Shown here: in pieces, positions 1-64,000 of the stretch
How positions within the stretch are numbered: the stretch's first letter is position 1
Layout: the number at the start of each line of letters is the position of its first letter
DNA from: Sphingomonadales bacterium 32-65-25
Lineage (GTDB): Bacteria; Pseudomonadota; Alphaproteobacteria; Sphingomonadales; Sphingomonadaceae
DNA length: 64,000 nt
NCBI GenBank assembly: GCA_002280855.1
Contig: NCEU01000005.1
Span: 1 to 64,000, forward strand
Direction: 5' to 3'
Made by a program: the position numbers and the translations under genes
The notes under the pieces: generated by a model
Told to the model about the DNA's origin: nothing
Databases searched by the model: none
What the model saw: only the letters and a program-made list of their open reading frames with translations

Positions 1-1060
1 AACCTCGATCCTGATACCCGTGCGCATCCCGATCCATCGCACGCCCAGGCATCAGTGGGAATCCCAAAAGGGACTCATCCGTCTCAATCAATCCACTAGA
101 AACAATATGGTTCCACTTCGATTGAGCCCCACGCATCAATTTTTGGTCGTCAATTGAGTTCCAAGATTTTCCGTCCCCAAGCTTCACTCTTATTCGCTCG
201 TTGGTCATATCCAAAAGAGACGCGCTGTCCCATTCGAGAAAAACAGCTGACGACTGAGAAATCTTATTTTTATCGGAAAAATTCAATTCATCCCAAAGAT
301 CGGTTCTTATATAAAATACAGGAAATATGGTATTTCCTTCGCGTCCACTTCGAATTGACCTGATAGCAAGTACCAAGCCGATCAGCATTTCTTTTCGTTT
401 ATTATCAAACTTTGCAAGACCTTGGTCCAATTCATCAAAATGCAAGGCTATGTGCTGCACACCGGCCTGACCCGCGAGAACTACAGCGTTACTCAAAAGA
501 CTGTGTGTTAGCGCGTCCACCTCCTGAGAAATTCCCCCTTCACCGGAACCCATTTCAATGCTTCCAACAGAATTTCCCATTATGCTTGGAGAAAAAATCC
601 TCTTGGTAACTTTCAATTTCGCGGGCTGGAGAATCTGCGCTAGAGAAGGAGTAATTCCGCCATAATTATCGTTCAAAAAATCACGCGCAGCCCTCTGCGC
701 GTCGGTCATGAGCCTCATTCCTTTCTGCTCAAGTATGATAGAATTGGCCTTTACTGCGATTAAATATCGCCAGCTGCTTACGTAACTCTCAATATCTGAC
801 GCACCTAAGTTTCTTCGTGTCGCATGTAAGTTCCATGGATAATCTCTAAGCGTGGGAGAGCTTGAAACATAATCCCTCTTTGCTTGAGAAAAATACTTCG
901 TAAGAGCAGTCTTTCCTGAACCCTTTCTACCAATGACTGCGTAGCATGATCCGGATGCAATCCGATCCACTGCAGCTGTTTTCAGGAAATACGACAACAC
1001 TGCGTCGTCGTCTTCGGCTGCAACATCACCAAAGGTACCGATTTGCAGCAGTTGGCCCAT
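1..1060 (-). CDS. P-loop ATPase of unknown function (3' end outside window)
   Basis: Reading the minus strand from ATG at 1060 gives 353 codons open to the window edge. Upstream of the ATG is GGGGAG, a good ribosome binding site. Walker A is AVIGRKGSGKTAL (about residues 40-52). A Walker B-like segment is IALHFDELDQG (about 207-217), and a later stretch FLEWDSASLLDMTNERI resembles the lid region of STAND/AAA-type ATPases. This layout resembles uncharacterised P-loop ATPases of the Sll1717 type, some of which sit in defence or mobile regions; the family assignment is from memory. The coding sequence is much richer in AT than its neighbours (hand counts 19/60, 23/60 and 25/60 GC on three lines, against 41/60 at 2281-2340), which suggests transfer. 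The partner gene, if any, would lie to the left. Confidence 0.75.
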   Translation of the reverse strand, partial: MGQLLQIGTFGDVAAEDDDAVLSYFLKTAAVDRIASGSCYAVIGRKGSGKTALTKYFSQAKRDYVSSSPTLRDYPWNLHATRRNLGASDIESYVSSWRYLIAVKANSIILEQKGMRLMTDAQRAARDFLNDNYGGITPSLAQILQPAKLKVTKRIFSPSIMGNSVGSIEMGSGEGGISQEVDALTHSLLSNAVVLAGQAGVQHIALHFDELDQGLAKFDNKRKEMLIGLVLAIRSIRSGREGNTIFPVFYIRTDLWDELNFSDKNKISQSSAVFLEWDSASLLDMTNERIRVKLGDGKSWNSIDDQKLMRGAQSKWNHIVSSGLIETDESLLGFPLMPGRAMDRDAHGYQDRG

Positions 1061-1180
1061 ATCATTTTCTCCCCGTTGGTCTTGAATTTTACCTTCTTAG
1101 CCTCAGGATTCAACGTATTTCGGACTTTATGTCAGATTCTGTCTGGCCAAAGGCCGGACCTAGAATCAAGCACCGCCCCA

Positions 1181-1398
1181 AAACAAACGGGTGCAGGGAC
1201 TGCGTCCCTGCCCGCCGGAGGCTCCCTTCCCTCCCTTGGAGCAGAGCGCACATCGGGACGCTGTCCTACAGGGCGCTGGCGGCATTATACTCGGCGTCCG
1301 GCCCACCCGGATGTTCTTTCCACGATTGATCTTATCCAGACGCGCACGCGCATGTGGAAGAATCTGTAACCTTTGCAACCTACAGCGGCGGCAAGGGC
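1181..1398. repeat. 218-bp direct repeat, copy A
   Basis: This block aligns without gaps to 1471-1688, at a constant offset of 290 bp and with about 19 mismatches. Inside it, 1193-1211 is a perfect hairpin (GCAGGGAC, loop TGC, GTCCCTGC). The end carries TGTAACCTTTGCAACC, a degenerate pair of heptamers. The GC level is close to that of the host chromosome rather than of the neighbouring ATPase gene. It resembles dispersed intergenic repeats of sphingomonads, but that cannot be checked here. Confidence 0.9.
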
Positions 1399-1470
1399 GG
1401 CCTAAAATTTCCAGATTCGATACGAAACGTCAAAACTGGAAAAAGCGAGCCGGCGCGAAAAACCGCCTGA

Positions 1471-1688
1471 AAACAAACGGGTGCAGGGACTGCGTCCCTG
1501 CCCGCCGGAGGCTCTCTTCTCTCTCTCGTTGCAGAGCGCAAATCGCGAAGCTGTCCTACAGGGCGCTGGCGGCTTCATGCTCGGCGTCTAGCCCGCCCGG
1601 ATGCTCTTTCCACGATTGATCTTGTCCAGACGCGCACGCGCATGTGGAAGAATCTGTAACCTTTGTAACCTACAGCGGCGGCAGGGGC
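1471..1688. repeat. 218-bp direct repeat, copy B
   Basis: This is the second copy of the block at 1181-1398. The hairpin is conserved at 1483-1501. The heptamer pair here is perfect: TGTAACC, two bases, TGTAACC (1655-1670). The 72-bp spacer between the two copies (1399-1470) is not clearly related to the sequence before copy A, apart from the last ten or so bases, so this is a duplication of the block only. Confidence 0.9.
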
Positions 1689-1695
1689 GTGCAGT

Positions 1696-2691
1696 TCAGG
1701 GCTGCAGGGCGCCATCGTGATGCCGCCACAGCTGCACGGCGAAGCGGCCGGCGCTGTCGGTCCAGGCGTGCAGTGGCGCCCAGCCGCTGGCATGGGCCAT
1801 CAGCCGGATTTCAGGCGGCGTCCATTTGTGGCTGTTTTCGGTGTGGATGGTTTCACCTGCGGTCAGGCGGAATGTCTGCCCGGCGGCGGTGAAGGTCGTA
1901 TCGCGGCGGGCGACCAGGTGCATTTCGATGCGGCCGAGATCGGCGTTCCAGGTGGCGCGGTGGGCAAAGTCGTCCACGCGCAAGGTGCCGCCCAGTTCGC
2001 GGTTGATGCGGTGCAGCAGGTTGCAGTTGAAGGCGGCGGTGACGCCGGCGGCATCATCATAGGCGGCTTCCAGCGTGGCCACGGATTTGCCGGCGCCCGG
2101 CGCCAGATCGAAGCCGATCACCAGCCAGCTTTCCGGCCCGAGCAGGCCGGCAAAGCCGCGCAGCAGATCGATGGCGGCGCCGGGTGCCAGATTGCCGATG
2201 GTGGAGCCGGGGAAAAACCCCAGCTTTGGCAGCGCGGCCACCCGCGCCGGCAGCGCAAAGCTGCGGGTGAAATCAGCGGCCACCGGCAAAATCGGCAGAT
2301 CGGGGAACTGCACGGCCAGGGCGGCGGCCGACTGGTTCAGAAATTCGCCCGAAATGTCCACCGGCACATAGGCCGCCGCATGCAGTGGCCGCAGCAGCAG
2401 CGGGGTTTTCGCCGATGAACCCGATCCGAATTCCACCACCGCCTGCCCTGGCCCGACCGCCGCCGCAATGGCCGCGGCATGGTCGGCCAGGATCGCGGCT
2501 TCGGTGCGGGTGGGATAATATTCGGGCAGTTGCGTGATCGCTTCAAACAGCGCCGATCCGGCTTCATCATAGAAAAACCGGGCCGGAATGACCTTTTGCG
2601 ATTGGGCCAGCCCGGTCAGCACGGCCCGTTCGAAGGCGTCAGCAGCATCTGGGACAACGCCCGGTCCTGCAGCTTCATACATGTCAGGCAT
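1696..2691 (-). CDS. egtD: L-histidine N(alpha)-methyltransferase EgtD
   Basis: This SAM-dependent enzyme trimethylates histidine to hercynine, the first step of ergothioneine synthesis in the cytosol. Recognisable segments are PARFFYDEAGSALFEAI near the N-terminus, the SAM-binding EFGSGSSAKT, FFPGSTIGN, and the C-terminal HTENSHKWTP. With the ATG at 2691 the protein is 331 residues, the usual size for EgtD; a longer frame to 2772 exists but would overlap egtB deeply. The start overlaps the egtB stop codon (2684-2686) by eight bases, so the two genes are almost certainly co-transcribed and translationally coupled. Confidence 0.93.
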   Translation of the reverse strand: MPDMYEAAGPGVVPDAADAFERAVLTGLAQSQKVIPARFFYDEAGSALFEAITQLPEYYPTRTEAAILADHAAAIAAAVGPGQAVVEFGSGSSAKTPLLLRPLHAAAYVPVDISGEFLNQSAAALAVQFPDLPILPVAADFTRSFALPARVAALPKLGFFPGSTIGNLAPGAAIDLLRGFAGLLGPESWLVIGFDLAPGAGKSVATLEAAYDDAAGVTAAFNCNLLHRINRELGGTLRVDDFAHRATWNADLGRIEMHLVARRDTTFTAAGQTFRLTAGETIHTENSHKWTPPEIRLMAHASGWAPLHAWTDSAGRFAVQLWRHHDGALQP

Positions 2692-3931
2692 CCCTTGCGA
2701 GGCGCAGGCCGGTGAATTGCCAGCGTTGATGGGCTGCGAAGAAATTGCGCACGCTGGCCCGCGAACTGCCACGCGGCGTGGCGCAGCTGGCGCCTTTCAG
2801 CACCATCTGCCCGCTCATGAACTTGCCGTTATACTCGCCCACCGCGCCGGGTGCCGGGCGGAAGCCGGGGTGGGGCAGAAAGGCTGAGGCCGTCCATTGC
2901 CAGCAATCGCCGAAAAGCCCTGCGCTTGCGCCCGTCGGCTGCACGGCCGCCGCGCTGTCCAGCTGGTTGCCGGCTGCAGCGTCATGATTCTGCGCTGCCA
3001 CCTCCCATTCTGCTTCGGTGGGGAGGCGTGCCTCGGCCCAGGTGGCAAAGGCGTCGGCTTCATAATGGCTGATGTGCGTTACCGGCGCGTGCGGTGCCAG
3101 CGGCTGCCGGCCGGCCAGTGTCATGCTGGTCCAGCCATCGGCGCCGGCCTGCCAGCGCAGCGGTGCGGTGATGCCATTACGCTGCACCCAGGCCCAGCCA
3201 TCGGACAGCCACAACCGCGGATCAGCATAGCCGCCATCAGCGATGAAGGCCTGCCATTCGGCGTTGGTCACCAGCGTGCTGGCCAGCTGGAACGGGCGCA
3301 GCAGCACGTCGTGGGCCGGCCCTTCGCAATCAAAGGCAAAATCGCTGCCCGCATGGCCGATCCGCACGATGCCGCCGGCATGATGTTCCCAGCTTCGGGC
3401 GCGCGCCGGCGGGCTGATGGGCGCCGCCGCCACATAGGCCGGTTCCAGCGGATTGGCAGCAAACAGATCAAGGATATCGGTCAGCAGCAATTCCTGATGC
3501 TGTTGTTCGTGATTGATGCCCAGTTCCACCAGCGCGAGCGCCGCCGGGTCCAGCTGCGGCAGTGCGGCCGCCAGCGCATCATCAACATGGCCGCGCCACG
3601 CCAGCACATCGGCCAGCGCCGGCCGCGTGAGCATGCCGCGCCGATCGCGTGCATGACGCGGGCCAACCGCTTCATAATAGCTGTTGAACAGAAAGGCGTG
3701 GCGTTCATCAAAAATGCGATAGCCCGGCACATTGGCCAGCACGAACGTTTCGAAAAACCAGGTGGTGTGCGCCATATGCCATTTTGCCGGCGAGGCATCG
3801 GGCATCGATTGCACACTGGCATCGGCATCCGACAACGTTGCCACCAGGGCCACAGTCAGGCTGCGCGTGCGCTGCAAGGCGGGCAGCAGGGACGCCGGAT
3901 CAGATATTGTGGTGCTTGTGTTGGTGGCCAT
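2684..3931 (-). CDS. egtB: Ergothioneine biosynthesis protein EgtB
   Basis: This non-haem iron sulfoxide synthase joins hercynine to a thiol (gamma-glutamylcysteine or cysteine) using oxygen. The 415-residue protein has an N-terminal DinB-like helical domain and a C-terminal formylglycine-generating-enzyme-like domain (from about residue 190). Likely iron ligands are the His in KWHMAHTTWFFE and the two His of NHEQQHQELLL. The start ATG at 3931 has GGAAGGG upstream. egtD follows with an overlap. egtA, egtC and egtE are not in the window, so thiol donor and lyase must be supplied from elsewhere. Confidence 0.93.
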   Translation of the reverse strand: MATNTSTTISDPASLLPALQRTRSLTVALVATLSDADASVQSMPDASPAKWHMAHTTWFFETFVLANVPGYRIFDERHAFLFNSYYEAVGPRHARDRRGMLTRPALADVLAWRGHVDDALAAALPQLDPAALALVELGINHEQQHQELLLTDILDLFAANPLEPAYVAAAPISPPARARSWEHHAGGIVRIGHAGSDFAFDCEGPAHDVLLRPFQLASTLVTNAEWQAFIADGGYADPRLWLSDGWAWVQRNGITAPLRWQAGADGWTSMTLAGRQPLAPHAPVTHISHYEADAFATWAEARLPTEAEWEVAAQNHDAAAGNQLDSAAAVQPTGASAGLFGDCWQWTASAFLPHPGFRPAPGAVGEYNGKFMSGQMVLKGASCATPRGSSRASVRNFFAAHQRWQFTGLRLARDA

Positions 3932-4288
3932 GCGGCGGGGCCCTTCCGATCAGTCAGCGGTTCGCGCCCGGCACCCGAATTGCTCGGCCGGCGGGTCCCA
4001 CTCGCCACGAGCCCGCACAAAATGCAAGTGCGGCAGCCGTTTGAGATCGTGCGACATTGTTGTCAGATACATTTCAGGGCTGCCTGGCAGTGGAAACGGG
4101 CTAACGTTCGGCGGGCACGAGAGTTCCGGCAAAAACCGGCAATCAGGCTGGCACCGATAGTCCGCTACTCGCCGATGGCAAACGCAGCCCAGGTCGCGCC
4201 CGAGGCTGCTTGTGAAAAACCGCTACTGTCGCAGCTCAACCCAGTCCAGGCATAAGTCCTTGCATCTAAAGCCCCCTGCCCTTCCCCG
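3932..4288. other. Intergenic region upstream of egtB
   Basis: About 357 bp lie between the egtB start and the stop of the amidohydrolase gene, both on the minus strand. A 60-codon minus-strand frame (3950-4132) has no recognisable domain. I see no tRNA or clear terminator. The region must hold the egtBD promoter, but no good -35/-10 pair stood out. Confidence 0.6.
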
Positions 4289-6001
4289 TCAGGGCTTGCG
4301 CTCGAACACTACCTGCCCCCGAAACAGCGTCATATCCGCCTTCATGTCCTTGATGGCGGCGGTAGGCACCGAATAGGGGTCGCGGTCCCAGACGGCGATA
4401 TCGGCGGCTTTGCCCACGGCCAGCGTGCCGGAGCCGTCAGCGCCGATGAGCGGCGCGGCCCAGCTGGTGTAGCTTTTGAGGGCGGTGTGGATGTCCACGC
4501 TTTCGGCGGTGCCAAAGGGGGCGTCTCCCCACACCTTGCCGGAGGTTTCGCGGGCGGTGGAGGACCACAGGCCGAGCCGGGCGGGGAACGGGGTGACTCC
4601 GGTATCAGAGCCGCCGCCCCACAGGATGCCGTTCTTCACATAGGTGGCATAGGGGTTGAGGCGCTGGGAGCGGGCGGGGCCGAGGTTGGCGGCGTAGATG
4701 TCGCCGATCCACCATGTGAAGGTGGCCTGGGTTTCGGGATAGCCGGAGCCATAGTCGCGTTGCAGGGCGGCCATGGTGGCGATGGCGTGATCGGTGGGCG
4801 TGTTGGCGTGGATGATGGAGAGGCGCAGGTCTTTCACCGGGTGGGCTTTCAGCGCGTCGGCATAACCGTCCACCACCCAGTCGATCGCCTTGTCTCCGAT
4901 GGCGTGGGTGCCGATGCCGATATCAGCGTTGATGAACATGCTGATCATCTGGCGATATTCGGCCGGATCAATCTGGGGATAGCCGCTGTTGCCCTTGGCG
5001 ATTTCGGTGCGGTGGTGGTTCCAGTCTTCATACATCCAGGCGGTGGGCGCGGCGCCGCTGCCATCCATGAAGAGTTTGACGCCGCACACGCTGAGCGAAC
5101 TGCCCGCGACGGGGGCAATTTCGGTCTTGGCGCGGCGGATTTCGGCCAAGGCCTTGGTGGCGGTGGCCATGGAGCGCCCGCCGGAAAACAGCACGCAGGC
5201 GTTGATCGGGAAGTTGCCGGCTTTTGCCAGGCCCAGATACGCCTCCCAATCCGCGCGGCCGATGCTGGGGTCTTTAAAGCCGGTCATGCCTTCTTCGTGC
5301 AGGCGGCGGATCATGTGGGAGAGCGCGGCCTGGCGCTGCTCCACCGTGGGTTCGGGGATGAGGCGGGTGATGAGCTCCTGCGCGGTTTCCTTCATCACGC
5401 CGGCGAGGCGGCCATCCGGGAGTTTTTCGATGGTGCCGGCGGTGGGGGTTGGGGTGGTGGCAGTGACACCGGCCAGTTTCAGCGCCAGGCCGTTGGCGAC
5501 GCCATAGTGGCCGGTGGTGTTTTCCAGCCAGACCGGATTGTCGGGGCTGACGGCGTCAAGCTCGGCGGCGGTAGGGTAGCGGCCATCGGCGAACTTGCCT
5601 TCGTCCCAGCCGACGCCGAGCACCCATTGGCCCTTGGGCGTGGTGGCGACGCGAGCCTTCACCGCGGCGACCATGTCCTCCACCGACCGCGCGCCGCCCA
5701 GCGCGATCTGGTTGAGTTCGCCCAGACCGGTGGAGAGGATATGGGCGTGGGTATCGATCAGGCCGGGCGTGGCGGCGCGGCCCTTCAGATCGATCACCTT
5801 GGTTTTTGGGCCGATCATGGCGCTGATGCTGGCATCGCTGCCCAGCGCGGCGACCTTGCCGCCGCTGATGGCGAGGGCCTGCACCACGCTGTCCTTGGTG
5901 TCGGAAGTGATGATGCGGCCGTGGAGGAGGACGGTATCAGCGGGGGCTGCCAATGCGGGTGAGGCGATCAACGCCGTTGCTGCCATCAAATGCCTGATCA
6001 T
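4289..6001 (-). CDS. Exported amidohydrolase (Amidohydro_3/YtcJ-like)
   Basis: This is a predicted metal-dependent hydrolase of the amidohydrolase superfamily that acts outside the cytoplasm; the substrate is unknown. The start ATG at 6001 is chosen because it gives a clean signal peptide (MIRHLMAATALIASPALAA); the reading frame extends upstream to 6295 only by running into gpmA. The mature protein has the metal-site motif DTHAHI (mature N-terminal third), the lone THAIGDKA motif, and a C-terminal SDTGVTP segment, all typical of the YtcJ group. Length is 570 residues, normal for the group. It is the last gene of a minus-strand run that starts at 10690, with 73 bp to gpmA. Confidence 0.88.
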   Translation of the reverse strand: MIRHLMAATALIASPALAAPADTVLLHGRIITSDTKDSVVQALAISGGKVAALGSDASISAMIGPKTKVIDLKGRAATPGLIDTHAHILSTGLGELNQIALGGARSVEDMVAAVKARVATTPKGQWVLGVGWDEGKFADGRYPTAAELDAVSPDNPVWLENTTGHYGVANGLALKLAGVTATTPTPTAGTIEKLPDGRLAGVMKETAQELITRLIPEPTVEQRQAALSHMIRRLHEEGMTGFKDPSIGRADWEAYLGLAKAGNFPINACVLFSGGRSMATATKALAEIRRAKTEIAPVAGSSLSVCGVKLFMDGSGAAPTAWMYEDWNHHRTEIAKGNSGYPQIDPAEYRQMISMFINADIGIGTHAIGDKAIDWVVDGYADALKAHPVKDLRLSIIHANTPTDHAIATMAALQRDYGSGYPETQATFTWWIGDIYAANLGPARSQRLNPYATYVKNGILWGGGSDTGVTPFPARLGLWSSTARETSGKVWGDAPFGTAESVDIHTALKSYTSWAAPLIGADGSGTLAVGKAADIAVWDRDPYSVPTAAIKDMKADMTLFRGQVVFERKP

Positions 6002-6074
6002 CGTCTGCCCCCTGCCCGGTTGAGGCAGACAGTCTGGCGAAGTCTGGACGGCCGTCAAGCTTTTGGCGCGCGCC

Positions 6075-6752
6075 TCAGATATAGCGCCGCGAAATCGCCG
6101 TGAGATCGTCTGCCAGATCATAGACCATTGGCTGGCCGGTCGGGATTTCCTCGTGGACAATCTCGTCGTCTGAGAGGCCGGAAAGGTGCTTGACCAGGGC
6201 GCGCAGCGAATTGCCGTGGGCGGCGATGATGACGCGCTTACCGGCCTTGAGTTCGGGCGCGATGGCCTGTTCCCAATAGGGCAGAACGCGGGCAATGGTG
6301 TCTTTCAGGCTTTCGGCGGTCGGGATGGCGATGCCGGCATAGCGGCGGTCGCTGGCCAGATCGAATTCCCCGCCCGGTTCGAGCGGCGGCGGCGGCACGT
6401 CGAAGCTGCGGCGCCAGATCTTCACCTGGTCCTCGCCATATTTGGCGGCGGTGTCGGCCTTGTTGAGGCCGGTGAGGCCGCCATAGTGGCGCTCGTTCAG
6501 CTGCCAGTTCTTGGTGACCGGCAGCCACAGCCGGCCCATGGATTCGAGTGCGAGATTAAGCGTCTTGATCGCCCGGCTCTGCACGCTGGTGAAGGCGACA
6601 TCGAAATCAAGGCCGGCCTCCTTCATACGGCGGCCGGCGTCGAGCGCTTCGGCGGTGCCCTGATCGGTGAGGCCCACGTCCCACCAGCCAGTGAAACGAT
6701 TTTCGAGGTTCCACTGGCTCTGGCCGTGGCGGAGGAGGACGAGGCTGGGCAT
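6075..6752 (-). CDS. gpmA: 2,3-bisphosphoglycerate-dependent phosphoglycerate mutase
   Basis: This enzyme interconverts 3- and 2-phosphoglycerate in glycolysis and gluconeogenesis. The phosphohistidine motif [12 protein letters not shown] is at the N-terminus, followed by [11 protein letters not shown]; the second catalytic His is in [16 protein letters not shown]. The length of 225 residues fits the short dPGM family. It ends 73 bp before the amidohydrolase gene and begins 74 bp after the PII gene. Pyruvate kinase is also in the window (28931) but not linked. Confidence 0.95.
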
Positions 6753-6826
6753 GGGCGCGGTTTAAGCTGCCCGGCGGCGGCAATCTAGTCCGAATCTGGC
6801 TAGCCTGAATTTCAGCGGGCGCTGGC

Positions 6827-7165
6827 CTACAGCGCGGCGTCGTCCAGTTCGCCGGTGCGGATGCGAACAGTGCTGGCGATGGACGTCACGAAGATCTTGC
6901 CGTCACCCACGCTGCCGGTGTGAGCAGCGTGGAGGATCGAATCGACAACGCGGGCCACGTCTTCGGCTTCCACCACAACTTCGATCTGCAGCTTGGGTAC
7001 GAGGTTGAGATTATGTTCGGCACCGCGATAGGCCTCGGCCTGGCCTTGCTGGCGGCCGAAGCCGCGCACCTCGGTCACGGTCATGCCCTGCACGCCGGCC
7101 TGCATCAGGGCCTCGCGCACGTCCTCCAGCCGGAACGGCTTGATGATGGCCGTGATGAGCTTCAT
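6827..7165 (-). CDS. PII family nitrogen regulatory protein, His at position 51
   Basis: This is a trimeric sensor of 2-oxoglutarate, ATP/ADP and (usually) nitrogen state through uridylylation. The 112-residue protein aligns with E. coli GlnB in perfect register: KLITAIIKPFRLEDVREAL, then GFGRQQGQAEAYRGAEHN as the T-loop, and the C-terminal signature TGSVGDGKIFV. Residue 46 is Tyr, but residue 51, the uridylylated Tyr of GlnB/GlnK, is His (codon CAT at about 7013-7015). No amtB, glnA or glnD lies nearby. The ATG at 7165 is chosen over an upstream in-frame start at 7321, because it gives the standard N-terminus. Confidence 0.93.
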   Translation of the reverse strand: MKLITAIIKPFRLEDVREALMQAGVQGMTVTEVRGFGRQQGQAEAYRGAEHNLNLVPKLQIEVVVEAEDVARVVDSILHAAHTGSVGDGKIFVTSIASTVRIRTGELDDAAL

Positions 7166-7271
7166 GCTGTTTTTCTGTCCCCGAGCGTCATGGCGTAAAG
7201 CCTGCCGCAGGCGATTTGGTAGCAACATAAGGCGTTTGCCGGTTGCGACGAATGGGCAGGCCGGAACGGCC

Positions 7272-7475
7272 TTAGAACGGACGGGCCAACTCGGTTCGGG
7301 CGAGATCCAGATCGTCTTCATCCACCATCAGGCGGATGCCCGAAACACCGGGGCCGATCAGGCTGGCGATGCCGGCATCGAACAGGATGGCGGGGATGCC
7401 GGCGGATTCCAGCCGGCTGCGCATGATTTCGGCTTCCACGGGGGAGTAGAGCGTATCGACGCAGGCAAGACCCAT
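7272..7475 (-). CDS. DUF2007 family small protein
   Basis: This 67-residue protein fits the DUF2007 (putative signal transducing) family: SPVEAEIMRSRLESAGIPA is the typical N-terminal helix after a beta strand, and a C-terminal segment VDEDDLDLARTEL follows. Members are predicted to have an alpha-beta ferredoxin-like fold; no function is established. Its ATG shares one base with the stop codon of the upstream pyridoxamine-oxidase-like gene (TGATG), implying translational coupling. Confidence 0.8.
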   Translation of the reverse strand: MGLACVDTLYSPVEAEIMRSRLESAGIPAILFDAGIASLIGPGVSGIRLMVDEDDLDLARTELARPF

Positions 7476-8032
7476 CAGCGGTAAGGCAGCACGGCGGGTG
7501 GCGTCACCGGCAGGCCGTCGATGGAACGGTTACGCTCCTGATATTTGGTTAGCCGCTGGGCCGGATCATCCTGCACAAAATATTTGCGCAGGGTCTGACG
7601 TTCTTCTTCCAGGCGCATCTTCGGCACCGCCCAGCCGCAGCTGGTTTGGGTAGAATCGACATCGATCACGAAGATCTGGCGCACACCGCGTTCGATGGTG
7701 AACTGCGCGGCCAGCGCCGCCCAGCCCGCATCCTGCGGCAACACAGCATGGCCATGGCCATAGATGCGATAGATCAGCGCCGGTTGGTCGAAGGCGCAAA
7801 ACATGATGGTGATGCGGCCATCGGCGGCCAGGTGCGCGTTGGTTTCATTGCCGCTGCCGCCGAAATCGAGATAGGCACAAGCCCGGCCATCATTGAGCAC
7901 GCGGAACGTATCCATGCCCTTGGGGCTGAGATTGATGCGCGCGCCCTCAGCAGCGGTGGCGACGAAGAACACCGGCTGGCGGGCAATGAAGGCGGCGTGA
8001 TCGGGCGTTATGTGATCAAAGAATTCCGACAT
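7475..8032 (-). CDS. Pyridoxamine 5'-phosphate oxidase-like FMN-binding protein
   Basis: This 185-residue protein resembles the PNPOx-like split-barrel family: FIARQPVFFVATAAEG, the RINLSPKGMDTF segment and CAYLDFGGSGNET are typical of the alphaproteobacterial group annotated as pyridoxamine 5'-phosphate oxidase family protein. These proteins bind FMN or a related cofactor; the substrate is unknown and it should not be read as PdxH. The start MSEFFDHI at 8032 is preferred over longer frames that would run into tldD. It lies 13 bp after tldD. Confidence 0.85.
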   Translation of the reverse strand: MSEFFDHITPDHAAFIARQPVFFVATAAEGARINLSPKGMDTFRVLNDGRACAYLDFGGSGNETNAHLAADGRITIMFCAFDQPALIYRIYGHGHAVLPQDAGWAALAAQFTIERGVRQIFVIDVDSTQTSCGWAVPKMRLEEERQTLRKYFVQDDPAQRLTKYQERNRSIDGLPVTPPAVLPYR

Positions 8033-8045
8033 GCCGCTTGTCTCC

Positions 8046-9476
8046 TCAGCTTGCCGTGCCGCCAACAGTAAGGCCATCGACCAGCAACGTGGGCTGGCCC
8101 ACACCAGCCGGCACGCTCTGCCCGCCCTTGCCGCAGATGCCCACACCTTCATCCAGCGCCATGTCGTTGCCGATGGCGCGCACGCGGGTGAGCACATCCG
8201 GCCCGTTGCCGATCAGCGTGGCGCCCTTCAGCGGGCGGCCCAGCTGGCCATTCTCGATCTCATAGGCTTCGGTGCAGGAAAACACGAACTTGCCGCTGGT
8301 GATGTCGACCTGGCCGCCGCCGAAACTCTTGGCGAAAATGCCCTTCTTCACGCTCGACAGGATATTGCCCGGGTCTTCGCTGCCGCCGAGCATGAAGGTG
8401 TTGGTCATGCGCGGCATCGGGGCGTGGGCATAGCTCTCGCGCCGGCCATTGCCGGTGGGGGCGACGCCCATCAGCCGGGCGTTGAGCCGATCCTGCATAT
8501 AGCCCTTCAGGATGCCGTCCTCGATCAGCGTGGTGCGGCCGGTGGGTGTGCCTTCGTCGTCCACGGTCAGGCTGCCGCGGCGTTGATCGAGGCTGCCATC
8601 ATCCACAACGGTGACGCCCGGCGCGGCGACGCGTTCACCGATGCGGCCAGAAAAGGCGCTGGTACCCTTGCGGTTGAAATCGCCTTCCAGGCCGTGCCCG
8701 ATGGCTTCATGCAGCAGGATGCCGGGCCAGCCGGGGCCGAGCACCACGGTCATCTCGCCAGCTGGGGCATCGACGGAATCGAGATTCACCAGCGCCTGCG
8801 CCAGTGCGATATCGATGGCGCCTTCCCAGGCGGCGTCCTTGAACAGCGCATCATAGAGATAACGCCCGCCCAGCCCGTGGAAGCCGGTTTCGCGGCGGCC
8901 ATTCTTTTCCGCCACGATCTGCACGTTCAGCCGTACCAGCGGGCGCACGTCGCGCACGCGGGTTCCGTCACCGCGCAGGATTTCGACCACGTTCCAGCTG
9001 CCGAGCAGGCTGGCCGACACCTGCACCACGCTCGGATCGCGGGCGCGGGCGGCGGCGTCGATCTGCTGCATCAGCGCCACCTTGGCGGAAAAATCCACGC
9101 CAGCCAGCGGATTGGCATCGGTATAGCGCCGGGCGTTGGTGGGCATCGGCGGCATCGCCATGGTGCCGCCGTGGCCATCACGCACCACCTTGATCGTATC
9201 GGCAGCGCGCGCGATGGCGGCGTGGGAGAGATCATTGGCGTGGGCAAAGGCGGTCATCTCGCCAGCCACGCCGCGCAGGCCAAAGCCCTTCACCGTATCG
9301 AAACTGGCGGATTTCAGCCGGCCATCATCAAAGGCGAAACTTTCGGACACACCATATTGCAGGTAAAGCTCACCATCGTCGCAGCCGTTCAGCGCGTCAG
9401 CGACCTGCGCGGCGGTGCGATCGGGATCAAGCCCGGTATCGGTGTAGAACAGCTGGGTGGCATCAGGTGTGGTCAT
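8046..9476 (-). CDS. tldD: Metalloprotease TldD
   Basis: TldD forms a TldD/TldE zinc protease that trims unfolded or modified peptides and antitoxins in the cytoplasm. The 476-residue protein has the zinc site LLHEAIGHGLEGDF, and the flanking DDEGTPTGRT and VSGGQ-type segments of the family (KSFGGGQVDITSGKFVFSC). ATG at 9476 is taken as start; a TTG two codons earlier is possible. TldE/PmbA is not in the window, which is common because the two genes are often unlinked. Confidence 0.93.
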   Translation of the reverse strand: MTTPDATQLFYTDTGLDPDRTAAQVADALNGCDDGELYLQYGVSESFAFDDGRLKSASFDTVKGFGLRGVAGEMTAFAHANDLSHAAIARAADTIKVVRDGHGGTMAMPPMPTNARRYTDANPLAGVDFSAKVALMQQIDAAARARDPSVVQVSASLLGSWNVVEILRGDGTRVRDVRPLVRLNVQIVAEKNGRRETGFHGLGGRYLYDALFKDAAWEGAIDIALAQALVNLDSVDAPAGEMTVVLGPGWPGILLHEAIGHGLEGDFNRKGTSAFSGRIGERVAAPGVTVVDDGSLDQRRGSLTVDDEGTPTGRTTLIEDGILKGYMQDRLNARLMGVAPTGNGRRESYAHAPMPRMTNTFMLGGSEDPGNILSSVKKGIFAKSFGGGQVDITSGKFVFSCTEAYEIENGQLGRPLKGATLIGNGPDVLTRVRAIGNDMALDEGVGICGKGGQSVPAGVGQPTLLVDGLTVGGTAS

Positions 9477-9537
9477 GGCCAAGATATGGGCCAGCCATGG
9501 CCAAAGGGAAAGAGGTCAGTCGCCGCAGCGGCCGCAA

Positions 9538-10479
9538 TCAGCCGAACTTGCAGGTGAGCAGCCAGCGTTCACCGGCCCGATCAAAGCTGATGCGGCTGCA
9601 ATCATCGAGCACATCGCGGCCGATCAGGATCCACGGATCGCGGCCGCGCTTTTTCTTGCGATCAGCCGAAACGGTGATGGTGTCCTCATCGTCGCTTTCG
9701 CTGGATGTGCCCTTGGCGGCGGCATCGATCCGGCGTGCATCAGCTTCCGATACGCGCACGCTCATCTGGCGCATCGGCAAGCCGGCGATGGTGAGGCCGG
9801 CCTTTTGAGTCAAACCCTGCATGGGCAGCGCCACACCTGGGAAGGGCCGCCAATACCCAATGCTGTTGGCCCGCCGTGCCAGGCCAGCCGCCATCAAGGC
9901 CTCGCCGGCGCGGGCGTTCATCACGGTGGTCGGGCTGTTGAGTTCGAGGCTGAGATTGACGGCTTCGGTACCGATGCGGGTCTTGATGCCGGTTTCGCCA
10001 CTGCCTTTCTTGGCAATCACATAGTCGCGGCTGCCGGCCGGGGTTTCGCGCAGGATCACGTCCACCCGGTCCGCCTTCAAGGCTGCGATGGTCAGGATGC
10101 CATCCGCATCGGCTGCCACGGGGATGCTTACCCAGATCGCCGGCACCTTTTTCGATGGCAGGCCCGCCGGCGTCACCGTGGGCAGGTTGAACCGGAAGGT
10201 CGCCTTGCCGCCGGGGATCATCGCGTTGCTGAAACTGCCCTTGCCGATCAGCGGAAACGGCTTCAGCCCGGCGCGCGCGGCGGCCGGTTCGTTGAGGACC
10301 AGCCCCTGATCGAAGCTTAGCGCCATGCGGATGTTGAGCGTGGCATTCTTTACCATGACCGGCAGATAGGGATTGCCGTTGTCACTGGTACGCAGGGTGA
10401 ACACCGGCGGCGTGGCGACCTTCGCCGCCTGCACCGGCACCGCCAGCAGCAGGAACGCCAGCGGCGCGATAGCCTTCAT
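9538..10479 (-). CDS. Exported protein with retropepsin-like features, unknown function
   Basis: The 313-residue product starts with a signal peptide (MKAIAPLAFLLLAVPVQA) at ATG 10479. The mature part shows a weak but suggestive two-half aspartic protease layout: ALSFDQGLVLNEPAAARAGL resembles the DTG-containing flap region of retroviral-type proteases, and ILIGRDVLDDCSRISFD near the C-terminus resembles the second half. The catalytic triplet would be DQG rather than DTG, so activity is uncertain. An acidic then basic stretch (SSESDDEDTITVSADRKKKR) precedes the last segment. It lies 10 bp downstream of the zf-CHCC gene. Confidence 0.6.
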   Translation of the reverse strand: MKAIAPLAFLLLAVPVQAAKVATPPVFTLRTSDNGNPYLPVMVKNATLNIRMALSFDQGLVLNEPAAARAGLKPFPLIGKGSFSNAMIPGGKATFRFNLPTVTPAGLPSKKVPAIWVSIPVAADADGILTIAALKADRVDVILRETPAGSRDYVIAKKGSGETGIKTRIGTEAVNLSLELNSPTTVMNARAGEALMAAGLARRANSIGYWRPFPGVALPMQGLTQKAGLTIAGLPMRQMSVRVSEADARRIDAAAKGTSSESDDEDTITVSADRKKKRGRDPWILIGRDVLDDCSRISFDRAGERWLLTCKFG

Positions 10480-10489
10480 CGCCAGAGTC

Positions 10490-10690
10490 TCATCGCCGAT
10501 CGGCCGGGCCGCCCGCCAGGATGAAGCGGCGATCACAATAACCGCAATCGGCAAAGCCGGTGCTGTCGATCTGGATCCACACCCGCGGGTGGCCGTCGCC
10601 GCCGCGCTCATCGCCGTCGCAAAACACACGGGCGGTATCGGCAACATAGGTTTCAGGGGCCGGAAGGGCGAGAGCGCGAGGAGAAGCCAT
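10490..10690 (-). CDS. zf-CHCC zinc-finger domain protein (NDUFS6-like)
   Basis: This 66-residue protein carries the zf-CHCC pattern: VFCDGDE, then GHPRVWIQID, then CGYCDRRFIL, giving Cys, His, Cys, Cys zinc ligands. The domain matches the NDUFS6/YqfO-less small alphaproteobacterial proteins related to the mitochondrial complex I subunit; direct involvement in complex I here is inference. The ATG at 10690 is the first gene of the minus-strand run that continues to 4289. Transcription is divergent from the TonB receptor gene at 10850. Confidence 0.85.
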   Translation of the reverse strand: MASPRALALPAPETYVADTARVFCDGDERGGDGHPRVWIQIDSTGFADCGYCDRRFILAGGPADRR

Positions 10691-10849
10691 GCGCCATGAT
10701 TAGCAGCGCCACGCCGCCAAGTCACCATGTCGAAAGGCGCTGCAGCATTATTGTCATGCCAATGCCACGCGATTGCAACCTCCCGTCGGCACAGCTCCCA
10801 AACAATGCCGCACTGCAACATCGCCGCGCCGCCAACATTGGGGAATCAC

Positions 10850-13168
10850 ATGCGCCGTCTACTGCTGCTCGCCTCCGCCAGCCTGTTGCCCGCCCTGCCC
10901 GCTTTTGCCGCTGATGCCGATCAAATGGCCGAATCGATCGGTGAGGAAATCGTGGTGACGGCGCAAAAGTCCGAGCAGAAGCTGAACGACGTGCCGATCA
11001 CCATCACCGCCTACACCGGGCGTAGCTTGCGCGAGATCGGCGTTACACAGTTCGATCAGCTTGCCGCCTACGTGCCCGGCCTGAACGTGCAGGAACAATC
11101 GCCCAACAACCCGGGCTTCGTCATCCGCGGCATCACGTCGGACACTGGCTCGGCGCAGGGCTCGCCGGCCGTCACCGTCTATCTGAACGGCGTCGATGTC
11201 AGCCGCTCGCGCGGTTCTTACTTCGATCTCTATGATCTTGAGCGCGTGGAAGTGGTGAAGGGCCCGCAATCCACCCTGTTCGGCACCGCCGCTGCCGTGG
11301 GGGTGGTCAGCGTCATCACCGCCAAGCCGAAGCCCGGTTTCTCCGGCGAAGTGCGCGTGGGCTACGGCAATTATGATCAGCGCCGCATCGATGGCCATGT
11401 GAACATCGGCAACGACATCATCGCCCTGCGCGTCGCCGGTGCCATGAAGCTGCGCGACGGCGTGGTGGAAAATATCGCCGGCCGCCCCGGCTCGCAAACG
11501 CCGAACGGCCCGCGCGTGGATGATCTCAATGGCCAGGGCCAATATGGCGCACGCGTCTCGCTGCGCTTCACGCCGACGCCCGATCTCACCGCCGATCTGG
11601 TGGCCACCTATGATGGCCAGCGCGCGCCTGGCACCGCCTTCTCGTCGGGCACGTTCGCGCCCACCGGCGGCACCACCAGCCCCTACAGCTTCAAGGAAGC
11701 CGCCGGTTCACCGTTCAGCGCCGCCGCACTGGGCGCCGATCAGCCCAGCCTGACGCGCAATGTCTATGACGTGAACCTGAGCGTGAACGCCAAGTTCAGC
11801 GACGCCTGGAGCTTCACCACCATCGCCGGCTACCGCAATTTCGACAGCAACGAGGTGTTCGACGCCGATGGCACCCAGGCCTGGTATCTGGAATTTGCCG
11901 AAGATGCCCGCGGCGAACAGATGAGCTTTGAAGGCCGCTTCAACTACGACAGTGAGAAACTGCGCGGCTTCTTCGGGGCCAATTATTTCTGGGAAACCGG
12001 TTTCCAGAGCGTGCCGTTCAGTTCCGAAGAAGGCATTTTCCTCCAGTGCGCGGCGCGGCTGGTGCCGGGCCTGGCCTGCATCAACAACGCCACCGGTGTG
12101 GTTGAAGCCGCCCGCGCCACCGCGATCCTCACCGGCGGGGCCGCCACCGTGCTGCCCTATTCCGCCGAACTGTTCCGCAACTCGGCTGAAATCAGCACCT
12201 TCAGCGCCTTTGCCGACGTGACGGTGATCCCGGTGCCCCGCCTCGAAATCAACCTTGGCGGCCGTTACCTGAGTGAAGATCGCGACAGCGGCATTTCGAC
12301 CCGCATTCCCAATTCGGTGATCACCCGCGGCCCGCTGATTGCCGGCGGCATCAATACCAATGGTGAAGTGCTCGGTGCCTCGCGTCGCTTTGATGCCTTC
12401 CTGCCGCGCGCCAACATCCTGTTCCGTGTGACCGACAATGTGAACCTGTACGCCACCTATTCGCGTGGCCGCCGCTCGCCGGTGGTGCAGGTCAATGCCG
12501 GCCGCGTGGCGGGCGTGCTCACCCCCAACGTGCGCGTGTTCCCGGCCGAACTGCTCGACAATTACGAAGCCGGCGTGAAGGGCACGCTTGGCAAGCTCAA
12601 CTTCAGCGTTGGCGCCTACATCATCAAATACAAGGACTTCCAGATCTCGGTGCCGCAACAGGGCGCGCCGGCGCTGATCGTCAATGCCGACGCCAGCAAC
12701 AAGGGCGTGGAAGCCGAATTCGCCCTGAACCTGTCGGACAATGTGCGGCTGTTTGCCAACGGCGCCTATATCGATGCCCGGGTGAACAATGATCCGCGCT
12801 TCGGCAATTTTGCTGGCGATCGCTTCCGCCTGCAATCGGAATGGCAGGGATCGGCAGGCGCCAATTTCCGCCTGCCATTGGGTGACAAGATCGAACTGTT
12901 TGCCAACCCCAATGTCACCCACCGTTCGAGCGTGTTCTTCGAACTGCCCAACAACCCGGTGACCTCGCAAGGCCCCGTCACACTGGTCAACCTGCGCGCC
13001 GGTATCCGTGATCAAAAGGGCAAGTGGGAAATCATCGGTTTCGCCAACAACCTGTTCAATCAGGAATATCTGCTCGACGGCGGCAACACCGGCGGCGCGT
13101 TCGGTATCCCCACCTTCATCCGCGGTCTGCCGCGCCTGTTTGGCGTGGAAGCGGTTGCACGCTTCTGA
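10850..13168 (+). CDS. TonB-dependent outer membrane receptor
   Basis: This is a 772-residue outer membrane transporter. The ATG at 10850 has GGGGAA five bases upstream and gives a signal peptide (MRRLLLLASASLLPALPAFA). A TonB-box-like EEIVVTAQK precedes the plug (QKLNDVPITITAYTG, then AYVPGLNVQEQSPN and FVIRGIT). The beta-barrel follows and ends in aromatic RLFGVEAVARF. The substrate cannot be inferred; it belongs to the large sphingomonad set without ferric-siderophore context. A longer in-frame start at 10727 lacks a signal peptide and is rejected. No FecR or sigma factor gene is nearby. Confidence 0.92.
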   Translation: MRRLLLLASASLLPALPAFAADADQMAESIGEEIVVTAQKSEQKLNDVPITITAYTGRSLREIGVTQFDQLAAYVPGLNVQEQSPNNPGFVIRGITSDTGSAQGSPAVTVYLNGVDVSRSRGSYFDLYDLERVEVVKGPQSTLFGTAAAVGVVSVITAKPKPGFSGEVRVGYGNYDQRRIDGHVNIGNDIIALRVAGAMKLRDGVVENIAGRPGSQTPNGPRVDDLNGQGQYGARVSLRFTPTPDLTADLVATYDGQRAPGTAFSSGTFAPTGGTTSPYSFKEAAGSPFSAAALGADQPSLTRNVYDVNLSVNAKFSDAWSFTTIAGYRNFDSNEVFDADGTQAWYLEFAEDARGEQMSFEGRFNYDSEKLRGFFGANYFWETGFQSVPFSSEEGIFLQCAARLVPGLACINNATGVVEAARATAILTGGAATVLPYSAELFRNSAEISTFSAFADVTVIPVPRLEINLGGRYLSEDRDSGISTRIPNSVITRGPLIAGGINTNGEVLGASRRFDAFLPRANILFRVTDNVNLYATYSRGRRSPVVQVNAGRVAGVLTPNVRVFPAELLDNYEAGVKGTLGKLNFSVGAYIIKYKDFQISVPQQGAPALIVNADASNKGVEAEFALNLSDNVRLFANGAYIDARVNNDPRFGNFAGDRFRLQSEWQGSAGANFRLPLGDKIELFANPNVTHRSSVFFELPNNPVTSQGPVTLVNLRAGIRDQKGKWEIIGFANNLFNQEYLLDGGNTGGAFGIPTFIRGLPRLFGVEAVARF

Positions 13169-13233
13169 TCACGGCCGGGCAAGGGGAGTCCCCTCCCCTT
13201 GCCCCACCTCCCGCCCCGGTCTATCCCAACGGC

Positions 13234-14166
13234 ATGAGCGAAGCTGCAATCAGCCTGCGTGGCCTGACCAAGACCTATGCCGGCGGCAAGCAGGCGCTGA
13301 AGGGCATTGATCTCGATATCCCGCGTGGTTCCATCTTCGGCCTGCTCGGCCCCAACGGTGCCGGCAAATCGACGACGATCAATATTTTGGCCGGCCTGGT
13401 GAACAAGACGGCCGGTAGCGCCCGCATCTGGGGCTTCGACATCGACGAGCATCCGCGCAACGCCAAGGCCAGCATCGGCATCGTGCCGCAGGAACTGGTG
13501 TTCGATGCCTTCTTCACGCCGTTTGAAACGCTGGAATTGCAGGCCGGCCTGTTCGGCGTGCCCAAGGCCAAGCGCCGGACGATGGAATTGCTGAAGGCGG
13601 TGCGGCTGGACGACAAGGCGCATGTCTATTCGCGCACCCTTTCGGGCGGGATGAAGCGCCGGCTGCTGGTGGCAAAGGCGCTGGTGCACAACCCGCCGGT
13701 GCTGGTGCTGGATGAACCGACGGCAGGCGTTGATATCGAGCTGCGGCAATTGCTGTGGGATTATGTGCGTGAACTGCACAGCATGGGCACCACCATCGTG
13801 CTGACCACCCATTATCTCGAAGAAGCCGAAAGCCTGTGCGATCGCATCGCCATCATCAATCATGGGCAGGTGGTCGCCAACGACGAAACTTCGAAACTGC
13901 TCGGCACCACCGGTGACAAGGTCCTGGAAGTGGTGGTGGACCGCGAGCTTGCCGCCGTGCCTCCGGCGCTTGTCGGCTGCAAGGCGGTGGAGCTGAAGGG
14001 CCCGCGGACGCTGGTCATCACCTATGACAAGCGGAGCAACAATGCCGGCGCCGTGCTGGCGATGGTGGGTGCTGCCGGGCTGGGCGTGGTGGAGGTTTCC
14101 ACCCGCGAAGCCGATCTGGAAGATGTGTTCCTGGAGCTGACAAGTGGCAAAAGCGCCGCCGCCTGA
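13234..14166 (+). CDS. ABC-2 type transporter ATP-binding protein (YadG-like)
   Basis: The 310-residue ATPase has Walker A GLLGPNGAGKST, signature LSGGMKRRLLVAKAL, Walker B VLVLDEPTAGVD and the H-loop TTHYLEEAE. The C-terminal 80 residues match the YadG/CcmA-like extension. Such ATPases energise an ABC-2 permease (YadH type), but no permease gene follows; the 3' end overlaps nadB by 23 bp. The start at ATG 13234 (MSEAAISLRGLTKTY) lies 66 bp after the TonB receptor gene. The partner permease must be elsewhere. Confidence 0.9.
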   Translation: MSEAAISLRGLTKTYAGGKQALKGIDLDIPRGSIFGLLGPNGAGKSTTINILAGLVNKTAGSARIWGFDIDEHPRNAKASIGIVPQELVFDAFFTPFETLELQAGLFGVPKAKRRTMELLKAVRLDDKAHVYSRTLSGGMKRRLLVAKALVHNPPVLVLDEPTAGVDIELRQLLWDYVRELHSMGTTIVLTTHYLEEAESLCDRIAIINHGQVVANDETSKLLGTTGDKVLEVVVDRELAAVPPALVGCKAVELKGPRTLVITYDKRSNNAGAVLAMVGAAGLGVVEVSTREADLEDVFLELTSGKSAAA

Positions 14167-15766
14167 GGCCCGCCATTTCGATGCCATCGTGGTGGGTTCC
14201 GGTGCAGCCGGACTGACGGCGGCATTGCACCTGGCCGAACATGGCACGGTGGCCGTGCTGGCCAAGGGCGATCTCGCTGATGGTTCCACGGCCTGGGCAC
14301 AGGGCGGGATCGCCGCCGTGCTGGATGCCGGCGATACGGTTGCGGCGCATGTGGAAGACACAATGGTGGCCGGTGCCGGGCTCAACCACCGCCCCACGGT
14401 TGAATATATCGCCAGCAATGCATCGGCCGCGATCGACCGACTGGCGGAATTGGGCGTGCCGTTCAATCCTGGCGAGACCGTGTCGGAACGCTGGCACCTC
14501 ACGCGCGAAGGCGGCCACAGCCATCGCCGCATCGTGCATGTCGATGATGCCACTGGCTGGGCGGTTTCACAGGCGCTGATCAAGGCGGCGCAGGCGCATC
14601 CCAACATCACCTTGGTGCCGCACATGGCCGCGGTCGATCTGATCACTCATCGCCACGTGCTGCACGAACGCTTCCCACAGCGGCGCTGCCACGGCGTTTA
14701 TGCGCTCGACGTGAAGAAGCGCCATGTCGTGCGCTTCGTGGCGCCGGCCACGGTGCTGGCCACCGGCGGGGCAAGCCGCGTCTATCTTTATTCCACCAAT
14801 CCCGATGGCGCGACCGGTGACGGGATTGCCATGGCGTGGCGGGCAGGCTGCCGGGTTTCAAACATGGAATTCAACCAGTTCCACCCGACCTGCCTTTATC
14901 ACCCCAAGGTGCGCAATTTCCTGATCACCGAGGCGGCGCGCGGCGAAGGCGGCCACCTGAAACTGCCCGACGGCAGCCGCTTCATGGCGCGTTATGACGA
15001 CCGGCTGGAACTCGCCCCGCGTGACGTGGTGGCCCGCGCCATCGATGCCGAAATGAAGCGGCTTGGCATCCCGCATGTGCTGCTCGACCTGACGCATCTG
15101 GGCGCCGATTTCGTGCGGGCGCATTTTCCCACCATCCATGCCCGGCTGCTGGAACTGGATATCGACTGCACACTGGTGCCGATCCCGGTGGTGCCGGCGG
15201 CGCATTACAGCTGCGGCGGGGTGATGGTGACGCTGGACGGCCGCACCGATCTGGCCGGCCTGTGGGCGGCCGGCGAGGTCACCCAGAGTGGGCTGCACGG
15301 CGCCAATCGGCTGGCGTCGAATTCGCTGCTGGAATGCCTGGTGTTCGGTCAGGCCGTGGCTGACGACATTGCCGCGCAAACCGCCCCGAACTCGCCACGG
15401 GTGAAGCCCTGGGATGAAAGCCGGGTGACCGACAGCGACGAGGAAGTGGTGATCGCCCACAATTGGGACGAACTGCGCCGCACCATGTGGGATTATGTCG
15501 GCATCGTTCGCACCGATAAAAGGCTGGAACGCGCCGCTCACCGGGTCAAGAATCTGCGCAAGGAAGTGCAGGATTATTACGGCAATTTCCGCATCACCGC
15601 CGATCTGATCGAACTGCGCAATCTGGTGACAGTCGCCGATCTGATCGTGCGTTCCGCGCGCCGCCGCCGCGAAAGCCGCGGGTTGCATTACAGCACCGAT
15701 TATCCGGCCATGGCCGCCGAAGCGGTGGACACCATCCTTGATCCGGTGATGACGCGAGAGGCCTAG
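14144..15766 (+). CDS. nadB: L-aspartate oxidase
   Basis: This FAD enzyme oxidises aspartate to iminoaspartate, the first step of NAD synthesis. The FAD motif IVVGSGAAGLTAALHLA is at residues 14-30, and the fumarate-reductase/succinate-dehydrogenase family segments STAWAQGGIAA, NQFHPTCLY and HGANRLASNSLLECLVFG are present. Length is 540 residues, as expected. Start is GTG at 14144, with GGAG nine bases upstream, inside the end of the ABC gene. nadA and nadC are not adjacent in this window. The stop codon overlaps the stop codon of the convergent gene at CTAG. Confidence 0.94.
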   Translation: MAKAPPPEARHFDAIVVGSGAAGLTAALHLAEHGTVAVLAKGDLADGSTAWAQGGIAAVLDAGDTVAAHVEDTMVAGAGLNHRPTVEYIASNASAAIDRLAELGVPFNPGETVSERWHLTREGGHSHRRIVHVDDATGWAVSQALIKAAQAHPNITLVPHMAAVDLITHRHVLHERFPQRRCHGVYALDVKKRHVVRFVAPATVLATGGASRVYLYSTNPDGATGDGIAMAWRAGCRVSNMEFNQFHPTCLYHPKVRNFLITEAARGEGGHLKLPDGSRFMARYDDRLELAPRDVVARAIDAEMKRLGIPHVLLDLTHLGADFVRAHFPTIHARLLELDIDCTLVPIPVVPAAHYSCGGVMVTLDGRTDLAGLWAAGEVTQSGLHGANRLASNSLLECLVFGQAVADDIAAQTAPNSPRVKPWDESRVTDSDEEVVIAHNWDELRRTMWDYVGIVRTDKRLERAAHRVKNLRKEVQDYYGNFRITADLIELRNLVTVADLIVRSARRRRESRGLHYSTDYPAMAAEAVDTILDPVMTREA

Positions 15767-18249
15767 GCCGCAGCGCGCCGTGTCAGCGGGAACGGCTGCG
15801 GCTGGCCAAACAGCCAGCCCTGGGCGAGATCGCAGCCCAGCCGGGTAAGCAACTGGCGCTGGGCGTCATTCTCCACACCTTCAGCCACCACCTGCTTGCC
15901 CATCGAATGCGCCAGATCGATGGTGGCGCGAACCACTTGCTGGTTGCCGGCCGATTCCGAAAGGCGGCCGATGAAACTGCGATCAATCTTGACGATGTTG
16001 GCAGGCACGTCCCGCAGCTGGATCAGGCTGGCATGACCTGTGCCGAAATCATCCAGCGCCACATTCACGCCGGCATCGCGCAGGCATTCCAGCGCCTCGA
16101 TCAGCGCGCCGCCCAGGCCGCTCATCACCACCGATTCCGTCACTTCCACCACCAACGCATGCGGCGGCACACGGTGGCGGGCCAGCTCATCCAGGATGGC
16201 AACGGCAGCGGCCGTGCCCTGTAACTGGCTGCCAACAAAGTTGATCGCCATGGTCAGATCCCTGCCGTCGCTCCGCAGCCTGCCCAGTTGTTCCAGTGCC
16301 GATTTCAACACATGGGCCTGCAACTGGGGCAGCAGCGTTGATTCGCGCAGCACATCGGGGAAATCGCCGGGGGCCAGCAGGCCCAGCCGCGGATGCTGCC
16401 AGCGCAGCAGCGCTTCATAGCCTACAAGCGTGTCATCCAACTGCACGACGCGCTGATAATGCAGCAGGAACTGGTTGCCAGCCAGGCCAACGCGGGCTTC
16501 CGACAACAGGCGGCTGCGCGCTTCGGCTTCATCGGCCATGCTGCTGTCATAACTGCGCCAGCAGCCGCGGCCCGCCGCCTTGGCCCGGTACAGCGCCAGA
16601 TCGGCCTGCTTGAAGATGCGGGCCAGTGCTACGCCCTTGTTTTCCGACGAACTGTGGCCAGCACAGATCGAGATGGTGAGATTATGGCCCGAATGGCGGA
16701 GCGGAACACCGGACGACAGCGCGATCATCTGGCGCACGGCCGACAGGCGTTCGCGCGCCGCGCCGGTCAGCAGGATCACAAACTCGTCACCGCCAACCCG
16801 GGCGATATTGGCTTCGGGGCCGGCCGCTGCTGTCAGCCGTTCTGCCACCGCCACGATCAGCGCATCGCCCGCATCATGGCCGGCCATGTCGTTCGTCTGC
16901 TTCAGGAAATCGATATCGATGGCGATCACGTCGATGCCGGAATTGCGGGTCAGTGGCTGTTCCAGCATGTTCTGGAACAGGGCGCGGTTGCCCAGGCCGG
17001 TGAGCGCATCAGTGGTGGCCACCCGGAACAGCGTATCGCGCTCGGCATCGGCGGCATCGGCATCGCGGCGCAGCTGGCGGAAGCGATCGGCAATGGCCAG
17101 CGACAGCAGCAGCGATTCCCAGCCGACGGCGGCAAAGCCGGCAAGATCGACCAGATCATCCTGCGGCAGCAGGCTGAAGTTGCGGAAGATGCGCAACACC
17201 AGCACGGCCAGCGCCGGCAGCCAACCAGCCAGATAATACCAGATCGCCCGGCTGCCGCGCAGCGCCGCAAAGCCCGAGCCAACCGTGAGCGTGAGCGTGA
17301 CGATGATCAGCGTGATGTTGAGCAGAAGATCGCCCAGCGCGGCTGGAAACAGCGTGTCGAACGCCGCCACCACTGATGCAAGCGCCACGCCCATGCCGGC
17401 AAGCTGGCCAAAATCGATCAGGCGCTGGGGCAACTTGTCCTTCTCGATCAGCGAGAAGAAGAAGGCGGCGCCAGACACCACCATCAGGCCAAGCAGCAGG
17501 TAGAAGGTGCGCACCGCCGCCGGCCCGGCCAAGAACGGGAAGATATTGAGGATCGCGCCCGACCACACCAGCAAATAGCCCAGGCTGCCCGCCAGCCACA
17601 CGACATACCAGCGTTGGAACCCGGTGCGCAGCCAGGTGAGCAGGAACATGTTGTAGACAAAGGCCGAGAACAACATGCCGAGAACCAGGGCGACCTGCAC
17701 CGTCCAGCGCAGCACATGCGATTCATGGCCGGCGGCATCCATCGCCTTGATGGTGCGCAGCAGGCCCGGCCCGTCCATGTTGCGATAGCCGATCTGGATG
17801 GCCGTCACATCAGGGCCCGCAACCGGAATCTGGAAGCGCAGATTATTGCCCATTGTCCAGTTGCGGCTGAGTTCGAACTGGCCACGGCGGATCACCGCCA
17901 CGCCGCCTTCATGCACCACCCGAATTTCGATGGCGGTAAAGCGGACATTGTCGATCACCAGGTTCCAGCCCACCGGCATGCGCTGCAGCCGGGCAGGATC
18001 AACGGCAAACCAGGTCCATTTGCTGGGCATGTCCTTGCCCGAACCCGGTGCAATGGGGGTGATGCAGCTGTTGCCCTGGCAGGTCGGAACTTGCCGGTAC
18101 GCAAGTTGCACGTTCTCAGCTCGCGCTGGTGCCACCCATAGCGCGAAGAACAGCCCCACCACCAATACGATCAGACCCCAAGATCGTTTGGTGAAGGGGG
18201 CCAGGCGGCTCATCAGAGCCGATGTCGGTCTGCTGCCTTGTCGCAACAT
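15763..18249 (-). CDS. Membrane GGDEF-EAL protein (7TMR-DISM type)
   Basis: The 828-residue protein has a signal sequence, a periplasmic domain (to about residue 190), about seven transmembrane helices (200-390), a GGDEF domain (about 410-560) and an EAL domain (about 575-820). Both catalytic motifs look intact: ARVGGDEFVIL, and YEALLRW with NFVGSQ, EVTESVV, LDDFGTGHASL, KIDRSF and VVAEGVEND. The RxxD inhibitory site is absent before GGDEF. It may make or degrade cyclic di-GMP in response to an extracytoplasmic cue. ATG 18249 has AAAGGA upstream. It is convergent with nadB, and the two stop codons share CTAG. Confidence 0.92.
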   Translation of the reverse strand: MLRQGSRPTSALMSRLAPFTKRSWGLIVLVVGLFFALWVAPARAENVQLAYRQVPTCQGNSCITPIAPGSGKDMPSKWTWFAVDPARLQRMPVGWNLVIDNVRFTAIEIRVVHEGGVAVIRRGQFELSRNWTMGNNLRFQIPVAGPDVTAIQIGYRNMDGPGLLRTIKAMDAAGHESHVLRWTVQVALVLGMLFSAFVYNMFLLTWLRTGFQRWYVVWLAGSLGYLLVWSGAILNIFPFLAGPAAVRTFYLLLGLMVVSGAAFFFSLIEKDKLPQRLIDFGQLAGMGVALASVVAAFDTLFPAALGDLLLNITLIIVTLTLTVGSGFAALRGSRAIWYYLAGWLPALAVLVLRIFRNFSLLPQDDLVDLAGFAAVGWESLLLSLAIADRFRQLRRDADAADAERDTLFRVATTDALTGLGNRALFQNMLEQPLTRNSGIDVIAIDIDFLKQTNDMAGHDAGDALIVAVAERLTAAAGPEANIARVGGDEFVILLTGAARERLSAVRQMIALSSGVPLRHSGHNLTISICAGHSSSENKGVALARIFKQADLALYRAKAAGRGCWRSYDSSMADEAEARSRLLSEARVGLAGNQFLLHYQRVVQLDDTLVGYEALLRWQHPRLGLLAPGDFPDVLRESTLLPQLQAHVLKSALEQLGRLRSDGRDLTMAINFVGSQLQGTAAAVAILDELARHRVPPHALVVEVTESVVMSGLGGALIEALECLRDAGVNVALDDFGTGHASLIQLRDVPANIVKIDRSFIGRLSESAGNQQVVRATIDLAHSMGKQVVAEGVENDAQRQLLTRLGCDLAQGWLFGQPQPFPLTRRAAA

Positions 18250-18367
18250 TCCGTCCTTTGCTTACCCCTCGTAAGAGACAAACATACGGGAGAAGCCGTT
18301 TAGGAACCATTACCGCCTCGTTCTGATGGCGGCTATTGAGGGTAAAACCCAGACAATTCAGTCCGAA

Positions 18368-19795
18368 TCAGCGCATTAACTGGCGAACATCGACCAGATG
18401 CCCCGAAATAGCCGCCGCTGCTGCCATCGCGGGCGACAACAAGTGCGTGCGCGCACCCGGGCCCTGCCGGCCAACGAAATTGCGATTCGAGGTGCTGGCA
18501 CAGCGCTCGCCGGCCGGCACCTGATCGGGGTTCATGCCCAGGCACATGGAACAGCCCGGCTCGCGCCATTCGAAGCCGGCATCAATGAAGATGCGGTCCA
18601 ACCCTTCGGCTTCGGCCTGGCGCTTCACAAGGCCGGAACCCGGTACCACCAGCGCCTGGCGCACGTTGCCCGCCACCTTGCGGCCGCGCACCACATCGGC
18701 GGCCACGCGCAGATCCTCGATGCGGCTGTTGGTGCAGCTGCCGATGAAGATATTTTCCACGGCCACATCTTCCATGCGGGTGCCAGGGGCAAGGCCCATG
18801 TAATCGAGGCTCTTCTGCGCCGCCGCGCGCTTGCCGGCATCGGCAAAGCTGGCCGGATCGGGCACCACATCGGTGATGGCCACCACGTCATCCGGGCTGG
18901 TACCCCAGGTGACGAGCGGGGCAATGGCGCTGCCGTCGATGGTGATGCGCTTGTCATACGTCGCGCCCGGATCGGTTTTCAGCGTCTTCCACCAGGCCAG
19001 CGCCGCCTCCCACGCGTCACCTTGGGGTGCGCGCGGACGACCTTCAACATAGGCGAAGGTCTTTTCATCCGGCGCGATCAGGCCGGCGCGGGCGCCGGCT
19101 TCGATGGCCATGTTGCACAGCGTCATCCGCCCTTCCATGGAGAGCGCCTCGATCACCGGCCCGGTATATTCGATGACATGGCCGGCACCGCCGCCCGAAC
19201 CCAGCACGCCGCACACGGCCAGCGCGACATCCTTGGCGGAGACGGAGAAGCCCAGTTCGCCCGTGACATGCACCTGCAGCGATTTGGACTGGCGCAACAG
19301 CAGCGTTTGCGTCGCAAACACATGCTCCACTTCCGACGTGCCGATGCCGAAAGCCAGCGCGCCGAAGGCACCGTGGGTGGCGGTGTGGCTGTCTCCACAG
19401 ACCATGGTGACACCGGGCAGCGTGAAGCCTTGTTCCGGGCCGATGACGTGGACGATGCCCTGTTCCGGTGCATCGATGTTATAGAGCTCGACGCCGAAAT
19501 CGGCGCAGTTCTGCACCAGCGCGTCGAGTTGTGCCTTCGACATCGGATCGAGGATCGGCAACCGGCGATCCGTGGTGGGCACGTTGTGATCGGGCACCGC
19601 GAGCGTCAGATCGGGCCGGCGCAGGGTGCGGCCGGCGATGCGTAGCGCCTCAAACGCCTGCGGGGTGGTCACTTCGTGGATGAGGTGACGATCGATGAAG
19701 ATCAGCGCGGTGCCGTCATCAAGCGACTGGACAACATGATCGTCCCAGATCTTCTGGTAGAGGGTTCGCGTGGTGCTGAGCGTGGGCATCGTCAT
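18368..19795 (-). CDS. leuC: 3-isopropylmalate dehydratase large subunit
   Basis: LeuC with LeuD isomerises 2- to 3-isopropylmalate in leucine synthesis. The 475-residue protein has [20 protein letters not shown], the cluster cysteines in [10 protein letters not shown] and [12 protein letters not shown], and the C-terminal [16 protein letters not shown]. The start MTMPTL at 19795 (or 19789) follows the usual N-terminus; neither has a clear ribosome binding site. leuD is not downstream: a membrane GGDEF-EAL gene occupies that place, about 118 bp away. The gene is divergent from the DUF4239-like gene at 19927. Confidence 0.94.
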
Positions 19796-19926
19796 GCGTT
19801 GGGGCTTTGCCAAGCAGCACGTACAAAATCCAGCAGCAAATGACCCGCAATTGCCGTGCAAGTGCGCTGATGAACCGATGGTGCCGGGACTGGCAATCGC
19901 CAGCGCAACCCCTAAGATGACGATCC

Positions 19927-20715
19927 ATGTACGATATGGTTGATGAGCTTCCCGTATTGGTGATCGCGCTGCTACTGCTGGTCGTCGGCGCGATGGCGAT
20001 GCTGGCTGGGCGCACCGCACGAAACCAGATGGGAGCGTCGGCAGGCGAAACGCTTTATGCCACCACGGCCACGATCAGTCTTTTCACTTTGCTCGTCGGT
20101 TTCACCTTTTCGGTCGCGCTGAACCGCTATGACACGCGGCGCGATCTGGTCGTTGAAGAGACCGCGGGTTGCTTTGCACTCTGGCAACGGCTGCAACTGC
20201 AACCAGCCCCCTATCGCGCCGAAATGGCGGCCACCATGCGCGCCTATGTCGATGCGCGGCTGGCGTGGGCCAACCGCGGGCGCGAGACCGACCGTGACAG
20301 GCCGGGCGATTCCGCCAGCGACGCCCTTATGGAACGAATGTGGAATCTGTCGCGGGCCGCCGGCGGCGATGGCGCCCGTCTGCGGCTGATGGCCGACAGC
20401 CTGAGCAGGGTCGATGATGCCGCCTGGCGCCGGGAAGCCATGGCGCGGGAACATATTCCGCTGCCGGTGATCGATGCACTGCTGCTGTTCCTGTTGCTGT
20501 CAGCGGTTTCGCTGGGCTATTCGGGCAGCGGCGATGGCCGGCTCGCACGGTTGCCGCACCTGCTGTTCCTTGGCTTGGCAACTGGCGCCGTGATGCTGGT
20601 TCTGGATCTGGATCGACCGCGATCGGGATTGGTGATGGTAAATCAGGTGCCGATGCGCGAGTTAGCAGGGTTCATGGCGCGAGACATGGCCATCGATCAG
20701 ACACTGCGCCCGTAG
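19927..20715 (+). CDS. DUF4239-like (bestrophin-like) membrane protein
   Basis: This 262-residue protein has two N-terminal hydrophobic helices (about 8-28 and 48-66), a soluble middle of about 110 residues, and two C-terminal helices (about 179-196 and 208-222). The segment [20 protein letters not shown] followed by [11 protein letters not shown] is the part conserved in DUF4239 proteins. Function is unknown; bestrophin-like annotation does not imply a proven channel here. It converges with the aminotransferase gene, with a two-base gap. Confidence 0.7.
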
Positions 20716-20717
20716 CC

Positions 20718-21965
20718 TCAGCAGGCAATCCCTGCCAACGCAACCAGCAGCGCATCCACCTCATCCAGCGTGTTGTAGTGGGTGAAGCCGACCCGCACGG
20801 CGCCGCGATCCCGCAGGCCCAGCACGCCGGCCGGTTCCCAAGCGTAATAATAACCATTCCACACGAAGATGTTGCGGGCGGCGAGATCGGCCGCGATGGC
20901 ATCGGCACTGTGGCCTGCGATCTCGAACGTGAAGGTCGCCACCCGCTCGTGGAGACGGTTGGCGTTGGCAATGCCGTGCAGTGTCACGCCCGGCACCGTG
21001 GCGATGCCGGTGAGGAAGCGCCGCATCAATTCGGTCTCGTGCGCCTGCGCCGCTGCCAGGCCGGCCACAAGCCGCTGGCGCAGTGATGCATCACCGCTGA
21101 CCGTGCCCGCAGCAATTCCCAGCCACGCCATATGCTCGATGGCCGCCGTGGTGCCGGCCATGGCCTCGAAACTCGGCGTGCCGGGCATCAGCCGCGTCGG
21201 CATCGCATCGACCGACGGGCGGACTTTCAAGGGCCGGATCAGCCCCTGCAAGCGATGGGAGATGTACATGATGCCAAGGTGCGGCCCGAAGAATTTATAG
21301 GCCGATGCCGCCATCAGATCGCAGCCGATGGCCTGCACATCCAATGCGATATGCGGGGCAGACTGCACGGCATCGACAATGCTCACCGCGCCCACGGCGC
21401 GCGCGGCGGCGCAGACGGCGGTAACATCGTTGATGGTGCCGAGGAAGTTGCTGGCATGACCCACGGCAACGGCGCGGGTGCGTGCGTCGATCAGATCGGG
21501 CAGCGTTTCCAGTTTCAGCGCGAACGTCTCGCGATCCCACTCGATGAAGCGCACCTCCACCCCGCGCGCTTCAGCCGCCTGCAACCAGGGCGAGACATTG
21601 GCATCATGATCCATGCGGGTGAGCAGGATATTGTCGCCGGCCTGCCAGTTGGCGGCAATCAGCGGCGCCATCTGGAAGAACAGGCTGGTGGTGTTGAGGC
21701 CGAAGATCACTTCATCTTCGGCACAATTGAAGCAGGCCGCGGCGGCGGCGAGCGCCGCATCGACGATGGCGCCGGTCGCTACAGACGTGCGGAAGGTGCC
21801 GCCATCATTGGCGCAGGCGGCGATCATGGTGTGGCTCATCGCCTCCACGACCCGGCCCGCGACCTGGGTGCCGGCCGGCGCATCGAGATAGAGGCGCGGG
21901 AGCCCATCGTCGGCAAGGGCCAGCGCCGGGAAGGCGGCGCGCACGTTGTCCATCGGCAATGTCAT
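20718..21965 (-). CDS. Cysteine desulfurase-like protein (class V aminotransferase, TIGR01976 type)
   Basis: This 415-residue PLP enzyme belongs to the class V aminotransferase fold. Characteristic parts are LYLDAPAGTQVAGRV, NDGGTFRTS, DEVIFGLNTTSL, MDHDANVSPWLQAAE, and the PLP-lysine segment AASAYKFFGPHLGIMY. This pattern fits the VC1184 subgroup, called cysteine desulfurase-like, which is not IscS or SufS. The reaction is not established. The ergothioneine lyase EgtE is also a class V-related enzyme, but the two loci are far apart and I do not claim that role. It follows the thioredoxin-fold gene by 27 bp. Confidence 0.86.
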   Translation of the reverse strand: MTLPMDNVRAAFPALALADDGLPRLYLDAPAGTQVAGRVVEAMSHTMIAACANDGGTFRTSVATGAIVDAALAAAAACFNCAEDEVIFGLNTTSLFFQMAPLIAANWQAGDNILLTRMDHDANVSPWLQAAEARGVEVRFIEWDRETFALKLETLPDLIDARTRAVAVGHASNFLGTINDVTAVCAAARAVGAVSIVDAVQSAPHIALDVQAIGCDLMAASAYKFFGPHLGIMYISHRLQGLIRPLKVRPSVDAMPTRLMPGTPSFEAMAGTTAAIEHMAWLGIAAGTVSGDASLRQRLVAGLAAAQAHETELMRRFLTGIATVPGVTLHGIANANRLHERVATFTFEIAGHSADAIAADLAARNIFVWNGYYYAWEPAGVLGLRDRGAVRVGFTHYNTLDEVDALLVALAGIAC

Positions 21966-21992
21966 GTTTGTCCCCCGCCTGTTGCGGGAGGT

Positions 21993-22535
21993 TTATTGGC
22001 CCAGCGCGTCGACGGCGGCAAGCACCGCTTCGGGTTGCGGGCGCTGGCGGTAATTGGCCTCCATCAGCCGGGCGCGGATCACGCCCTTCTTGTCGATCAC
22101 ATAGACCGCCGGCAGTGGCACCCCACGGGCGCGATTACCGGGCGGGTAGGCCGGATCGCGCAACTGCCAGCGATCGATAACCTTCGACTGCGGATCCGAT
22201 AGCAGCGGCCAGGCCACCTTGCGCTCGGCAGCGAACTTGGCGAGCACGGCTGGATCGTCATACGACAGCCCAACCAGTGCGTAACCGCGACTGTTCAGCC
22301 CCGCCGCCGCACTCTCGTTCATGGCGATCAACTGCGCCTTGCAGAACGGGCACCACGATGCCGAGCGGAAGAACATCAGCACCGTGCCCTTGCGGCCGGC
22401 GAGTTGCTTCAGCGTCCGGGTTTTGCCCGCAATGTCGGCACCTGAAACTGCGGGCGCTTTGTCTCCTACGGCGGGAAAGGCGACGACCGGCGCTGCGATG
22501 ACGGAAAGGGCGATGAATGCGGGGAGAATGCGCAT
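21993..22535 (-). CDS. Exported peroxiredoxin/thioredoxin-fold protein (AhpC/TSA)
   Basis: The 180-residue protein has a signal peptide (MRILPAFIALSVIAAPVVA) and a redoxin domain with FFRSASWCPFCKAQL, a CPFC redox pair, followed by PLLSDPQSKVIDRW and AVYVIDKKGVIR. It is probably an exported thiol peroxidase or disulfide oxidoreductase. It sits 39 bp after ruvB on the same strand and before the class V aminotransferase gene. Confidence 0.85.
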   Translation of the reverse strand: MRILPAFIALSVIAAPVVAFPAVGDKAPAVSGADIAGKTRTLKQLAGRKGTVLMFFRSASWCPFCKAQLIAMNESAAAGLNSRGYALVGLSYDDPAVLAKFAAERKVAWPLLSDPQSKVIDRWQLRDPAYPPGNRARGVPLPAVYVIDKKGVIRARLMEANYRQRPQPEAVLAAVDALGQ

Positions 22536-22574
22536 GGAAAGTCTTTCGCATGGCAGCCGGCAAAGGTTGCAGCC

Positions 22575-23597
22575 CTATTCCTCATCAAGCAGCGGCAGTT
22601 GCACCTGATCGGCCGGCGGCAGCAGCCCCAGATGCTTCCAGGCCGGGCCGTTGAGCATGCGGCCGCGGGCGGTGCGGGCGATCAGGCCCTGTTGGATCAG
22701 GAAGGGCTCGATCACGTCTTCCACCGTGTCGCGCGCTTCCGACAGGCCGGCGGCGAGCGTTTCAATGCCGACCGGGCCACCGCGATAGATATCGGCGATC
22801 ATCATCAGGTAACGCCGGTCCATCGCGTCGAGGCCGAGGCGATCGACTTCCAGCCGGCTGAGCGAGGCGTCAGCCATGCGGGCGGTGACTTCGGTCTGGC
22901 CGGCGGCAGCCGCGAAATCGCGCACACGGCGCAGCAGCCTGCCGGCGATGCGCGGCGTGCCACGGGCGCGGGCGGCAATCTCGCGCGCCGCATCGGCGGT
23001 AAGCGGCAGTTCGAGCAGCCGCGCGGCGCGGGTGACGACCTGTTCCAGTTCATCGATGGAGTAGAAATTGAGGCGCAGCGGGATACCGAAACGATCGCGC
23101 AGCGGTGTCGTCAACAGGCCGGCACGGGTGGTGGCGCCGACCAGCGTGAACGCCGGCAGATCGATGCGCACGCTGCGCGCCGACGGGCCTTCGCCGATCA
23201 TGATATCCAGGACCCGGTCTTCCATGGCGGGATAGAGAATTTCCTCCACCGCCGGGGACATGCGGTGGATTTCATCGATGAACAGCACGTCATGCGGTTC
23301 GAGATTGGTCAGGATGGCCGCGAGATCGCCGGCCTTGGCGATGACCGGGCCCGATGTTGCGCGGAAACCGACGCCCAGTTCGCGCGCCACGATCTGCGCC
23401 AGCGTCGTCTTGCCCAGGCCCGGCGGGCCGTGCAGCAGCACATGGTCCATCGCCTCGCCGCGCGATCGGGCGGCGGCAATGAACACCCCAAGATTTTCGC
23501 GCAAGCCCTGCTGACCGATGAACTCGTCCAGCCCCTTGGGCCGCAGCGCGGCATCGATGTCGTCGGGGCGACGTTGCGGGGTGAGATCGGCGGTCAT
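22575..23597 (-). CDS. ruvB: Holliday junction DNA helicase RuvB
   Basis: This AAA+ motor of 340 residues drives branch migration with RuvA. It has Walker [15 protein letters not shown], Walker [12 protein letters not shown], sensor/arginine-finger segments [19 protein letters not shown], and the winged helix C-terminus with [13 protein letters not shown]. Length is as expected. The gene lies 15 bp after ruvA, forming ruvCAB in standard order. Confidence 0.97.
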
Positions 23598-23612
23598 TCG
23601 GGTGGGCGTTCC

Positions 23613-24209
23613 TTACCGCACACTTTTCTTCAGCGCCACTCGCACCACGTCATTCAGGGCCGCCCCCTCGCCCAATTCAGCCAGCGCTTCAGAAACCGCA
23701 CGGCTGGCGTCCATGGGCCTGAAACCCAGCGCGGCGAGCGCCGAGACGGCATCCTCCACGACGCGCGCGCCGGCCGTCACCGGCAAGGGCGCACCGGCAG
23801 CCATCGCGACGCCGCCCAGCTTGCCCTTCAGTTCGTTGGCGATGCGGGCGGCGAGTTTGGGGCCGACTCCGTTGGCACGGGCCAGCGATGCGGAATCACC
23901 CGCTGCGACCGCATGCGCGACCTGATCGGGCGTAAGCACAGAGAGAATGTTGAGCGCCACCCGGCCGCCAACGCCCTGCACCGTGATCAGCGCCCGGAAG
24001 GCAGCGAGTTCGGATTCGGAAACACAGCCGAACAGAGTGATGGCGTCTTCCCGCACCTGCGTTTCGATGTGGAGCGCCACCGGCTGCCCCACCGAAAGCG
24101 AAGCCAGCATGCGAGTGGAGGCCTGCACCAGATAGCCGACGCCGTTCACATCGACGATCACGCTATCGGCCGAAACGCTGTCGACCAATCCCTTGAGCCG
24201 CGCGATCAC
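23613..24209 (-). CDS. ruvA: Holliday junction DNA helicase RuvA
   Basis: RuvA (198 residues) binds the four-way junction and recruits RuvB. The N-terminus IARLKGLVDSVSADSVIVDV is the OB-fold, followed by the HhH segments (FRALITVQGVGGRVALNILS and ANGVGPKLAARIANELK) and a C-terminal RuvB-binding domain. Start is GTG at 24209, which overlaps the ruvC stop as GTGA; the longer frame to 24425 lies within ruvC and is not the start. Confidence 0.95.
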   Translation of the reverse strand: MIARLKGLVDSVSADSVIVDVNGVGYLVQASTRMLASLSVGQPVALHIETQVREDAITLFGCVSESELAAFRALITVQGVGGRVALNILSVLTPDQVAHAVAAGDSASLARANGVGPKLAARIANELKGKLGGVAMAAGAPLPVTAGARVVEDAVSALAALGFRPMDASRAVSEALAELGEGAALNDVVRVALKKSVR

Positions 24210-24697
24210 AGCAGGCCCTTTCGCAAACTGGCGCCCAGATGCGCGTGAGCAATCGCCACGGCGAGCGCGTCGGCCGCATCGGCCCCCACCACTTTCACGC
24301 CTGGCAGCAACCGTTCCACCATCGCCTGCACCTGATCCTTGCTGGCACTGCCCACCCCGGTCAGCGCCTTCTTCACCAGCCTTGTGGCATATTCTGCCAC
24401 GGGCAGGCCAGCACGCGCCGAACATAGCAGCACGACGCCGCGCGCCTGCCCCAGTTTCAGCGTCGATTGCGGATTGGCGTTGACGAACACCTCCTCCACG
24501 GCGGCTTCGGTAACGGCATGTTCGGCGATTACTGCCATCAGGCCATCGTGCAGCGTCACCAACCGCTCCGCCAACGGGGCCGCGGCGGAGGTCTTCACGG
24601 TGCCGTGGGCGATGTGGCGCAGGCGATTGCCCTCAGCCACGATCACGCCCCACCCCGTCGCCGCCAAACCGGGATCGAGGCCGAGGATCAGCCTCAC
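24206..24697 (-). CDS. ruvC: Crossover junction endodeoxyribonuclease RuvC
   Basis: RuvC (163 residues) cleaves Holliday junctions. The catalytic acidic residues are in LGLDPGLAATGWG, AAVEEVFVNAN, and the C-terminal VVGADAADALAVAIAHAH. Start is GTG at 24697, overlapping the stop of the preceding gene as GTGA; the ORF upstream to 24826 is not needed. RuvA follows with another GTGA overlap. Confidence 0.95.
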   Translation of the reverse strand: MRLILGLDPGLAATGWGVIVAEGNRLRHIAHGTVKTSAAAPLAERLVTLHDGLMAVIAEHAVTEAAVEEVFVNANPQSTLKLGQARGVVLLCSARAGLPVAEYATRLVKKALTGVGSASKDQVQAMVERLLPGVKVVGADAADALAVAIAHAHLGASLRKGLL

Positions 24698-25140
24698 GGT
24701 TTGCCGGGCGCTCCGTTGGACAGCGTCACGAACGTTTCGCTGCGCAGTTTCCAGCCCGTGGGCGTGGGCACCCACACCGCCAGATATTCGCCACTGAACC
24801 GGCCCGAAAGGCTGCCACCTGACCAATGACCGCGTTCCATCGCGCGCAGCGGCGGGACGGCCACCGTGACCACGTCGGGTGTGCGCACGAAGCCGAGGAA
24901 GCCCGGCGTCTTGAAGGCGCGGGCAAAATAATCGGTCATGCCGTCGGCGCCGATAATGGCTTCGCCGCCGGTGCCGGCAATGCCGACATAGCCTTCACCC
25001 AGCGCGGCGCGCACGCCAGCGGCATCGCGGGCGGCGATCGCGGCGTTGTAGGCAGCGCGCGCGGCCTTGATATCGGCAACAGGATCAGCAGCGGCAGGCG
25101 TGGCCATGATCATAGCGAGCGCAGCCAGCCCCAGTTTCAC
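24694..25140 (-). CDS. Exported NTF2-like (DUF4440-type) protein
   Basis: The 148-residue protein starts with a signal peptide ([18 protein letters not shown]) at a GTG codon (25140) that overlaps the yebC stop as GTGA. The mature part, with [33 protein letters not shown] and a C-terminal [20 protein letters not shown], fits the SnoaL/DUF4440 fold of small cone-shaped domains. The function is unknown. It is embedded between yebC and ruvC, with overlaps at both ends, which is unusual: yebC-ruvC are normally adjacent. Confidence 0.78.
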
Positions 25141-25877
25141 AGACCGGCCATCACGTCGTCGGGCACGTCATAATTGCCCCACACGGTCTGCACGTCGTCA
25201 TCATCGTCCAGCACGTCGATCAGCTTCATCAACTGCGCCGCATCGTCAGCGCCAACAGTGACCATCGTGCCCGGCTTCCATGCCAGCTTCGCCTGGCCGC
25301 TGTCGCCCAGCACCGGCTCCAGCGCGCGGGCGACGTCGTGCAGATTTTCGATGCTGCACCAGATCTCGTGGCCGTCTTCGGTCGATTGCACATCGTCGGC
25401 GCCGGCTTCCAGCGCGGCTTCGAACACGGCATCGGCGCTGCCGGCGCTGGCCGGATAGGCGATCAGGCCAAGCCGTTCAAAGCCATGGCTCACGCTGCCC
25501 GACGCGCCCAGGTTGCCGCCATTCTTGGCCATGGCGGTGCGCACGTTGGTTGCGGTGCGGTTGCGATTGTCTGTGAGGGATTCGATGATCAGCGACACGC
25601 CGCCGGGGCCGAAGCCTTCATAGCGCACTTCTTCATAATTCGCGATGTCACCACCCTGCGACTTGTCGATGGCGCGCTGGATATTGTCTTTCGGCATGCC
25701 TTCCACGCGGGCAGCGACCACGGCGGCGCGCAGGCGCGGGTTGTTGGCCGGATCGGGCATACCCATCTTGGCCGCCACGGTGATTTCGCGGGAAAGCTTT
25801 GAAAACAAGGCGCTGCGCTTTTTATCCTGCGCGCCCTTGCGGTGCATGATGTTCTTGAATTTGCTGTGGCCGGCCAT
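25137..25877 (-). CDS. YebC/PmpR family translational or transcriptional regulator
   Basis: This 246-residue TACO1-type protein has the family start [20 protein letters not shown] and [31 protein letters not shown], and a [15 protein letters not shown]-terminus. YebC proteins relieve ribosome stalling or regulate transcription, and the gene typically precedes ruvCAB, as here. ATG at 25877 is chosen; an ATG two codons upstream is possible. It overlaps the next gene by GTGA. Confidence 0.95.
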
Positions 25878-25940
25878 GATCATTCAACTGGTTGGAAACG
25901 GGATGGTTGCGGCCTTAGCAACCCGCCCGCAAAACGGCAA

Positions 25941-26270
25941 TCAGCCCAGCTTCACTGCGGTACCAACGGCCCCCACCATCAGCATCGAATCCGAAGCGCC
26001 CAGCGCCGCATAGCTGATCTGCACGCCGATCACGGCATCGGCGCCCAGCGCCAATGCGCGATCGGCCATTTCGCGCAGCGCTTCCTCGCGGGCACCCTGC
26101 ATCACTTCCTCATAGGCGCCGGAACGGCCGCCAACGATGTCACGGATGCCGGCGAAGATATCACGGAAGATGTTGGCGCCCATGATGGCTTCACCAGCGA
26201 CGACACCCAGATAGTGCGTCGCCACGCGGCCTTCGACCGTGGGGGTGGTGGTGACGATCAGTTCGGCCAT
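25941..26270 (-). CDS. YbjQ family (DUF74) heavy-metal-binding-like protein
   Basis: This 109-residue protein matches the YbjQ family: [62 protein letters not shown] and the C-terminal GTAVKL. Such proteins form pentamers; the function is unknown. ATG 26270 has a GGAGG-like sequence upstream (from GAAGGAGGC on the minus strand, eight bases off). It sits 11 bp after the molybdenum hydroxylase FAD subunit. Confidence 0.9.
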
Positions 26271-26281
26271 GGCAGCCTCCT

Positions 26282-27062
26282 TCAGGCCAGAGTGGCCAGT
26301 GCCTGCTTCATCATCACGCCGCAAAGATGGGCGCGATATTCTGCACTGGCGTGGATATCGCTGTTGAGATCATCGGCGGCCAGCACCAGCCCGGCAGTAT
26401 CACTGCCAGCGTTCAGCGCGGCTTCCGCGTCCGTCCAGCGGAACACGCCCGTCCCCGCCCCCGTTACCGCCACGCGCCAAGTGTTGGAACCTTGGGCAGC
26501 ATGGCGGGCGACATAAACGCCCACCATGGCATAGCGCGACGCCGGATGGCGGAACTTGGCATAGGATGATTGCTGCGGGATGGCGAAACCCACGCGGGTG
26601 ATGATCTCGCTTTCGGCCAGCGCCGTGGTGAACATGCCCTGGAAGAAGTCGTCCGCCCCAAAGCTGCCGCGATCCGTTTCGATCACCGCAGCCAGCGCCA
26701 GCGCGGCAGCGGGATAGTCGGCTGCTGGATCATTGTTGGCAATGCTGCCGCCAAGCGTGCCGCGGTTGCGCACCTGCGCGTCGCCGATACCGGCGGCGAG
26801 GCAAGCAAGGCCCGGAATGGCGGTGGCGCCCGTGGCGACATCGGCATGAAGTGTGGTCGCGCCGATCCACAGGCGATCACCGTCGCGGCTGATGCCAGAC
26901 AGGCCGAGGCCCGTCAGGTCCACCAGCGCATCAGGCATGCGCAGCCGTGATTTCATGGCAGGGATCAGCGTGTGGCCACCGGCGAGATAGGCGGCTTCGC
27001 CATCGGTACCGGCAAAGGCAGCGGTGGCGGCGGACAAGCTGCCCGGGCGATGCAGAGCGAAA

Positions 27063-27070
<8 letters not shown>
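26282..27070 (-). CDS. Molybdenum hydroxylase FAD-binding medium subunit (CoxM/CutM type)
   Basis: The 262-residue protein has FAD-binding motifs [14 protein letters not shown] and [20 protein letters not shown] of the medium subunit of xanthine-dehydrogenase/CO-dehydrogenase-type enzymes. It passes electrons from the 2Fe-2S subunit to the acceptor. It overlaps the end of the 2Fe-2S gene by 8 bp. The large, molybdopterin-containing subunit gene is not adjacent: YbjQ and GST genes flank the pair. The substrate of the complex cannot be told. Confidence 0.9.
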
Positions 27071-27539
<469 letters not shown>

Positions 27540-27586
27540 TGGAGTCCCCTTGTGGGATTGAGCTTAGGGGCGAGGTGGCCCGGCAA

Positions 27587-28225
27587 TCAAGCCCGGCTGG
27601 CCATCATCTGCTTCAAGCCCTCGGCCTGTTCGGCAATTGCCTGCGCGCCCAGCGCACTGGCCTTGGCACGGGCCCACCAGGCAGCGAGGCCGGGCTGTGC
27701 GGCCACCAGCGCCTTGGTCGGCATCGGGCCATCCAATGCATCAAGGAAGAAGAACAGCGGGATCAGCGCCGCATCAGCCTGGCTGAAGCTGTCGCCATAG
27801 GCGAACGCGTGATCGGCGTTGCGATAATGCTCGATGTAACCCAGCGCCTCGGCCATGCCCTTGAGCGCGTCCGGCACGCCGGCCGGGTTCTCGCGGCCGC
27901 GGAACAGCCCGCCCAGTTGCGGTACGACATAGCTATCCGCCAGCCGCACCAGCAACCGCACCTTGGTGGCGCCCACGATATCGGTCGGGATCAGCTTGGG
28001 ACCGGGCAGCGCCAGATCAAGATAATCGGCGATGACCTGGCTTTCCGGCAGCGCCAGATCGCCATCGACCAGCAGCGGCATCTTGCCGGTGGGGCACAGC
28101 GCCAGATATTCCGGGCACTTGATGCCACCTTCAAAATTGCCCAGCGTGACCTCGGCACCCTTTGCCCGGCTCACCAGCAACGGCCGCATCACGAACGGCG
28201 AGAGCTTGCCCCCATAAAGAATCAT
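27587..28225 (-). CDS. Glutathione S-transferase family protein
   Basis: The 212-residue protein has a thioredoxin-like N-domain with the active site region KLSPFVMRPLLV and cis-proline loop GKMPLLVDGDLALPESQVI, and a helical C-domain (DQADAALIPL region). A Ser at the SPF motif may activate glutathione. The class and substrate are not identifiable. It lies 47 bp before the coxS-type gene on the same strand but could have its own promoter. Confidence 0.9.
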   Translation of the reverse strand: MILYGGKLSPFVMRPLLVSRAKGAEVTLGNFEGGIKCPEYLALCPTGKMPLLVDGDLALPESQVIADYLDLALPGPKLIPTDIVGATKVRLLVRLADSYVVPQLGGLFRGRENPAGVPDALKGMAEALGYIEHYRNADHAFAYGDSFSQADAALIPLFFFLDALDGPMPTKALVAAQPGLAAWWARAKASALGAQAIAEQAEGLKQMMASRA

Positions 28226-28240
28226 CGTTTTTTCCCCCGA

Positions 28241-28498
28241 TTACAGGCCGATGGCGGCCCGGTAGGTTTCCAGCAGCGCTTCGGCTTCCTGCCGAGCGGC
28301 GGTTTCCATTTTCCGCAGCCGCACCAGCGTCTTCATCGTCTTGATGTCGAAACCAGTGCCCTTGGCTTCGGCGTAGACATCCTTGATGTCGTCGGCCATG
28401 CCCTTTTTTTCTTCTTCCAGCGTTTCGATCCGCTCGATGAACAGGCGCAGCTGGGTGGCGGACACGCTTTCGGTGCCAGAGATCGTCTCGTCGCTCAT
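28241..28498 (-). CDS. gapR: GapR family DNA-binding protein (DUF2312)
   Basis: The 85-residue protein matches GapR: LRLFIERIETLEEEKKGM, DIKDVYAEAKGTGFDIKTMK and VRLRKMETAARQEAEALLE, a coiled-coil helical protein. GapR binds overtwisted DNA ahead of replication and transcription in Caulobacter and relatives. ATG at 28498. It lies between the DUF1244 gene and the GST gene on the minus strand. Confidence 0.92.
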   Translation of the reverse strand: MSDETISGTESVSATQLRLFIERIETLEEEKKGMADDIKDVYAEAKGTGFDIKTMKTLVRLRKMETAARQEAEALLETYRAAIGL

Positions 28499-28532
28499 TT
28501 GGGTCCCTGTCTGAAATTGGTTGCCGCAGGGG

Positions 28533-28853
28533 TTATCGAACCCGCTCGTTCTTCGCCAGCGATTCGGCCATACGGTCCATCTGTTCCTGTGTCGCCGGTT
28601 GCTGGTGCAGCGCCTTCCACTCGGCCTGGCTCATGCCATAGACATGGGTGCGGCCTTCGTCCTTGCTCAGCGCCAGGCCCAGATTGTCGGCTTCCTCGTG
28701 CAGCCAGTCGCCCAGGCAGTTGCGGCAGAAGCCGCTCCAGCCCATCAGGTCGATATTCTGCACGTCAGTGCGCTGGCGCAAATGCAGCATCAGTCGGCGA
28801 AAGGCTGCGGCTTCAAGCCGTTCCCGCACTGCATCATCGGCAAGGATCGTCAT
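28533..28853 (-). CDS. DUF1244 family protein
   Basis: The 106-residue protein carries the DUF1244 core: AAAFRRLMLHLRQRTDVQNI, MGWSGFCRNCLGDWL and YGMSQAEWKA. The two Cys in FCRNC may bind a metal or react with a thiol. No function is established. ATG 28853 has GGAG upstream within CAGGAGAGAGAC; an upstream start at 28877 lacks that. It is divergent from pyk. Confidence 0.9.
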   Translation of the reverse strand: MTILADDAVRERLEAAAFRRLMLHLRQRTDVQNIDLMGWSGFCRNCLGDWLHEEADNLGLALSKDEGRTHVYGMSQAEWKALHQQPATQEQMDRMAESLAKNERVR

Positions 28854-28930
28854 GGCGGTGTCTCTCTCCTGTGGCACTGCGCCGCATCAACCGCTAGGGT
28901 AGCGGCAAATCCGAACGACTGGGACGCAGC

Positions 28931-30382
28931 ATGAGCCGACATCTTCAACCAAGGGCCCGCCGGGTCAAGGTGCTGGCCACGTTGGGGCCGGCATCGGCTT
29001 CGGAAGAGATGATCAGCAAACTGCATGCGGCCGGTGCCGATGCCTTTCGCGTGAACATGAGCCACGGCAGCCACGAAAGCCAGGGCAAGCTGATCGCGGC
29101 GGTGCGCGCTGTCGAAAAGGCCAATGGCCGGCCGATCGCCATCCTTGCTGATCTGCAAGGGCCGAAATTGCGGGTGGGCCGGGTCGCCGGCGGCGCGGCG
29201 GAGTTGGTGAAGGGCCAGGCCTTCCGTTTCGATCGCCACACGGCGCCGGGTGATGCCGCGCGCGTGTGCCTCCCGCACAAGGAAATCTTTGCCGCGCTGC
29301 GCCCCGGCGCGCGCCTGCTGGTGGATGATGGCAAGATCGTGCTGCGCGCCATCGATGTTTCGGAAGACGCCATTGATTGCGTGGTGGAGGTGCCCGGCAC
29401 CATCAAGGACAACAAGGGCGTCAACGTGCCCGATGTGGTGGTACCGCTGCCGGCGCTGACCCCGAAGGACCGCGCCGATCTCAGCTTTGCGCTCGATTGC
29501 GGGGTGGACTGGGTGGCGCTGAGTTTCGTCCAACGCCCCGAAGACGTCGCCGAAGCGCGCCGGCTGATTGGCGGCCGCGCCGCGCTGCTCGCCAAGATCG
29601 AGAAGCCAGCAGCGCTGGAACGGCTGGAGGAGATATTGGAAATCGCCGACGCCGTGATGGTGGCGCGCGGCGATCTGGGGGTGGAACTACCGCCGCAGAA
29701 CGTGCCGCCCGCCCAGAAACGCATCGTTGCCATGGCGCGCAGCCTGGGCAAGCCGGTGGTGGTGGCAACGCAAATGCTGGAATCGATGATCACCAGCCCC
29801 TCCCCCACCCGCGCCGAGGTGTCGGACGTGGCGACCGCCATCTATGATGGCGCCGATGCCGTGATGCTGTCCGCCGAAAGCGCCGCCGGGGCCTGGCCGG
29901 TGGAAGCGGTGAGCATGATGGATGCGATTGCGGCGCAGGTGGAGGCCGACCCGAGCTATCATGGCCGGGTACATTTCACCGAAGTGGCCACCGGCCGTTC
30001 AACGGCGGCTGCCATCACGTCGGCCGCTGCCGACATCAGCCGCACCATCGGCGCGCGCGCCATTGCCTGCTTCACCATCTCCGGCTCCACTGCCGGCCGC
30101 GCCGCGCGGGAACGGCCTTCGGTGCCGGTGCTGTGCCTCACGCCCAGCCAGACGACGGCGCGGCGCATGGGCCTGGTGTGGGGTGTGCATGCCGTCACCA
30201 CCCGCGATGTCGGCAGTTTCGAGGAGATGGTGGCCAAATCCAAGCGTATGGCATTGCGGACGGGTCTGGCCAAAGGTGGCGATCCGCTGGTGCTGATCGC
30301 CGGCGTGCCCTTCTCGACGCCCGGCACCACCAACGTCGTCCACGTGGTCCGACTGACGGGGGACGAGCTGAAGAATTATTGA
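28931..30382 (+). CDS. pyk: Pyruvate kinase
   Basis: The 483-residue enzyme transfers phosphate from PEP to ADP, the last step of glycolysis. Segments are KVLATLGPASASEEM, RVNMSHGSHE, DLQGPKLRVG, and LVIDDGK-like LVDDGKIV; KIEKPAALERLEEI holds the catalytic Lys and VMVARGDLGVELPPQNVP is the signature. The C-terminal domain ends with IAGVPFSTPGTTN. The 3' end overlaps the convergent HAD gene by 7 bp. Confidence 0.96.
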   Translation: MSRHLQPRARRVKVLATLGPASASEEMISKLHAAGADAFRVNMSHGSHESQGKLIAAVRAVEKANGRPIAILADLQGPKLRVGRVAGGAAELVKGQAFRFDRHTAPGDAARVCLPHKEIFAALRPGARLLVDDGKIVLRAIDVSEDAIDCVVEVPGTIKDNKGVNVPDVVVPLPALTPKDRADLSFALDCGVDWVALSFVQRPEDVAEARRLIGGRAALLAKIEKPAALERLEEILEIADAVMVARGDLGVELPPQNVPPAQKRIVAMARSLGKPVVVATQMLESMITSPSPTRAEVSDVATAIYDGADAVMLSAESAAGAWPVEAVSMMDAIAAQVEADPSYHGRVHFTEVATGRSTAAAITSAAADISRTIGARAIACFTISGSTAGRAARERPSVPVLCLTPSQTTARRMGLVWGVHAVTTRDVGSFEEMVAKSKRMALRTGLAKGGDPLVLIAGVPFSTPGTTNVVHVVRLTGDELKNY

Positions 30383-30996
30383 GCCAGCACGCCCAGCCGC
30401 GCCAGTTCCGCCGCCAGCACTTCGTGGCCGGTGAACAGGTGGCCCACAAAGCCATTGGTCTCAGCCGCCGCCACATTGTCGGCGCGGTCATCGATGAAGA
30501 TCGCTTCACCGGGGCCAAGGCCGAAACGGCGCAGGGCGAGTTGGTAGATGGCGGCATCCGGTTTAGTCAGCCGCTCTTCGCCTGAAACGATGATGTCGGT
30601 GAAATGATCGAACACCGGCCACTCGGCCCGGAACGGTGGCCAGAATTCGTGGCTGAAATTGGTGATAGCAAACAGCGGCACGCAGGCCGCGGCCAACTGC
30701 TCCACCAGTTCGATCATGCCAGGAATGGCACCGGGGACCGTTTCATTGAAGCGGGGGCCATATTGGCGGATCAGTTCAGCCTCGGCCGGGAAGCGGGCGA
30801 TCAGTTCGGCGCTGGTTTCCGCAAACGGCCGGCCGGCATCATGCTGGAAATGCCAGGCTGGCGTCACAACCTCGGCCAGGAACCAGTCCAGCCGCGCCGG
30901 ATCGGGAATCAGCGTCGCATAGAAAGCGCGCACGTTCCAATCCACCAACACATTGCCGACATCGAACACCACGGCAGTCGGCAATATTCTGGCCAT
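30376..30996 (-). CDS. HAD-superfamily hydrolase (YihX-like)
   Basis: The 206-residue protein has VVFDVGNVLVDW as motif I (D-x-G rather than D-x-D, as in YihX-type proteins), AITNFSHEFWPPF as motif II, RLTKPDAAIY as the Lys motif and FIDDRADNVAAAE as the acidic motif. It is a phosphatase of small phosphorylated metabolites; a specific substrate cannot be assigned. Start is ATG 30996 (MARILPTAVVFDVGNV). The stop overlaps the end of pyk. Confidence 0.88.
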   Translation of the reverse strand: MARILPTAVVFDVGNVLVDWNVRAFYATLIPDPARLDWFLAEVVTPAWHFQHDAGRPFAETSAELIARFPAEAELIRQYGPRFNETVPGAIPGMIELVEQLAAACVPLFAITNFSHEFWPPFRAEWPVFDHFTDIIVSGEERLTKPDAAIYQLALRRFGLGPGEAIFIDDRADNVAAAETNGFVGHLFTGHEVLAAELARLGVLAQ

Positions 30997-31015
30997 GACC
31001 AACCCTACAAACAGC

Positions 31016-31039
31016 AAAACCCCCGCCGAATGGCAGGGG
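31016..31039 (-). terminator. Rho-independent terminator after rpmJ
   Basis: On the minus strand the sequence CCCC TGCC ATTC GGC GGGG, with one bulged A, is followed by TTTT. It lies about 50 bp past the rpmJ stop, so it probably ends that transcript. It also lies just upstream of the HAD gene start. Confidence 0.75.
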
Positions 31040-31056
31040 TCTCACAAAGTCAACCT

Positions 31057-31075
31057 GCCGGCCACAAGGGCCGGC
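31057..31075. repeat. Hairpin downstream of rpmJ
   Basis: GCCGGCC, a five-base loop and GGCCGGC form a perfect 7-bp stem just after the rpmJ stop codon. It may help to stop transcription or protect the 3' end of the transcript; there is no T run behind it. Confidence 0.55.
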
Positions 31076-31084
31076 GGCGCGCTT

Positions 31085-31210
31085 TCAGCCCTGACGGGCC
31101 TTGAAGCGACGGTTGGTCTTGTTGATGACATAGGTGCGGCCGCGACGACGCACGATCTGGCAGTCACGGTGGCGGCCCTTGAGGCTCTTGAGGCTGTTGC
31201 GGATCTTCAT
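31085..31210 (-). CDS. rpmJ: 50S ribosomal protein L36 (zinc-less, type B)
   Basis: The 41-residue product reads [20 protein letters not shown] and ends in [12 protein letters not shown]. It belongs to the longer L36 variant with an incomplete set of zinc ligands, typical of alphaproteobacteria. The gene stands alone, with its own probable promoter (31253-31281) and terminator (31016-31039). Confidence 0.95.
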
Positions 31211-31252
31211 GATCAATCCCGGCAAGTGAATCGGTGGTGAAACGGAGGCCGG

Positions 31253-31281
31253 TCGCTAAGGGAGGCGCTGCGCTTTGTCAA
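31253..31281 (-). promoter_or_regulatory. Candidate promoter for rpmJ
   Basis: On the minus strand TTGACA (31276-31281) is a perfect -35 box, followed after 17 bp by TAGCGA (31253-31258), a weak -10. The expected start would be about 35-40 bases upstream of the rpmJ ATG. Confidence 0.45.
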
Positions 31282-31363
31282 CCGCGGTCGCCTGATCCAC
31301 CCTTGCTTGCCCGCAGCCGAAGTGCGACCAGACAGGGGTATAAGTGCCCCGCGAGTAAAGCCC

Positions 31364-31969
31364 ATGACCCGCCACATGATTTTGCCTGCCGTGCTGGCCG
31401 CCCTGCTGCTGCCATCGGTGGCCCATGCCGCAACCGTGAAAGTGGAGGTAACCCGCTTCCACATCCTGGCACCGCCGGCACCGCCGCTGACCGGCAGCAG
31501 CATCGTGGTGGAGCCAGCCGATCCGGCGGCGGCATCCTCGCTACAGTTCGGCGCGCTGGCCGCAGCCGCCAATGCCGAGCTGGCCAAGGCGGGCTTTACG
31601 CTGGCGGCGGGCGGCCAGCCGGCTGATCATGTCGCGCGCATTTCGCTTACCGGCAACAGCGAGGTGGTGCGCAAACGTTCGCCCATATCGATCGGTATCG
31701 GCGGCGGCACTGGTGGCTGGAATGGCGGCATTGGCGGCGGCGTGACCTTCCCGGTGGGTGGCGGCACCCGCACCGTGACGGCCGCGCTGATGACGCTGCA
31801 GATCCGCCGGGCCAGCGACGGCAGCGCCGTATGGGAAGGCCGCGCCAGCACCATCGCCCCCAGCATCGATCCGATCAGCGCCGCACCGGTGCTGCTGCAG
31901 GCCCTGCTCAAGGGCTTTCCCGGCCCCAGCGGCCAGAGTGTGACCGTGAAAGTGAAGACCGACCAATGA
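31364..31969 (+). CDS. Exported DUF4136-like protein
   Basis: The 201-residue protein has a signal peptide (MTRHMILPAVLAALLLPSVAHA) and an N-terminal VKVEVTRFHI strand as in DUF4136 proteins. A glycine-rich segment (SIGIGGGTGGWNGGIGGGV) lies about residues 108-126, and a segment RRASDGSAVWEGRAS follows, as in many DUF4136 members. The role is unknown. The ATG at 31364 has TATAAG about 20 bases upstream, without a clear -35. It overlaps the M14 gene by ATGA. Confidence 0.7.
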   Translation: MTRHMILPAVLAALLLPSVAHAATVKVEVTRFHILAPPAPPLTGSSIVVEPADPAAASSLQFGALAAAANAELAKAGFTLAAGGQPADHVARISLTGNSEVVRKRSPISIGIGGGTGGWNGGIGGGVTFPVGGGTRTVTAALMTLQIRRASDGSAVWEGRASTIAPSIDPISAAPVLLQALLKGFPGPSGQSVTVKVKTDQ

Positions 31970-33099
31970 TCAGCATCGATAGTGCCTTTGATTCGGGCAA
32001 CATCCAGGTCGAACGGATTGCCGGCCCGCACGAGATCGTGCTGACCATCGGGAAGGACGCGCACAGCGACTTTTATCAATGGTTCCACTTTCGCCTTTCT
32101 GGAGCGAAGGACCAGCGCTGCATCATCCGCATCATCGATCTGAACAACTGCGCCTATCCCGGCGGCTGGCCGGGCTATCGCGCCTGCGTGTCGGACGACC
32201 GGCAGACGTGGCGGCGCGCGCCGACCAGTTTTGATCCCAAATCCGCCAATGGCACGCTCACCATCGAGGTGACGCCCAGCGTTGACCAGATGTGGCTGGC
32301 CTATTTCGCGCCGTATTCCATGGAGCGGCACCATGATCTGATTGCCCGCATCGCCGCCCAGCCCGGCGTGCGCGCCGACGTGCTGGGCCATAGTATCGAC
32401 GGCAGGGCGATTGACCGGTTGGTCGTGGGCGATGGCCCCAAGACCGTGTGGCTCTATGCCCGCCAGCATCCGGGCGAGAGCATGGCCGAATGGTGGATGG
32501 AAGGTGCGCTGGAGCGGCTGACCGATCCCCACGATCCGGTGGCGAGGCTGTTGCGCCAACAAGCCACCTTCCACATCGTGCCCAACATGAACCCCGATGG
32601 CAGTTTCCGCGGCCATCTGCGCACCAATGCCGCCGGCGTGAACCTCAACCGCGAATGGAACGCGCCGTCGGCCGAAAAATCGCCGGAAGTGCTGTGCATG
32701 CTGGGTGCAATGGACAAGACCGGCTGCCACCTCGCAATGGATGTGCACGGTGATGAAGCCATCCCGCAGGTGTTCATCGCCGGTTTTGAAGGCATTCCGT
32801 CGATCACGCCGAAGCAACTGGCGCTGCTCGCCGATTACAAGGCGCGGCTGGCGCGGATCACGCCGGATTTCCAGACGGCGAAAGGCTATCCCGTCGCCCG
32901 CCCCGGCACCGCCAATCTGGCCATGAGCACCAACCAGCTGGCCGAGCGCTTCGGCTGCCTCGCCATGACACTGGAAATGCCGTTCAAGGACAATGATGAT
33001 CTGCCCTGCGCCGAGTATGGCTGGTCGCCGCAGCGTTCGATGCAACTGGGCCGTGATTGCTTGGCGGCGATCATGGAAGTGATGCCCGACCTTGGCTGA
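31966..33099 (+). CDS. M14-type zinc carboxypeptidase, cytosolic CCP-like group
   Basis: The 377-residue protein has an N-terminal beta domain (to about residue 120, the M14_N type of cytosolic carboxypeptidases), followed by the catalytic domain: zinc motif YARQHPGESMAEWWMEG, NMNPDGSFRGHLRTNAAGVN with the substrate-binding NREW, the zinc His in MDVHGDE, and the catalytic Glu in TLEMPFKDN. It lacks a signal peptide, so it acts in the cytoplasm. Bacterial members of this group are poorly characterised; eukaryotic relatives remove glutamates from tubulin. The ATG overlaps the previous stop (ATGA). Confidence 0.9.
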   Translation: MISIDSAFDSGNIQVERIAGPHEIVLTIGKDAHSDFYQWFHFRLSGAKDQRCIIRIIDLNNCAYPGGWPGYRACVSDDRQTWRRAPTSFDPKSANGTLTIEVTPSVDQMWLAYFAPYSMERHHDLIARIAAQPGVRADVLGHSIDGRAIDRLVVGDGPKTVWLYARQHPGESMAEWWMEGALERLTDPHDPVARLLRQQATFHIVPNMNPDGSFRGHLRTNAAGVNLNREWNAPSAEKSPEVLCMLGAMDKTGCHLAMDVHGDEAIPQVFIAGFEGIPSITPKQLALLADYKARLARITPDFQTAKGYPVARPGTANLAMSTNQLAERFGCLAMTLEMPFKDNDDLPCAEYGWSPQRSMQLGRDCLAAIMEVMPDLG

Positions 33100-33158
33100 T
33101 TGATGGGGTGACGGCGCGGCGCCGCCACCCCTATCGTGACGGCCAAAGGGAGATCGTC

Positions 33159-33959
33159 ATGAGCTATACCCATATCCTGTTCGAAGAAGCCGAAGGCATC
33201 GCCACCCTCACCATCAACCGGCCGCAGGTGATGAACGCGCTCCACGTGGGCGTGATCGAGGAAATGATCGACGCGGTGGACCGGGTGCGCGACGAAGACA
33301 CGGCGCGCGTGCTGGTGCTGACCGGCACGGGGCGCGGCTTCTGTTCGGGCGCCGATCTGGCCGGCGGCGGGGCTGGCGGTGGCGCAAAACGCTCCGGCCC
33401 GCCCGATGCCGGTGCGGTGCTCGAATCGCACTTCAACCCGCTGCTGGAGCGCCTGTTTGCGCTGCCGGTGCCGTTCATCACCTCGGTCAACGGCGTCGCG
33501 GCCGGTGCCGGCTGTTCCTATGCGCTGGCCGGCGACATCGTGATTGCGGCGAAATCCGCCTATTTTCTGCAGGCCTTCGTCAACATCGGCCTGGTGCCCG
33601 ACGTCGGTTCAACCTGGCTGCTGCCGCGCCTCGCCGGCCGCGCGCGGGCTCAGGCAATGATGATGCTGGGCGAACGCATTCCGGCCGAAACCGCGCTGGA
33701 TTGGGGCATGGTCTACAAGGTGGTGGATGATGCCGATCTGGCCGCCGCCACCCGCGCCGTGGCCGAGAAACTGGCGAAGGGGCCGACCAAATCCTATGCG
33801 CTGATCCGTCAAGGCATCCGCGATTGCCTGGATGTGTCGCTCTCCGAAGGCCTGATGGTGGAGCGCCGCAACCAGCTCAAGGCCGGGCGATCGGCCGATT
33901 TCGTCGAAGGGGTGAGCGCCTTCCTGCAGAAACGGCCGGCACAGTTCACCGGCAAATAA
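33159..33959 (+). CDS. Enoyl-CoA hydratase/isomerase family protein (PaaG-like)
   Basis: This 266-residue crotonase-fold protein has LTINRPQVMNAL, FCSGADLAGG, and VNGVAAGAGCSYALAGDI. The catalytic region reads NIGLVPDVGSTWLLPRLAG, with Asp where hydratases have Glu, as in PaaG-type isomerases. It is probably an acyl-CoA isomerase rather than a hydratase. ATG 33159 has AAAGGGAG upstream. It converges with the dehydrogenase gene at one base distance. Confidence 0.88.
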   Translation: MSYTHILFEEAEGIATLTINRPQVMNALHVGVIEEMIDAVDRVRDEDTARVLVLTGTGRGFCSGADLAGGGAGGGAKRSGPPDAGAVLESHFNPLLERLFALPVPFITSVNGVAAGAGCSYALAGDIVIAAKSAYFLQAFVNIGLVPDVGSTWLLPRLAGRARAQAMMMLGERIPAETALDWGMVYKVVDDADLAAATRAVAEKLAKGPTKSYALIRQGIRDCLDVSLSEGLMVERRNQLKAGRSADFVEGVSAFLQKRPAQFTGK

Positions 33960-33960
33960 C

Positions 33961-35064
33961 TCAATCCATCACGAGCACCGGCTTCACCGCCTTGCCGCTG
34001 GCCATGTCGGCCACGGCCTCGTTGATCGCGGCCAACGGATATTCCGTCACCAGCGGGGCGTGATTGAAGCGCCCGGCGCGGTGGCGGTCGATCAGCCAGG
34101 GGATGAAGGCCTGCGGATCGGCATCGCCTTCCACCGCGCCCTTCAGCGAACGCCCGCCGAGCAGCGTATTGGGGTTAAAGGTGATTTCCGTGCCCGGCGC
34201 GGTGACAGCCAGCATGGCGAGTTCACCCCGGCTGGCCAGCGCCTCCAGACCGGCGCGGATCACGGGTGAGGCCCCGGTGGTATCGACGATGCGATCGATG
34301 CCGGTCGCCACCACCTCGCGCAGCGCCAGCATCAGGTCGCGCCCATCGGCCAAGATCATATGCGTCGCGCCCAGTTTCCGGGCGAGCTCCAGCCGTTCGG
34401 CCACCCGATCGACCGCGATGATGGTGTGGCAGCCGCGATCAACGGCGGCCAGCAGCGCCGCCAGCCCCACTGAACCGGCACCCATCACCGCAAAGGCCTG
34501 ATCGGCCTGTACGTTCAGCGTGTTGTAGGCGGTGCCGGCCCCCGTCTGCAGGCCGCAACCGAACGGGGCGGCCAGCGCGAACGACACGTCATCGGCCAGC
34601 TTCACCGTGTTGCGCGCATAGGCAATCGCATGATCGGCAAAGCTGGATTGGCCAAAGAAGCCGCCATAGATCGGCGCGCCATTCTGGCTCATTGGCACCC
34701 GGCCATCGGGCAGCACACCAGCATAGTTCAGCGCCATGAAGTTCGCACAATATTGCGGGTGATCATGGCTGCAGCTGGGGCAGGCCCCGCAACTGGCATA
34801 GCTCAGCACCACCCGGTCACCGGCGGCCACGGTGGTGACGCCCTCTCCCACCGCCAGCACCGTGCCAGCGCCTTCATGGCCCAGCACCTGCGGCAAGGGT
34901 GTGCCCTGTTCGTAACGCTGCACGCCCACATCGGTGAAACAGATGCCGCACGCTGCCAGCTTCACCAGCACCTGCCCTGGCCCGGGATCGGCCAGCTCGA
35001 CGGTTTCGATGCTGTAGGGCTGCCCTCGTTGGCGCAGCACGGCAGCGCGCGTGGAGGTTGGCAT
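33961..35064 (-). CDS. Zinc-dependent alcohol dehydrogenase (aryl-alcohol type)
   Basis: The 367-residue medium-chain dehydrogenase has the catalytic zinc residues in ACGICFTD and GHEGAGTV, the structural zinc cysteines in SCGACPSCSHDHPQYC, and the Rossmann motif AVMGAGSVGLAALLAAV. The pattern, including FGCGLQTGAG, resembles aryl-alcohol dehydrogenases. The substrate is not certain. It is divergent from xseB. Confidence 0.9.
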   Translation of the reverse strand: MPTSTRAAVLRQRGQPYSIETVELADPGPGQVLVKLAACGICFTDVGVQRYEQGTPLPQVLGHEGAGTVLAVGEGVTTVAAGDRVVLSYASCGACPSCSHDHPQYCANFMALNYAGVLPDGRVPMSQNGAPIYGGFFGQSSFADHAIAYARNTVKLADDVSFALAAPFGCGLQTGAGTAYNTLNVQADQAFAVMGAGSVGLAALLAAVDRGCHTIIAVDRVAERLELARKLGATHMILADGRDLMLALREVVATGIDRIVDTTGASPVIRAGLEALASRGELAMLAVTAPGTEITFNPNTLLGGRSLKGAVEGDADPQAFIPWLIDRHRAGRFNHAPLVTEYPLAAINEAVADMASGKAVKPVLVMD

Positions 35065-35153
35065 GTCTCATCTCCTCGATCGATTTTTCAACAGTGTCGC
35101 GCCGCGGCGCCGGGCTGGCAAGGCGGATTGATGTTCGCAAGCAAGCGCCCGGC

Positions 35154-35182
35154 TTGACCACGCGCCCGCGCCCGTCCAGATA
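35154..35182 (+). promoter_or_regulatory. Candidate promoter for xseB, start at or near ATG
   Basis: TTGACC (35154-35159, preceded by C) and CAGATA (35177-35182) are separated by 17 bp. The ATG of xseB is only eight bases beyond the -10 box, so the transcript would begin almost at the start codon. Confidence 0.4.
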
Positions 35183-35190
35183 CGGCGTTC

Positions 35191-35433
35191 ATGAACACGC
35201 CCGCTGCCCCCCAGCCCAGCTTCGAAGACGCCCTGCGCGAGCTTGAAGACATCGTGCGCAAGCTGGAATCGGGCGATCTCAGCCTTGATGACAGTATCGC
35301 GCTCTATGAACGCGGCCAGGCGCTGAAATCGCTGTGCGAAACCCGGCTGAACGATGCGAGGCAGCGCATCGAACAGATCCAGCAGAATGCCGCCGGCGAA
35401 GCCGTCGCCACCCGCCCCTTTGACGCGCAATAA
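35191..35433 (+). CDS. xseB: Exodeoxyribonuclease VII small subunit
   Basis: This 80-residue protein pairs with XseA in single-strand exonuclease VII. It shows SFEDALRELEDIVRKLESGD, LSLDDSIALYERGQALK, typical helices of the family. xseB-ispA adjacency is common in alphaproteobacteria, with 12 bp between them here. The start ATG is taken at 35191; no ribosome binding site is evident, consistent with a leaderless transcript. Confidence 0.95.
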   Translation: MNTPAAPQPSFEDALRELEDIVRKLESGDLSLDDSIALYERGQALKSLCETRLNDARQRIEQIQQNAAGEAVATRPFDAQ

Positions 35434-35445
35434 GGGCGAACGGAC

Positions 35446-36345
35446 ATGGTGCAGCCCTCGCTCAGCCTGAAACCCGCTCTCGATGCGATCGGCAAGGCCA
35501 TCGATCAGCGGTTCGATCGGCTGCTGGCCGTGCCGGATGACAGCCGCGCCCGCCTGTATGAAGCCATGCGCCATGCGACGATCGGCGGCGGCAAACGCAT
35601 GCGGCCGCTGCTGGTGATTGCGGCCTGCGATATATTCCATGTGCCACGCGAACAGGCGCTCAGGGTCGCGCTCGCGATTGAATGCATCCATGTCTACAGC
35701 CTGATCCACGACGATCTGCCGTGCATGGACGATGATGACCTGCGCCGCGGCAAGCCCACCGTGCACAAGGCTTTCGATGAAGCCACCGCCGTGCTGGCCG
35801 GCGATTGCCTGCACGATCTGGCCTTTGAAATCCTGGCCGATCCCGCCACCCACGAAGATCCCGTCGCCCGGCTGGAACTCATCACCCAACTTGCCGTCCA
35901 GTCCGGCCCGGCCGGCATGGCTGGCGGCCAGATGATGGACCTGGTTGCCGGCGACGTGACCTATGATCTGGCCGGCATCACCCGGCTGCAGCAGCTGAAA
36001 ACCGGCGCCTTGATTGTTTGGTGCCTGGAAGCCGGCGCCATCATGGGCCGGGCATCAGACGCCAACAAGAAGAGCCTGCGCGCTTATGCCCGCGATCTGG
36101 GCCTCGCGTTCCAGATCGCCGATGATCTGCTCGACGTGGAAGGCGAGTCCGCCAAGACCGGCAAGGCCGTGCAGAAGGATGCCGCCGCCGGCAAGGCAAC
36201 GTTCGTTTCGCTGCTGGGGGTCGAACGTGCCCGCAGCCAGGCCAATGCGCTGATCGATCAGGCCATCGCCCATCTTTCCGGTTTCGGCCCGGAGGCTGAT
36301 CTGCTGCGCGGCATTGCGCGTTTCGCTGTCGAGCGTGATCGGTAA
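35446..36345 (+). CDS. ispA: Polyprenyl synthetase (farnesyl diphosphate synthase)
   Basis: The 299-residue enzyme condenses isopentenyl diphosphate into farnesyl diphosphate. The two Asp-rich motifs are SLIHDDLPCMDDDDLRRGK and LAFQIADDLLDVEG; GGGKRMRPLL is also conserved. The start follows xseB closely. dxs does not follow; coaD is 13 bp downstream, with the TAAGGAG of the stop codon providing the coaD ribosome binding site. Confidence 0.94.
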   Translation: MVQPSLSLKPALDAIGKAIDQRFDRLLAVPDDSRARLYEAMRHATIGGGKRMRPLLVIAACDIFHVPREQALRVALAIECIHVYSLIHDDLPCMDDDDLRRGKPTVHKAFDEATAVLAGDCLHDLAFEILADPATHEDPVARLELITQLAVQSGPAGMAGGQMMDLVAGDVTYDLAGITRLQQLKTGALIVWCLEAGAIMGRASDANKKSLRAYARDLGLAFQIADDLLDVEGESAKTGKAVQKDAAAGKATFVSLLGVERARSQANALIDQAIAHLSGFGPEADLLRGIARFAVERDR

Positions 36346-36357
36346 GGAGCAAGCCTC

Positions 36358-36858
36358 ATGACCCGTATTGGCGTCTATCCCGGCACCTTCGATCCGATGA
36401 CCCTTGGCCATATGGACATCATCCGCCGTGGCGCGCGGCTGGTGGACCGGCTGGTGATTGGTGTCGCCACCAACCCATCGAAATCACCGATGTTCACGCT
36501 GGCGGAGCGCAAGGCGCAGATCATCCGCGAGACGGCCGACATCCCCAACGTGGACGTTGCCGATTTTGATGAGCTGCTGATGAGCTTTGCCGAGCGGCTG
36601 GGCGCCACCGTGATCGTGCGCGGCCTGCGCGGTGCCGGCGATTTCGAATATGAGTTCCAGATGACCGGCATGAACCGGGCACTGAATGACGATATCGAGC
36701 AGGTATTTCTGATGGCCGATGTCGCCTTGCAGCCGATCGCTTCACGTCTGGTCAAGGAAATTGCTGTTTATGGTGGCGACATCCGCAAGTTCGTCCCGCC
36801 CCGCATCGCAGCCGATGTGGTGGCCAGGGTCGCGGAAACCGGATTGAAAGGCCAATGA
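36358..36858 (+). CDS. coaD: Phosphopantetheine adenylyltransferase
   Basis: The 166-residue enzyme makes dephospho-CoA from 4'-phosphopantetheine and ATP. TRIGVYPGTFDPMTLGHMDI holds the T/HxGH nucleotidyltransferase motif; RGLRGAGDFEYEFQM is the substrate site. AAGGAG at the end of ispA is the ribosome binding site. The stop overlaps the start of the cyclophilin gene. Confidence 0.97.
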   Translation: MTRIGVYPGTFDPMTLGHMDIIRRGARLVDRLVIGVATNPSKSPMFTLAERKAQIIRETADIPNVDVADFDELLMSFAERLGATVIVRGLRGAGDFEYEFQMTGMNRALNDDIEQVFLMADVALQPIASRLVKEIAVYGGDIRKFVPPRIAADVVARVAETGLKGQ

Positions 36859-37601
36859 TGCGATTGCCGTTGCTGATTGCTGCTGTGTTCACTCTGGCTG
36901 CCGGACCGGCTCTGGCCCAGCAACAGCGCATCGATCCCAAGGATCTGAAGGCCCCGCCCAAGCTGCCGGAAATGGCAGCGCCGTCCAATATCGCCGGCAT
37001 GATCGCCCAGGTGGACCAGGAAAATATCCTGGTGCTCGATCTGTCGTCGGGCGGCCGCGTCAAGATCGTCATGCGCCCGGATGTAGCGCCCAAGCATGTG
37101 GAGCGCATTCGCACGCTGGCGCGCCAGGGTTTTTACGATGGCACCGTCTTCCACCGCGTAATCGATGGCTTCATGGCGCAGGGCGGTGATCCCACCGGCA
37201 CCGGCACCGGCGGTTCCAAGCTCGACGATCTGAAGGCCGAATTCAACGATCTGCCGCACGTGCGCGGCGCTGCCGCCATGGCGCGTTCGCAAAGCGACGA
37301 CAGCGCCAACAGCCAGTTTTATATCGTGCTGATGCCCGCCCTGAAGCTGGATCGCACCTACACCGTGTGGGGCCGCGTGGTAGAAGGCATGGCCTATGTG
37401 GACGGCATCGAAAAGGGCGAGCCGCCGGAAAATCCCAGCCGCATCATCAAGGCCAGCATCGCGGCCGACAAGGTGCCGCCGCCCGATTTTGCAGCGCTGA
37501 AAGCCAAGGCCTCGCCGATTCCGGCGGGTGTGCTGAACCTGCCGCCACCGGCATCCGGCCCGGCAACTACCACGCAATCGGGGCCGCAGCCGCCCCGCTG
37601 A
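36855..37601 (+). CDS. Exported peptidyl-prolyl isomerase, cyclophilin type
   Basis: The 248-residue protein has a signal peptide (MMRLPLLIAAVFTLAAGPALA), then a short linker and the cyclophilin fold: FYDGTVFHRVIDGFMAQGGD, SANSQFYIVL, and YTVWGRVVEGM. The C-terminus is proline-rich. It probably folds proteins in the periplasm. The first ATG overlaps the coaD stop; a second ATG follows immediately. Confidence 0.92.
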   Translation: MMRLPLLIAAVFTLAAGPALAQQQRIDPKDLKAPPKLPEMAAPSNIAGMIAQVDQENILVLDLSSGGRVKIVMRPDVAPKHVERIRTLARQGFYDGTVFHRVIDGFMAQGGDPTGTGTGGSKLDDLKAEFNDLPHVRGAAAMARSQSDDSANSQFYIVLMPALKLDRTYTVWGRVVEGMAYVDGIEKGEPPENPSRIIKASIAADKVPPPDFAALKAKASPIPAGVLNLPPPASGPATTTQSGPQPPR

Positions 37602-37640
37602 GCCCCTCCCTCTTCCTCCGACCAAAGGGCTGTTCCCCCG

Positions 37641-38690
37641 ATGCTGGTTGATGATTTCGATTTCCATTTGCCCGAAGACCGCATCGCGCTGCGGCCGGTG
37701 ATCCCGCGCGACAGCGCCCGGCTGCTGACCGTACGCGGCAGGGATGTCGGTGTGTTGGACGATCTCCACTTCAGCGATCTGCCCGGCCAGCTGCGCCCTG
37801 GCGACGTGCTGGTGGTGAATGACACCCGCGTGATCCCGGCGCAATTGTTCGCCAAGGTGGGCGAAGCCGCGATTGGTGTGACACTGCACAAGCGCGAAAC
37901 TGGCAACCGCTGGTGGAGTTTCGTCAAGAACGCCCGCCGTCTGAAACCAGGCACCCGCGTGGACTTCAGCCAGGGCGGCAGCGCCATGCTGATCGGCGAG
38001 GTGATCGAAAAGGCCGACGAGGGCGGCGTGCTCTGGCAGTTCGAGACGGCAGGCCAGCCGCTGGAATCGGCGTTACACAGCGTGGGCGAGATGCCGCTGC
38101 CGCCCTATATCGCCCGCCGGCGTGACATTGATGCCCAGGATTTCAGCGATTACCAGACTCTGCACGCCGCCAAGGATGGTGCCGTGGCCGCCCCCACCGC
38201 CGGCCTGCATTTCACCCCGCGCCTGTGGTCTGCCCTGCACGCAGCCGGCATCTCGCGCGAGACCGTGACGCTGCACGTGGGTGCCGGCACCTTCCTGCCG
38301 GTGAAGGCCGACAGGATCGAAGATCACCAGATGCACGCCGAATGGGGCAGCATCGATGATCAGACCGCGCTGCGCCTCAACGCCGCCAGGGCCACGGGCG
38401 GTCGCATCATTGCCGTGGGCACCACAAGCTTGCGTCTGCTTGAATCCGCCGCCGACAAGGGCGGTGCCATCCGGGCATTTTCGGGCGACACCTCGATCTT
38501 CATCACGCCCGGCTATCGCTGGAAAGCCATCGACGGCCTGATCACCAACTTCCACCTGCCGCGCTCGACCCTGTTCATGCTGGTCAGTGCGCTGATGGGG
38601 TTGGACGTGATGCGCAAGGCTTACGCCCATGCCATTGAGAATGAATATCGCTTCTACAGTTATGGCGACGGCAGCCTGTTGCTGCCCTGA
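37641..38690 (+). CDS. queA: tRNA preQ1(34) S-adenosylmethionine ribosyltransferase-isomerase
   Basis: The 349-residue enzyme adds the epoxycyclopentane ring to 7-aminomethyl-deazaguanine in tRNA during queuosine synthesis. It has [45 protein letters not shown] and the C-terminal [17 protein letters not shown]. tgt, which often follows queA, is not in this window; a small unknown gene follows after 127 bp. Confidence 0.95.
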
Positions 38691-38817
38691 TCACGACGCG
38701 GGCAACCGGAGTAGCTGAAGCCGAAGCTCTGCGCAGGCGACAGCAACGCATTCATTTTGGTTAAATATTGGCAAATTACTATTGTCGAATCGATTCAGCC
38801 CACCCTAGGGTGCCGGC

Positions 38818-39159
38818 ATGGCTGATTATCGCGTTTCCAAAGTCGAAATTCTTCCCGGCAGTGATGGCTATGTGGCTGAACGGCTGGGTGGCAGTGGCTG
38901 GTCTGATGTTGCCGTCAACATCATGGCCTATATCCGCCGCAATCAGCACGCGTTCCTGATGGCCACGCCCGAAGGCGACGCGCGGTTTGTGGTGATGCGC
39001 GATGCCGCCGGTGCCGAATGCCTGGTGGCCACTCTGGCCGATGGCCAGCTTGTGACGCTGAACAGCATGCAGACCGTGGTTCGGCCCGCGCCGGTACAGC
39101 CGGCCCGGCCGCTGTTCCAGCAGCTGTTCCGTTTCCTGGGCGCCGGTTCCCGCCCTTAA
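38818..39159 (+). CDS. Small unknown protein, DUF3892-like, related to the protein at 50823
   Basis: The 113-residue protein begins MADYRVSKVEILPGSDGYVA and continues with GGSGWSD, a short helix and a beta-rich part. The N-terminal 46 residues align without gaps to the protein at 50823 (13 identities, including Y4, V6, S7, G17, R22, G25, G27, W28, H44, F46), and an RDxAG motif follows in both. The C-terminal helix LFQQLFRFL is also matched in position. It resembles DUF3892 at low confidence. The upstream 38691-38817 stretch holds TTTTGGTTAA (38755-38764), which occurs in the reverse orientation before the 50823 gene. It is followed by the GreA/B-like gene after 86 bp. Confidence 0.7.
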   Translation: MADYRVSKVEILPGSDGYVAERLGGSGWSDVAVNIMAYIRRNQHAFLMATPEGDARFVVMRDAAGAECLVATLADGQLVTLNSMQTVVRPAPVQPARPLFQQLFRFLGAGSRP

Positions 39160-39245
39160 CCTGACCGGGCAGCGCGCGGGGGCCCACCCTTGCGCCTTCG
39201 TCACGCGAAGTGGCATGGTCCCTTCTCACCGAGAGTTGCCCCGCG

Positions 39246-39725
39246 ATGAGTGTTGCCTTCACCAAGGAATCCGATGCCGAGGCGGTTGCCGCCGATCTGC
39301 CAGACCGGCCGATCCCGGCGCACGCCAATCTGGTGACGGCGCGCGGCCTCGCCCGGATCGAAACCGAGCTGTCCGCCGCGCGGGCCGCCTATGCCGCCGC
39401 GCAAGCCGGAGACCAGATCAGCAGCGACCGCACCGCCATGGCGCGCGCCACCCGCGACCTGCGCTACTGGTCGGCCCGGCGCGCCTCGGCGCAGCTGGTC
39501 GAGCCGCGCACCAGCGCTGACAGCATCAGCTTTGGCCACAGTGTCAGCTTCGAACGCGCCGATGGCCGCATCCAGACCTATGCCATTGTTGGCGATGATG
39601 AAGCCGATCCGCACCAAGGCAGCGTCAGCTATGTCTCGCCGCTGGCCCGCGCCGTGATGGGCAAAAGCGTTGGCGATGTCGTGACTCTGGCCGGCCAAGA
39701 GGTTGAAATCGTCGCAATCGTCTAA
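39246..39725 (+). CDS. GreA/GreB-family transcription factor lacking the usual acidic tip
   Basis: The 159-residue protein has a GreA-like two-part structure: N-terminal coiled-coil TARGLARIETELSAARAAY with DRTAMARATRDLRYWSARR, and a C-terminal FKBP-like domain with FGHSVSFERADG, IVGDDEADPHQGSVSYVSPL, and VGDVVTL. In place of the DLSENAEY-type acidic tip that acts in RNA cleavage, the tip region reads GDQISSDRT. It may therefore bind RNA polymerase without promoting cleavage, or need another residue set. The start MSVAFTKES at 39246 is preferred over an upstream frame to 39210. Confidence 0.83.
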   Translation: MSVAFTKESDAEAVAADLPDRPIPAHANLVTARGLARIETELSAARAAYAAAQAGDQISSDRTAMARATRDLRYWSARRASAQLVEPRTSADSISFGHSVSFERADGRIQTYAIVGDDEADPHQGSVSYVSPLARAVMGKSVGDVVTLAGQEVEIVAIV

Positions 39726-40087
39726 CCAGACGCGTTCATCGTCCAGTTCGCCAGCACCAGGAAGGCGCTGCCCCCCACAAAGGCGTGCGCCGCCAGCGCC
39801 GGGCCCAGCACGTCGGGTCGCGGCTTGGCCATGATGCCGGCAAACAGGCCGGTGACCACGGCAAAGCCCAGCAGCAGCAAAGCGATGGTGGCATTGTCGG
39901 AAAGCGCTTCGTTGCCGCGGCTGATCCGCGTCACCAGCATCACCACTTCCAGCCCGCCAAAGCCGGTCAGCAGATGGATGGCCTGCACTGCCTTGGGCGG
40001 TCGCTTGCTGCTGAGAAAATACCAGCCCAGCACCAGCCCCAGCGCCACCGTCGTTCCATAGATGATGATCGGCAACCAGACCTGCAT
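39722..40087 (-). CDS. Small membrane protein of unknown function
   Basis: This 121-residue protein has about four hydrophobic helices (WLPIIIYGTTVALGLVLGWY near the start, VVMLVT, ATIALLLLGFAVVTGLFAGI, and AFVGGSAFLVLANW near the end). No family is recognised. It converges with the GreA/B-like gene, overlapping by 4 bp at the 3' ends. The frame runs upstream to 40165, but that part would be unlikely to be membrane-inserted; ATG 40087 is chosen. Confidence 0.6.
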   Translation of the reverse strand: MQVWLPIIIYGTTVALGLVLGWYFLSSKRPPKAVQAIHLLTGFGGLEVVMLVTRISRGNEALSDNATIALLLLGFAVVTGLFAGIMAKPRPDVLGPALAAHAFVGGSAFLVLANWTMNASG

Positions 40088-40193
40088 CGATGCGCCTCCC
40101 TTGATTCCGGCGGATACACGAGACGGGCGGAGGGTGCCAGTTGCGCCAAATGGCCGATTGGGCATGGCCCATTTTCCAGCTTAAACAGGCGCC

Positions 40194-40736
40194 ATGAACC
40201 CCTCCCCCTTTGCCGGCAGAGATCGCGCCGCGCTGCGCAAGCATTTGTCCAGTTACTGGAAGATGGAGGCCGGCAATGTGCTGCTGGTGCCGCTGATTGT
40301 CTGGGCGATGGTGTGGTCGGCCGGGGATGCGCCGGATGCGGCCATGTGGCTGGGTGCGGCGGCCTGTTCGTTTATGCTGGTGGTCGGCACGGCGGCCTGG
40401 CTGCTGGTGCTGGCCGGGCTGGACGGCAAACCAGCACAGGCCGCAAAGCTGATCGCCTTCTGTGCCCGGGCTGAAATCGTATCGCTGCTGCTGCTCGGCG
40501 CCGCCACGTTGGCTGCTGCCAGCGCCGTCATTGCCAGCGGCTGGCCGCCGCGCACGATCGCGGCCGCCGGGCTCACCCTGCTCGGCTGGCTGGAATATGT
40601 GAATTACTACCACTGGCAGTTGCAGAATTTCGACAGCCGGATCGATGCCAGGCGCCTGGCCGCCGGGCGCGGCCTGCGCCGGGCCCACATGGGCCGCGCG
40701 GTGCGGGCCTGGCGGGCGCGCCGGCACAGGAACTGA
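40194..40736 (+). CDS. Membrane protein of unknown function
   Basis: This 180-residue protein has four predicted transmembrane helices (LLVPLIVWAMVW, AAACSFMLVVGTAAWLLVLAG, IVSLLLLGAATLAAASAVIA and TIAAAGLTLLGWLEYV) and a basic C-terminus (RRHRN). The last part, YYHWQLQNFD, is aromatic. No family is recognised. It is followed by mgtE after 75 bp. Confidence 0.6.
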   Translation: MNPSPFAGRDRAALRKHLSSYWKMEAGNVLLVPLIVWAMVWSAGDAPDAAMWLGAAACSFMLVVGTAAWLLVLAGLDGKPAQAAKLIAFCARAEIVSLLLLGAATLAAASAVIASGWPPRTIAAAGLTLLGWLEYVNYYHWQLQNFDSRIDARRLAAGRGLRRAHMGRAVRAWRARRHRN

Positions 40737-40811
40737 ACCAGAGTGCGGCGCATTTGCAGGGCCAGCGTGCCGGGCTGGCGCTGCCGGCAAAGGCGCGTAT
40801 AACCCGTCGCC

Positions 40812-42221
40812 GTGAACGACGATCTGCGTCTTGATCCGCGCGCCGACGAGGCACCGGACGCGCTGGAAGAGGGCCGGCTGAGCCGCGCCTTTGTCAGCGA
40901 CGTTGCTGCTGCACTGGACAGCGGCGACGACGATGGGGTGCGCGCGCTGGTCAGCCCGCTGCACCCGGCCGACGTCGCCGATCTGTTTGCCGCCATTCCC
41001 GCAGATGCCCGCGTCCCGCTGGCCGATGCGCTGGGCGATTTGCTCAATGCCGAAGTCATCGCCGAACTTGATGATTATGTGCGCGAGGACGTGCTGGATG
41101 CGCTGTCGCCGGGCGAAGTGGCCGAGGTCGTCACCCAGCTCGATACCGACGACGCCGTGGCCGTTATCGAGGATCTGGAAGCCGACGAACAACGCGAGGT
41201 GCTGCGCGCGCTGGCCCCTGAAGACCGTGCCGACATCGAAGCCGCCCTGAATTACCCCGATGAATCCGCCGGCCGCCTGATGCAGCGCGACCTGGTGGCG
41301 GTGACCGAAACGATGAGCGTGGGCGGCGTGATCGATCGCATCCGCGCCAGCATCGATCCGGCCACGGACTTCTGGGAAATCTTCGTCGTCGATATCGTCG
41401 GCCGCCCCATCGGCACCATGCGGCTGTCGTGGTTGCTCACTGCCCCGCCCGATCTGATGGTCGGCGATGTCATGAAGCGGGAGCAGACGCTGATCCCGGT
41501 CACCATGGACCAGGAAGAAGTGGCGCTGATCTTCCAGAAATATGCGCTGATTTCCGCCGCCGTGGTGGATGATGCCGGCAAGCTCGTCGGTGTCATCACC
41601 GTCGACGACGTGGTGCACATCATCCAGGCCGAAGCTGGCGAGGACGTGCTGAAACTGTCGGGCGCCGGCGATGGCGACATCAACGAGCCGGTGTTCAGCA
41701 CCTATCGCACCCGTTCACGCTGGCTGGTCGCCAATCTGATCACCGGGCTGGTATCGGCCAGCGTGATCGGGGCGTTTTCAGCCAGCATCGAAGCGCTGGT
41801 GGCGCTGGCGGCGCTGTCGCCGATCGTCGCCAGCGTGGGCGGCAATGCCGGCAATCAGACAATGGCCGTCACCGTGCGCGCGCTCGCCACCAATCAACTG
41901 ACCGACAGCAACACGCGCCGCACCATCTGGCGGGAAATCCGCGTGGCCTGCCTCAATGGCCTGACGCTGGCCGTGCTGATGGGGCTGGGCGTTGTGTTGG
42001 TGCTGGGCAACAGCAACCTGGGCCTGGTGATCGCCGCGGCAATGCTGTTCAATATCGTGGTTGCCGGGATGGCCGGGGTGATGGTGCCGCTCACCCTCGA
42101 TCGGCTGGAGGCGGATCCGGCGGTGGCATCTTCGGTGTTTGTGACGATGATCACCGATAGCATGGGCTTCTTCGCCTTCCTCGGCCTCGCCACGCTGGTG
42201 GGCGTCCAGTACCTCGGCTGA
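40812..42221 (+). CDS. mgtE: Magnesium transporter MgtE
   Basis: The 469-residue protein has the N-terminal superhelical domain, two CBS domains (about 150-270, with VMKREQTLIPVT and ITVDDVVHI), and five transmembrane helices. The signature stretch ASVGGNAGNQTMAVTVRALA is in the pore helix region. Start is GTG at 40812 without a ribosome binding site; TATAAC lies eight bases upstream (40798-40803), so the transcript may be leaderless. The stop overlaps the DUF1489 start (TGATG). Confidence 0.94.
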   Translation: MNDDLRLDPRADEAPDALEEGRLSRAFVSDVAAALDSGDDDGVRALVSPLHPADVADLFAAIPADARVPLADALGDLLNAEVIAELDDYVREDVLDALSPGEVAEVVTQLDTDDAVAVIEDLEADEQREVLRALAPEDRADIEAALNYPDESAGRLMQRDLVAVTETMSVGGVIDRIRASIDPATDFWEIFVVDIVGRPIGTMRLSWLLTAPPDLMVGDVMKREQTLIPVTMDQEEVALIFQKYALISAAVVDDAGKLVGVITVDDVVHIIQAEAGEDVLKLSGAGDGDINEPVFSTYRTRSRWLVANLITGLVSASVIGAFSASIEALVALAALSPIVASVGGNAGNQTMAVTVRALATNQLTDSNTRRTIWREIRVACLNGLTLAVLMGLGVVLVLGNSNLGLVIAAAMLFNIVVAGMAGVMVPLTLDRLEADPAVASSVFVTMITDSMGFFAFLGLATLVGVQYLG

Positions 42222-42631
42222 TGCTGAATCTGACGAAAGTGGCCGCCGGCTGCCCCGATATCGAGACGTTGGCGGCGCGGCAGGCGCATTGGTGGGGCGC
42301 GGGCCGTGCCGGTGCCCACACCCGCTTCATGCCGAAACGCGCCGAAGAACTTATTGGCGGGTCAATCTTCTGGATCATCGGGCACCGGCTGGTGGCGCGG
42401 CAGATGATCCTGTCCATCGCCATGGCCAGCACCGATTGGGGGCCAAAATGCGCCATCGAACTGCAGCCAGGCCCGGTGCCGGTACAGCCCCGCCCCTACC
42501 GCGCCCACCAGGGCTGGCGCTATCTGGAGGCAGCCGATGCGCCAACCGATTTCGATGGCGGCCCCAGCGACGGCGTGGAAGCCCTGCCAGCCGGCATGGT
42601 GCGGGAATTGCAAAGCCTGTGGCTTCTCTAA
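42221..42631 (+). CDS. DUF1489 family protein
   Basis: The 136-residue protein matches DUF1489, common in alphaproteobacteria: LTKVAAGCPDIETLAARQ, MPKRAEELIGGSIFWII, GHRLVARQ and ALPAGMVRELQSLWLL. Function unknown. Its ATG overlaps the mgtE stop codon, suggesting co-expression. Confidence 0.9.
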   Translation: MLNLTKVAAGCPDIETLAARQAHWWGAGRAGAHTRFMPKRAEELIGGSIFWIIGHRLVARQMILSIAMASTDWGPKCAIELQPGPVPVQPRPYRAHQGWRYLEAADAPTDFDGGPSDGVEALPAGMVRELQSLWLL

Positions 42632-42664
42632 ATCGTCTGGCTGCTATAGGCCTTTAACACAGCC

Positions 42665-42693
42665 TTGACCTTTGGCTGTGCTGGCGGCATACA
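42665..42693 (+). promoter_or_regulatory. Candidate promoter for the GntR gene, start at or near ATG
   Basis: TTGACC (42665-42670, preceded by C) and CATACA (42688-42693) are separated by 17 bp. Only seven bases separate the -10 box from the ATG at 42701, pointing to a leaderless transcript, as for xseB. Confidence 0.4.
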
Positions 42694-42700
42694 ACAGTGC

Positions 42701-43036
42701 ATGTTCGCCACCGATCGTCCCATCTACCGCCAGATCCGCGATTTGATCATCGATCGCATCCTCACGCTGGGTGATGGTGCCATGTTGCCGTCGGTGCGCG
42801 CTCTGGCGGCGGAAGCCGGCGTGAACCCGCTCACTGTCGCCAAGGCCTATCAGGATCTGCAAGTCACCGGCCTGGTACGGGCACGCAAGGGCGTTGGCCT
42901 GTTTGCCGCCGATGGTGCGCTGAACAATCTGCTCACCCAGGAACGCCACCAGTTCCTCACCGAGGAATGGCCGCGCGTTCAGGCCCGCATCGCCCAGCTT
43001 GGGCTGGACGTGACGGACCTACTCGAACAGGCTTAG
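42701..43036 (+). CDS. GntR family regulator (YtrA-like)
   Basis: This 111-residue regulator is a GntR winged helix without a large effector domain: RPIYRQIRDLIIDRIL, GAMLPSVRALAAEAGVNPLT and VAKAYQDLQVTGLVRARKG, with a short helical C-terminus. This is the YtrA subfamily, which usually regulates an adjacent ABC transporter; no such transporter follows. The start ATG at 42701 is preferred over an upstream in-frame start. Confidence 0.88.
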   Translation: MFATDRPIYRQIRDLIIDRILTLGDGAMLPSVRALAAEAGVNPLTVAKAYQDLQVTGLVRARKGVGLFAADGALNNLLTQERHQFLTEEWPRVQARIAQLGLDVTDLLEQA

Positions 43037-43056
43037 GCGCGCTTACCAGCGTTCCA

Positions 43057-43956
43057 TCACCACTTTTCTTCTGGCCACCACGGAAACACGTTTTCCGGCA
43101 TGTTCTGGCTCACCGTGTCCGGATAGGCCGGCGGGCGCTTTTCGAGGAAGCTGACCACGCCTTCCTTGGCATCTCCCGAGCGGCCGCGCATGTAGACCAT
43201 CTTTGAATCGAGCCGGTGCGCATCCCACGGGCTTGGCGCGCCCGCGATGCGCCACAACATCTGCCGGGTGAGTGCCACCGACACCGGTGCCGTGTTCTCG
43301 GCAATCTCCAGCGCCAGCGCACGGGCGGCCGGCAGCAGATCGTCCGGCGCATGGGTGGAACGGACGAGGCCGCCTTTCAGCGCTTCGGCGGCATCGAACA
43401 CGCGGCCGGTCATGCACCATTCCAGCGCCTGCGGCAGGCCAACCAGCTTGGAGAGGAACCAGCTCGACCCGGCTTCCGGCACGATGCCGCGGCGAGCAAA
43501 GACGAAGCCGAAACGCGCCGTGTCGCTGGCCAGCCGCATGTCCATGGCCAATTGCATGGTGACACCGATGCCCACCGCCGGGCCGTTCACGGCGGCAATC
43601 ACCGGTTTCAGGCTGCGGAAGATGCGCATGGTGAGTTGCCCGCCGCCATCGCGGGTGGCCGGGTGGCTCCAGTCGATGCTGCCATCGTCCTGCATCGGAT
43701 TGGCACTGCGGGCACCGCCCAGCTTCTCGTAATCAAAGGTGGCGGCGCCCGCCGAGAGATCCGCCCCGGCGCAGAAAGCGCGACCGCGGCCGGTGACAAT
43801 GACCACCTTCACCTGATCATTGGCGTCGGTTTCATCGAACGCCGCGATCATCTCGGTCATCATCACGCCGGTGAAGGCGTTCAACTTCTCCGGCCGATCG
43901 AGCGTGATGGTGGCGATGGGGCCGTCGATATCGAGGGTGATCTGGGTATAGGTCAT
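43057..43956 (-). CDS. Enoyl-CoA hydratase/isomerase family protein
   Basis: The 299-residue crotonase has TLDRPEKLNAFTG, RAFCAGADLSAG, VNGPAVGIGVTMQLAMDM, and the catalytic Glu in RRGIVPEAGSSWFLSKLV. It probably hydrates an enoyl-CoA in fatty acid breakdown. It is one base downstream of the thiolase gene, so the two form an operon. Confidence 0.91.
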   Translation of the reverse strand: MTYTQITLDIDGPIATITLDRPEKLNAFTGVMMTEMIAAFDETDANDQVKVVIVTGRGRAFCAGADLSAGAATFDYEKLGGARSANPMQDDGSIDWSHPATRDGGGQLTMRIFRSLKPVIAAVNGPAVGIGVTMQLAMDMRLASDTARFGFVFARRGIVPEAGSSWFLSKLVGLPQALEWCMTGRVFDAAEALKGGLVRSTHAPDDLLPAARALALEIAENTAPVSVALTRQMLWRIAGAPSPWDAHRLDSKMVYMRGRSGDAKEGVVSFLEKRPPAYPDTVSQNMPENVFPWWPEEKW

Positions 43957-43957
43957 G

Positions 43958-45133
43958 TCAAAGCGCCTCGATAATGGTGACGTTGGCGAGGCCGCCGCCT
44001 TCGCACATGGTCTGCAGGCCCCAGCGCTTGCCGCGGGCGTGCAGGGCGTGGACCAGCGTCGTCATCAGCTTGGTGCCCGAAGCCCCGAGCGGGTGGCCGA
44101 GCGCAATCGCGCCGCCGTTCACGTTCAGGCGGGCATGATCGGCACCCAGCACCTGCATCCACGCCATCGGGATCGAGGCAAAGGCCTCGTTCACTTCATA
44201 CAGATCGATGTCGCCGATGCTCATGCCGGCGCGCTGCAGCGCCTTCTTGGTGGCGCCGATGGGCGCTTCCAGCATGATCACCGGGTCTTCGCCAACCACC
44301 GTCATGGTGTGGATGCGGGCCAGCGGCTTGACGCCCAGCGCCTTCAGCCCGCGTTCGTTGACAATCAGCACGCCCGATGCGCCGTCGCAGATCTGGCTGC
44401 TGGTCGCCGCCGTCAGCCGGCCGCCTTCCGGGTTGATCAGCTTCACACCGCGCACACCTTCCAGGCTGACATCAAAGCGGATGCCTTCATCCTGGGTATG
44501 AACGTGCGGCGCGCCATCATGCGTCGTCACGTTGATCGGCACGATTTCGGCATCGAACGCGCCCGATTTGGCCGCACGGGCGCCGCGCACCTGGCTTTCA
44601 TAGCCAAATTCGTCGAGCATGTCCTTGGTCAGCCCATATTTGGCGGCGATCATTTCGGCGCCGGTGAACTGGCTGAACTGGATGCCGGGGTAGCGCGCGG
44701 CCATGGCATCGCCATAGGGCATGCCCATGCCGGCCTTGGCGGGCAGCGCCACGGTCATGCCCATCGGCACGCGCGTCATCGATTCGACGCCGGCGGCAAT
44801 CACCACGTCCATCTGGCCGCTCATCACCGTGGCGGCAGCAAAATGGATCGCCTGCTGACTGGAGCCGCACTGGCGGTCGACGCTGGTGCCCGGCACCGAT
44901 TCCGGCAGCTTTGAACTCAGCACGGCATTGCGCGCCACGTTGGTGCTCTGCTGGCCGCCCTGGCCCACGCAGCCCATGATCACATCCTCGATCAGGGCGG
45001 GATCAACCCCGGTCTTGTCGACCAGTGCATCCAGCACCTTGCCGGCAAGATCAGCCGGATGCCAATCGCGCAACAGGCCACCACGGCGGCCACCGGCGGT
45101 GCGCTGGGCGGCAACGATATAGGCTTCGCTCAT
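43958..45133 (-). CDS. Acetyl-CoA C-acyltransferase (thiolase)
   Basis: The 391-residue thiolase has the nucleophilic Cys in SVDRQCGSSQQAIHFAAA, and the second Cys-His region NVNGGAIALGHPLGASG and CEGGGLANVTIIEAL (catalytic CxG is CEGGG). It cleaves or forms 3-ketoacyl-CoA. Start is ATG 45133 (MSEAYIVAAQRT); the longer frame to 45412 would lie in the opposite gene. Followed by the crotonase gene. Confidence 0.93.
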   Translation of the reverse strand: MSEAYIVAAQRTAGGRRGGLLRDWHPADLAGKVLDALVDKTGVDPALIEDVIMGCVGQGGQQSTNVARNAVLSSKLPESVPGTSVDRQCGSSQQAIHFAAATVMSGQMDVVIAAGVESMTRVPMGMTVALPAKAGMGMPYGDAMAARYPGIQFSQFTGAEMIAAKYGLTKDMLDEFGYESQVRGARAAKSGAFDAEIVPINVTTHDGAPHVHTQDEGIRFDVSLEGVRGVKLINPEGGRLTAATSSQICDGASGVLIVNERGLKALGVKPLARIHTMTVVGEDPVIMLEAPIGATKKALQRAGMSIGDIDLYEVNEAFASIPMAWMQVLGADHARLNVNGGAIALGHPLGASGTKLMTTLVHALHARGKRWGLQTMCEGGGLANVTIIEAL

Positions 45134-45224
45134 TATCCCACTCCTGATCGAAAGATTCGCGGGCACCACTTTACGCCGCTCACCCCCTTGGGCATTGACG
45201 GACGAAATGATCAGGGAGAGGCGA

Positions 45225-46667
45225 ATGCGCCACCATTGGGGAATCGTCGCCGTCGCACTGGCCTTGCTGGCCCAGCCGGGGGCTGCCGCGCCGACACGTG
45301 CGCCCGCAAAAAAGGCTGCACCGGCCAAGCCGGTTGCCAAACCTGCGCCCGCAAAGCCCGCGGCCAAGCCCGCCGCGCCGGCAAATATGATCCCGGCTCC
45401 GCTGCCCGACACCCCGGAAATCCAGGCCCTGCGCCGCGCTTTCCGCTTCGGCTTTGCACCCTATGAAATGCTGCGTACCAGGCAGGCGCAGGTGGCTCGC
45501 ATGGCCGCCGCCGGGATGGGAACCGGCATCAACGCCCTTATCCCGCGGCTGACGCTGGCCGATGCCACCACCCGCGAGGTGACGACGCCCAACAACGACA
45601 CACTTTATGGCTCGGCCTGGCTCGACCTGTCACAGGGCCCGGTGTTCTTCTCGATCCCGGCGCTGAAGCGCTATCATTCGGCCGCGCTGATGAGCATCAC
45701 GAGCGATGTGATCGCCGTCCTCGGCACACGCACGGTGGGTGCCAATGGCGGCCGCTATGCCATTGTTGGCCCCAATTGGCGCGGCGATCTGCCGGCTGGC
45801 GTCGAAATGGTGCGCTCCCAGTCCAACGATGCGTGGCTGCTGGTGCGCGTGGTGGTGAATGGCGAGGAGGATCTGGCCGCCGCTGCCGATGGCCTCACCC
45901 GTTATACGCTCTCGGCCGTGGCCGGCGACACGCCGCTCGATCTGAAGGTGCCGGCAAAGCTCAATGGCAAGGCGTTTCTCACGACCGTCAATGCTGCCAT
46001 CGAGCGCTCCGGCGACACCCTGCTCGCCAACCGCGCCACGCAATTTGCCGATCAGGGCCTGGGCAAGAGCTGGGAAACGCTGGCGCCGGAACAGCAGAAA
46101 CTGTGGAACGACAGCCTGCCGGCGCTGATCCACGAACTGCGCGGCGGGCTTACCGCGGACGAAGGCGTCGATGGCTGGGTCTATCCGCCGTTCAACATGG
46201 CGCTCTATGGCGAGGATGATGATCTGCGCGCCCGCGTCGCGCTTGGCGGACTCGCCGCCCTGCCCCGCATCGAGGCGATCTATGTTTCAGCCACCAAGGA
46301 TGCCGAAGGCCGCCCGCTGACCGGCGCGAAGAGCTGGCGGGTGAAAATGCCGGGCAATCTGCCGGTGGGCGCTTTCTGGTCGCTGACCATGTACGAACAG
46401 GCGCCCGATGGCCGGCTGTTCTTCGTACCCAACGACCTCAATCGCTTCGCCGTGGGCGACCGATCCCAGCATTTGCGCCCGGAACGCGACGGCAGCATCG
46501 AATTGTTCGTGCAGCATGGCAAACCGTCGGGTGAGCGCGTGGTGAACTGGCTGCCGGCGCCCAAGGGCAAGTTCGTTCTGATGTTCCGCGCCTATCTGCC
46601 CGGCGCACCGCTGCTGGATGGCAGTGTGCGCCTGCCGCCGGTGACCGAAGACGAGATGATCCCATGA
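45225..46667 (+). CDS. Exported DUF1254/DUF1214 protein
   Basis: The 480-residue protein has a signal peptide, then a low-complexity Ala/Pro/Lys linker (APTRAPAKKAAPAKPVAKP and so on, to about residue 55), then the DUF1254 domain (TTPNNDTLYGSAWLDLSQGP) and the DUF1214 domain (MTYEQ-like SLTMYEQAPDGRLFFVPN). The function is unknown. Start ATG 45225 has GGGAG upstream; a longer start at 45195 lacks a ribosome binding site. It overlaps the following ThDP gene by ATGA. Confidence 0.88.
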   Translation: MRHHWGIVAVALALLAQPGAAAPTRAPAKKAAPAKPVAKPAPAKPAAKPAAPANMIPAPLPDTPEIQALRRAFRFGFAPYEMLRTRQAQVARMAAAGMGTGINALIPRLTLADATTREVTTPNNDTLYGSAWLDLSQGPVFFSIPALKRYHSAALMSITSDVIAVLGTRTVGANGGRYAIVGPNWRGDLPAGVEMVRSQSNDAWLLVRVVVNGEEDLAAAADGLTRYTLSAVAGDTPLDLKVPAKLNGKAFLTTVNAAIERSGDTLLANRATQFADQGLGKSWETLAPEQQKLWNDSLPALIHELRGGLTADEGVDGWVYPPFNMALYGEDDDLRARVALGGLAALPRIEAIYVSATKDAEGRPLTGAKSWRVKMPGNLPVGAFWSLTMYEQAPDGRLFFVPNDLNRFAVGDRSQHLRPERDGSIELFVQHGKPSGERVVNWLPAPKGKFVLMFRAYLPGAPLLDGSVRLPPVTEDEMIP

Positions 46668-48313
46668 CGAAAGCTGGCAAGCATCTCTTCCTCGACATTC
46701 TCCACAGCGAGGGCGTCGAGATCATCTTCGGTAACCCCGGCACCACCGAATTGCCGCTGCTCGATGCCTTCGTGGTGGAGGATCGGCTGCGTTATGTGCT
46801 CGGCCTCAACGAAGTGGTGGTGATGGGCATGGCCGATGGCTGGGCCCAGGCCACCGGCAAGCTGGCCGTGTGCAACCTGCACGCCGCGCCGGGCCTGGGG
46901 AATGCCATGGGCATGCTCTACAACGCCGCCAAGGCTGGCGCGCCGGTGCTGGTGACCGCCGGCCAGCAGGACATGAGCATCCGCCTGACCGAGCCCTTAT
47001 TGTGGGATGATCTGGCCACCATGGCCAGGCCGCTGTGCAAATGGTCGTTCGAGGTGAACAGCATCGAGGAACTGCCGCGCGCCGTGCGCCGGGCGGCCAA
47101 AGTGGCACTGACGGCGCCGACCGGCCCGGTGTTCCTCTCCATCCCCGGCGACGTGCTGACCGCCATGGCGCCGGAAGGCCTCGACATCGGCGAGCCGACC
47201 CGTATCGGTGCCGGCATCCGCGGTGACGCGAACGAGATCGCCAAGGCCGCCGCGCTGATCAGCCAGGCCGAAACCCCGGTGATCTTCGCCGGTGACTGCG
47301 TGGCCAACCGCGACGCCTTTGCCGAGATCGTCGCCTTTGCCGAAGCCGTGGGCGCACCGGTCTACATGGAGGGCATGGCCAACCGCGCCGCCTTCCCAAG
47401 CAACCATCCGCTCTATGCCGGCACCGTGCCGCGTATGACACCGGCACTGCGCAACGTGATGCAGAACCATGATCTGCTGATCAGCATCGGCGCGGACCTA
47501 CTCACCCAGAGCCAGGCCACCGGGGTGGAGGCGCTCGCGCCGGGCACAAAGGTCGTCCATCTCGACGATGAGCCATGGCAGATCGGCAAGAATTTCGCCG
47601 CCACTGCCGCCATTCAGGGCTGCCCGAAGGCAACGCTGCCCGAATTGACCGCACTGGTTCAGGGCAGCGGCGCGTCTCGCCGGGCAGGCGTTGAAGCAAA
47701 GATTGCCGAAACCAAGGCCGTGCTGTTCGCCAAAGCGGAAGCCGCAATGGATGCCAGCCCGATGGACCCGATGGCGGTGCTGAAGCGGCTGGGCGAGGTG
47801 ATGCCCGACGATGCCATCGTCATCGAGGAACTGCTGTCCTCCGGCATGAACACCGTCCGCCAGTTGCTGCCCGCCACAAGGCCCGACTCCTGGTTCGGCA
47901 TGCGCGGCGGCGGCATCGGCGTGGCCCTGCCCCAAGCCGCCGCGATGCAGCTGGCAAATCCAGCGCGGCCGGTGGTGGCCCTATCCGGCGACGGCAGCCT
48001 GATGTACTCGGCCGCCGCGCTGTGGACGCTTGCGCATCACAGGCTGCCGGTCGTCACCATCGTGTTCAACAACAGCAGCTATCGGATTCTGAAACAGCGC
48101 ACCCGCGCTATTGGCGATCACAGCGCCCGCGAAGGCGTTTTCGTGGCAATGGACCTGACCGAACCGGCGATCGATTTCATGGCGCTGGCGACCGCGCACG
48201 GGGTGCAGGGCGTGCGGGTTGACAATATTCCGGCGCTGATCGACGCGTTCAAGGCCGCGCTGGCCAGCGATGCGCCGACGCTGATCGAAGTGCCGGTCGC
48301 CAGAGCCCCATGA
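46664..48313 (+). CDS. Thiamine diphosphate-dependent enzyme, benzoylformate decarboxylase-like
   Basis: The 549-residue protein has the ThDP fold: NPGTTELPLLDAF, catalytic Glu in GLNEVVVMGMADGWAQATG, and the cofactor-binding GDGSLMYS with NNSSYRIL about 30 residues later. HAAPGLGNAMGML matches the His70 region of benzoylformate decarboxylase, but the Ser26 position is Thr and the His281 region is not found, so the substrate may differ. It follows the exported DUF1254 gene with an ATGA overlap. The group is decarboxylase-like; the exact substrate is not established. Confidence 0.86.
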   Translation: MTKAGKHLFLDILHSEGVEIIFGNPGTTELPLLDAFVVEDRLRYVLGLNEVVVMGMADGWAQATGKLAVCNLHAAPGLGNAMGMLYNAAKAGAPVLVTAGQQDMSIRLTEPLLWDDLATMARPLCKWSFEVNSIEELPRAVRRAAKVALTAPTGPVFLSIPGDVLTAMAPEGLDIGEPTRIGAGIRGDANEIAKAAALISQAETPVIFAGDCVANRDAFAEIVAFAEAVGAPVYMEGMANRAAFPSNHPLYAGTVPRMTPALRNVMQNHDLLISIGADLLTQSQATGVEALAPGTKVVHLDDEPWQIGKNFAATAAIQGCPKATLPELTALVQGSGASRRAGVEAKIAETKAVLFAKAEAAMDASPMDPMAVLKRLGEVMPDDAIVIEELLSSGMNTVRQLLPATRPDSWFGMRGGGIGVALPQAAAMQLANPARPVVALSGDGSLMYSAAALWTLAHHRLPVVTIVFNNSSYRILKQRTRAIGDHSAREGVFVAMDLTEPAIDFMALATAHGVQGVRVDNIPALIDAFKAALASDAPTLIEVPVARAP

Positions 48314-48323
48314 AACGGGCGCC

Positions 48324-49151
48324 TTAAGCGGTCAATCGCGCCGCGTGCCAGCGCAGGTGATCGGCGACGAAGCTCTGCACGAACCAATAGCCATGGTCGT
48401 ATCCGGCATGGCGGCGCAGCGTCAGCGGAATGCCGGCGCGGGCACAGGCGGCTTCCAGCCGTTCGGGCTGCAATTGCTCGGCCAGGAAGGCGTCTGCCTC
48501 GCCCTGATCGACCAGCAATTCCGCCAGACGCGCACCGCCATCGATCAACGCGCAGGCATCATGCGACGCCCACGCCGCCGGATCATCGCCCAGATAGGCT
48601 GGCAACGCCTTGCGCCCCCACGGCACCTGGCTTGGCGCGACGATCGGCGCAAAGGCTGACACGCTGCGAAACACGCCCGGATGCTTCAACGCCAGCGTCA
48701 GGGCACCGTGGCCGCCCATGCTGTGGCCGGTGATGCCCTGCCGGGCCATGTCCGCCGGAAAATTGGCGCCAATCAGCACTGGCAGTTCGTCGATCAGCCA
48801 CGTCCGCATCTGATAATGGGCTGCCCACGGCTGGGCCTTGGCATCCAGATAGAAACTCGCTGCCTGCCCCATGTCCCACGCCGGATCATCGGCCACGCCG
48901 TCCCCGCGCGGGCTGGTATCCGGCGTCACCAGCATCAGGCCCAGTTCAGCCGCCAGCCGTTGTGCGCCGGCCTTGATGGCGAAGGTTTCCTCCGTGCAGG
49001 TCAAGCCCGCAAGGCACCAGAGCACGGGGAACGGCCCCTGCCCCGGCGGCACGAACACGCCGAAACGCATCGCCGTGCCGGTGCTCGTGCTCATATGGCT
49101 GTGAAAACTCTGCACGCCGCCATGGCAGGCCGCGCGGGCCAGCGTTTCCAT
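48324..49151 (-). CDS. fghA: S-formylglutathione hydrolase
   Basis: The 275-residue serine hydrolase releases formate and glutathione from S-formylglutathione. Motifs are CLAGLTCTEETFAIKAGAQR, DTSPRG, the nucleophile in ITGHSMGGHGAL, and catalytic His in HAGYDHGYWFV. It follows adhC, overlapping by one base, giving the two-step formaldehyde detoxification pair. Confidence 0.95.
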   Translation of the reverse strand: METLARAACHGGVQSFHSHMSTSTGTAMRFGVFVPPGQGPFPVLWCLAGLTCTEETFAIKAGAQRLAAELGLMLVTPDTSPRGDGVADDPAWDMGQAASFYLDAKAQPWAAHYQMRTWLIDELPVLIGANFPADMARQGITGHSMGGHGALTLALKHPGVFRSVSAFAPIVAPSQVPWGRKALPAYLGDDPAAWASHDACALIDGGARLAELLVDQGEADAFLAEQLQPERLEAACARAGIPLTLRRHAGYDHGYWFVQSFVADHLRWHAARLTA

Positions 49152-50260
49152 CAGAACACCACGACGCTGCGGATGCTTTCCCCTGAATGCATCAGATCGA
49201 ACGCCTTGTTGATGTCTTCAAGGTCCAGCACGTGGGTGATCATCGGATCGATGGCGATCTTGCCGTTCATGTACCAATCGACGATTTTCGGCACGTCCGT
49301 TCGCCCCTTGGCGCCGCCGAACGCACTGCCCTTCCACACCCGGCCGGTGACGAGCTGGAACGGGCGGGTGGCGATTTCCTTGCCGGCTTCGGCAACGCCG
49401 ATGATGATGCTCTCACCCCAGCCGCGGTGGCAGGCTTCCAGTGCGGTGCGCATCACGTCGGTGTTGCCGGTGCAATCGAAGGTGTAATCGGCGCCGCCGT
49501 CGGTGAGCGCCACCAGATGCGCGACGAGATCGCCCGTCACGTCCTTCGGGTTGACGAAATCGGTCATGCCGAACTGGCGGCCCCAGCCCTCGCGGTCGGG
49601 GTTGATGTCCACACCCACGATCTGGTCTGCCCCCACCAGCTTCAGGCCCTGGATGACGTTAAGGCCGATACCGCCCAAGCCAAAGACGATGCAGCGCGCA
49701 CCGGCTTCGACCTTGGCGGTCTTCACCACTGCGCCAACGCCGGTGGTGACACCGCAGCCGATGTAGCAGGCCTTGTCGAACGGCGCGTCGGTGCGGATCT
49801 TCGCCACCGCGATTTCCGGCAGCACGGTGAAGTTCGAGAAGGTCGAGCAGCCCATATAGTGGAAAATCGGCTGGCCCTTGTAGCTGAAGCGCGTCGTGCC
49901 ATCGGGCATCAGGCCCTTGCCCTGCGTGGCGCGGATGGCGGTGCACAGGTTGGTCTTGCCGGAAAGGCAGCTTTTGCACTGGCGGCATTCCGGTGTGTAG
50001 AGCGGGATGACGTGATCGCCGGGCTTCACGCTGGTCACGCCGGCGCCCACCTCGCGCACGATGCCGGCGCCTTCATGGCCCAGGATCGACGGGAAGATGC
50101 CTTCGCTGTCCTTCCCTTCCAGCGTGTAGGCATCGGTGTGGCAGATGCCGGTGGCCATGATTTCCACCAGCACTTCGCCGGCCTTGGGGCCTTCCAGATC
50201 AACCTCGACGATTTCCAGCGGCGTGTTGGGCGCAAAGGCGACGGCGGCACGGCTTTTCAT
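49151..50260 (-). CDS. adhC: S-(hydroxymethyl)glutathione dehydrogenase (class III alcohol dehydrogenase)
   Basis: The 369-residue zinc enzyme oxidises the adduct of formaldehyde and glutathione. It has [40 protein letters not shown] for structural zinc, and [17 protein letters not shown] 50260 is chosen; the frame upstream to 50353 has no ribosome binding site. The inverted repeat at 50297-50315 lies 37 bp before the start. No frmR gene is adjacent. Confidence 0.96.
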
Positions 50261-50296
50261 GGCAAGTTCCCCTGATGAATGTGGGCCACACCTGCC

Positions 50297-50315
50297 GCCA
50301 AAGCCGCGCTTTGCC
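50297..50315. repeat. Inverted repeat between adhC and infA
   Basis: GCCAAAGC, CGC, GCTTTGCC forms an imperfect inverted repeat (7 of 8 pairs), nested in CTGCC...GGCAG at 50292-50325. It lies 37 bp upstream of adhC and could be an operator or a transcript stem-loop. No terminator-like T run follows. Confidence 0.45.
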
Positions 50316-50441
50316 AAGGTGGCAGGCTTGCATTTTTCGGCTTTAGGGGCCATGGGGCAGGCCGGTCGCCGTGGGATACCACAGGCGGGGCGCTCAACAC
50401 AGGATCATTCATGCACTTTGCCAGCAGGATTCAGGCTTAAC

Positions 50442-50702
50442 ATGCCGAAAGAGGAAATCATCCGGATCGAAGGTGAAATCACCGAAATCCTGCCCGACGG
50501 GCGTTTCCGCGTGAAGCTGGAAAACGAGCACGAAATCATCGCCTACACCGCCGGCAAGATGCGCAAGAACCGCATCCGTTCCATCGTGGGCGACCGTGTG
50601 CATGTGGAAATGACGCCCTATGATCTGGACAAGGGCCGCATCGTGTTCCGTGAGAAGACCACGCCGATGCCGATGAACCAGCGGCGTTTCTTCCGCCGCT
50701 GA
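50442..50702 (+). CDS. infA: Translation initiation factor IF-1
   Basis: The 86-residue protein binds the A site of the 30S subunit. It is the S1/OB fold: [36 protein letters not shown] and [16 protein letters not shown]. It is 14 residues longer than E. coli IF-1, as usual in alphaproteobacteria, with the extra tail [11 protein letters not shown]. The start ATG at 50442 is preferred over an upstream long frame to 50136, which crosses adhC. Confidence 0.96.
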
Positions 50703-50778
50703 TGACCTGGCATTGCTCCGGCCTGCCAGCATCAAACCCGGCGTAGCCCGCGACTTTCTTTCCAATTAACCAAAACCA

Positions 50779-50792
50779 CGACATAGATGTCG
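50779..50792. repeat. 14-bp palindrome upstream of the 50823 gene
   Basis: CGACAT, AG, ATGTCG is a palindrome 31 bp before the ATG of the small gene at 50823. A weak -10 (CATAGA) overlaps it, with TTTCCA 17 bp upstream. It could be an operator. Confidence 0.4.
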
Positions 50793-50822
50793 CATTGCAA
50801 CATTTGTGTGTTACGGTGGTTC

Positions 50823-51155
50823 ATGGCTCGGTATATTGTTTCTGCGTTAAAGGCTGTTGCCACCCCGACAGGTGCGGTGCTCGATCGCATCGTTGGCCCG
50901 GGCTGGATGGCCACGCCGTCCTCCCTGCTCGATCTGATGGCCGAAGGCAGTCATGAATTCGTGCTTGATGGTGGCACCCATTCACTGGCGGCCCGGCGCG
51001 ATCCGGCCGGCAATATCGCCATTCTGGTGGTGGACAATCAGGGCCGCGAAGTGGAGCCGAGCAGCCTGCCGCACTGGCAGATGGAAATGCACCGCGGCAC
51101 CCAAGTGAAGGCGCAAAGCTGGTGGCAGCGCCTGCTTGATCCCGACGCCCGCTGA
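50823..51155 (+). CDS. Small unknown protein, DUF3892-like, related to the protein at 38818
   Basis: The 110-residue protein begins MARYIVSALKAVATPTGAVL and continues VGPGWMATPSSLLDLMAEGS. It aligns with the protein at 38818 without gaps over 46 residues and again at RDPAG (RDAAG in the other). The C-terminus AQSWWQRLLDP corresponds to the helix LFQQLFRFL. ATG 50823 is chosen by the homologous start; a 12-codon extension to 50787 exists. The upstream DNA is AT-rich for this genome. Confidence 0.7.
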   Translation: MARYIVSALKAVATPTGAVLDRIVGPGWMATPSSLLDLMAEGSHEFVLDGGTHSLAARRDPAGNIAILVVDNQGREVEPSSLPHWQMEMHRGTQVKAQSWWQRLLDPDAR

Positions 51156-51173
51156 TCAGCCCGATTACCCTGA

Positions 51174-51632
51174 TTACCGACGCACGCGATCGCCCGGTTT
51201 CAGCCCGATCCGTTCCGCTTCGCCCGCCGCCAGTTCGATCACGTCAGCCGTGACCCCGGCGGAATTGAGCACTTCGCGCGAATAAGGCTGGCCACGCCGC
51301 ACGTTCAGCACCCGCCCCGCCGCAGAGACATAAATGATGTCCAGCGGCAGCGGCGTATTTTCCATCCAGAAACCGGTGGCGCGGGGGGGCCGCATCGGGA
51401 AGGCCATGCCAGTGCCCGGCGCCATGCGATCGCGGAACATCATGCCGCAAGCCTGTTCTTCGGCCGTTGCCGCCACTTCGACCTTGTAAACGAACCGACC
51501 CTTGGCCGTTTGAAACGCCACAGGGACGATGCGCAAGCCGCTGTTGGGGCAGGTAGCAGCGCCTGCCGGTGCCAATGGCACCAGCGCGGCAATACAGAAC
51601 AGGAAGGCGGCGGAGCGTATGGAGTTGATCAC
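51174..51632 (-). CDS. Exported DUF192 family protein
   Basis: The 152-residue protein has a signal peptide, then the DUF192 fold: VEVAATAEEQACGMMFRDRM, FPMRPPRATGFWMENTPLPL, DIIYVSAAGRV and VIELAAGEAERIGLKPGD. The start is GTG at 51632, overlapping the cold-shock gene stop as GTGA. Function unknown. The ORF upstream to 51801 belongs to the other gene. Confidence 0.9.
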   Translation of the reverse strand: MINSIRSAAFLFCIAALVPLAPAGAATCPNSGLRIVPVAFQTAKGRFVYKVEVAATAEEQACGMMFRDRMAPGTGMAFPMRPPRATGFWMENTPLPLDIIYVSAAGRVLNVRRGQPYSREVLNSAGVTADVIELAAGEAERIGLKPGDRVRR

Positions 51633-52189
51633 TCCGGCGTATTAGCCGGTTGTGCCGCAACCGCCAATGGCCCCTTATGCCCAGGTGCCACCCGCACTTC
51701 CAGGGGTTGGCCCGGCTGCAATTCACCCAGCCCGGCCCGGCGCACGGTTTCCATGTGGATGAAAATGTCCTCGGTGGAGCCCGGCCGCACCACGAAACCA
51801 TAGCCTTTCAGCCGGTTGAACCACTTCACCAGCGCCGGTTCGAACGGTCCGGCGGCGGCCAGCATGGCCTGCGGATTGACGCGATCGGCCGCGCGAGCGG
51901 CGGCGGTTTCCGGATCCGGACCCACGGCAGTGGTGAGATCAAGATCGGTGATGCGCCGCGCCTGGCGGCCGCGATCCCGCGCGACCACAATGCAGGTAAG
52001 CGTGGCGCCTTCGGGCAAGGTGCGACGACCCAGTTCGCGCACCAGGCTGAAATGCACCAGCACATCCGCACCATCGCCCGCCGATGGCACCATGAATCCA
52101 TAGCCGCGGACCGGATCGAACCACTTCATCGTGCCACGCACGATGACTTCATCAGCGGCAAGCTGTGTCGCTTCTTCGGCGCCCTTCAT
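51629..52189 (-). CDS. Two-domain cold-shock (CspA-type) protein
   Basis: The 186-residue protein has two cold-shock domains: GTMKWFDPVRGYGFMVP with ADVLVHFSLV (about 18-80), and VKWFNRLKGYGFVVR with EDIFIHMETV (about 118-180). RNP1- and RNP2-like motifs are present in both. It probably binds single-stranded nucleic acid. Start is ATG 52189; the codon before it is TTG. A good promoter lies upstream (52250-52278). DUF192 follows, coupled by GTGA. Confidence 0.93.
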   Translation of the reverse strand: MKGAEEATQLAADEVIVRGTMKWFDPVRGYGFMVPSAGDGADVLVHFSLVRELGRRTLPEGATLTCIVVARDRGRQARRITDLDLTTAVGPDPETAAARAADRVNPQAMLAAAGPFEPALVKWFNRLKGYGFVVRPGSTEDIFIHMETVRRAGLGELQPGQPLEVRVAPGHKGPLAVAAQPANTPE

Positions 52190-52249
52190 CAAAACCCCCA
52201 GACCCTACAACGCACGACACACACCCCGCAGCAAACCAGACATAGACAG

Positions 52250-52278
52250 ATTATTAACGGATAGTTTTTAAATCGCAA
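52250..52278 (-). promoter_or_regulatory. Promoter of the cold-shock gene
   Basis: On the minus strand TTGCGA (52273-52278) and AATAAT (52250-52255) are 17 bp apart, matching 4 and 5 of 6 consensus bases. The transcript would have a 5' leader of about 50 bases. The AT-rich stretch is the best-looking promoter in the window. Confidence 0.65.
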
Positions 52279-52372
52279 TAATGCTTTTCGGCTCATGATT
52301 GACTTGTCATGTGAAACTGGCATCGAAAGGACGCGGCCGCACCGCCACCGCCTTGAACTGGAAAGAGAGTTT

Positions 52373-52969
52373 ATGGACCTTGCAGGATCGGTGGAAATCG
52401 CCAGCCCGCGCCAGCAGCTCTGGGCGGCGCTCAATGATCCCGATGTGCTGGCCCGCTGCATCGATGGCGTGGAGAGTTTGACTCGCACTGAAGCAGATAC
52501 GCCGGTTTTCGATGGCGTCATGCAAGCCAAGGTGGGTCCGGTGCGTGCACGCTTCGCTGGCACGGTGCGGCTGGAAGATATCGTTGCGCCAGAGCGCTAT
52601 CGCCTGGTGGGTGAGGGCAAGGGCGGAGTCGCCGGCTTTGCCAAGGGCAGTGCCGATGTCGTGCTCACCGAATTGAGCCCGACCAAGACGCAACTGGATT
52701 ATGTGGTGAAGGCCCAGGTGGGCGGCAAGCTGGCCCAGCTCGGCGCCCGGCTGGTGGAAGGTGCGGCAAAGCAATATGCCGAAGGCTTCTTCGCCAAGCT
52801 GAAGGCCGAGGTGGAAGCGCCGCCGATCGATCTCGCCAAGCTGGCGAAGGCCGAGCCTGATCACGATGCGCCGCTGGTGGTAAAGGAAGGCGGCGGCCTT
52901 TCGCCAATGGTGTGGGGCACTGGGCTTATCCTTGTCACACTGGCCTTCCTGCTCTGGCAATGGACCTGA
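52373..52969 (+). CDS. CoxG-like SRPBCC family protein
   Basis: The 198-residue protein has an SRPBCC/CoxG domain (DLAGSVEIASPRQQLWAALN, FAGTVRLEDIVAPERYRL, TKTQLDYVVKAQVGGKLAQLG) and a single C-terminal transmembrane helix (GTGLILVTLAFLLWQW). CoxG-type proteins anchor molybdenum hydroxylases to the membrane. GAAAGAGAG precedes the ATG. The xdhC gene starts 4 bp after its stop. The hydroxylase subunits themselves are at 26-27.5 kb in this window (small and medium only). Confidence 0.87.
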   Translation: MDLAGSVEIASPRQQLWAALNDPDVLARCIDGVESLTRTEADTPVFDGVMQAKVGPVRARFAGTVRLEDIVAPERYRLVGEGKGGVAGFAKGSADVVLTELSPTKTQLDYVVKAQVGGKLAQLGARLVEGAAKQYAEGFFAKLKAEVEAPPIDLAKLAKAEPDHDAPLVVKEGGGLSPMVWGTGLILVTLAFLLWQWT

Positions 52970-52973
52970 CACG

Positions 52974-53909
52974 ATGAACGGCCGCGACGAGGATCTGGCG
53001 ACGCTGGCCACGGCGCAGATGTGGGCCGCGGCCGGCCATGGCGTGGCGATTGCCACCGTCATCACCACCTGGGGATCAGCCCCGCGCCGCGAAGGCAGCC
53101 ATCTTGCCATCCGCGCTGATGGCCTGTTCGAAGGCAGCGTTTCCGGCGGCTGCGTCGAAACCGATGTGATCCTGGCGGCGCAAGACATGATATCCGCGCA
53201 GGCCGGCCATGCCGTGCTGGATTACGGCGTGGCCGACACGGTGGCGTGGACGGCAGGCCTGGCCTGCGGCGGGCGCATTTCGATCCTGGTGCAGCGCCTG
53301 GCCGCCGATGCCCTACCGCCGACGCTGGTGGCCGAGGTGCTGGCCGCGACGGCTGACGGGCAGATGGCAACGATCAGCAGCGATCCCGCCACCGGGCGCG
53401 CCGTTGCCGGAGAAGGCGGCCCGTTTTTGCGCCGCTATCCGCCGCCGCGCCGGCTGTTCATCATCGGCGCCGTGCACATCGCGCAGGCGCTGGTGCCGTT
53501 GGCCGATGGGCTGGGCGTGGTACCGACGGTGATCGATCCGCGCGGGTTGTTTGCCGCCGATGCGCGCTTTGCCGGGCTGGAGCTTGATCGCCGCTGGCCC
53601 GACGAGGCGCTGGAAGGCGTGCTCAATCCGGCCTCTGCCGTGGTCGCGCTCACTCATGATCCCAAGATTGATGATGTGGCGCTGGCCGCAGCGTTGCGAT
53701 CACCGGCCTATTATATCGCGGCGCTGGGCAGCCGGAAGAACCACGCCGGCCGGCTGGAACGGCTGGCGGCACAAGGCTTTGGCCCGGATGATCTGGCCCG
53801 CATCCATGGCCCGGCCGGCCTTGCCATTGGCGCCACCGGCCCGGCCGAAATCGCGCTCTCCATCGCCGCGCAGATGACTGCGGCATGGAGAAACGCGCTC
53901 ACGCCATGA
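52974..53909 (+). CDS. xdhC: XdhC family maturation factor
   Basis: The 311-residue protein has the XdhC N-terminus TTWGSAPRREGSHLAIRADG, FEGSVSGGCVETDV, and a C-terminal Rossmann domain with FIIGAVHIAQALVPL and AALGSRKNHAGRLERL. XdhC-type proteins bind and load sulfurated molybdenum cofactor into hydroxylases. Start ATG 52974. It overlaps the next gene by ATGA. Confidence 0.93.
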   Translation: MNGRDEDLATLATAQMWAAAGHGVAIATVITTWGSAPRREGSHLAIRADGLFEGSVSGGCVETDVILAAQDMISAQAGHAVLDYGVADTVAWTAGLACGGRISILVQRLAADALPPTLVAEVLAATADGQMATISSDPATGRAVAGEGGPFLRRYPPPRRLFIIGAVHIAQALVPLADGLGVVPTVIDPRGLFAADARFAGLELDRRWPDEALEGVLNPASAVVALTHDPKIDDVALAAALRSPAYYIAALGSRKNHAGRLERLAAQGFGPDDLARIHGPAGLAIGATGPAEIALSIAAQMTAAWRNALTP

Positions 53910-55474
53910 AGTTCGGGCCGGTTCCGCTGGCACAGGCCGAAGGGGCCTTGCTGGCGCACGGGCAACAGATCGGCCGACGGCGCCTGCCCAAGGGCCATGT
54001 TCTGGACGCTGCCGATCTTGCGGATGCCGCTGCGGCTGGCCTTGCCGAACTGGTCGTTGCCCGCCTGGAGCCCGGCGACGTGGCCGAAGATGACGCTGCC
54101 GCCCGGCTGGCGGCCGCGTTGGCCGGGCACGGTCTGGCAGCGTTGGCGCCGGTGCATGGCCGGGTCAATCTCGCCGCCACCGCCGCCGGCCTGTTCACCG
54201 CCCCGCCCGGTATGGTGGCCGCCGTCAACGCGGTCGATGAAGCCCTTACGCTCGCCACGCTGCCCACCGGCACGCGGGTGGCGGCAGGGGCCATCGTCGC
54301 CACCATCAAGACGATCAATTATGCGGTCTCTGGGGACGCCTTGCGCACCGCCATCGCCGCCGCACGTCCGTTGACGGTGGCCGCCTTCCGGCCCCTTTCG
54401 GTCGCGCTCATCGCCACAACGCTGCCCGGCACCAGCGCCAAGGCGCTCGCCAAGCTGGATCGGGTGACGGCGGCACGGATCACGGCACTGGGCTGCCGGA
54501 TGGCGATGCTGCCGCCCTGCCCGCACGATGCGGCGGCGCTGGCGGCCCGACTTGCTGACTGTAATGCCGATCTGCTGCTGGTCGCCGGTGCATCGGCCAC
54601 GGTCGATCGTGGTGACGTGATCCCGCAGGCCATCACTTCCGCAGGCGGCACGGTGGAACGGCTGGGCATGCCGGTCGATCCCGGCAATCTGCTGGTGCTG
54701 GGCACGCTGGCTGGCCGCCCGGTGATCGGCCTGCCCGGTTGCGCCAAGAGCCCAAAGCGCAACGGCCTCGATCTGGTGCTGGAACGCCTTGCCGCCGGTC
54801 TGCCGGTCACCGCCGAAACGATTGCCGCCATGGGTGACGGCGGCCTTTTGCCCGAAGCCGAACGGCCGGAGCCACGGGCGGTTGCCAGTGCGCCAGGACG
54901 GGTCGGCGCAGTGCTGCTCGCTGCCGGCCGCTCCAGCCGCTTTGGTGCCGGCCACAAATTGCTGGCTCCCTGGCGCGGCAAGCCGCTGGTGGCGCACGCC
55001 GTGGACGCCATCACCGCCGCCGGACTGCCGCCGCCGATCGTGGTGCTGGGCCACGATGAAGCGGCGGTGCGCACCGCGCTCGCCGGGCACGATGTGCAGT
55101 TCGTGGCAGCGCCCGACTGGGCCGAGGGCATGGGCCGCAGCCTCGCCTCCGGCATCGCGGCCGTGCCTGCCGATTGGGATGCCGCGCTGGTCTGCCTGGG
55201 CGACATGCCGGCCGTGGAACCCGCGCTGATCGCCGCGATGGCCGCCACGCCGGGCGAACTTGTGGTGCCGCTATGGGACGGCCGCCGCGGCCACCCGGTG
55301 CGCTGGCCGCGCGCCGCCTTTGCCCGGCTGCTGGCCCTGACCGGCGATACCGGCGGCAAGGCGGCAATGGCGGATTTCAGCGTTACCGAAGTCGCGGCAC
55401 CATCGCCGGCATGCCTAGTGGATATCGATACGCCCGCCGCACTGGCGGAATTGGCCGCAGGAGAAGCAGGATGA
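53906..55474 (+). CDS. Fused molybdopterin-binding (MoeA-like) and MocA-type nucleotidyltransferase protein
   Basis: The 522-residue protein joins an N-terminal molybdopterin-binding domain (FGPVPLAQAEGALLAHG to about residue 330, with RPVIGLPGCAKSPK) to a C-terminal MocA/MobA-type domain (VGAVLLAAGRSSRFGAGHKL; LVCLGDMPAVEPAL; GRRGHPVRWPRAAF; DIDTPAALAEL). MocA makes molybdopterin cytosine dinucleotide, the cofactor form of CO-dehydrogenase-like hydroxylases. Start ATG 53906 overlaps the xdhC stop. The hydrolase gene follows with another ATGA. Confidence 0.88.
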   Translation: MKFGPVPLAQAEGALLAHGQQIGRRRLPKGHVLDAADLADAAAAGLAELVVARLEPGDVAEDDAAARLAAALAGHGLAALAPVHGRVNLAATAAGLFTAPPGMVAAVNAVDEALTLATLPTGTRVAAGAIVATIKTINYAVSGDALRTAIAAARPLTVAAFRPLSVALIATTLPGTSAKALAKLDRVTAARITALGCRMAMLPPCPHDAAALAARLADCNADLLLVAGASATVDRGDVIPQAITSAGGTVERLGMPVDPGNLLVLGTLAGRPVIGLPGCAKSPKRNGLDLVLERLAAGLPVTAETIAAMGDGGLLPEAERPEPRAVASAPGRVGAVLLAAGRSSRFGAGHKLLAPWRGKPLVAHAVDAITAAGLPPPIVVLGHDEAAVRTALAGHDVQFVAAPDWAEGMGRSLASGIAAVPADWDAALVCLGDMPAVEPALIAAMAATPGELVVPLWDGRRGHPVRWPRAAFARLLALTGDTGGKAAMADFSVTEVAAPSPACLVDIDTPAALAELAAGEAG

Positions 55475-56376
55475 GCGAGCAGCAACCGACCCAGGCGATG
55501 ATCGCCCTCTATGATCGCTTCACCCATGTCGGCGATATCAGCCGGCGGGACATGGTCACGCAGATGGCGCGGCTGGCCGGTGGCACGGCGGCGGCCAACG
55601 CCCTGCTCGGGCTGATTGCGGCGCGGGCTGATGCGGCACCATTGGTGGCGGCCGATGATGCCCGCATCAAGGTGGGTGACGTGCGCTTCTCCATTGGCGG
55701 CGGCCGGGAAATGGCGGGCTATCTCGTGCAGCCGGCCAAGGGCGCGGCCACGGCGCCGCGCGTGCTCGTCATCCACGAAAACCGCGGGCTCAACGATCAT
55801 ATCCGCGATGTCGCCCGCCGCTTCGCCGCCGAAGGCCTGGTTGCGCTGGCCGCCGATTTCCTGGCACCGAACGGCGGCACGCCAACAACGAGCGACGGCA
55901 CGACCAGCGCCGAGGACAGGGCGCGCCTCATGATCAGTGCGCTCGACCGCCAGCAGACGGTCGCCGATGGCGTCGCCACCCTCAAATGGCTGGCCGCAAG
56001 TGCACCGGGCAAGGGCGTGCCGGGCGCGGTCGGCTTCTGCTGGGGCGGCGGCATGGTCAATGCGCTGGCGGTGGCCGCCGGCCCTTCCTTGCGCGCTGGT
56101 GCGGCCTATTATGGCGCCGCGCCGCAGGATTTGACGGGCGCGACGCAGGTGAAGGCGCGACTGATGCTGCACTATGCCGGCCTCGATGAGCGGATCAACG
56201 CCATGGGCCCGGCGTGGCAGGCGGCGCTGACCGCGGCCGGGGTGACGTTCGAAGCCCACACCTATCCGGGCGTCAATCACGCCTTCAACAACGACACCTC
56301 GCCCGCCCGCTATGACAAGGCGGCGGCCGATCTGGCCTGGCAGCGCACACTGGACCTGCTGAAATCCGGCGGTTGA
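55471..56376 (+). CDS. Dienelactone hydrolase family protein with Tat-like N-terminus
   Basis: The 301-residue protein has VLVIHENRGLNDHIRD, nucleophilic Cys in GAVGFCWGGGMVNAL, GLDERIN and HAFNND, the triad of dienelactone hydrolases. The first 55 residues carry SRRDMVTQMARLAGG, resembling a twin-arginine signal of the YghX type. The substrate is unknown. It overlaps the previous gene by ATGA and ends 30 bp before marR. Confidence 0.87.
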   Translation: MSEQQPTQAMIALYDRFTHVGDISRRDMVTQMARLAGGTAAANALLGLIAARADAAPLVAADDARIKVGDVRFSIGGGREMAGYLVQPAKGAATAPRVLVIHENRGLNDHIRDVARRFAAEGLVALAADFLAPNGGTPTTSDGTTSAEDRARLMISALDRQQTVADGVATLKWLAASAPGKGVPGAVGFCWGGGMVNALAVAAGPSLRAGAAYYGAAPQDLTGATQVKARLMLHYAGLDERINAMGPAWQAALTAAGVTFEAHTYPGVNHAFNNDTSPARYDKAAADLAWQRTLDLLKSGG

Positions 56377-56381
56377 TTATC

Positions 56382-56391
56382 TGCAATTGCA
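56382..56391. promoter_or_regulatory. Palindrome TGCAATTGCA upstream of marR (candidate operator)
   Basis: This perfect 10-bp palindrome sits inside the 13-mer CTGCAATTGCATC, 15 bp before the marR ATG. The same 13-mer recurs exactly 500 bp further on, just inside the SDR gene. Placement near the regulator start suggests autoregulation. Confidence 0.6.
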
Positions 56392-56406
56392 TCTTATCCT
56401 GCGGGC

Positions 56407-56880
56407 ATGAGCATAAGCCTGCCCGAGTCGCCTGCCTCCGCACTGCCGCCCGGCCCGGCCGCGTTGTGCACCGCGGCCAAGGTGCGGCGTCTGTCGCGGC
56501 AAGTCAGCCAGATCTATGATGACGCGCTCAACCTTCACGGACTGACCATCGGTCAGTTCGGCCTGCTCGCTTGCCTGTCGCGCCGGCGCGGGCTGGGCAT
56601 CGGCGCGCTTGCGGAGCGACTGGCGGCTGATGCTTCCACCGTATCGCGCCTGGTGAAACCCCTGGCCAGCGATGGCCTGCTGCGTATCGAGATCGACCCT
56701 GAAGACCGGCGCGGGCGCCTTGTGTGGCTCACCGATGCCGGCCACCAGCGCCGCGCCGCTGCGCAGGCCGGCTGGCAGGCCGCGCAGGATGTGGTGGAGC
56801 AGCGCCTGGGCGGCGGCCGTCTGGCGGCACTGCGCTTCCTGCTGGACGAGAGTTACGAACGCCTGGAGATCGCAGAATGA
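56407..56880 (+). CDS. MarR family regulator
   Basis: The 157-residue protein is a typical MarR winged helix: VRRLSRQVSQIYDDALNLHG, QFGLLACLSRR, ALAERLAADASTVSRLVKPL, and the wing IEIDPEDRRGRLVWLTDAG. It probably represses nearby genes and itself. It follows the hydrolase gene and overlaps the SDR gene (ATGA). Palindromes TGCAATTGCA lie on both sides of the gene. Confidence 0.92.
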   Translation: MSISLPESPASALPPGPAALCTAAKVRRLSRQVSQIYDDALNLHGLTIGQFGLLACLSRRRGLGIGALAERLAADASTVSRLVKPLASDGLLRIEIDPEDRRGRLVWLTDAGHQRRAAAQAGWQAAQDVVEQRLGGGRLAALRFLLDESYERLEIAE

Positions 56881-57614
56881 CTGCAATTGCATCAAATTGC
56901 GCAGCGGTGGTGATCGGTGCCGGCGATGCCACCGGCGGTGCGGTGGCGGCGGCCTTTGCCCGCGATGGCCTGACCGCCGTGCCGGTGCGGCGCACGGCCG
57001 AAGGGCTGGCACCGCTTGCGGAACGCATTGCCGGCGAAGGCGGGCGCTGTGTGCCCATCGGTGCCGATGCCCGCGACGAAGACGCGATGATCGCGCTGTT
57101 CGACCGGGTCGAGCGCGAGATTGGCCCGGTGGAGGTGCTGGTGTTCAATATCGGCGCCAATTCGCCAATGGGTATCCTCGATGAAACCGTGCGGCGTTAC
57201 CGCAAGATCTGGGAAATGTGTGCACTGGCCGGCTTCATCACCGCGCGCGAGGCCGCCCGCCGCATGGTGCCGCGCGGCCGCGGCACAATCATCTTCACTG
57301 GCGCCACTGCTTCCCTGCGTGGCTCAGCGGGCTTTGCCGGCTTTTCCGGCGGCAAGTTCGCGCTCAGGAGCCTGGCGCAAGCGATGGCGCGGGAACTGGG
57401 GCCAAAGGGCATCCATGTTGTCCACCCGATCATCGATGGTGCCATCGATACCGAGTTCATCCGCAGCAATTTCCCTGACCGCTATGCCCTGAAGAGCGAG
57501 GACGGCATTCTCGACCCCGAGGCGATTGCTGCAGAATATGTGCGCCTGCACCACCAGCCGCGCTCCGCCTGGACGCACGAGCTGGACCTGCGGCCGTGGA
57601 TCGAACGCTGGTAA
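56877..57614 (+). CDS. SDR family oxidoreductase lacking the catalytic Tyr
   Basis: The 245-residue short-chain dehydrogenase-like protein has a glycine-rich motif VVIGAGDATGGAVA, the NxG-type segment FNIGANSP, TGATAS, and the active site region GFSGGKFALRSLAQ. The Tyr of YxxxK is Phe here, so ordinary SDR catalysis is doubtful. The start overlaps the marR stop. The second TGCAATTGCA palindrome lies within codons 2-5. Confidence 0.87.
   Translation: MTAIASNCAAVVIGAGDATGGAVAAAFARDGLTAVPVRRTAEGLAPLAERIAGEGGRCVPIGADARDEDAMIALFDRVEREIGPVEVLVFNIGANSPMGILDETVRRYRKIWEMCALAGFITAREAARRMVPRGRGTIIFTGATASLRGSAGFAGFSGGKFALRSLAQAMARELGPKGIHVVHPIIDGAIDTEFIRSNFPDRYALKSEDGILDPEAIAAEYVRLHHQPRSAWTHELDLRPWIERW
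56882..56891. promoter_or_regulatory. Second TGCAATTGCA palindrome, inside the SDR gene start
   Basis: This is identical to the 10-mer at 56382-56391 within the same 13-mer context. It lies immediately after the SDR ATG. It may be a second site for the MarR protein. Confidence 0.5.
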
Positions 57615-57625
57615 AGGAGAAGACC

Positions 57626-58216
57626 ATGCCACACCCTATCGAGTTCCTCTTCGACGTGGGTTCGCCCACGGCCTATCTCGCCTGGCATCGCCTGAAAAAG
57701 GTGGCTGCGCGCACCGGGGCCAGCCTCGTGCCGGTTCCCATCCTGCTGGGCGGCGTGTTCAAGGCCACCGGCGGCAGCCCGCCCGGCGTGGTCGTCGCCA
57801 AGGGCCGCTGGATGAACGAGGACATGCAACGCTGGGCCGCGCGTGATGGCATAGCGCTGGGCAACAATCCTTATTTCCCGCTCAATACCATCACGCTGAT
57901 GCGCATCCTGGCCGGCCTTCAGGGCGACGAGCGTTTCGAAGCGGTGACTGACACGCTGTTTGCCGGCATGTGGCTGCACGGCCGCAACATGGCTGATGCC
58001 GAGATACTAGCCGCCACCCTGACCGAAGCCGGCCATGACGCTGCCGCCCTGCTGGCACTGGCGCAGGAGCCGGAGGTGAAGCAGCAATTGCTCGGCAACA
58101 CCGAAGCCGCCGTGGCGCGTGGCGTGTTCGGCGCGCCGACCTGCTTCGTCGCTGGCCAGATGCATTTCGGGCAGGACCGGATCGACTGGGTCGAGGCGGC
58201 GGCTGTTGCCGCCTGA
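57626..58216 (+). CDS. 2-hydroxychromene-2-carboxylate isomerase family protein (DsbA fold)
   Basis: The 196-residue protein has a thioredoxin-like fold with FLFDVGSPTAYLAWHRLK at the start and FGAPTCFVAGQMHFGQDRID at the end, typical of the HCCA isomerase/GST kappa group, which act on glutathione adducts. ATG 57626 has AAAGGAG eight bases upstream. The SDR gene lies 11 bp before. The substrate is not established. Confidence 0.9.
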   Translation: MPHPIEFLFDVGSPTAYLAWHRLKKVAARTGASLVPVPILLGGVFKATGGSPPGVVVAKGRWMNEDMQRWAARDGIALGNNPYFPLNTITLMRILAGLQGDERFEAVTDTLFAGMWLHGRNMADAEILAATLTEAGHDAAALLALAQEPEVKQQLLGNTEAAVARGVFGAPTCFVAGQMHFGQDRIDWVEAAAVAA

Positions 58217-58234
58217 ATGTCCTGCACAAAAGAA

Positions 58235-58264
58235 AAGGCCCGGCGAGTTTCCTCGCCGGGCCTT
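58235..58264. terminator. Strong intrinsic terminator between convergent genes
   Basis: A 13-bp stem (AAGGCCCGGCGAG paired with CTCGCCGGGCCTT) with a TTTC loop lies between the isomerase gene and the BI-1 gene. A T-rich tail follows on the minus strand (TTTTCTTTT), so it mainly ends the BI-1 transcript; it may also stop the plus strand. Confidence 0.85.
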
Positions 58265-58285
58265 AACGTTGGTCAGTTCAACCGA

Positions 58286-59023
58286 TCAGTCGCGATTGCC
58301 CATGAAGCTGAGCAGGAACTGGAACAGGTTGATGAAGTTCAGATACAGCGTCAGCGCGCCCATCACGGCGGCCTTGCCGGCGAAATCGCTGCCCTGCACC
58401 TGATAGTACATTTCGCGGAGGCGCTGCGTGTCATAGGCGGTCAGGCCAGCGAAGATCAGCACACCAAGGATGTTCACCGCCAGCTGCAGGCTGCTGGAGC
58501 CGATGAAGATGTTGGCGATCGACGCGATGATGATACCGATCAGGCCCATGAACAGGAAGCGGCCCATCGCTGACAGGTCCTTCTTGGTGGTGTAGCCATA
58601 GAGGCTGAGCGCGCCAAAGCTGGCGGCCGTCACGAAGAAGGTCTGCGCGATCGACGCGCCAGTGTAGCGGGCGAAGATGGTGCTCATCGACACGCCCATC
58701 AGCGCGGCGAAGCCCCAGAACAGGCCCTTCAGCGTGCTCTCGCTCATGCGATTGAGGCCGAAGTTCATGCCCAGGATGATGGCGAGCGGCGACAGCATGG
58801 CCACCCAGCCGAGGATGGTAGGCGAACCGACCTGGTTGAAGAACACCGCAAACAGCGCCGGCGTCGAATAAACCAGCAGCGCGACGATGCCGGTGAGCAG
58901 CACGCCTGACGCCATATAGTTGTAGATCGACAGCATGTAGCTGCGCAGGCCGGCATCATAGCCGGCTTCTGCGGGGGCCTGGGCCCGGAAGGCACCAAGC
59001 CGGGGGTCCATGTTATTGGCCAT
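58286..59023 (-). CDS. Bax inhibitor-1/YccA family membrane protein
   Basis: The 245-residue protein has seven hydrophobic helices and family segments GVLLTGIVALLVYS, MNFGLNRMSESTLKGLFWGF and AYDTQRLREMYYQ. The family includes channels or regulators of membrane proteases (YccA). ATG 59023 is chosen, with AGGAGG-like sequence upstream (GGAGGAATTTTACG on the minus strand). Confidence 0.93.
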   Translation of the reverse strand: MANNMDPRLGAFRAQAPAEAGYDAGLRSYMLSIYNYMASGVLLTGIVALLVYSTPALFAVFFNQVGSPTILGWVAMLSPLAIILGMNFGLNRMSESTLKGLFWGFAALMGVSMSTIFARYTGASIAQTFFVTAASFGALSLYGYTTKKDLSAMGRFLFMGLIGIIIASIANIFIGSSSLQLAVNILGVLIFAGLTAYDTQRLREMYYQVQGSDFAGKAAVMGALTLYLNFINLFQFLLSFMGNRD

Positions 59024-59120
59024 CGTAAAATTCCTCCTGTGGTCGGCAATTGGCCGGCGACACACGCAATATCGGGCATCCTGCCTGAATTTTCAATGAC
59101 TGACTGTTACACCGGAGTCA

Positions 59121-61577
59121 TCACAACTGTCGCAGCACCGCTGCCGGCCGGGCCGACAGCGCCTGCCAGTTGCCGGCGAGCCCCAGCACGACGGTGACGA
59201 CGGCGCCCACACCCACGGTGAGCAGCACCCGCGGCCAATCCGGTGTCCAATCCAGCTTGAAGATCTGCGTCACCACGAACCAGCCCGCCGCACTGCCCAG
59301 CACCAGCGCCAGCCCCGAAACGATGGCGGCCAGCAGACCATATTCGGCCAATGTCGCCGCCGCCACCTGGCCGCGCGTCGCGCCCAGCAGCTTCAGCAGC
59401 ACCGCATCATAGGTGCGCGCCCGTGCGCCGGCCGCCAGCGCGCCGACCAGCACGGCGATGCCCGCCGCCACGGTCACACTCGCCGCGGCGCGGATGGCGG
59501 CAGAAAGTTGGCCCAGCAGCGTCTGCACCTGGCCGATCACATCCTTCACGCGCACCACCGAGGCGGTGGGAAAGCTGGCCGACAGCGCGCGCGCGACGGC
59601 GCGTTCCTCGGCGGGCGCCACCTGCACCGTGGCCATCCAGCCGTGCGGTGCTGCTTCCAGCGCACCGGGCGCAAACAATATGGCAAAGTTGAAGCCCAGC
59701 GATTGCCAGTCGATCTTGCGCGTGTTGGCGATGCGGGCGGTGATATCGACCCCCAGCACGGAGACGGAGAGCGTGTCGCCCACCTTCAGGCCCAGCGCTT
59801 GCGCTGCCTGATCATCAAGGCTGATCAACGGCGGACCATTGTAATCGCGCGGCCACCATTTGCCGGTCACCAGCGTGTTGGCTTCCGGGAAATCGGCCGC
59901 GTATGACAGCCCGCGATCGCCGCGCAGGATCCAGCCCTCTGCACCAGCCTTGATCTGTTCGGCCGGCACGCCGTTCACCGCCGTCACCGGCCCGCGCAGG
60001 GATGGCACGATCACCGTGCGCCCGCCCGGCGCGGTGCGCTCCACCAGCGCGGCAAAGGCCGCCTTCTGATCATTGGGAATATCGAGCACGAAAAAGCTGG
60101 GGGCCTTGGTGGGGATGGTGCGGTTGATCTGGCTGGCCAGATTGCCCTCGATCGTGGCCAGAGTGGCAAACAGGGTGAGGCCCAGGCCCAGCGCCACCAC
60201 CAGATTGCGTGTCGGCGCGCCCGGGCGGTGGAGATTGGCCAGTGCGAGACGCGCCAGCGTGCCCTTGGGCTTTGGCACCCGCGCCGCCAGCCACTTCACA
60301 CCGGCCGCCAGCCCCCACAGCACGGCGATCAGCCCGATGGCACCGGCCAGGAAGCCCATCACGAACAATTGTTCGTCCGCCAGCAGCACGACCAGTGCCA
60401 ATACGGAAATGCCGGCCGCCGCGATGATCGCCAACGTGGTGTTGTCAGGGCGGGCGCGTTTCTCGGTCAGGCTGCGCAGCAAGCGTGCGGCCGGCATCCC
60501 CGCCCCTTCCGCCAGCGGCCACAGCGCGAAGGCCAGCGCGATGGCCAGACCGTAATAGGCTGCCTGGGCCAGCGCGCCCCATTGCAGCCCGGTGGCCGGC
60601 GGCACCGGCAGGCTGGCAGCCGCCAGTTGTGCCACCGCGCCCGGCGTCGCCGCGCCGATGGCCAGCCCGATCAGCACGGCACCGCTCGACACCAGCGCGA
60701 GTTGCCACAGATAGACGGCGCGCACGGTGGCCGAATCTGCTCCCAGCACTTTCAGCGTGGCGATGGTACGGGTGCGCGCGCCGAGATAGGCGGAAACGCC
60801 GCCGGCCACGCCAACGCCCGCCACCACCAGCGCGGTGAGGCCAACCAGACTGAGAAACTGGCCCAATTGGTTGACGAAATTGCGGGTGCCGGGCGCACCG
60901 TTGCTGCGATCCCGCACGCGGCCGCCTTCGCCGGCGACGGCCTCCAGCCGCTCGCGTGCGGTGTCAACGGACACGCCGGGCTTCAGCTTCACCCGCAGTT
61001 CGCTGGTGAAAAGGCTGCCCAGCGTGATCAGTTCGGCCCGTTCCAGATCCTTCACGTCCACCACCAGTCCAGGGCCGAAACCAAAGCCGTCGCCGGCGCG
61101 GTCCGGCTCTTCCACCAGCGTGCCGGCATAGGTGAGTGTGGCCTGACCCAGTTGCAGGCGATCGCCGGGTTTCAGGCCCAATTTGTCGGCAAGCACCGGC
61201 TGGGCGGCGGCCATGCCCGGGCCGACCTTGCCACCGCCTTCGAGCACGACCCGGCCATAATGCGGCCAGGTCGCATCGACAGCCTTCACTTCGGCCAACA
61301 CGCTGTCGCCACCGTCACCGCGGCTGACCATGCCGCGCAGCTTCACCACATCGCCCACAGTGCCGAGCGCGGCGGCCGCCGCCCGCTGTTCCGGCGTGGG
61401 GTTCCGGCCCGAAACGCGCAGCGCCACATCACCGCCCATCAGGAATTGGCCGCGCTCCGCTAGCCCGGCATTGATGGCGCTGGCGAGGCTGCCAACACCA
61501 GCCAGTGCGGCCACGCCGAGCACCAGGCACACAGCGAGGATACGCAGGCCAGCGAGGCCGCCGCGCAATTCCCGCAA
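59121..61577 (-). CDS. FtsX-like ABC transporter permease (YbbP type)
   Basis: This is an 818-residue protein from TTG 61577. It has an N-terminal transmembrane helix (LAVCLVLGVAALAGVGSLAS), a large periplasmic domain, FtsX-type helices near residues 250-370, a second periplasmic part, and helices at the end. It resembles YbbP/DUF214-type permeases paired with YbbA. In-frame codons upstream (SLALRLAL) match the expected N-terminus, and CTG at 61601 overlaps the previous stop as CTGA, so the true start may be CTG. Its ATPase gene is at 62311, with a hydrolase gene between. Confidence 0.88.
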   Translation of the reverse strand: MRELRGGLAGLRILAVCLVLGVAALAGVGSLASAINAGLAERGQFLMGGDVALRVSGRNPTPEQRAAAAALGTVGDVVKLRGMVSRGDGGDSVLAEVKAVDATWPHYGRVVLEGGGKVGPGMAAAQPVLADKLGLKPGDRLQLGQATLTYAGTLVEEPDRAGDGFGFGPGLVVDVKDLERAELITLGSLFTSELRVKLKPGVSVDTARERLEAVAGEGGRVRDRSNGAPGTRNFVNQLGQFLSLVGLTALVVAGVGVAGGVSAYLGARTRTIATLKVLGADSATVRAVYLWQLALVSSGAVLIGLAIGAATPGAVAQLAAASLPVPPATGLQWGALAQAAYYGLAIALAFALWPLAEGAGMPAARLLRSLTEKRARPDNTTLAIIAAAGISVLALVVLLADEQLFVMGFLAGAIGLIAVLWGLAAGVKWLAARVPKPKGTLARLALANLHRPGAPTRNLVVALGLGLTLFATLATIEGNLASQINRTIPTKAPSFFVLDIPNDQKAAFAALVERTAPGGRTVIVPSLRGPVTAVNGVPAEQIKAGAEGWILRGDRGLSYAADFPEANTLVTGKWWPRDYNGPPLISLDDQAAQALGLKVGDTLSVSVLGVDITARIANTRKIDWQSLGFNFAILFAPGALEAAPHGWMATVQVAPAEERAVARALSASFPTASVVRVKDVIGQVQTLLGQLSAAIRAAASVTVAAGIAVLVGALAAGARARTYDAVLLKLLGATRGQVAAATLAEYGLLAAIVSGLALVLGSAAGWFVVTQIFKLDWTPDWPRVLLTVGVGAVVTVVLGLAGNWQALSARPAAVLRQL

Positions 61578-61597
61578 GGCGAGGCGAAGCGCGAGGC

Positions 61598-62296
61598 TCA
61601 GAGCACTTCTGCCAATAGGCCAGTCATTGCAGCCCAGCTGCGCTCATCAGCCGCCGCGTTATACATCGCTGTGCCGGGCGAATTGGCATGTTCGTTGGTG
61701 AAGCTGTGATAGGTGCCGCCATAGGCATGGATCTGCCAATCGGCGCCGGCCGCGGTCATTTCGGCGGCCAGCGCGTGGTGATCCTGCGGCGGCGTGTAAG
61801 GGTCTTCCCAGCCGTGCAGCGCCATCACCTTGGCGGTGATCGGCCCGGCCGCGCCCAGGCCGGCATTATAGATGCCGTGGAAGCTGACTGCCGCCTTCAC
61901 ACGCGGATCGCAAGCGCGCGCGACATCGAGCGCGCACAGGCCACCAAAGCAATAACCGATGATGGCGAGCCGGTTGGCGTCAACCTGCGACAGTCCGGCG
62001 GCAGCATCGACCGCGGCAAGCAGGCGCTGGCGCAGCGCAGCGCGATCACCCACCCACGGGCCCATCAATGCGCTGTTGTCACCGGCCGGATCACCGCGCC
62101 GGCCCTTGCCATACACGTCGATGGCCATGGCGGCGTAGCCAAGAGCCGCCAGCTTGTCGGCCACAGCGTTGTCCCACGCAGTTTGTCCCACCCAGTTTGG
62201 CGCGATCAGCACGCAGGGGAACGGGCCGTCGCCGGCCGGCAGCGCCAGATAGGCTTCCAGTTCGTCGGTGCCGTCAAAATAACTGAACACGGTCAT
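61598..62296 (-). CDS. Dienelactone hydrolase family protein
   Basis: The 232-residue protein has PCVLIAPNWVGQTAWD, DVYGKGRRGD, nucleophilic Cys in IGYCFGGLCALDVARA, HGWEDPYTPP and the His region TYHSFTNEHA. It is of the YghX/DLH group; the substrate is unknown. It sits between the YbbA-like ATPase gene (14 bp gap) and the YbbP-like permease gene. Confidence 0.9.
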   Translation of the reverse strand: MTVFSYFDGTDELEAYLALPAGDGPFPCVLIAPNWVGQTAWDNAVADKLAALGYAAMAIDVYGKGRRGDPAGDNSALMGPWVGDRAALRQRLLAAVDAAAGLSQVDANRLAIIGYCFGGLCALDVARACDPRVKAAVSFHGIYNAGLGAAGPITAKVMALHGWEDPYTPPQDHHALAAEMTAAGADWQIHAYGGTYHSFTNEHANSPGTAMYNAAADERSWAAMTGLLAEVL

Positions 62297-62310
62297 GAAA
62301 TTGCTTCCCC

Positions 62311-63015
62311 TTATTCGGCCGCTTCGGCCAGATTCATCCGGTCATCCACGATCAGCCCGTCGCGCATAGTGATGATGCGGTCACACAGCGGCGCCAGATC
62401 GGCATCATGGGTGATCAGCACCAGAGTCGCGCCGGTTTCCGTGAGGCGGCCGAACAACAGATCGATGATGGCCGCCCCCGTGGCCGCATCAAGATTGCCG
62501 GTGGGTTCATCGGCGAAGATCAGTGCCGGGCGGCCAACCAGCGCGCGGGCGATGGCGACGCGCTGCTGTTCTCCGCCCGAAAGCTGCGTGGGATAATGGT
62601 GGAGGCGATGGCCGAGGCCAACAGCTTCCAGTTCGGCCTTCGCGCGGGCCTGCACATCGGCTTCGCCGGCCAATTCCAGCGGCACGGCAACATTTTCCAG
62701 CGCGGTCATGGTCGGGATCAGGTGGAAGGCCTGCAGCACGATGCCGATGCGGCCACGGCGGGCGCGGGCGAGGCCGTCTTCGTTCATGGTGGTAAATTCG
62801 GCGCCGGCAACGCGCACGCTGCCGCTGGTCGCCCGTTCCATGCCGGACAACACGGCCATCGCCGAGGATTTGCCGGAACCCGACGGACCGAGGATGGCGA
62901 TGCGCTGGCCGGCCGGCACGTCGAGCGTCAGCCCGCGCAGCACATCCACTGCGGCATCGCCGCTGCCCAGCCGCAGGGTGACATCGCGGGCTTCAATCAC
63001 CATATGGCTGTTCAT
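62311..63015 (-). CDS. ABC transporter ATP-binding protein (YbbA/LolD type)
   Basis: The 234-residue ATPase has Walker A ILGPSGSGKSSAM, signature LSGGEQQRVAIARAL, Walker B LIFADEPTGNLD and the H-loop LITHDADLA. It forms a transporter with the permease at 59121. It is divergent from the tesA-like gene, as in many proteobacteria where tesA and ybbAP are neighbours. Confidence 0.93.
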   Translation of the reverse strand: MNSHMVIEARDVTLRLGSGDAAVDVLRGLTLDVPAGQRIAILGPSGSGKSSAMAVLSGMERATSGSVRVAGAEFTTMNEDGLARARRGRIGIVLQAFHLIPTMTALENVAVPLELAGEADVQARAKAELEAVGLGHRLHHYPTQLSGGEQQRVAIARALVGRPALIFADEPTGNLDAATGAAIIDLLFGRLTETGATLVLITHDADLAPLCDRIITMRDGLIVDDRMNLAEAAE

Positions 63016-63047
63016 CCGCGTCCCGCTTGGCTGAAAGGATTCGAGTC

Positions 63048-63698
63048 TTGCCCGAATTAGGTGTTCGAAGCGCGCTTTACCAGATGGCGTTGCTGATTGG
63101 CGCGCTGTTCATGTCGCAGGCGGCGCTGGCACGGCCACTCGTGGTACTGGCCTATGGCGACAGCCTCACCGCAGGCTATCAACTGCCGCCCGGCCAGGGC
63201 TTTGCCCCGCAGCTGGAAAAGGCCTTGAAAGCCAAAGGCCGCAACGTCACCGTGGTCGGTGCCGGCGTGTCGGGCGACACCAGCACGCAGGGGCGCGCCC
63301 GGGTGAACTGGGTGCTGGCCGGCATGAAGCAGAAGCCCGATCTGGTGGTGCTGGAACTGGGCGCCAACGACATGCTGCGCGGGCAATCGCCGAAAACGGC
63401 GCGCGCGAATCTCGATGCGATGGTGAAGACGTTCAAGGCCAAAGGCGCGCGTGTGCTGGTCGCCGGGATGCGGGCCAATCCCACCTTGGGCAAGGCCTAT
63501 GTGACGGAATTCGAGGGCATGTTCCCGGCGGTGGCAAAGGCCAATGGTGTTTCGCTCTATCCCTTCTTCCTGGATGGCGTCGCCGCGCAGCCCGGCCTGC
63601 AGCTGGCCGATGGCATGCACCCCAATGGCAAGGGCGTGGCTGTGATGGTGAAGCGCATCCTGCCGGCCGTGGAACAGGAACTTGCCAAGGTGAAGTGA
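63048..63698 (+). CDS. tesA: Exported GDSL esterase (TesA/arylesterase type)
   Basis: The 216-residue serine hydrolase has a signal peptide (VRSALYQMALLIGALFMSQA), block I AYGDSLTAGYQ, block III GANDML and block V DGMHPNGKG. It acts in the periplasm on thioesters or aryl esters. Start is set at TTG 63048, because AAAGGA lies eight bases upstream; ATG 63084 is an alternative. It overlaps the thpR start (TGATG). Confidence 0.88.
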   Translation: MPELGVRSALYQMALLIGALFMSQAALARPLVVLAYGDSLTAGYQLPPGQGFAPQLEKALKAKGRNVTVVGAGVSGDTSTQGRARVNWVLAGMKQKPDLVVLELGANDMLRGQSPKTARANLDAMVKTFKAKGARVLVAGMRANPTLGKAYVTEFEGMFPAVAKANGVSLYPFFLDGVAAQPGLQLADGMHPNGKGVAVMVKRILPAVEQELAKVK

Positions 63699-64000
63699 TG
63701 CGGCTGTTCGTCGGCCTCGATCTGCCGGAAAAGGTGAAGGCGGCCCTGCTGGCCAGCATGGGAGGCGTTGCCAATGCGCGCTGGCAGACGGCGGCACAAC
63801 TTCACATCACCCTGCGCTTCATCGGCGAGGTGGATCGCCACACCGCCGCCGACCTCGCCGCCGCGCTGGGCCGGGTAAATGTGCGGCCATTCGAGGCCGA
63901 ACTGGGTGATCCCGGCCTGTTCGACCATCGCGGCCGCATCGACACCTTGTGGGTGGGCGTCCGCCCGGCCGAGGCCCTCACGCAGCTGGCCAAATCCGTC
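63698..64000 (+). CDS. thpR: RNA 2',3'-cyclic phosphodiesterase ThpR (3' end outside window)
   Basis: 101 codons are visible: MRLFVGLDLPEKVKAAL, then the first HxT motif in LHITLRFIGEVD, a linker, and LWVGVRPAEALTQL. This is a 2H phosphoesterase of the ligT/ThpR family that opens 2',3'-cyclic phosphates. The ATG overlaps the tesA stop. The second HxT motif lies beyond the window. Confidence 0.88.
   Translation, partial: MRLFVGLDLPEKVKAALLASMGGVANARWQTAAQLHITLRFIGEVDRHTAADLAAALGRVNVRPFEAELGDPGLFDHRGRIDTLWVGVRPAEALTQLAKSV

Follow-up and report, generated by a model that had tools for sequence, protein, structure and literature searches.

We found that the gene at the left edge of a 64,000-nt stretch of sphingomonad DNA (the whole of which is called the window here; it begins at base 1 of contig C3 of genome G000) is a broken member of the Sll1717 family of P-loop ATPases (NCBIfam NF047389), split by an insertion sequence (IS). 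Our main reading, to which we give a probability of about 60%, is that a stand-alone Sll1717 AAA+ gene, probably defence-related, was acquired horizontally between lepA and egtD and was later broken by an IS630-type element.

The initial annotation, made from the letters of the window, had described an AT-rich, 353-residue P-loop ATPase with clear Walker motifs and no known function, lying beside a tandem repeat. The composition was confirmed, since positions 1 to 1000 of the window have a GC content of 0.450 and all the remaining 1-kb bins lie between 0.60 and 0.72. The codon usage comparison it had proposed agreed with this, the GC at third codon positions (GC3) being 0.425 in the N-terminal half of the ATPase gene and 0.377 in the C-terminal half (on contig C12), as against 0.758 in egtD and 0.738 in egtB. 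Both Walker motifs were also present (Walker A, GRKGSGKT; Walker B, IALHFDELDQ) and aligned with those of relatives, with V42, G44, K46, G47, G49, K50, D208 and D211 invariant in an alignment of 22 sequences. The tandem repeat is real and consists of a hairpin element together with the ~170 bp of DNA that follow it (1189-1393 and 1479-1690). On the other hand, the length had to be corrected. The open reading frame of 353 codons (2-1060, minus strand, open at the window edge) exists, but the gene is confined to about 97-1060 (320 codons) and the last 33 or so of the 353 residues come from translation of the IS, because positions 1 to 98 of the window are the end of an IS630-like element. As for function, none has indeed been assigned, but the family can be named. 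The N-terminal part of the protein matched NF047389 with 170.3 bits (cut-off, 75) over positions 1 to 309 of 454. The missing part of the profile (positions 311 to 452) has a single further match in the genome, likewise over the cut-off, which lies on the same strand at the right-hand end of C12; the RPRD motif is located in this half. The gene thus has the Walker, LRxDI, DKNK and RPRD motifs of the family and their order in common with it, while the copy in G000 is interrupted: the genome holds no full-length member in a single frame, the gene being divided by the IS. No function is given by the family name, and our literature search found no paper naming Sll1717. The family is widespread and has no known function, and the ATPase adds one more member to it. 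The interruption was hidden from the initial annotation. The features are listed in Table 1.

Table 1. Positions of the ATPase gene, the IS end, the hairpin elements and their neighbors; coordinates are those of the window unless another contig or locus is given.
Feature	Position	Strand	Basis or remark
IS630-like element, left end	1..98	-	terminal inverted repeat of 13-14 bp at 86-99
First codons of IS transposase, MRTGIRIEV	27..1	-	same direction as the ATPase gene
TA in CTAG target of IS630-type insertion	97..98	.	one TA per junction
P-loop ATPase, Sll1717 family, 5' two thirds (320 codons)	97..1060	-	NF047389 profile match
Remaining 159 codons of the ATPase gene	~G000:C12:20010-20485	-	NF047389 positions 311-452, 97.3 bits
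Hairpin element, inner copy, egtD side of the slot	1189..1222	+	element search
Hairpin element, second tandem copy, 290 bp further	1479..1512	+	element search
~170-bp sequence after each hairpin, present twice	1223-1393, 1513-1690	.	read from the sequence
EgtD-like methyltransferase, right border gene	1696..2772	-	by content; 94-97% identical in G107 and G407, same place
EgtB-like protein, next conserved gene	2684..3931	-	by content
nrdB-linked Sll1717 genes	L020 8943-11443; L118, L124, L126, L127, L129, L130		same strand as nrdB

IS630-type elements insert at CTAG targets and duplicate the TA. We noted that the ends of C3 and C12 each carry ~98 terminal bases that start with a common inverted repeat, and both junctions read CTAGTGGATTGATT. 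The C3 end encodes the transposase start MRTGIRIEV, and the C12 end encodes the transposase C-terminus, PFVWRANPDEIIAAVKRGHQTLESIH followed by a stop. Only these two ends of the transposase were assembled locally, and each matches a 364-aa transposase of the relative G135 (DDE_3, PF13358; E 6e-18), which has the same MRTGIRIEV start. When the two flanks were joined with one TA, they gave 1440 nt with a frame of 479 codons and a terminal stop only, the intact relative being 480 aa long. Judged from these sequences, an IS630-type element has split the ATPase gene of G000 at a CTAG target, because the halves are complementary, the IS ends have an inverted repeat in common and the 479-codon frame is restored. 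The target, the TA duplication and the terminal inverted repeat are those of the IS630 family, and both assembled transposase ends match a DDE_3 transposase, whereas the middle of the copy at the ATPase locus is missing from the assembly. A single copy of the element would join C12 to C3, and the contig, and with it the window, ends at the ATPase gene because of this insertion. A third contig end, the start of C1, is identical to the IS end on C12 and has a different flank. Shared repeated sequences, e.g. GACAACTATCTTGGCCGGTTTACCGACAACTATGATGGCCGG, were also seen at ends of C9, C1, C4, C6 and C10, and these are probably other IS ends.

The ATPase 3' end is followed on the left by a hairpin repeat, beyond which lies lepA (identified by content). 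The initial annotation had left it to the DNA on this side to decide whether the gene belongs to a system; neither an integrase nor a partner gene was found there, and the left side consists instead of the IS, the remainder of the ATPase gene, and lepA. In three genomes of the same genus lepA and egtD are adjacent and convergent, as they are here. The gap between them in G107 is 250 bp long and empty, with one perfect hairpin (22-bp stem, -53.8 kcal/mol, z -11), while it contains the ATPase gene in G000, two membrane-like ORFs in G407 and a 329-aa ORF in G340. In the filled alleles the cargo lies between inverted copies of a ~43-nt hairpin repeat. The ~170-bp sequence that is repeated in G000 occurs as a single copy beside egtD in G107; the egtD-side hairpin itself is present twice in G000 and G340 and once in G107 and G407.

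The gene is sparsely distributed. Members of the Sll1717 family over the cut-off were found in 21 of the 398 genomes of the host's taxonomic family and in none of the 10 same-genus genomes searched. Relatives were found on 13 plasmids and, with the alignment as the query, in 41 viral contigs or loci; a viral scan with one protein as the query retrieved none. The intact homologue of Qipengyuania vesicularis (480 residues) is 60% identical in the N-terminal part and 65% in the C-terminal part, and nearly all the sphingomonad relatives have a lower GC content than the DNA around them. That the ATPase gene was acquired horizontally, as the initial annotation had suggested, is well supported, because its presence is patchy, the orthologous site is empty or differently filled, and the relatives are GC-poor in GC-rich hosts. 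For the same reasons the finding named beforehand as speaking against transfer, a conserved orthologue of ordinary GC in the same place, was not obtained. Taken together, what the initial annotation observed was confirmed and its interpretation was partly supported, the claim of a defence-related gene being plausible, though indirectly, from the neighbors of plasmid relatives, the kind of cargo and the fold, but without a convincing match to a defence model.

Of the roles considered, an anti-invader one appears the likeliest for the ATPase. Among the neighbors of the plasmid relatives are pifC together with a P-loop NTPase, AbiE together with a restriction enzyme, and DUF87/NurA alongside DUF262 genes. 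Among 65 proteins encoded near the sphingomonad relatives, there were single matches to the NucC, mad3, mad8 and PD-(D/E)XK models. The ATPase itself had no confident match in PADLOC-DB (mad8, E 0.011); when the relatives were searched, two matched PDC-M28C with 22-24 bits (E 1e-5 and 4e-6) and six further ones gave none. Neither an effector domain nor a partner gene was found for the ATPase. The protein bears a weak likeness around the P-loop to the anti-phage protein DS-41 (DefensePredictor, PMC13092281), matching NF053860 with 18.6 bits over residues 13 to 76, and is placed in a different family by the cut-off of 370.

The fold was modelled on the intact Qipengyuania homologue, the input alignment comprising 22 sequences from the window and the loci (pLDDT 83, pTM 0.81). 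The best matches of the model were SSO1545 (2fna; Z 13.1 over 331 residues) and Orc/Cdc6 proteins (Z 12-13; 12.8 for 1w5t and 2qby); other matches were CED-4, plant NLRs, TnsC, MuB, RdrA (Z 10.6) and BrxC (E 7e-4). The global TM-scores given by Foldseek were low (<=0.4), i.e. the match is at the level of the fold class. The Sll1717 ATPase is predicted from this model to have an Orc/Cdc6-STAND AAA+ fold, and the residue pattern GRKGSGKT, DELD, LRxDI and RPRD fits an ATP-driven switch. The likeness to the Orc1/Cdc6-STAND proteins (SSO1545, archaeal Orc1/Cdc6, CED-4) extends over ~330 residues; at the level of sequence, however, there is marginal similarity (PF24389, 19.4 bits, cut-off 27; matches at the P-loop level only in a search of solved structures), and the relationship is known here from the predicted fold and not from origin binding. 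RdrA of RADAR and BrxC of BREX are defence AAA+ cores among the matches, but the ATPase gene, unlike theirs, stands alone, without RdrB or BREX partners.

We infer the following course of events. A stand-alone Sll1717 ATPase gene would have been acquired horizontally and inserted between lepA and egtD, where it would have occupied a slot between inverted hairpin repeats in which relatives carry other accessory genes. The intact protein would be an Orc/Cdc6-STAND switch, predicted to comprise an ATP-binding core, the RPRD motif and then a C-terminal domain, probably a winged helix. On sensing an invader or DNA, such a switch may oligomerise and thereby stop a phage or plasmid from propagating. 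The IS630-type element would have interrupted the gene later, and the protein is probably inactive in G000, because its core and its C-terminal part are kept apart by the IS.

The genomic context of the sphingomonad relatives led to a different explanation, in which the ATPase is not a defence protein but an Orc/Cdc6-like accessory of nucleotide metabolism or replication, co-expressed with ribonucleotide reductase and adjusting or sensing the dNTP supply. At seven sphingomonad loci nrdB is followed directly, on its own strand, by a Sll1717 gene, the gaps being -1 (an overlap, in Qipengyuania), 3, 5, 6, ~30 (a broken copy), 389 and 392 bases, and the closest folds, SSO1545 and Orc/Cdc6, would suit such a role. 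However, nrdB was found within ~1.5 kb of the gene at none of the 16 loci from the wider class, so linkage to nrdB was rejected as a feature of the family at large; the plasmid and viral-contig relatives have no adjacent nrdB, and the family is sparse. Since most of the nrdB-linked proteins resemble the Qipengyuania protein weakly, the arrangement suggests either one place that is repeatedly occupied or a functional connection with nucleotide supply, and for the dNTP explanation the weak similarity counts as a point against, looking like repeated occupation of a spot. On this balance we regard a role in dNTP supply as unlikely. The nrdB association is nevertheless one of the leads that the family offers, along with the Orc/Cdc6-STAND fold and the accessory distribution over plasmids, viral contigs and chromosomal slots. 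A literature search on anti-phage ATPases linked to nrdB brought up a preprint on nucleotide signals. Two genes, one from these loci and the nrdB of G000, are damaged or appear so. The G157 copy behind nrdB (L118 9123-10486; G157:C25) is broken into two frames and lies near a contig end, and nrdB of G000 (L215 1501-2459; G000:C7:270358 onward) seems to lack ~30 residues (197-226) and to change frame there, by damage or by assembly error.

It is less probable still that the ATPase serves a prophage or plasmid, as a target factor resembling TnsC or MuB or in superinfection exclusion, and is a chromosomal leftover. The viral and plasmid relatives mentioned above, some of which adjoin integrases, and the fold matches, which include TnsC and MuB, agree with this, whereas the lepA-egtD slot contains no transposase or integrase other than the IS within the gene, and in prophage-like loci the relative, judged by eye, stands alone, GC-poor and surrounded by structural genes, as cargo would be. 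We also asked whether the split and the window edge could be assembly artefacts, with an intact gene and misjoined IS ends, the break being at contig ends and there being no sequence or read across the IS. We consider this highly improbable, since the two ends are different, correctly oriented ends of one IS630-type element with the TA duplicated at the CTAG target, the second copy of an end, on C1, has its own flank, and repeats of this kind typically stop short-read contigs. An acquired Sll1717 gene, broken by the IS and probably concerned with defence, is the reading that we prefer.

The lepA-egtD site resembles the minimal mobile elements of Neisseria, in which conserved genes flank a gap with strain-specific whole-gene cassettes (PMC3898611); here, too, conserved flanks enclose different whole-gene cassettes in different strains, and variable cassettes, common restriction cargo and a terminator-like repeat are features of both. 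In contrast to Neisseria, the cassettes are bracketed by inverted ~43-nt hairpins and the empty alleles keep one perfect hairpin. There is no integrase in the slot, and the inverted repeats leave routes besides homologous recombination open. The hairpin element has a consensus close to GCCTCCGGCGGGCAGGG-N7-CCCTGCACCCGTTTGTTTT and resembles an intrinsic terminator when read inward from the left flank. A search for its core (<=3 mismatches) gave 60 copies in the genome and none with the reversed control. Covariation at the outermost loop pair runs through all four Watson-Crick pairs (TA 20, GC 16, AT 12, CG 6; also GT 1), which suggests that the hairpin is under selection.

In the genome stretches examined we counted 23 facing pairs, of which 14 have interiors of 30-231 bp and 9 interiors of 479-2045 bp; the interiors of the nine longer pairs have a GC content of 50-59%, below that of most of the flanking DNA. 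A rough call from coding scores made 13 of the 23 pairs convergent, which would suit two convergent terminators, yet 3 were ++, 3 -- and 4 -+, so convergent terminators do not explain all the pairs. Dispersed palindromes in inverted pairs, many 30-231 bp apart, are also what defines REPINs, paired REP palindromes moved by RAYT, and the 23 pairs in these stretches have this form. RAYT (PF01797), however, was found in one of 24 genomes of the genus and not in G000, and a RAYT-mobilised REPIN was rejected as the explanation for that reason. Also in contrast to REPINs, some of the hairpin pairs enclose 0.5-4.5 kb with genes, and we recognised no paper on REPIN cargo of such a kind in a literature search judged by titles.

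We consider the hairpin-bracketed slots more interesting than the ATPase and offer them as a lead. Tentatively, the inverted pairs of ~43-nt hairpins at many intergenic sites may be sockets for GC-poor, often anti-phage genes that are swapped between strains throughout the genus, an empty socket collapsing to one perfect 22-bp hairpin and the hairpins, not an integrase, mediating gain and loss. The cargo that could be named under this doubtful proposal would comprise a type IIG restriction-modification enzyme, Mrr, a DNA methyltransferase, PDC-M48B and the Sll1717 ATPase. If hairpin pairs are generic accessory-gene sockets in the genus, a simple pattern search would map defence genes outside classical islands. 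At many sites in the G000 stretches L096-L115 and in L091-L093 and L184-L193, such pairs flank GC-poor accessory genes, several of which are restriction or defence genes, and the content varies among close relatives. At a second site, G107 and G407 alike have an empty allele with a single hairpin. Where G000 has the cargo named below, relatives carry other genes: in G407 a type IIG restriction-methyltransferase and an usher with a chaperone; in G107 an Mrr-like enzyme, a MerB-like protein and a SUKH protein; and in G340 a Sel1 protein. The hairpin pairs of G000 enclose a DNA methyltransferase, an MBL protein, a GIY-YIG protein and an NTF2-fold immunity protein. The MBL-fold protein (L101 5231-6735; G000:C2) matched the PADLOC model PDC-M48B with an E of 6e-105, and the protein beside it matches Csx27 weakly (E 8e-4).
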